From a virus, in the IMG/VR virus record IMGVR_UViG_3300008459_000531, positions 1-20,453 of that record: a stretch of DNA of 20,453 bases; one strand, given 5' to 3'. Position 1 is the stretch's first letter. Every line of letters starts with the position of its first letter. Position numbers and translations under genes: made by a program. Below the pieces are notes generated by a model. That model made no database searches and was not told the origin of the DNA. It saw nothing but the letters and a program-made list of their open reading frames with translations. Shown here one piece after another: positions 1-20,453 of this stretch.

Positions 1-1
1 A

Positions 2-529
2 GATCAATTAGTTATCTATCCTGGTCTTAAAGTATCAGGAAGCTTAACCGCATCTGCTGGCTCTTTGTTTACATCTGTAACTGCTTCTTCGCACGTATCA
101 GCTTCAAATTATTATGGAAATGGATCAAGTTTAACAAATATAACAGCCGATATTGCCAAAGCTACTGATATTGAGTTTGACAATTCTTCAACTAGTTCCA
201 TTATTTCCGTAGGACAACTTGTAGCTGTAAGTGGAAATTACATACACCCAGCAGATAACTCTGATTCCAAGAAATCTAATGTAATCGGCGTAGTAACAGA
301 AATAGGTGCTTTAACATATAAAGTAAGAACCGCCGGTGTAGTTAGCGCCAGCAACGCTGGCGCTTATACTGGTGGAGATCTACTGTATGTTGGTACAGGT
401 GGAAACGTAACAGATTATGCATCTATTGGTTCTGGAAACTACATAACTCAAATTGGTATCGGTAGCTATGATTGTAGTGTTTCTGGAAATGTAGTAATTC
501 AACCAAGAGTATTTGGTCAAAAAGCATAA
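2..529 (+). CDS. Fibre/adhesin-like virion structural protein, C-terminal part (5' end outside window)
   Basis: The frame is open from the left edge, so this is the last 175 residues of a longer protein. The first in-window start-like codon (TTG at 65) has no ribosome binding site and is probably internal. Residues read as low-complexity Ser/Thr/Ala/Gly repeats, with an 'SASNYYGNGSSLTNI' segment of the kind seen in phage tail-fibre and virion surface proteins. A beta-rich C-terminal domain follows (GQLVAVSGNY, GVVTEIG, GGDLLYVGTGG, QIGIGSYD). There are no cysteines before the final domain and no membrane segment. It lies 79 bases upstream of the scaffold gene, an unusual place for a fibre, so a head fibre or capsid decoration protein is also possible. 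The fibre-like nature is inferred from composition and short motifs only; the exact role is unknown. Confidence 0.6.
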   Translation, partial: DQLVIYPGLKVSGSLTASAGSLFTSVTASSHVSASNYYGNGSSLTNITADIAKATDIEFDNSSTSSIISVGQLVAVSGNYIHPADNSDSKKSNVIGVVTEIGALTYKVRTAGVVSASNAGAYTGGDLLYVGTGGNVTDYASIGSGNYITQIGIGSYDCSVSGNVVIQPRVFGQKA

Positions 530-608
530 CAATAATAACTAAAATAGTCCGTTAGAGATACACACCACTATTTATTACAAAGCTATACGATAATAAAGAG
601 GTAATTAT

Positions 609-1727
609 ATGTCTTCAATGCTAGATCAGGCGATAATCGACGCCAAATTGCTTCAAGAAACAGCACAAAAAAAAGCAGAAGCAAGCATCATAAAGAAATA
701 TGAACCAGAAATAAAAAAAGCAATACAAATGCTACTAGAACAAGATGATGCTCTAGGTGGCGATTCAACCGCTGGTGATATGCCCGCAACAGAACCAGAG
801 CAAACAGCAGCACCACTTGATATGGGCGGCATGGATGCTATGTCTGGTGGCGAAGCATCACCAGAAACAAAAAAATTTGTTAAAGATATTCCAGCGGCAT
901 ATCTCGGAGAAGATAATTCTCAAGAAATAGAAATCAATCTTGATTCAATTGTTGAAAAGATTGATGCTATGGAAAAAGAATTAAATATCATGGCACCTGA
1001 TCTATCAACTCCTGCTCATGAAGTGGTTCCACAAGCTAATCCTACAAGAATTGCTCAAGATACTCTAGCAGAATCATCAGAACAAGTAGAAGAAACAGAA
1101 GAATTAGAAGAAGAAGTTGTAGAAGAAGATACTCTAGAAGAAGAATTAACTCTTGATATCGGAAATGTAAGTGCTGGCGGTATTCATGCTAACGAAATTG
1201 AATTAAAACGCCAACACGATATTGCAAAAGCACTAGCTGCTCAAAATGCAGAACTCCAAGAACAACTAAGAGTCCGCGATGAAGAATTTGCGGCACTAGA
1301 AGAAAAACTATCAACAGTTTTCACTTCATTAAAAGAAACAAAAAGCAAGCTAAATAAATCAGCTCAAATCAATGTTCAACTAAAAGAAGGTTTTGAGCTA
1401 TTAACTAAGAAAATAGGTGAAGTTAATCTAACAAATGCTAGATTACTATACACAAATAAAACTTTAGGAAATGTCTCCCTGAATGAGCGGCAGAAAAAAC
1501 AAATTGCCGAATCCATTTCCAAGAGCAAGTCGGTAGAAGAAGCAAAGACAATCTACGAAACACTTCAAAAGTCAGCGCAAGTTGTTGTTGAAAAACGTAC
1601 AGCGCCACAATCACTGACTGAGGCTATTAATAGAGCGCCTTCTGCATTCCTACCTAGAAAAGATGCAGACCAAGCACTTAACCCTGAGAGGGATCGCTGG
1701 CAACGCATCGCAGGAATTAAAAAATAA
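609..1727 (+). CDS. 22: Prohead core scaffold protein, gp22-like
   Basis: This 372-residue, highly charged protein has an acidic, Gly/Met-rich segment (about 45-85), a Glu-rich stretch (about 160-185) and a long heptad-like coiled coil (about 195-290). It ends in a basic tail finishing RWQRIAGIKK. A T4-type scaffold fills the prohead and is then chopped up by the prohead protease. Many L/I-x-E sites, the T4 protease recognition pattern, are present (LQE, IVE, LEE, LKE, IGE, IAE, LTE), as expected for a scaffold. A GAGG ribosome binding site at 598-601, seven bases before the ATG, fixes the start. The gene sits directly before the major capsid gene, as gene 22 does before 23 in T4. It is longer than T4 gp22 (about 270 residues). 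The assignment rests on position, composition and the C-terminal motif. Confidence 0.8.
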   Translation: MSSMLDQAIIDAKLLQETAQKKAEASIIKKYEPEIKKAIQMLLEQDDALGGDSTAGDMPATEPEQTAAPLDMGGMDAMSGGEASPETKKFVKDIPAAYLGEDNSQEIEINLDSIVEKIDAMEKELNIMAPDLSTPAHEVVPQANPTRIAQDTLAESSEQVEETEELEEEVVEEDTLEEELTLDIGNVSAGGIHANEIELKRQHDIAKALAAQNAELQEQLRVRDEEFAALEEKLSTVFTSLKETKSKLNKSAQINVQLKEGFELLTKKIGEVNLTNARLLYTNKTLGNVSLNERQKKQIAESISKSKSVEEAKTIYETLQKSAQVVVEKRTAPQSLTEAINRAPSAFLPRKDADQALNPERDRWQRIAGIKK

Positions 1728-1744
1728 CATTTATGGAGATAAAA

Positions 1745-3571
1745 ATGGGAAATAACATTTTAGAAAGACTTACTGAAGGAACTCAATTCGCTGATAAAAG
1801 AAAAGAATCAGCAGCGCTACTATCAAAGTGGGAAAAAAGCGGTCTACTAGAAGGTATCACCGATGATCACCAACGTAATTCAATGGCCGTTCTACTAGAG
1901 AACCAAGCCAAAGAACTACTCCGCGAAGCCAACACAATGGCCGCTGGTGACGTTCAAGGTTTCGCCTCTGTAGCGTTCCCAATCGTTCGCCGCGTATTCG
2001 CTGGCCTCATTGCAAACGATCTAGTATCAGTTCAACCAATGAGCCTACCAAACGGATTAATCTTCTATATGGATTTCCGTCATGGCACCCAACTTGGTCT
2101 AGATGATGACAAAGTTGTTGCTGCTCGCACTGAGTCTGTTTACGGTGATCGCGTTGGTCAAGAAATTCGCCAAGGTGTTCGCGTTAACGGTAACGAATTC
2201 GCTGAAAAAGGTTTCTACGCTCTAACCAGCGGTTACGGAACTGCCCGCGTATCAGCAGGCGTTTCAGGATCAACCTTTGTTGCTGTAGCTAATTCAGTAG
2301 ATGCCGAAGATGCCGGTGCTCTTGCTAGATTCGATCCAGACGTTCTCGCGGAAGGCTCACGCAGAGTTGTTGTATTCCGCGCTGCTGTAAGCTCACTACC
2401 AGCTTCGTGGAATCTAGTTGCTGAACAAGATCTAACCTCACTATCAATCGTTTCTGGTACTGTTGCTGATTACGTTCAACCAAACGATCCACTACAAACC
2501 GTAACCGGTGGCGCTCTAACCCTAAACAGCCAAGCTGTAAGCCTCGTTCGCCGCTTAACCCGCGTTGTTGAAGGCGCTGGCAAACTAGGTGCTCAAGATA
2601 CCGTCGGTACTAAGTATCTAGAATTAACCTTCCTATCAACTTCTGGATTAAACTACGGCACCAGTGATACAATGGCTGATGGCGGCGCTAACAAAGTTGT
2701 AATGCAATTCCCAATCAAAGATCAAATTACTTCCGTTGGTGATAGCGCACTCGGTGCTCTAGCTGGTGCGGCTCCATGGGCACTAGAAAACAGCTCACAA
2801 ATTCCAGAGATTGAACTCAAAGTTGATTCATTCTCAATCACTGCTCGTTCACGCAAGCTCAAGGCTTCATGGACCCCAGAACTAGGTCAAGATCTAAATG
2901 CTTACCACAACCTAGACGCTGAAGTTGAACTAACTTCAATGCTATCTGAACAAATCGGTCTTGAAATCGATCAAGAAATTCTTAACGATCTAATCAAGGG
3001 TGCAACCGGTGGTGTTAAATACTGGTCACGCCGCCCAGGTAACTTCGTTAACCGTCTAACCGGCGAACCATTTGCTACCGATGCAAACACCGCCGTTCTA
3101 CCTCCTGATTTCACCGGTAACGTTTCTATGTGGTATGAAACCCTCCTAGAAACAATCAACGACGTATCAGCAGATATCCACCGTAAGACTCTACGTGGTG
3201 CTGCTAACTTCATCGTTGTATCACCTGAAGTTGCAAACATCCTAGAATTCACCGCTGGATTCCGCGCCACCGTTTCACACGATAGCGACAAGGGTTCAAC
3301 CGGTGCTGTCAAAGTTGGTGCTCTAAACAGCAAATTCGATGTTATCGTTGATCCTTACTTCCCACGTAACGTAATCCTCGTTGGCCGTAAGGGTGCAAGC
3401 TTCCTAGAGAGCGGTTATGTTTATGCTCCATACGTACCACTACAAACCACTCCAACCATCTTTGATCCACAAACCTTCACTCCACGTAAAGCGGTCATGA
3501 CCCGCTATGGAAAAGCGTTTGTAAGACCCGATATGTACGGTCTTGTAATTTGTAGAGATCTACAAGGCTAA
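1745..3571 (+). CDS. 23: Major capsid protein, T4 gp23 family
   Basis: This 608-residue protein forms the capsid hexamers. The HK97/T4-type core is recognisable from 'VQPMSLPNGLIFYMDF' near residue 97 and from the C-terminal block VGRKGASF, YAPYVPLQTTPTIFDPQTF, MTRYGKAF. The start is taken at ATG 1745, not 1733: GGAG at 1735-1738 overlaps the upstream ATG and is correctly placed for 1745 (six bases). The N-terminal stretch is a basic and acidic propeptide. L-R-E at residues 59-61, followed by Ala, fits T4 prohead protease cleavage. It is longer than T4 gp23 (521 residues), the extra length probably lying in the insertion domain (about 130-290). Codon use differs from the neighbours (CGC/CGT arginine, CTA leucine, ACC threonine), typical of a very highly expressed gene. 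A strong terminator follows. Confidence 0.95.
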   Translation: MGNNILERLTEGTQFADKRKESAALLSKWEKSGLLEGITDDHQRNSMAVLLENQAKELLREANTMAAGDVQGFASVAFPIVRRVFAGLIANDLVSVQPMSLPNGLIFYMDFRHGTQLGLDDDKVVAARTESVYGDRVGQEIRQGVRVNGNEFAEKGFYALTSGYGTARVSAGVSGSTFVAVANSVDAEDAGALARFDPDVLAEGSRRVVVFRAAVSSLPASWNLVAEQDLTSLSIVSGTVADYVQPNDPLQTVTGGALTLNSQAVSLVRRLTRVVEGAGKLGAQDTVGTKYLELTFLSTSGLNYGTSDTMADGGANKVVMQFPIKDQITSVGDSALGALAGAAPWALENSSQIPEIELKVDSFSITARSRKLKASWTPELGQDLNAYHNLDAEVELTSMLSEQIGLEIDQEILNDLIKGATGGVKYWSRRPGNFVNRLTGEPFATDANTAVLPPDFTGNVSMWYETLLETINDVSADIHRKTLRGAANFIVVSPEVANILEFTAGFRATVSHDSDKGSTGAVKVGALNSKFDVIVDPYFPRNVILVGRKGASFLESGYVYAPYVPLQTTPTIFDPQTFTPRKAVMTRYGKAFVRPDMYGLVICRDLQG

Positions 3572-3602
3572 TCTAGCTTAAAGTAAGTAATTTTATAATA
3601 AA

Positions 3603-3633
3603 GGCCCCGGCAGAAATGCCGGGGTTCTTTTTT
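3603..3633 (+). terminator. Rho-independent terminator after the capsid gene
   Basis: A perfect 8-bp stem (CCCCGGCA at 3605-3612 and TGCCGGGG at 3617-3624) closes a GAAA tetraloop. It is followed by TTC and a run of T. It ends the scaffold-capsid transcript 32 bases after the capsid stop codon. Confidence 0.95.
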
Positions 3634-3639
3634 ATATGC

Positions 3640-3668
3640 TTTACTATTGACTCGGTATGTGTTATATT
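3640..3668 (+). promoter_or_regulatory. Sigma70-like promoter with extended -10 for the nuclease cassette
   Basis: TTTACT (3640-3645) is followed after 17 bases by TATATT (3663-3668), with a TGT extended -10 element at 3660-3662. It lies between the capsid terminator and the first cassette gene and would give that cassette its own transcription by host RNA polymerase. It is recognised by eye only. Confidence 0.5.
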
Positions 3669-3688
3669 ACTTACTAGGAGGCAATTCA

Positions 3689-4120
3689 ATGAGTGAAAAT
3701 GAAACTGCTATAAAAATTCCGGAAGATAAAAAAACAATATGCGAAATTTGTAATAAAAAATTTCATTCCAAGGTAGGAATAAGCGTACATGTTAGTACAA
3801 TACATAATATTTCGTATGAGCAATATATTATAAAGTATTACAACAACAACCAACGCCCAGTGTGTATTATTTGTTCTAAAGAGACACGTTACGTTAGCAA
3901 AAATATTTCATTTAGAAAATACTGCTCAGAGCATTCCAACGATGCAAGATCTTCGTGGTCTAAAAACAATGGATATGGTGTAAAACAAGATGCCGGATGG
4001 AAACGTGGTCTGACAAAAGAAAATAATGAAACAATTAAAAAACACTCTGAGTGGATGACAGGTGAAAACAATCCTATGCATAAGAATAATTCAAACAATA
4101 GGAATAAAAATGACAATTAG
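3689..4120 (+). CDS. Zinc-finger and NUMOD3-like DNA-binding protein (homing-endonuclease type)
   Basis: This is a 143-residue basic protein. The ATG at 3689 is preceded by a perfect AGGAGG (3676-3681); the frame is open back to a TTG at 3647, but that lies inside the promoter. The N-terminus holds a C2H2 finger (C18, C21, H34, H39). A second metal site follows (C59, C62, C79, H82). A linker with GWKRGLTKEN leads to a NUMOD3-type motif, GENNPMHK (125-132), a DNA-binding module of phage homing endonucleases. No catalytic HNH or GIY-YIG core is visible, so by itself it looks like the DNA-recognition half. Its last 11 bases overlap the following nuclease gene. Its AT-rich, AAA/AAT-heavy codon use contrasts with the capsid gene, which fits acquisition as a mobile gene. 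It may instead be the front half of a frameshifted single gene. Confidence 0.7.
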   Translation: MSENETAIKIPEDKKTICEICNKKFHSKVGISVHVSTIHNISYEQYIIKYYNNNQRPVCIICSKETRYVSKNISFRKYCSEHSNDARSSWSKNNGYGVKQDAGWKRGLTKENNETIKKHSEWMTGENNPMHKNNSNNRNKNDN

Positions 4121-4667
4121 TTATCATTTTAAAAATTATTTAACTGAGCAATCTCTGGGAGAATTCCTTAAATTTGTATTTGGAGGTAAAGTTACCAGCC
4201 AAGTCAAGATAGACAAAAGGATGTCCTGTGATTATTGTATCGCTGGATTAAACGGCAAACTATACATAGAATTTGATGGGCCTTATCATTATACATCTCC
4301 TGTTTGTGCAGTAAACGACGATAGGAAAAAAGTTCTTATACAAGAAAATCCTTTAAATAATATCATCAGGATTCCTTACTTTATTCAGATTGATTCCACT
4401 ATATGGAAATCATTATTTGTTCCATATTTAAGATTTGCTGGTTTACAAGATTATGAGAAAATTAACATCACCACTGATTGGGAGCATGGGTTTATATCAA
4501 AAAAGATTGTATATCCAGCCTCATATTGTTCTCTTGGGGTTAATCGCTTTAAGGATGAACTAAGACAATTTGATAAAATATTAAATAATAAAATCTTTTA
4601 TAGTCTTTGTGAGGCAGCAAAAAAATTAGGAAATAATAACTTAGTATTTCACCACGAACGAGGTTAA
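4110..4667 (+). CDS. Vsr/DUF559-like PD-(D/E)XK nuclease, probable catalytic half of a homing endonuclease
   Basis: This 185-residue protein starts at ATG 4110, with AGGA at 4100-4103 six bases upstream, overlapping the stop of the preceding gene. The frame extends back to a GTG at 4062 that has no binding site. The core reads C-D41-Y-C-I-A, about ten residues, then IEFDGPYHY (E54, D56, H60), then NDDRKK (70-74). This spacing of D, E-x-D-G-x-x-H and D-x-R/K is that of the Vsr/DUF559-like branch of PD-(D/E)XK nucleases, which includes phage homing endonucleases of the I-Bth0305I type. It would cut DNA at the target recognised by itself or by the upstream finger protein. The C-terminal region (about 100-185) is not recognised. 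The function is inferred from motifs; an independent endonuclease or repair-type enzyme is possible. Confidence 0.65.
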   Translation: MTISYHFKNYLTEQSLGEFLKFVFGGKVTSQVKIDKRMSCDYCIAGLNGKLYIEFDGPYHYTSPVCAVNDDRKKVLIQENPLNNIIRIPYFIQIDSTIWKSLFVPYLRFAGLQDYEKINITTDWEHGFISKKIVYPASYCSLGVNRFKDELRQFDKILNNKIFYSLCEAAKKLGNNNLVFHHERG

Positions 4668-4746
4668 AAAATCTATGGCTGTGGAAGTAATATTTATACT
4701 TTAAAATTTTAAAAACTAATTAATGTAATAAAACCCACCAAGGCTA

Positions 4747-4755
4747 TGCTATAAT
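4747..4755 (+). promoter_or_regulatory. Extended -10 promoter candidate before the neck genes
   Basis: TGC followed by a consensus TATAAT (4750-4755) makes a perfect extended -10 element. The bases 17 upstream (AATAAA) do not resemble a -35, so any activity would depend on the extended element. Transcripts would begin near 4762, just before the inverted repeat at 4770-4813. Recognised by eye only. Confidence 0.4.
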
Positions 4756-4769
4756 TTAGTATCCTCAAA

Positions 4770-4813
4770 CTGGCGGGTTACTTATGTAATTTAATTGCTT
4801 CTTAACCCGCCAG
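4770..4813 (+). repeat. Inverted repeat, 11-bp perfect stem with 22-base loop, in the leader of the neck operon
   Basis: CTGGCGGGTTA (4770-4780) and its exact reverse complement TAACCCGCCAG (4803-4813) flank a 22-base AT-rich loop. The stem is GC-rich in otherwise AT-rich DNA. No T-run follows (AAACTATTTATT), so it is not a typical terminator. It lies just downstream of an extended -10 sequence and 30 bases before the next start codon. It could act as an mRNA leader hairpin, a processing or stability element, or a protein-binding site. Confidence 0.75.
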
Positions 4814-4843
4814 AAACTATTTATTCTATAGAGGATAAATTAT

Positions 4844-6127
4844 ATGGCATTGCCAACACTCACACCTGTATCAATAAGCAATAAGAGCATATTACCGGCC
4901 AATGGTGATATTCAAAACGTCACAACCAGTTCATTACCATTTGGAGTTTATCTCACAGAAGATAAGTGGACAACTGATCAAATAGATCTTTTTAAAAAAG
5001 GTGCTGTTGAACAAGTTTCTTATTTCTACAAGAAACTAGGCGGCGATGTTCTGGATATAGAAATTGTTGAAAGTCAAGTTTATGCGGCATACGAAGAAGC
5101 AACTCTTGAATATTCATATATTGTCAACCTCCAACATTCAAAAAATGTTTTATCAAGAGCACTTGGCACAAAAACAGGAACATTTGATCAAAAAGGTCAA
5201 TTGACTGGTTCTTCAGCAGAAGAACTATCACATAGTGAATTAAAATTTCCGCAATTTACACTTGGATATGCAAAAACTGTTGGATTAGGCTATTCTTCAT
5301 TGGCCGATCTTAACGGTACAGAGAATATTTATTCCGCTTCGTTTGATTTGATTGAGGGTAAGCAGGATTATGATCTCCAAGCTGTTGTTAGCGCCTCCTC
5401 AGCGTCAGGAAGTGTTCCATATGCAGATCTAGTTAAAAGCAAACGTATTGATGTTAGAAAAGTTTATTATAAAACACCAGCCGCATCATGGAACTTCTAT
5501 GGTTATTTCGGCGGTTTGAATGTTGTTGGAAATCTTTCAACATATGGTCAATATGCCGACGATAGCACGTTTGAGATTATACCAACTTGGCAGAACAAAC
5601 TTCAAGCTATGGCTTATGAAGATGCATTAAAAACTCGTATTTCTGATTGGAGTTATCAACTAAGAAATAATAAACTTCGCATATTTCCAACGCCAACCTC
5701 AACAGCACCTCTGAAGATGTGGTTCCTATTTTCAATACCAACAGATGCGTTTGATTCAACGGAAGGTGGTGGTGCGGTTGATGGCGTTAATAACATCAAC
5801 ACATTACCATTTGAAAACATTCCATACGATGCAATTAATTCTGTTGGAAAACAATGGATCCGTAGATTCTGTTTGTCATTGTGCAAAGAAATGCTTGGTT
5901 ATATCCGTAGCAAATTTGCAACAATTCCAATCCCAGGTGAAGCAGTCACATTGAATGGTGCTGCGCTTGTATCAGAAGCAAAAGCAGAACAAAAAGAACT
6001 CCGCGAAGAACTTGCGAAGATCCTTGATGAAACAACATATGATAAGCTTCTTGAGAGAGATGTTAGTATTACTGATAATACAACAAAGATTCAATCACAT
6101 GCTGCGAATCTTATATATGTAGGTTAG
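4844..6127 (+). CDS. 13: Neck / head-completion protein, gp13-like
   Basis: This is a 427-residue soluble protein starting at an ATG with GAGG at 4831-4834. In T4, gp13 together with gp14 closes the DNA-filled head and makes the platform for tail joining. Visible features are an N-terminal helical region (LFKKGAVEQVSYFYKKLGG, then YAAYEEATLEYSYIV), a beta-rich middle with Trp/Tyr-rich segments, and a C-terminal helical part. The last contains IRSKFATIPIPGEAVTLNG and a charged helix (about 375-405). It is longer than T4 gp13 (309 residues). The assignment rests on general pattern and on being followed by a gp14-like gene and the sheath. Another connector or adaptor protein would fit as well. 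Confidence 0.6.
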   Translation: MALPTLTPVSISNKSILPANGDIQNVTTSSLPFGVYLTEDKWTTDQIDLFKKGAVEQVSYFYKKLGGDVLDIEIVESQVYAAYEEATLEYSYIVNLQHSKNVLSRALGTKTGTFDQKGQLTGSSAEELSHSELKFPQFTLGYAKTVGLGYSSLADLNGTENIYSASFDLIEGKQDYDLQAVVSASSASGSVPYADLVKSKRIDVRKVYYKTPAASWNFYGYFGGLNVVGNLSTYGQYADDSTFEIIPTWQNKLQAMAYEDALKTRISDWSYQLRNNKLRIFPTPTSTAPLKMWFLFSIPTDAFDSTEGGGAVDGVNNINTLPFENIPYDAINSVGKQWIRRFCLSLCKEMLGYIRSKFATIPIPGEAVTLNGAALVSEAKAEQKELREELAKILDETTYDKLLERDVSITDNTTKIQSHAANLIYVG

Positions 6128-6166
6128 TTTTTTATTGCATTTTTTAGCAATATCATTGGATAAAAT

Positions 6167-6664
6167 ATGGCTAGAAAGAAAAAAGAAAAATGGGAGCAAC
6201 CGGAGTCACCTCCTCCGCCTTTGTTCACAAATAGGAAAGAGAAAGACTTTGTTAAACAAATCAATGACGAACTAATAGAACGCGTCATTGGTCAACAAAT
6301 TGTATATTATCCAATCAGCCTTGAACATACAAATTTTCATCCTCTATATGGTGAAGCGTTAACAAAAACATTCCTTCCTCCAATACATGTTTATGCGCTT
6401 GTTGAGTGGAGTGACTATAAAACAACAACAAATAACTTCGGAATAGATCGCAGACCATCTATCACAATACATTTTCATAAACGTAGACTAACAGAAGATC
6501 AAGATTTATATGTTAGAGAAGGCGATTTTGTTTTCTATGATAATGTTTTTTTTGAAATTGTCAGCCTAAGCGAACCAAAAAGAATATTTGGTGATTCTGA
6601 AAATAAGATGGAAATAGCTGCAAAATGCATAAAAGCCCGCGAAGGAACTTTTGATGCAAAATAA
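6167..6664 (+). CDS. 14: Neck protein, gp14-like
   Basis: This 165-residue protein has a very basic N-terminus (MARKKKEKW), a Pro-rich stretch, and a compact beta domain. That domain includes 'VIGQQIVYYPIS', 'LYGEALTKTFLPPI', 'VREGDFVFYDNVFFEI' and a C-terminal CIKAREGTF. This pattern resembles gp14 neck proteins of T4-related phages, though the protein is shorter than T4 gp14 (256 residues). It follows the gp13-like gene after 39 bases and precedes the sheath gene. The ribosome binding site is weak (GGA at 6158-6160). A short 6-bp hairpin lies in the preceding spacer. It is probably part of the head-tail connector; other head-completion or tail-terminator functions cannot be ruled out. Confidence 0.6.
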   Translation: MARKKKEKWEQPESPPPPLFTNRKEKDFVKQINDELIERVIGQQIVYYPISLEHTNFHPLYGEALTKTFLPPIHVYALVEWSDYKTTTNNFGIDRRPSITIHFHKRRLTEDQDLYVREGDFVFYDNVFFEIVSLSEPKRIFGDSENKMEIAAKCIKAREGTFDAK

Positions 6665-6732
6665 AGTATTTTGAGGAATCTTCAATCTACTTATTATAAG
6701 TTTTTTGTTATTTTTAGTCTAGGAGAATTTTT

Positions 6733-9198
6733 ATGGCAATAGAAAAATTTAGATTTGTGTCACCTGGTGTGCAAATTAATGAAATAGATGATTCAATAAT
6801 TCCAGCACCAACGCCTGCTGAAGGTCCAGTTGTTATCGGTAGCACCGCTAAAGGCCCAGCAATGCAACCTGTTGTTGTATCATCAATAGCAGAGTTACAA
6901 AGAGTATTCGGCGCTCCATCAAACGGAATCGTTGGTGCTACAGATGTATGGAGAACTGGTGTTCCAACTGCACCAACTCTTGCGACTTATGCCGCCAAAG
7001 CTTTTTTACAAAACTCATCACCAGTAACAGTTATAAGATTAGCCGGTGTCCAAGGAGAAGAGCTACAAACAGAAACCCATGGTGGCTGGTCGGTTGATCA
7101 AGCTTTCCAACTTTTTGCTGTATCTGGAACAACTGCGACTCTAGTGGCTAATATTTATGCCAGCGGTTCAGATCTAGTGCAACTTGATGGCGCTGAATTA
7201 TCAGCAAGCGTCAATCCTGATCTATCATTCTCTATTTTTATAGATGGTTCTGAGAAGATTGTATCTCTTGATTCTTCAAAAACTAACTTTATTCGCAATG
7301 TTTTAAACACCAATCCTACAAAATACAGCACGTTAAATTACTTCCTTGGTGAAACATTTGAAAATTCTGTTAGCTCTTTTGATACTGTTTATTTAACATC
7401 TGATGCAGATTTTGCAACATTCAAAAGCGTAAGTGGCTCATTGAACGCACAATCACCAATCGTTATAGACGACCTAGTCGAAACATCAAATACATACAAT
7501 GAATTATTTAGATTTGTTGGTTTAAATAACGGCTCACAACTTTCAAAAGATATTAAAATTTCTATTGAAAACGTAAGAGCTTCAAAGAACCTAAACGTAA
7601 CAAAATATGGAACATTTGATGTTGTTATTAGAAAACTATTTGAGACCTCATCTGAATCGGTTCTAGAGCGTTTTGCTGGCGTTAACCTAGACGCCACCTC
7701 CGACAATTACATTTCAAAAGTAATTGGTGACTCATATAGAGAATGGGATTCTGTCAATGGTCGTTATGTTGAATTTGGCACCTATTCAAATCGCTCTGCA
7801 TTTGTAAGAGTGGAAATGCTAAACACTGATATTCCAGCAACCGCCCTACCACACGGCTTTATTTGCAAAGCATTACCATCATTTAATCTATCTGGCGATG
7901 GTCTTACCGGATCTCACCCAGAGTTACCGTTGTTTACTGATTCTATCAGCAGAACATCAGCAAAAACCAAGAGATTTGGTTTAAAATCTGATGCTGTTGA
8001 TAGTGTTGATGTTGTAGATTATTTAACAATTAAATCAACGGATTTAGTCTCTGGTCTTGGTACTGATAGCTCAGCAGTATTCCACACTAGATTCGTTAAT
8101 CATACTGGTTCAAACGATAGCGAATTCCAATACGTATCAGGAACCTTTAATACATACGACGCATTAACTAATAATACCTCGGGATCGATACTTGGTTTTG
8201 ATATGCCAATATACGGTGGATTTGATGCAAAAGATATAACACTAGCAGAGCCATTTGTTAATGATTATGTTTTAGAAAACGATGAAAGTCAAACAAGTCC
8301 AGCGTATAGAGCGATTAAACAAGCGATAGACACTGTTTCACAAGCCGAACTAATGGATATGAACACACTTTGCGTTCCAGGCTTACAAGATAGTCGCTTA
8401 ACTGATTACATGCTAGAAGTATGCAAACTAAGAGGTGATTCTGTTGCTCTTATAGATCTAGAAGGTGATTATCTATATGCACACGATACAGCAAACAATA
8501 AAGATGTTAAACCATCTTCTGTGTCTAGCGTTATAACTGGCCTTGAAGGTAGAAAAATAGATAACAGCTATGGCGCAGCATACTTCCCAGCGGTATTCGT
8601 TCCATCCGAAGGTATATATATGCCTGCAACGATTGCTGCACTTGGGGCTATCGGTGGAACCGAAGGTCGCCAAGCTCTATGGTTTGCCCCAGCGGGATTC
8701 AATCGTGGCGGATTAACGACAACCACTGCCGGTATAAGTGTTTCAAGAACTGCGCTTTCATTAACATCAAGCGATAGAGATTCACTATACGAAGCGAACA
8801 TCAATCCAATCGCTACATTCCCAAATGAAGGTGTTGTTATCTTTGGACAAAAGACTCTACAAGTTACACCTTCTGCTCTTGATAGAGTAAATGTTCGTAG
8901 ATTAGTTAACTACATTAAGAAACAAATTTCAAGATCAGCCGCAAGAGTACTATTTGAGCCAAACATTGAAAACACATGGAATCGCTTTAAAGCAGTTGTA
9001 GAACCATTCCTATTAGCTATCAAGAATGGATATGGTCTAGATGATGCAAAAATTGTTTTAGATTCCACTACAACAACTGCTGATCTAGTTGATCGCAACA
9101 TAATGTACTGCAAGGTTTATCTAAAGCCAACCCGCGCAATTGAATATATCGCAATTGATTTTGTGGTTACAAACGCTGGCGCGGCTTTTAGCGAGTAA
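6733..9198 (+). CDS. 18: Contractile tail sheath protein, gp18 family
   Basis: This 821-residue protein is the contractile tail sheath subunit. The N-terminus is diagnostic (FVSPGVQINEID, then GPVVIGSTAKGPA and the ELQRVFG segment). The conserved C-terminal sheath domain (about 620-821) carries NEGVVIFGQKTL, LVNYIKKQISRSAARVLFEPN, WNRFKAVVEPFL and the final YIAIDFVVTNAG. The extra length relative to T4 gp18 (659 residues) lies in the middle (about 110-480), where surface-exposed insertion domains of sheath proteins sit and vary. AGGAG at 6721-6725 gives a strong ribosome binding site seven bases before the ATG. It is followed by the tube gene after 25 bases, the standard sheath-tube pair. Confidence 0.97.
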   Translation: MAIEKFRFVSPGVQINEIDDSIIPAPTPAEGPVVIGSTAKGPAMQPVVVSSIAELQRVFGAPSNGIVGATDVWRTGVPTAPTLATYAAKAFLQNSSPVTVIRLAGVQGEELQTETHGGWSVDQAFQLFAVSGTTATLVANIYASGSDLVQLDGAELSASVNPDLSFSIFIDGSEKIVSLDSSKTNFIRNVLNTNPTKYSTLNYFLGETFENSVSSFDTVYLTSDADFATFKSVSGSLNAQSPIVIDDLVETSNTYNELFRFVGLNNGSQLSKDIKISIENVRASKNLNVTKYGTFDVVIRKLFETSSESVLERFAGVNLDATSDNYISKVIGDSYREWDSVNGRYVEFGTYSNRSAFVRVEMLNTDIPATALPHGFICKALPSFNLSGDGLTGSHPELPLFTDSISRTSAKTKRFGLKSDAVDSVDVVDYLTIKSTDLVSGLGTDSSAVFHTRFVNHTGSNDSEFQYVSGTFNTYDALTNNTSGSILGFDMPIYGGFDAKDITLAEPFVNDYVLENDESQTSPAYRAIKQAIDTVSQAELMDMNTLCVPGLQDSRLTDYMLEVCKLRGDSVALIDLEGDYLYAHDTANNKDVKPSSVSSVITGLEGRKIDNSYGAAYFPAVFVPSEGIYMPATIAALGAIGGTEGRQALWFAPAGFNRGGLTTTTAGISVSRTALSLTSSDRDSLYEANINPIATFPNEGVVIFGQKTLQVTPSALDRVNVRRLVNYIKKQISRSAARVLFEPNIENTWNRFKAVVEPFLLAIKNGYGLDDAKIVLDSTTTTADLVDRNIMYCKVYLKPTRAIEYIAIDFVVTNAGAAFSE

Positions 9199-9223
9199 TT
9201 TAAGATAATAGGAGATTATTAAA

Positions 9224-9769
9224 ATGGCATTCTGGAGCGAAGCAACACTAGATCCAAAAAGACAATATAAATTTAAAGTAACGTTTGGTTATTTAAACGT
9301 TAATGGCAATGAATCAACATTCCTTGCACAATATGCAGATAGACCTGTTTATGCAATTTCTGATGGAACCAAAGTACACTATCTAGACAAAGAATTTGCA
9401 TTCCCAGGAAAAATAACATGGACTCCCATCAAGATAAGATTCGTTGATGCAGTTGGGCCACAAACAGTAAATGTTTCACAAAGAACATATACCTATTTAG
9501 CTAACGCTGGTTATCTAAATCCAGAGCAATCAGGTCCACTAACGACCCCTGCTGAGATGAAGACTATCTCCAAGAGCAAAGCGGTCAATTCAGTCCTAAA
9601 TGTTACTGTAGAAGTTCTTAACTCAGAAGGTTCACCAGTTGATAAATGGACATTAAGAAATGCGTTCGTTCAAACTGTTTCATTAAACCCTCTAGATTAT
9701 TCAGCAGAAGGAATTTTAACGGCAGAATATACTTTCCGCTATGATTGGGCGGAATATATTGGCGTATAA
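9224..9769 (+). CDS. 19: Tail tube protein, gp19 family
   Basis: This 181-residue protein has the size and pattern of T4 gp19 (163 residues), the subunit of the rigid inner tube through which DNA passes. Landmarks are MAFW at the start, DRPVYAISDGTKV, YLDKEFAFPGKITWTPIKIRFVD, and the end LDYSAEGILTAEY...RYDWAEYIGV. AGGAG at 9210-9214 lies nine bases before the ATG. The next gene is a larger paralogue sharing all these landmarks. Confidence 0.95.
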   Translation: MAFWSEATLDPKRQYKFKVTFGYLNVNGNESTFLAQYADRPVYAISDGTKVHYLDKEFAFPGKITWTPIKIRFVDAVGPQTVNVSQRTYTYLANAGYLNPEQSGPLTTPAEMKTISKSKAVNSVLNVTVEVLNSEGSPVDKWTLRNAFVQTVSLNPLDYSAEGILTAEYTFRYDWAEYIGV

Positions 9770-9826
9770 TTTGTGTTTTTTAAAATTTATACCTATTTAA
9801 TATATAACAACAAAGAGGTATAAATC

Positions 9827-10801
9827 ATGGCTTTCTGGAATGACCCATCTTCATTGCTTCCTAAACAGTCGCATAGATGGGTCATTTTTTTAGGTAATAG
9901 CAGCACATTAACAGATAAAGTTAATATACCACATTATTTTGCTAAATCTGTCGATAGGCCAACCTATAAAATAGATTCAGTGCAAGTAAAATATCTTTAT
10001 TCTCACACTTTTAATTTTCCTAAACGACTTGTTTGGAATCCAATAAAAATTCAATTCAACGATGTGGTTATTTTAGATGGCAACCCAAAAGATGGATTTA
10101 TAGATAATTTTATTGTACAACCGAAAATATCATCAGATGGTAAAAGCGTAGAGTCAAATAAAAAAAATGTAGATATACTAGAAGAACGGAAACCCGAAAC
10201 AAGTTTTTTGTCGCGCATTGATTCACCAAGAAGTATTGAAACATCTGCCGAACAGGTTCAAATAGATGGTGGGATAGCTAGTATTATCAGAGGATCAAAC
10301 GCATCGCAAGTAACAGTAAGAGGCGAAGAAGCTTCTAGATCACAATTTGAAACAAAAATAAAATACGATATTTCATATCAAAAATCAACACAATTGTTTT
10401 TTTATGATTTTTTGCATAAATGTGGTTATTTTGATCCAAATGAACTAGATACGGAAGATAAATTATTAAGATTTAGAAGCTATCATTTTAAAAAAAATAT
10501 GGTAGATTCTATTACAAACAAATCAGTTAATTTATTAAACAATAATGATTCTAAATATTCAGACAGCTATATATCATTAGTTGAAATAAACGAATTAGGT
10601 GAATGGCAAGAAGAATGGAAGATCTATAATCCATTAATATCCAGTATAAGCTCTGACAAGCTAGATTATTCAGCGGATAATATTTTAAATATAACTGTTG
10701 ATCTTGTATATGATTGGGCAGAATTAGTCCCACATATCGGTAAAAAATCTCTAGATGAACTTAATAAAGCAAAATTGGATGCATATTTAGCAGCTAAATA
10801 A
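9827..10801 (+). CDS. Second, enlarged tail-tube-like protein (gp19 paralogue)
   Basis: This 324-residue protein shares the landmarks of the preceding tube protein in the same order: MAFW, DRPTYKID, VKYLYSHTFNFPKRLVWNPIKIQF and a terminal LDYSADNILNITVDLVYDWAELV. An extra stretch of about 110 residues (about 88-200; charged, Ser/Asn/Lys-rich, including an ETSAEQVQIDGG segment) splits the tube fold. A C-terminal tail of about 27 residues is added. GAGG at 9815-9818 gives a good ribosome binding site. Gene duplication of the tube is the simplest origin. A likely role is a specialised tube ring, such as an initiator next to the baseplate (as T4 gp48/gp54 have tube-like domains) or the last ring at the neck. 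Which of these applies cannot be seen. Confidence 0.8.
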   Translation: MAFWNDPSSLLPKQSHRWVIFLGNSSTLTDKVNIPHYFAKSVDRPTYKIDSVQVKYLYSHTFNFPKRLVWNPIKIQFNDVVILDGNPKDGFIDNFIVQPKISSDGKSVESNKKNVDILEERKPETSFLSRIDSPRSIETSAEQVQIDGGIASIIRGSNASQVTVRGEEASRSQFETKIKYDISYQKSTQLFFYDFLHKCGYFDPNELDTEDKLLRFRSYHFKKNMVDSITNKSVNLLNNNDSKYSDSYISLVEINELGEWQEEWKIYNPLISSISSDKLDYSADNILNITVDLVYDWAELVPHIGKKSLDELNKAKLDAYLAAK

Positions 10802-10821
10802 AAATATAGAAAGTAGGAAGC

Positions 10822-11697
10822 ATGAAGAATAATTTTGAAGAACGTTTTGAACAAATAAAAAACAATTCAAGTAAAGATGTTGCGCCAACCCTAGCAGAAT
10901 CAAACCTGTTAAATTTTCCAAACTCCACACAATCGGTGGAACTGCCATCAAAAGGTAAATTTTATCCAGAAGGTCATCCTTTAAAGAATAAAGAATATGT
11001 TGAAATAAAAGAGATGACAGCTAGAGAAGAAGATATTCTCACAAATAAATCATATATTAAAAAGGGAATATTGATAGACAAACTAATAGATTCATTATTA
11101 GTAGATAAAAGCATACCAGTTAATACTCTATTGGTAGGCGATAAAAATGCAATAATGGTAGCGGCCAGAATAAATGCATATGGTGCAAATTACGATGTTT
11201 CTGTTAACTGTACAGAATGCAACCAAAAAAACATACTATCAATTGATTTACAAGAAATAAAAGTCAGACAATCGTTTGAATCAATTGGTAACTTTGCTGA
11301 TTCTGATATGAATGAAATCTATCAATCAGATAATGGTAATATAGTTGTTAAATTGCCGCGCACAAAATGGCTTGTAGAAACTAAGCTAATGAATGGCGAG
11401 GATGAAAGAAGAATACTAAACATCCTTGAAGCAAAAAAGAACAAAAATCAACTAGCAGAATTAACTATTTCTGAACAACTAAAGATTATTATAGCCTCAA
11501 TAAACAATATAACAGATACAGCTATATTATTTGAAGCCGTAGATGCAATGCCAGCATATGATGCGAAACAGCTTAGAACAGTTTATCAAAAATTAATTCC
11601 AAATGTTGTAATAGAGAAGAAGTATATTTGCAGTTCCTGCACAGAGGAACAAGAACTGGAGGTTCCTTTTACACAGGAATTTTTTTGGCCTAAATGA
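10822..11697 (+). CDS. 26: gp26-family baseplate hub / tail-assembly chaperone-like protein, zero-frame product
   Basis: This 291-residue protein resembles the T4 gp26 family (Pfam T4_baseplate). It shows VELPSKGKFYPEGHPLKN, EYVEIKEMTAREEDILTNKSYIKKG, IDKLIDSLLVD, and two CxxC pairs (C-T-E-C near 132-135 and C-S-S-C near 271-274) likely to bind one zinc. It ends with TQEFFWPK before tandem UGA codons. T4 gp26 is needed for baseplate hub assembly. Here the gene lies between tube and tape measure genes, where tail-assembly chaperones are encoded. A 56-codon reading frame without its own start continues from the 3' end, so a fraction of ribosomes probably makes a 344-residue extended form. AGGAAG at 10815-10820 is close to the ATG. 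Confidence 0.8.
   Translation: MKNNFEERFEQIKNNSSKDVAPTLAESNLLNFPNSTQSVELPSKGKFYPEGHPLKNKEYVEIKEMTAREEDILTNKSYIKKGILIDKLIDSLLVDKSIPVNTLLVGDKNAIMVAARINAYGANYDVSVNCTECNQKNILSIDLQEIKVRQSFESIGNFADSDMNEIYQSDNGNIVVKLPRTKWLVETKLMNGEDERRILNILEAKKNKNQLAELTISEQLKIIIASINNITDTAILFEAVDAMPAYDAKQLRTVYQKLIPNVVIEKKYICSSCTEEQELEVPFTQEFFWPK
11675..11697 (+). promoter_or_regulatory. Predicted programmed ribosomal frameshift site (+1 or -2)
   Basis: AGGA (11675-11678) sits just before a T7 run (11680-11686), read in zero frame as GAA TTT TTT TGG CCT AAA TGA TGA. Phe-tRNA on TTT can re-pair in either direction; +1 (or -2) movement enters the open frame at GGC (11687). A -1 shift would meet a stop after two codons. 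The AGGA just upstream recalls the Shine-Dalgarno stimulator of bacterial prfB +1 frameshifting. A second GGAGG lies at 11658-11662. Confidence 0.6.
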
Positions 11698-11857
11698 TGA
11701 TTATAGCCGTGCATTATACGAACAGTTGTTCCTACTGAAATATCACGGCGGTTGGTCTTTTATAGAGCTTTATAACTTGCCTGTTGGTCTAAGGAACTGG
11801 TTTTGTGAACGTCTAACAAAACAACTAAAAGAAGAGTCAGATAAGAGCAGAAAGTAA
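11687..11857 (+). CDS. Frameshift extension of the gp26-like gene (GT-type tail-assembly chaperone tail)
   Basis: There are 56 codons in the +1 frame relative to the gp26-like gene. The product begins GLNDDYSRALYEQLFLLK, continues YHGGWSFIELYNLPVGLRNW, then CERLTKQLKEE, and stops at 11855-11857. The frame opens after a stop at 11612-11614 and contains no ATG, GTG or TTG start with a ribosome binding site. Its translation therefore seems to depend on frameshifting in the overlap, most likely at the T7 run. The aromatic, W-x-x-x-x-x-L-P-x-x-x-R-x-W-like helical pattern looks like real coding sequence, and a terminator follows directly. Position and genetics match the T part of lambda G-T chaperones, which bind the tape measure and recruit tube subunits. 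In T4 the gene next to 26 is 51, another hub-assembly factor; homology to it is not shown. Confidence 0.65.
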   Translation, partial: GLNDDYSRALYEQLFLLKYHGGWSFIELYNLPVGLRNWFCERLTKQLKEESDKSRK

Positions 11858-11860
11858 ATT

Positions 11861-11890
11861 AAAAGCGGACCTAAAAAATCCGCTTTTTTT
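11861..11890 (+). terminator. Rho-independent terminator after the gp26-like/extension genes
   Basis: AAAAGCGGA (11861-11869) pairs with TCCGCTTTT (11879-11887) across a nine-base loop and runs into seven T (11884-11890). It begins three bases after the stop codon of the frameshifted frame, which itself argues that frame is the true gene end. Confidence 0.85.
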
Positions 11891-11937
11891 ATTTGCTAGA
11901 TAATTATATAGAACTATTATTAACTGGAATATAAAAG

Positions 11938-14748
11938 ATGGCTGATAACAAAGATGACGATATAAAAACATCGCCAGATGGAATGTCTGAAGAAGGTCTT
12001 ATACGTTTAAGAGAGTATACAAAAAGACACGAAGATCTGGTCGAAATTATAAAAAAAAGCGTTAACGAAGGAGTAAGATATTCTGAGTCTTTGTTAGAGC
12101 AAACAAAAAGATCATTAGAAGCTCAAGCTGCTACATCAAAACTAAACGAAAGTCTCCAATTATCTGAGAGATTTTTAAAAGCAGATATCGAATCTTTAAA
12201 TAAGATGTCGATGGCGTTAGAAACTGCTTTTAAAAATAATTTTGAACAAACTGAAAACTTAAACAGAGAATCAGAAAAATTATCAGAAATAAGAAAACAA
12301 TTAGGCGTTAATACTATAAATTTAGCTGAAGCTGAAAAAAAGCTCGCAGATACTGAGCAAAGGGCAAGAAAAGAAGGAATAAACGAAGATAAATTAAAAC
12401 AGTTAAATGAACTAATGAAAGACAAGGTTAAGTTAAGCGAAGAAGAGCTTAAAATCATAAGGCAACGCGCTGCTAAAGCGGGGAGTTATATTATAGATGA
12501 AAATGAATTGATCGAATTACAGACTGCTATTTTAGATAAAAATAAATCTGTATTAGCGGATCGGATAAAAAAACGTCAAGATGATATAACCCAAACATTA
12601 AAAAATATAGAAATTAATAATGCAGATATCGCTAATCAGATTTCTTCAAATAAACTTAAATCTTTAAGTTTAAAAAAGACAGAAGATTTAACATCTGCAA
12701 CTGGTAGACTTGCTGATAAAATATCTTTTAGTAGTTCTAATACTAATCTTTTTGCTTCTGCGATAATGGCTGCTAGTGGCGGTATCGATAAACTAACAGT
12801 AAACATAGCAGGAAAATTAATAGAATCATTCTTGAGTCCTGAAAAATCTTTAAATAGATTTTTTAACTTTTTGAATAAAAATCTAATTCAATCATCATTT
12901 GAATTTGATAAAAATTTATCTGCTATTAACAAAAGCCTTGGAGGTATGGGTAAAGAATTTGAGAATGTCGCCATGACAACTGCTGGACCTTTTAGAGCAT
13001 CTGCTGTGTCTGGGTTGGCACAATATGGCGTAACACTTGAAGACTTTGGAAAAGCTTATGGTGCTCTTAATTCCAAAGTAAACGGATTTAATCAATTAAG
13101 CGAACAACAAAGAAAACTATTAGCATCTAACGCTGCAACAATGCAAACATTGGGAGTTTCAGCAGAAACTTATGCTTCTTTGACATCAACATTCATGGGA
13201 TCTCTTGGGAGATCTGCTGAAAATACTAACATAGCAATACAATCACTTGCCAAAGATGCTATAGCTGCTGGCAGGAACGTTGCCGAATATACCAGAGAGT
13301 TCGAACAGTTATTGCCAAAATTAACCATATATGCGAGGGAAGCTACTCAAATATTTAAAGAGTTAAACTCATTGTCAGCTATGACAAAAGGAGTCGTTTC
13401 TGCTAGTGATCTTGAAAAATTTGCAGACCAATTTAATACTTGGGATTCTGCAACTGAGTCTGTATCGAAGTTAAACGCTGCACTTGGCGGAACATCTGTT
13501 AGCATACATGATATGATATTAGCAGATCCATCCGAAAGACTAATAATGATCAAAAGAGCTTTCGATGCATCTGGTAAATCTTTTGATGATATGAACAGGG
13601 GATTCAAAACTTTATTAGCCGAAGGATTCGGCGGAGATATGGCAAAAGCTAGTGCCTTTTTTAAAGGTAGTTTGATGGAAGCTAATGATGAAATGCATAA
13701 AATGCAAGCTTCCGAAAAAGAACTTGAGGAAAGAAAACAAAAAAGCATTTCTGCTCAAGAAAAACTAACAAAAGCAATAGAGGGTATGAAAATAGCATTA
13801 ACACCTATTGTTAGTATTTTTAGCACAATAGCTGATATAATTATCAAATTAAACGAAGGTATGGGAGGGTTTGGCGGATTTCTTGCAGTTGGAATACCTC
13901 TTGGAATAATGGCCGTCAGAGGCATGATGATTTTAACTGCGAATACGATAAAAATGTCATTTGGAACTATTTTTGCTGAAATATCGTCTGGATTACAGGC
14001 ACTGTCTGCACAAATAGCAGCAGTCAAGCAAGAGGCTGCAAGCACAACAACCACTACGGGTGGCGGCGGTACACCCAAGGCAAGTGGCGTATTAGGACGA
14101 ATGGGTGGGATAGGATTAATAACTACATTGATAGGCGCAGCCGCTATAGCAGAATCGCAAGCAGAAAAATCACGTCAAGAAAGACAGCAACAAGGAATAA
14201 AAGAAATCAATACTAATAAATTCAGTAGTATAACCCAAACCTCCAACTACCCAGCAATGCCTACGGTTGGTGCTGGAGATATTACTACAAATAAATCTCT
14301 TTATACGATAGATGAATCAACCAATCAATTAACAAAAATAGCCAATATACACCCAAGAGATGAGGCTACAAAAGTCGAACTTGCAACACCAGAAGAAAGA
14401 GCAAAACAACAAAACTTAATGTTAACTCCGCTACAAGATAAAATAGAAAAAATTAATTCTAATCTATATTCCTATAATGATAGACTTGTAAAAGAAACAA
14501 ATAGTAGATCATCAAATCTTGTACAAGAATACGCTTCAATGCAAGAAAAAACTCTTGAAAAACAAGAAAAAATGTTCTCAACGGCAATAAGCCAAGTGTC
14601 AGTTAGAACAAAATTAGAACTAGATAGACCAATAGTTGCAACATTACGCGAAGCAGATGCGAATTATATCATGAACAAGAGTGCAAATATGGCTGCTGCT
14701 TCCCAGCATAGAAAAGATACGGTTGTTGATGAAGTAATTGGAGTGTAA
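11938..14748 (+). CDS. Tail tape measure protein
   Basis: This 936-residue protein sets tail length. Residues 20-250 are almost entirely heptad-like coiled coil. Residues 265-600 are helical with Gly/Ala-rich turns. Hydrophobic segments follow at about 642-668 (GGFLAVGIPLGIMAVRGMMI) and 722-738 (MGGIGLITTLIGAAAIA), separated by a Thr/Gly linker. The C-terminal 200 residues are polar and partly helical. This mix of long coiled coil and central hydrophobic patches is typical of tape measures. The gene follows the chaperone-like genes and precedes baseplate genes, the usual order, and corresponds functionally to T4 gp29 (590 residues). At about 0.15 nm per residue it would specify a tail of roughly 140 nm if fully helical. 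The ribosome binding site is weak (GGA at 11926-11928). Confidence 0.85.
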   Translation: MADNKDDDIKTSPDGMSEEGLIRLREYTKRHEDLVEIIKKSVNEGVRYSESLLEQTKRSLEAQAATSKLNESLQLSERFLKADIESLNKMSMALETAFKNNFEQTENLNRESEKLSEIRKQLGVNTINLAEAEKKLADTEQRARKEGINEDKLKQLNELMKDKVKLSEEELKIIRQRAAKAGSYIIDENELIELQTAILDKNKSVLADRIKKRQDDITQTLKNIEINNADIANQISSNKLKSLSLKKTEDLTSATGRLADKISFSSSNTNLFASAIMAASGGIDKLTVNIAGKLIESFLSPEKSLNRFFNFLNKNLIQSSFEFDKNLSAINKSLGGMGKEFENVAMTTAGPFRASAVSGLAQYGVTLEDFGKAYGALNSKVNGFNQLSEQQRKLLASNAATMQTLGVSAETYASLTSTFMGSLGRSAENTNIAIQSLAKDAIAAGRNVAEYTREFEQLLPKLTIYAREATQIFKELNSLSAMTKGVVSASDLEKFADQFNTWDSATESVSKLNAALGGTSVSIHDMILADPSERLIMIKRAFDASGKSFDDMNRGFKTLLAEGFGGDMAKASAFFKGSLMEANDEMHKMQASEKELEERKQKSISAQEKLTKAIEGMKIALTPIVSIFSTIADIIIKLNEGMGGFGGFLAVGIPLGIMAVRGMMILTANTIKMSFGTIFAEISSGLQALSAQIAAVKQEAASTTTTTGGGGTPKASGVLGRMGGIGLITTLIGAAAIAESQAEKSRQERQQQGIKEINTNKFSSITQTSNYPAMPTVGAGDITTNKSLYTIDESTNQLTKIANIHPRDEATKVELATPEERAKQQNLMLTPLQDKIEKINSNLYSYNDRLVKETNSRSSNLVQEYASMQEKTLEKQEKMFSTAISQVSVRTKLELDRPIVATLREADANYIMNKSANMAAASQHRKDTVVDEVIGV

Positions 14749-14750
14749 AC

Positions 14751-15653
14751 ATGCGCTTTATAGATAATAATATAAAATTAATCATAAACAACTTGCCATT
14801 CAAAGCATATCTTGAAGATAGCGATGTATCATATGAAACAAGAGATGTTTCATTACCATTCGCTCCAACATCTTTTGTGAACGATAAAATGGCAACTAGG
14901 CTTATGCAAAAAGCTAAGTTCACTTTTAATGTTTTTTCAGAGACACGTCTAGAATGTATAAGTAATTATAATAATCTATTAAGATTAATATACTCAATAA
15001 AGCCATTCTTTGAATATATCGATGATCAATTAGCTCCGTTAGGTTCAAACATAACAGGGCTTGTGTCAATACGCTTTGCTGGTATGCCTATGGTAGGTGA
15101 TTCGGTGAATCTTCATCTTAATTCGTTCTCTTATACAATAAATAAAGAGATTGGTTATATACAGGTTCCAAATAAAGAAATTAGAGATCCTAGGGCAAAT
15201 GCAAGTTTTTATGATTCAAGCGGGATGAAGCTGATACCACTAGCATATAAAATAAGCTTAGAAGGAAAAATACTACTTCCTTTTGATGGAACTGTACGAC
15301 AAATTGGTGGACCAGCCAAAAACGTTCAAGAGGATTATGATACAATAATGAAAGATATATTTGGTGAGAAAGCTAACGATAGAGAATATACCGGACATGT
15401 TCTTAATGCTTTTACTGCATTAACTGGTCGTCTTCCATCTGAATTTTCAAGAGAAAAGAGAACAAAAGCATTAAAAGATATAGCAGCTTTGAAAAATAAT
15501 GGTGCGATTGATGCAAATGGTAATTTTACATCGGGAGGATTTACTGCCGATGAAGCCGCAGTGTCTTCTATGCCAGAAGCAGACACTGCTAATTACAGTG
15601 ATTATCAAACGAAAACTACCGAAATAAGGGGTTTAACACCAGAAGGCAAATAG
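14751..15653 (+). CDS. Baseplate protein, possibly tube initiator/cap (gp48/gp54-like)
   Basis: This is a 300-residue protein with GGAG at 14740-14743, inside the end of the tape measure gene; the two are separated by two bases and probably co-translated. The N-terminal 190 residues look beta-rich with a tube-like layout: KAYLEDSDVSYETRDV, LLRLIYSIKPFFEYIDDQ, GLVSIRFAGMPMVGDSVNLHL, PLAYKISLEGKI. The C-terminal 100 residues are polar and likely a separate helical or flexible arm. T4 encodes gp48 and gp54, which cap the baseplate and start the tube, immediately after tape measure gene 29; the position here matches. The identification comes mainly from synteny. A hub or wedge component is the alternative. 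Confidence 0.5.
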   Translation: MRFIDNNIKLIINNLPFKAYLEDSDVSYETRDVSLPFAPTSFVNDKMATRLMQKAKFTFNVFSETRLECISNYNNLLRLIYSIKPFFEYIDDQLAPLGSNITGLVSIRFAGMPMVGDSVNLHLNSFSYTINKEIGYIQVPNKEIRDPRANASFYDSSGMKLIPLAYKISLEGKILLPFDGTVRQIGGPAKNVQEDYDTIMKDIFGEKANDREYTGHVLNAFTALTGRLPSEFSREKRTKALKDIAALKNNGAIDANGNFTSGGFTADEAAVSSMPEADTANYSDYQTKTTEIRGLTPEGK

Positions 15654-15662
15654 GAATTTATA

Positions 15663-15998
15663 ATGTTTAATAGATACAATAATTCAGTTCAAATTATAAA
15701 TAGTTCAGAAACATATAGCGATATATTGTTACAAAAAAAATTAAACAGTATAAAACAATATTCTGGTTTTGATTTCACAAAATTAAACGAATTGCTAAAA
15801 CAAGATCTTGACAGAACATTTCATACAGTGGAACCATTTGAAAAATTATATATGATATCTCAAAAATATTATAACAGCCCAGAATTTGGTTGGTTAATAT
15901 GTTACACAAATAAAATATCTAGCGAATTAAATATAAAAATAGGACAAACACTGGTTATATATCTATCTATTGAACAGTTGCTAGAGGCATTAAGATGA
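15663..15998 (+). CDS. LysM-like baseplate protein (gp53-like)
   Basis: This is a 111-residue protein with AGGA (15652-15655) seven bases before the ATG. Residues 1-50 are polar and helical. Residues 52-105 read like a LysM fold: TVEPFEKLYMISQKYYNSPEFGWLICYTN, then LNIKIGQTLVIYL. The Tyr-Trp core (the EFGWLICYTN segment) resembles the LysM-type domain of T4 wedge protein gp53 and of small baseplate LysM proteins such as P2 gpX. These act as protein-protein clamps around the hub or tube, not as peptidoglycan binders. It is much shorter than gp53 (196 residues). The stop overlaps the next start (ATGA), indicating translational coupling to the large hub-type gene. Confidence 0.6.
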   Translation: MFNRYNNSVQIINSSETYSDILLQKKLNSIKQYSGFDFTKLNELLKQDLDRTFHTVEPFEKLYMISQKYYNSPEFGWLICYTNKISSELNIKIGQTLVIYLSIEQLLEALR

Positions 15999-18703
15999 GC
16001 GGTTTAGATCCAAACTTAATACAAAGATATCTATACATTGTTTCTGATAAAATTCAATCTAAAGTATCACCAAGCCAAGAAGATAGTTTAAAAAATTTAG
16101 TATACCAATTGATGCCGCCCGCTAGTTCAAGCGAATATGATGCATTGTATGGTATACAAAAAATATTTAGCAATATACCAGTTAAAAATGGTACTATGGC
16201 AGATATTTTATTCTCTGATAATCTATCAAATATAACCAAAGATATAGATTATATAATATCTCATAAGATAATGTTCTTTATTGGATCAGAACCAGTATAT
16301 TTTAATATTGACGACATTAACAGAACAAACAAAAAAATATTTATTTCTAATATATCAATTAAAAACGCATCAAAAGATATTTTTACACTAAAAGCAAACT
16401 ATAAAGTATCTCTAAAAATAAACTTTACTGACTTTGAAAACCTTGTAGAAAAAAACATACACGCAACAAGCGTTAATGATCCAAGTATGTTTATAAAGGC
16501 AAGTATTCTACAAGTTTTATATCCATTCCTTGATTATCCTGGTAATCAATATTCTAAACAAGTACCAGATCCAAATGGTTTCTATATAGTACAAACTTTA
16601 AAGTTTCTCGGTGATACAAAGAAAAAATTATTAGATGCCGGTTGTCCAACCGAATATAGCAAAAATTATCATTTAACTTATTATAAGCACTCGTTTGAAG
16701 TTTTTAAAAATGAAGAGCCGATTGTATCTATTTTTGATAACGAATTGAATGCAGAATTTGTTGCCTATGAAACAGATGGAACAGATAATATGGTTAACAA
16801 AGCTATTGAAAAATATGTTCCAAAAACAAATACTAACATTTTTAAACTTTTAAATAGCAAAACAATTTTTAAAAAAGATCTTTCTACGGTATTAAAAATA
16901 GAACAACAAACATTCGAAGAAATAGTTGCAAAAGTAAACGAATTAAATGAAACAATTAAAGGATTGTATAATATAAGTACCTGTCAAAAAAATGCAACAG
17001 TAGAACAAAGACAGCAAGTTTCAAAAGATATTAATGCAACAAAAAAAGAAATACAAAGACTGTATAAAACATCAAACGAATTACTATATTACATAATCCT
17101 AGATTCAGTACAAACATGGACTCTTGACACCCCAGATGATGTGTGGCCAATATACGAAATAGGAAACTTTTCTGAAGCATTATCTGATAAACTTACAATA
17201 GCTGGACTGTTACAATCAGCAGCTATAGGGGCTACGACTGGTATGTCTGGTGGTGTTACTGGTGTTGGCGTAGGTGCGCTTACAGGCGTCGGTCTTTATG
17301 CTGGGTATTCAATCGTAAGCTCAATAATGTCAACGAAGATTATTCAAAAGAACATAGCTATGTCAACAATCAGAGATGCCTATAATGCGGATGATTTAAA
17401 AAAAATTGAAGGTTCTTTTATGCAATCAATTGGCGTCGGGGAAAGTGTTGAATCGCTACAACTCAATATGAATGCGGCTCGTGCTCAAGAATATGTAGTG
17501 ATGCTTAAAAACCAACTTACTACCGGTGAAGCTATTAGCAAAAAATTATTATTAAACATACCAGATGGTGATCCACAGGGCGCAAAGCAATCAATACGTT
17601 TTACCACACTAGGGCAAATCCTTGGCTTGATAATGTCTATGGATGAAATACGAGAAAAATGTGATGTAGTGTGCGGCGGTTATACTCTAGATGTAGATAT
17701 AGAAAAGAATGAAACATATTATATAAACTTTGCAAACTTACCTATATCAATGCAAAACCTAGAAGCGTTTTTAAATCAAGTTTTATTAAAGAAAGATGAT
17801 AAAAATTTATTTTATAGTAGCGACAATTTTATTAAAGATTTGTTTGAGTACGTAGTTAAATCAGTTGTAAAAGATGGAGAGATTGCGCTAACAAGCATGA
17901 CTAATTCTACTCCTAAAAACACTAAACTTGTTTCGCACAGCATTCGTGGTCCTAAATTATCGTTAGGAGCGAGTAAAATTGATACCAAAACTTTATTTGA
18001 TAACATACAAGAGAAAAAAAATATTTTTAACACAAACAAAGAAGGTATTATTAAATTATATATCATAGGATCATTTGAGGAAGTTAAATATACTGATTTT
18101 TATGGAGCTTTTAGACAATATATGAGCGGACAACTTACGCAAGGATCCAGATCAAGACAATATAACTCATTTGAGTTTCAAAAATTTATTAATGAAAAGT
18201 TTGAAATACCATGCATTCTACTAAGAAAGATCTCAAATAGCGAAAGTATTTTAAAGAAAAAATATATACAATTTACAAGGCTTGATAATAAAAATTTAGA
18301 AACTGGACAATTTTTAAATGGTGCTGGTCTTATGAGGCAACCATATCAATTTAGTGCAGATTTTAAAGCATTCATGAGTTTCTTTGTCGACATTGGATCA
18401 TATGTTTTCGTGGCGCCTCCATTAAACGGAACAGGTATTATTACTTCAAATATGTTTGGCTATGGCGGTCTTTATATTTTAAAAAATTCTTCTATGGAAT
18501 ATAACTTTCAAAAATTAAAAGACGATAATATTTCTATACCAAATTTTGATTCTAAATGCACTGTTACTGGTTATATAATTTCACATGGCGACAATATATC
18601 AAACCTTAAAGATCAAACACTAGATAATGCTTCAACAGGTTGTCCTGATGACAGGCCGAGTACTCCATCAGAATATAAATTAACACCATTTGGTAGATTA
18701 TAA
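15995..18703 (+). CDS. Large baseplate/hub-associated protein of unknown function with glycine-rich hydrophobic segment
   Basis: This 902-residue protein is not recognised as a known family. The start overlaps the LysM gene (ATGA), with GAGG at 15984-15987. Residues 1-250 are mixed alpha/beta. Residues 303-360 look like a coiled coil (EQQTFEEIVAKVNELNETIK to KKEIQRLYKTSNELL). A hydrophobic Gly/Ala-rich stretch runs from about 402 to 445 (IAGLLQSAAIGATTGMSGG, then VGVGALTGVGLYAGYSIV) and could be a membrane-active hairpin. Residues 690-870 look like a compact beta domain (KLYIIGSFEEVKYTDFYGAF, YVFVAPPLNGTGII, TVTGYIISHGDN). Context places it in the baseplate, where a hub or central-spike role comparable to T4 gp27/gp5 would be expected. 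That is inference from position only. Confidence 0.55.
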   Translation: MSGLDPNLIQRYLYIVSDKIQSKVSPSQEDSLKNLVYQLMPPASSSEYDALYGIQKIFSNIPVKNGTMADILFSDNLSNITKDIDYIISHKIMFFIGSEPVYFNIDDINRTNKKIFISNISIKNASKDIFTLKANYKVSLKINFTDFENLVEKNIHATSVNDPSMFIKASILQVLYPFLDYPGNQYSKQVPDPNGFYIVQTLKFLGDTKKKLLDAGCPTEYSKNYHLTYYKHSFEVFKNEEPIVSIFDNELNAEFVAYETDGTDNMVNKAIEKYVPKTNTNIFKLLNSKTIFKKDLSTVLKIEQQTFEEIVAKVNELNETIKGLYNISTCQKNATVEQRQQVSKDINATKKEIQRLYKTSNELLYYIILDSVQTWTLDTPDDVWPIYEIGNFSEALSDKLTIAGLLQSAAIGATTGMSGGVTGVGVGALTGVGLYAGYSIVSSIMSTKIIQKNIAMSTIRDAYNADDLKKIEGSFMQSIGVGESVESLQLNMNAARAQEYVVMLKNQLTTGEAISKKLLLNIPDGDPQGAKQSIRFTTLGQILGLIMSMDEIREKCDVVCGGYTLDVDIEKNETYYINFANLPISMQNLEAFLNQVLLKKDDKNLFYSSDNFIKDLFEYVVKSVVKDGEIALTSMTNSTPKNTKLVSHSIRGPKLSLGASKIDTKTLFDNIQEKKNIFNTNKEGIIKLYIIGSFEEVKYTDFYGAFRQYMSGQLTQGSRSRQYNSFEFQKFINEKFEIPCILLRKISNSESILKKKYIQFTRLDNKNLETGQFLNGAGLMRQPYQFSADFKAFMSFFVDIGSYVFVAPPLNGTGIITSNMFGYGGLYILKNSSMEYNFQKLKDDNISIPNFDSKCTVTGYIISHGDNISNLKDQTLDNASTGCPDDRPSTPSEYKLTPFGRL

Positions 18704-18707
18704 TAAA

Positions 18708-19964
18708 ATGATAAAAAGTGGATTAGAAAGTTTATTTACATTAGATAGAAGCGGCACTCTTGACGTATTTAATGAAAATTTAAAGTACGAGCAGTATGTC
18801 TTTCAGAAAGAGTATTATCCATATCAATTTGATAGTTTTAACGATCAAAAACAATACGGGTTGTATAATAATGGATTTGTTATATACCCAAAAATTTCAT
18901 CATTAAAAACATATACAAATAATAACGGTAATACTCATAAAAATCTATCTTTTGTAGTTGACGCTTTTAATGATTTAAAAAACTTTCAGAACACTAGATC
19001 AAGAAAAAACGATACACTAAAATTTTCTCTGTATACTGATTTAAATGTATTTGATTCGACCACAGACGTACATACAGAGTATCATCAGCATATTATAAGA
19101 ATGTATGATATATTTTCTCAAACATACTTAACTGATATAGATAAAAATAATATAAAGAGTTTAAATGATTTTGTTAATTATTTTATAAAATTTATAAATA
19201 TTGTTGCGAAAATATCACCATTCAATAGAAGCACATTTATAAAAAGTAAGAGCTGTTCACCGTTTTCAAATGGTTTAAGAATCGGATTACAGCCATGGAC
19301 TTATAGAACAACAAGCGAACAAAAAGAAAAATTATATATTAATAATCAAGATTTTGATAAATTTGTAGATATTGCAACAAGATACGGATTTGTAATTGAC
19401 AGAAATTATCCATGGATTATAGTAGCTGATCTTGACTCTCCAAACATGCTTCGCTATGCTAGTAACTATAACTTAAACAACAAACAAGAGATATTTGACA
19501 ACCTTTTTCATAAAGCTCACGAAGCAGATATTGATTCATTAAAAAACCTCATATTAAGTTTTTGGAATGGTTTTGCTGCTTCTACAAAAAAAACAAATTC
19601 TGCTATAGATATTAAAAACTGTAAAAATGTATTTCAAGAACAAAATTATATGAAACAATTGTCGATATCTACATTTGAAACATTTTTTAATATTAATTGG
19701 CAGCTAAGGTTTTATCTATACACCAGAATTCTAGAAGAAAAGTTAGATATACAGCAAAATAAATTTGAATATCTGCACCAAGAGAGTTGCAAGATCAACA
19801 AGTATTATGGAATAGTAAAAGCAGCAGATTATATAAATCAAAAAATTTTAGAAATCATCGCAACGAATATGACAAAACCAGAAAGCTTGACAAACCCAGA
19901 TGCAGTAGTTAAGCTTCTCTCCGAAGAAAAATTTAAGACACCAGTTCAAGGTTTAATTTTTTAG
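18708..19964 (+). CDS. Uncharacterised virion/baseplate protein
   Basis: This is a 418-residue protein counted from ATG 18708, five bases after the previous stop codon begins its spacer. The frame extends six codons further back to a TTG at 18690 inside the previous gene. Neither start has a clear ribosome binding site, so translation probably depends on ribosomes finishing the 902-residue protein. The product is rich in Asn, Lys, Phe and Tyr, has no membrane segment, and appears helical in the second half (about 260-400). Notable stretches are KEYYPYQFDSFNDQKQYG, GLRIGLQPWTYRTTS and RNYPWIIVADLDSPNMLRYA. No family is recognised. Its place among baseplate genes suggests a structural or assembly role. 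Confidence 0.6.
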   Translation: MIKSGLESLFTLDRSGTLDVFNENLKYEQYVFQKEYYPYQFDSFNDQKQYGLYNNGFVIYPKISSLKTYTNNNGNTHKNLSFVVDAFNDLKNFQNTRSRKNDTLKFSLYTDLNVFDSTTDVHTEYHQHIIRMYDIFSQTYLTDIDKNNIKSLNDFVNYFIKFINIVAKISPFNRSTFIKSKSCSPFSNGLRIGLQPWTYRTTSEQKEKLYINNQDFDKFVDIATRYGFVIDRNYPWIIVADLDSPNMLRYASNYNLNNKQEIFDNLFHKAHEADIDSLKNLILSFWNGFAASTKKTNSAIDIKNCKNVFQEQNYMKQLSISTFETFFNINWQLRFYLYTRILEEKLDIQQNKFEYLHQESCKINKYYGIVKAADYINQKILEIIATNMTKPESLTNPDAVVKLLSEEKFKTPVQGLIF

Positions 19965-19972
19965 AGGGCTAA

Positions 19973-20453
19973 ATGTTTCAATCGCTTGATGATAAGGGCA
20001 GTTGCGTAGGCATCTACAAAGATGGCGAGTTACATTTTAAAGATCTACCAACGGATCTTGACTCTACCTGGAATTATGTCCAATTTTTAAAAGGGATTGA
20101 TATCCAGTATGCAAGCATCTATGCTAGGGGTAAAACGCTTGATGAAAGCTGTCCTGCATACCTAAAAGATGATTGGGATAGAGTCAATAAGCGCCTAAAA
20201 GCTTTAGTATCTTCGTTTGTTGAATCAAAAGTATCTTTAAAAGATAACTGTTTTTTTGATCTGACGCCTACTAGATTTTTGAAAGAATATTGTGAAGTAA
20301 AAAATAAAATTACAGAATATGTTTTTGATAATTATGAAAAACCACAAGAGTATGAATTCTATAAACAGTTTACAGAGCTAACAGCAGATATCTCTAGCAG
20401 AGAATTAAAAATTAATAAATCAAAATTAAGCGAACGTATCTATTTGACACAAG
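19973..20453 (+). CDS. Uncharacterised phage protein, N-terminal part (3' end outside window)
   Basis: The open frame from ATG 19973 runs off the right edge (160 codons seen). GAGG at 19964-19967 overlaps the preceding stop codon and lies five bases before the ATG, a good start. The product begins MFQSLDDKGSCVGIYKDGEL and continues with DSTWNYVQFL, YASIYARGKTLDESCP, VNKRLKALVSSF, NCFFDLTP and FLKEYCEVKNKITEYVF. It is helical, charged, with several cysteines and no membrane segment. The well-spaced aromatic and charged pattern looks like a conserved globular or helical protein. No function is recognised; tight linkage to the baseplate genes suggests involvement in tail assembly. Confidence 0.7.
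   Translation, partial: MFQSLDDKGSCVGIYKDGELHFKDLPTDLDSTWNYVQFLKGIDIQYASIYARGKTLDESCPAYLKDDWDRVNKRLKALVSSFVESKVSLKDNCFFDLTPTRFLKEYCEVKNKITEYVFDNYEKPQEYEFYKQFTELTADISSRELKINKSKLSERIYLTQ

Follow-up and report, generated by a model that had tools for sequence, protein, structure and literature searches.

The gp26-family gene in a 20.5-kb virus fragment with T4-type virion genes (the window, i.e. the whole stretch of DNA analysed here) very probably encodes a tail assembly chaperone of the G/GT type (TAC-N/TAC-NC), the long form of which would be made by a programmed +1 frameshift with UUU in the P site before U. Four features visible in the sequences point this way: the gene order, a start-less frame overlapping the end of the gene, constraint on the slip site and on an upstream GGAGG, and homology of the shifted-frame tail to the 'gp51' tail encoded in the -1 frame of cyanophages. 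As for the direction of the shift, +1 is strongly favoured and -2 is left with a small chance.

In the window, a gp23-like capsid gene is followed by a sheath gene, two tube-family genes, the gp26-family gene and a 936-aa coiled-coil ORF (Table 1). Both tube genes match the tail tube family PHROG 4542 (E 5e-12 and 4e-16). The 936-aa ORF had no family match in Pfam and PHROG profile searches and only a coiled-coil match of the SMC type (E 2e-5); its place is that of the gene annotated as tape measure in Flavobacterium phage immuto, and by position we regard it as the tape measure protein. The gp26-family gene thus lies between the tail tube genes and the tape measure gene assigned by position, which is the placement of G/GT genes. 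In lambda, a short and a long isoform are produced from one gene, G/GT, by a -1 slip near its 3' end, and this gene also follows the tube gene and precedes the tape measure gene. The systems differ in that lambda G uses -1 and that the gp26-like G here is much longer (291 aa).

Several other genes of the window are unusual. The tandem tail-tube family genes differ greatly in length (181 and 324 aa), and the sheath protein encoded 5' of them is unusually long (821 aa). Just 3' of the capsid gene, two ORFs overlap in different frames (3647-4120 and 4062-4667, + strand) and have weak matches to HNH endonucleases (PHROG 21964, E 0.004, and PHROG 559, E 8e-5); they are possibly a split or frameshifted homing endonuclease. 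A 111-aa protein (15663-15998, + strand) with weak matches to LysM (Pfam, E 0.01) and to the baseplate wedge family PHROG 7145 (E 8e-4) is possibly a gp53-like baseplate part.

Table 1. Features of the predicted chaperone locus and its neighbors; positions are those of the window.
Feature	Position	Strand	Remarks
Tail-tube family gene, first of two	9224-9769	+	PHROG 4542
Tail-tube family gene, second of two	9827..10801	+	directly 5' of gp26-family gene
Putative TAC-N ('G') ORF, gp26-like, 291 aa	10822..11697	+	zero-frame end EFFWPK*
GGAGG, Shine-Dalgarno-like	11658..11662	+	17 nt upstream of T-run, 20 nt upstream of slip codon
Predicted slip site UUU UUU UGG	11680..11688	+	P-site codon 11683-11685, A-site UGG 11686-11688
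Predicted T tail, +1 frame, 56 aa plus stop (GLNDDYSR...)	11687..11857	+	start-less open frame from 11615
Zero-frame stop UGA, then second in-frame UGA	11695..11700	+	sequence
Hairpin AAAAGCGGA/TCCGCTTTT + T-run, likely intrinsic terminator 3' of T frame	11861..11890	+	sequence
936-aa coiled-coil ORF	11938..14748	+	directly 3' of T frame; tape measure protein by position

The gp26-like ORF belongs to PF12322 (T4_baseplate), the T4 gp26/gp51 baseplate hub assembly family: residues 41-289 match with E 2e-12 and 47.6 bits, the curated cut-off being 24.5. It also matches the baseplate hub family PHROG 150 (E 2e-15), with the match ending at column 233 of 282. An AlphaFold model of the protein has pLDDT 90, and its matches in BFVD are gp26/baseplate-hub proteins, that is, gp26-type viral proteins alone. 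A Foldseek search of the model against the PDB (E <= 0.001) yielded no similar solved structure. No solved counterpart came up by sequence either. The comparisons thus gave no fold link to lambda G or HK97 gp13 and no sequence match to lambda G, which is among the points against the proposal.

The zero-frame ORF terminates with ..EVPFTQEFFWPK*, and in the frame +1 to it 80 codons are open, starting at 11615 and closed by the stop at 11855-11857. This frame was described in an earlier note on the sequence, and its local observations held on inspection. There is no usable start, as the frame contains no ATG or GTG and the lone TTG (11726) is inside the conserved domain; seven Ts occupy 11680-11686, with AGGA (11675-11678) one base 5' of the run; GGAGG and the tandem UGA are found in the overlap (Table 1); and the frame ends three bases before a likely terminator, formed by a hairpin (11861-11887) and the following Ts. 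The same inverted repeat was picked up by a scan, given on the - strand. Among the 13 genes of the window, the gp26-like one alone has a frame that stays open from 80 nt 5' to 160 nt 3' of its stop and to which no separate gene belongs. Dinucleotide shuffling of the region gave an open frame of 80 codons in 0.66% of cases. The overlapping frame is far from chance, and the comparative evidence is far stronger than the shuffle figure.

The peptide had been called non-random, and it proved to be a real domain conserved among relatives. Relatives of the 56-residue tail were found in at least 340 IMG/VR contigs, and an alignment query with the tail reached at least 600 stretches. The only named phages in which the tail was found are Microcystis phage Mel-JY01 and Flavobacterium phage immuto (four records). 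A weak match of the tail to PF20546 (DUF6760; E 0.0017) falls under the cut-off and was taken as a hint only. The same junction (..GGAGGTGCCG..GAGTTTTTTTGGCCTAAGCAATGA) is present in the WOR-3-labelled MAG chromosome CP070664.1, with large ORFs similarly placed; this is either a prophage or a misassembly.

Every one of the 325 scored loci carries the tail in the +1/-2 frame, fused right after the zero-frame F-F; by sample, the same relation was seen in 80/80 first relatives and in 70/70 more distant ones. A -1-frame tail joined at a heptameric U run, as in T4-like -1 systems, is found in none of the 325, and no relative in the clade has it fused in the zero frame. The slip site reads TTT TTT TGG in 306 loci, TTC TTT TGG in 14 and TTT CTT TGG in five. 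The conserved protein frame is the zero frame 5' of the slip and the +1 frame 3' of it, partly due to locus selection. As these loci were collected via tail homology and hence selected for having the tail, we also ran an unbiased scan with the zero-frame motif only, GAGGTNCC N13 TTNTTNTGGCC, in which the third base of either Phe codon was free. Each of the 120 hits was a gp26 gene carrying the tail (two tails being incomplete in the record), and TTT was the second slip codon in every case. A start-less frame that overlaps the 3' end of G and is joined at a conserved slip site, characteristic of G/GT genes, is general in this group. The zero-frame stop of relatives may be UGA, UAA or UAG, 9, 12 or 18 nt past the second F codon. 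AGGA beside the T-run and tandem UGA are not general among relatives; the conserved signals at the junction are GGAGG and the slip codons.

Both signals are under strong synonymous constraint. In the non-redundant set of 237 loci, the slip codons are TTT TTT (224), TTC TTT (9) or TTT CTT (4). Across the 325 loci, the second codon is TTT in 320, CTT in five and never TTC, and the first is TTC in 14, while other Phe codons in the same genes are 25% TTC. On a tree of 236 leaves, codon 2 never changed to TTC and codon 1 did so about six times, compared with 47-63 TTT/TTC changes in three other conserved Phe columns. Of the 237 loci, 214 have GGAGG no more than 45 nt from the run, the spacer being 17 nt in 189 of them and 23 nt in 20; the remainder of these ORFs contains it at 0.40 per kb. 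The Glu codon of GGAGG is GAG in 203 cases and GAA in 8, against a background of 64% GAA, and the preceding residue nearly always has a codon ending in TG, yielding TGGAGGT. Zero-frame third-position conservation peaks at -22 and -19 (GGAGG) and at +2 and +5 (slip codons). No conserved RNA structure was found downstream (z -0.50 vs. -0.38 in the control), and a stimulatory structure 3' of the slip site was rejected on these values; its absence is usual for +1 sites. The conserved start-less frame and the slip site support the proposal of the earlier note that the gp26-family gene is the 'G' partner of a G/GT-type frameshift, and the comparisons with relatives that the note had named as able to refute it came out in its favor.

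The same final frame would be reached if the P-site UUU moved back two bases on U7, pulled by the upstream GGAGG and adding an extra Phe. Such a -2 slip, which we consider unlikely, is known in Mu (PMC5009743); T7 is present in 306/325 loci, codon 1 is biased to TTT too, and an upstream Shine-Dalgarno element aids backward shifts in -1 systems. The TTC TTT TGG variants (14 loci, about six origins) argue against it. There, UUU can re-pair at +1 (UUU), whereas two bases back Phe-tRNA would face UCU, which it reads poorly, and the TTC TTT loci (about six lineages) keep the remaining signal mostly intact. Re-pairing at +1 is available in 325/325 loci, with UUU.U or CUU.U in the P site. The CTT variants cannot tell the two directions apart and were dropped as evidence against -2, since a CUU to UUC move pairs no worse than the prfB slip. 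Distant relatives with a +1-frame tail matching the tail profile have UUU followed by C (SP-15, GXN1), UUU UUU (LIS04) or UUU CUA (LR756508); the -2 slip would be broken in GXN1 (TTC TTT CGT) and LR756508 (TTT CTA), and both retain UUU then a pyrimidine. The note had left the direction open as +1/-2: its shifted frame was correct, and the loss of -2 re-pairing in TTC TTT TGG points to +1. Still, TTT at codon 1 is commoner than +1 at codon 2 alone needs, which counts against the proposal and leaves room for -2, or for a slip at either codon, in the T7 majority.

That the tail is a separate small gene with a non-standard or coupled start is, in our view, very improbable. Some ATG, GTG or TTG does lie upstream in the tail frame at many loci, GGAGG resembles a ribosome-binding site, and the tail is annotated as a separate gene in Mel-JY01. 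In the jumbo phage LR756511 (595-kb record), the tail has an ATG of its own, sharing bases with the zero-frame stop (TAATG), which suggests a further arrangement, with a coupled start. But the candidate starts occupy no single conserved position, so a conserved start codon for the tail was rejected among the 237 loci; 60 of these have no ATG, GTG or TTG in the tail frame 5' of the slip, and a start 4-13 nt past GGAGG is present in only 26. A separate gene would also leave the slip-codon constraint and the beginning of the tail exactly at the slip site without a reason, and T4 and RB43 carry the tail as an in-frame extension of a PF12322 domain. Transcriptional slippage or a sequencing error in the run is hardly credible. 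Errors in homopolymers such as T7 are common, but the identical shift recurs in hundreds of independent assemblies and in the isolates Mel-JY01 and immuto, and the TTC TTTT and TTT CTTT variants leave only four or three Ts in a row, not enough for either, on which grounds both were discarded.

Under the preferred +1 reading, the gp26-family gene would yield the short chaperone (TAC-N, 'G'), and at UUU UUU UGG a minority of ribosomes would slip with Phe-tRNA in the P site. The tRNA would release UUU and re-pair with the overlapping UUU, placing GGC in the A site, and shifted translation would continue to 11857, giving a 344-aa fusion, ...EVPFTQEFF-GLNDDYSR... (TAC-NC, 'GT'). The predicted junction peptide is YICSSCTEEQELEVPFTQEFFGLNDDYSR for +1 and ..EFFFGLNDDYSR for -2, the latter with one extra Phe (+147.07 Da). 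Lambda G/GT serves as the model for function: TAC-N would coat the tape measure protein, and tail-tube subunits would be brought in by the T tail of the less abundant long form; the chaperone role of the gp26-family gene is assigned by this analogy. We infer the occurrence and efficiency of the slip, the chaperone function and the role of GGAGG, which probably tunes the slip via pairing with 16S rRNA.

A known parallel to the slip is prfB (release factor 2), where YUU in the P site before U slips +1 with a Shine-Dalgarno-like element upstream, as predicted here; CUU UGG, resembling the CUU of prfB, is present in five of our loci. The prfB site is CUU UGA: the A site holds a stop and the Shine-Dalgarno element adjoins the E site, whereas here UGG is in the A site, the element is 20 nt upstream (17/23 nt to the run), and autoregulation is not involved. 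Known minority +1 sites in prfB include UUU_U, and in a tested +1 series CCC and UUU rank next behind CUU. At the prfB site of E. coli, UUU_U shifts far more weakly than CUU_U, which counts against the proposal. The helpful Shine-Dalgarno spacings that have been reported adjoin the E site for +1 and are 8-11 nt for -1. The 17-20 nt spacing of GGAGG fits neither textbook case, and this, together with the 23/237 loci lacking GGAGG, also counts against it.

T4 gp26 and gp51 are both PF12322 members (E 9e-64 and 4e-52): they are, by sequence, short and long paralogues, gp51 being the gp26 domain with an in-frame C-terminal tail. T4 and RB43 encode the short and the long form separately and need no shift, while here there is a single gene with a predicted shift. 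The T4 chaperone genes that Vladimirov, Gautam and Davidson meant are reportedly 26 and 51, and this pair agrees with the family membership of both proteins. P-SSM2, S-PM2, HTVC008M and KVP40 resemble the window in having one PF12322 gene with a homologous tail in a shifted frame, and the cyanophage records already label this ORF gp51. Their tail lies in the -1 frame, joined at a run of the U UUU UUC/UUU type immediately 5' of the zero-frame stop, unlike here, where the +1 slip would take place at UUU UGG, with three to four codons left to the stop.

Direct profile comparison of our tail with T4 gp51 gives only a weak match (E 0.2), and the homology link therefore runs through the cyanophage tails. 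The profile of our tail matches those of the cyanophage/KVP40 tails with E 1.5e-7 (best of 40 column shuffles, 0.011), and these match T4 gp51 with E 3.5e-10 (best of 40, 0.034); tblastn of the P-SSM2 tail also reaches the gp51 end of Aeromonas phage 25 (E 3e-4). In PHROG 150, our ORF ends at column 233 and gp26 at 235, and the cyanophage tail takes up columns 238-278, which gp51 covers as well. Through these cyanophage tails, the C-terminal tail of T4 gp51 is in the same family as ours. The homologies and the common boundary imply one junction with three ways of decoding: +1, -1 and two genes. In the Gram-positive phages SP-15, LIS04 and GXN1, a +1-frame tail that annotation misses wholly or in part lies 3' of a gp26-type gene; judging from sequence, these phages probably have the same chaperone arrangement, with UUU then C or U.

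Parts of this picture have precedents. PMC10885494, citing Vladimirov, Gautam and Davidson 2022 (Virology 566:9-15), assigns one short and one long chaperone gene, without a frameshift, to some T4-like phages. The link of T4 genes 26 and 51 to chaperones, drawn in the earlier note, was reportedly already published in 2022 (Virology) and is therefore not new, and gp51 is not merely a neighbor of gp26 but its long paralogue. Vandenendeviridae chaperones are described in PMC12846349 as using a -1 shift at GTTTTT. Tail chaperones are known with shifts of -1, -2 and +1, the last of which is very likely used by the haloarchaeal myovirus HSTV-2 (PMC5009743); the direction is rare, as had been claimed, but has this precedent. 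No description of the +1 group was found in the literature, among open papers. The +1 mode, the depth of its conservation and the oddly spaced Shine-Dalgarno-like element look new. On balance, we favor the view that a large, almost uncultured T4-related clade has a deeply conserved +1 shift at YUU_UGG, stimulated by a Shine-Dalgarno element at an unreported 17/23 nt, and that the junction is decoded in three ways within one family.

If so, hundreds of environmental phage genomes in which a hub gene is annotated next to an unexplained gap would join the tail-chaperone system. A single chaperone junction read by +1, by -1 or from two genes would make the route between these states traceable, and UUU_UGG with a displaced Shine-Dalgarno-like element would provide a clean natural +1 site outside the rules of prfB and dnaX.
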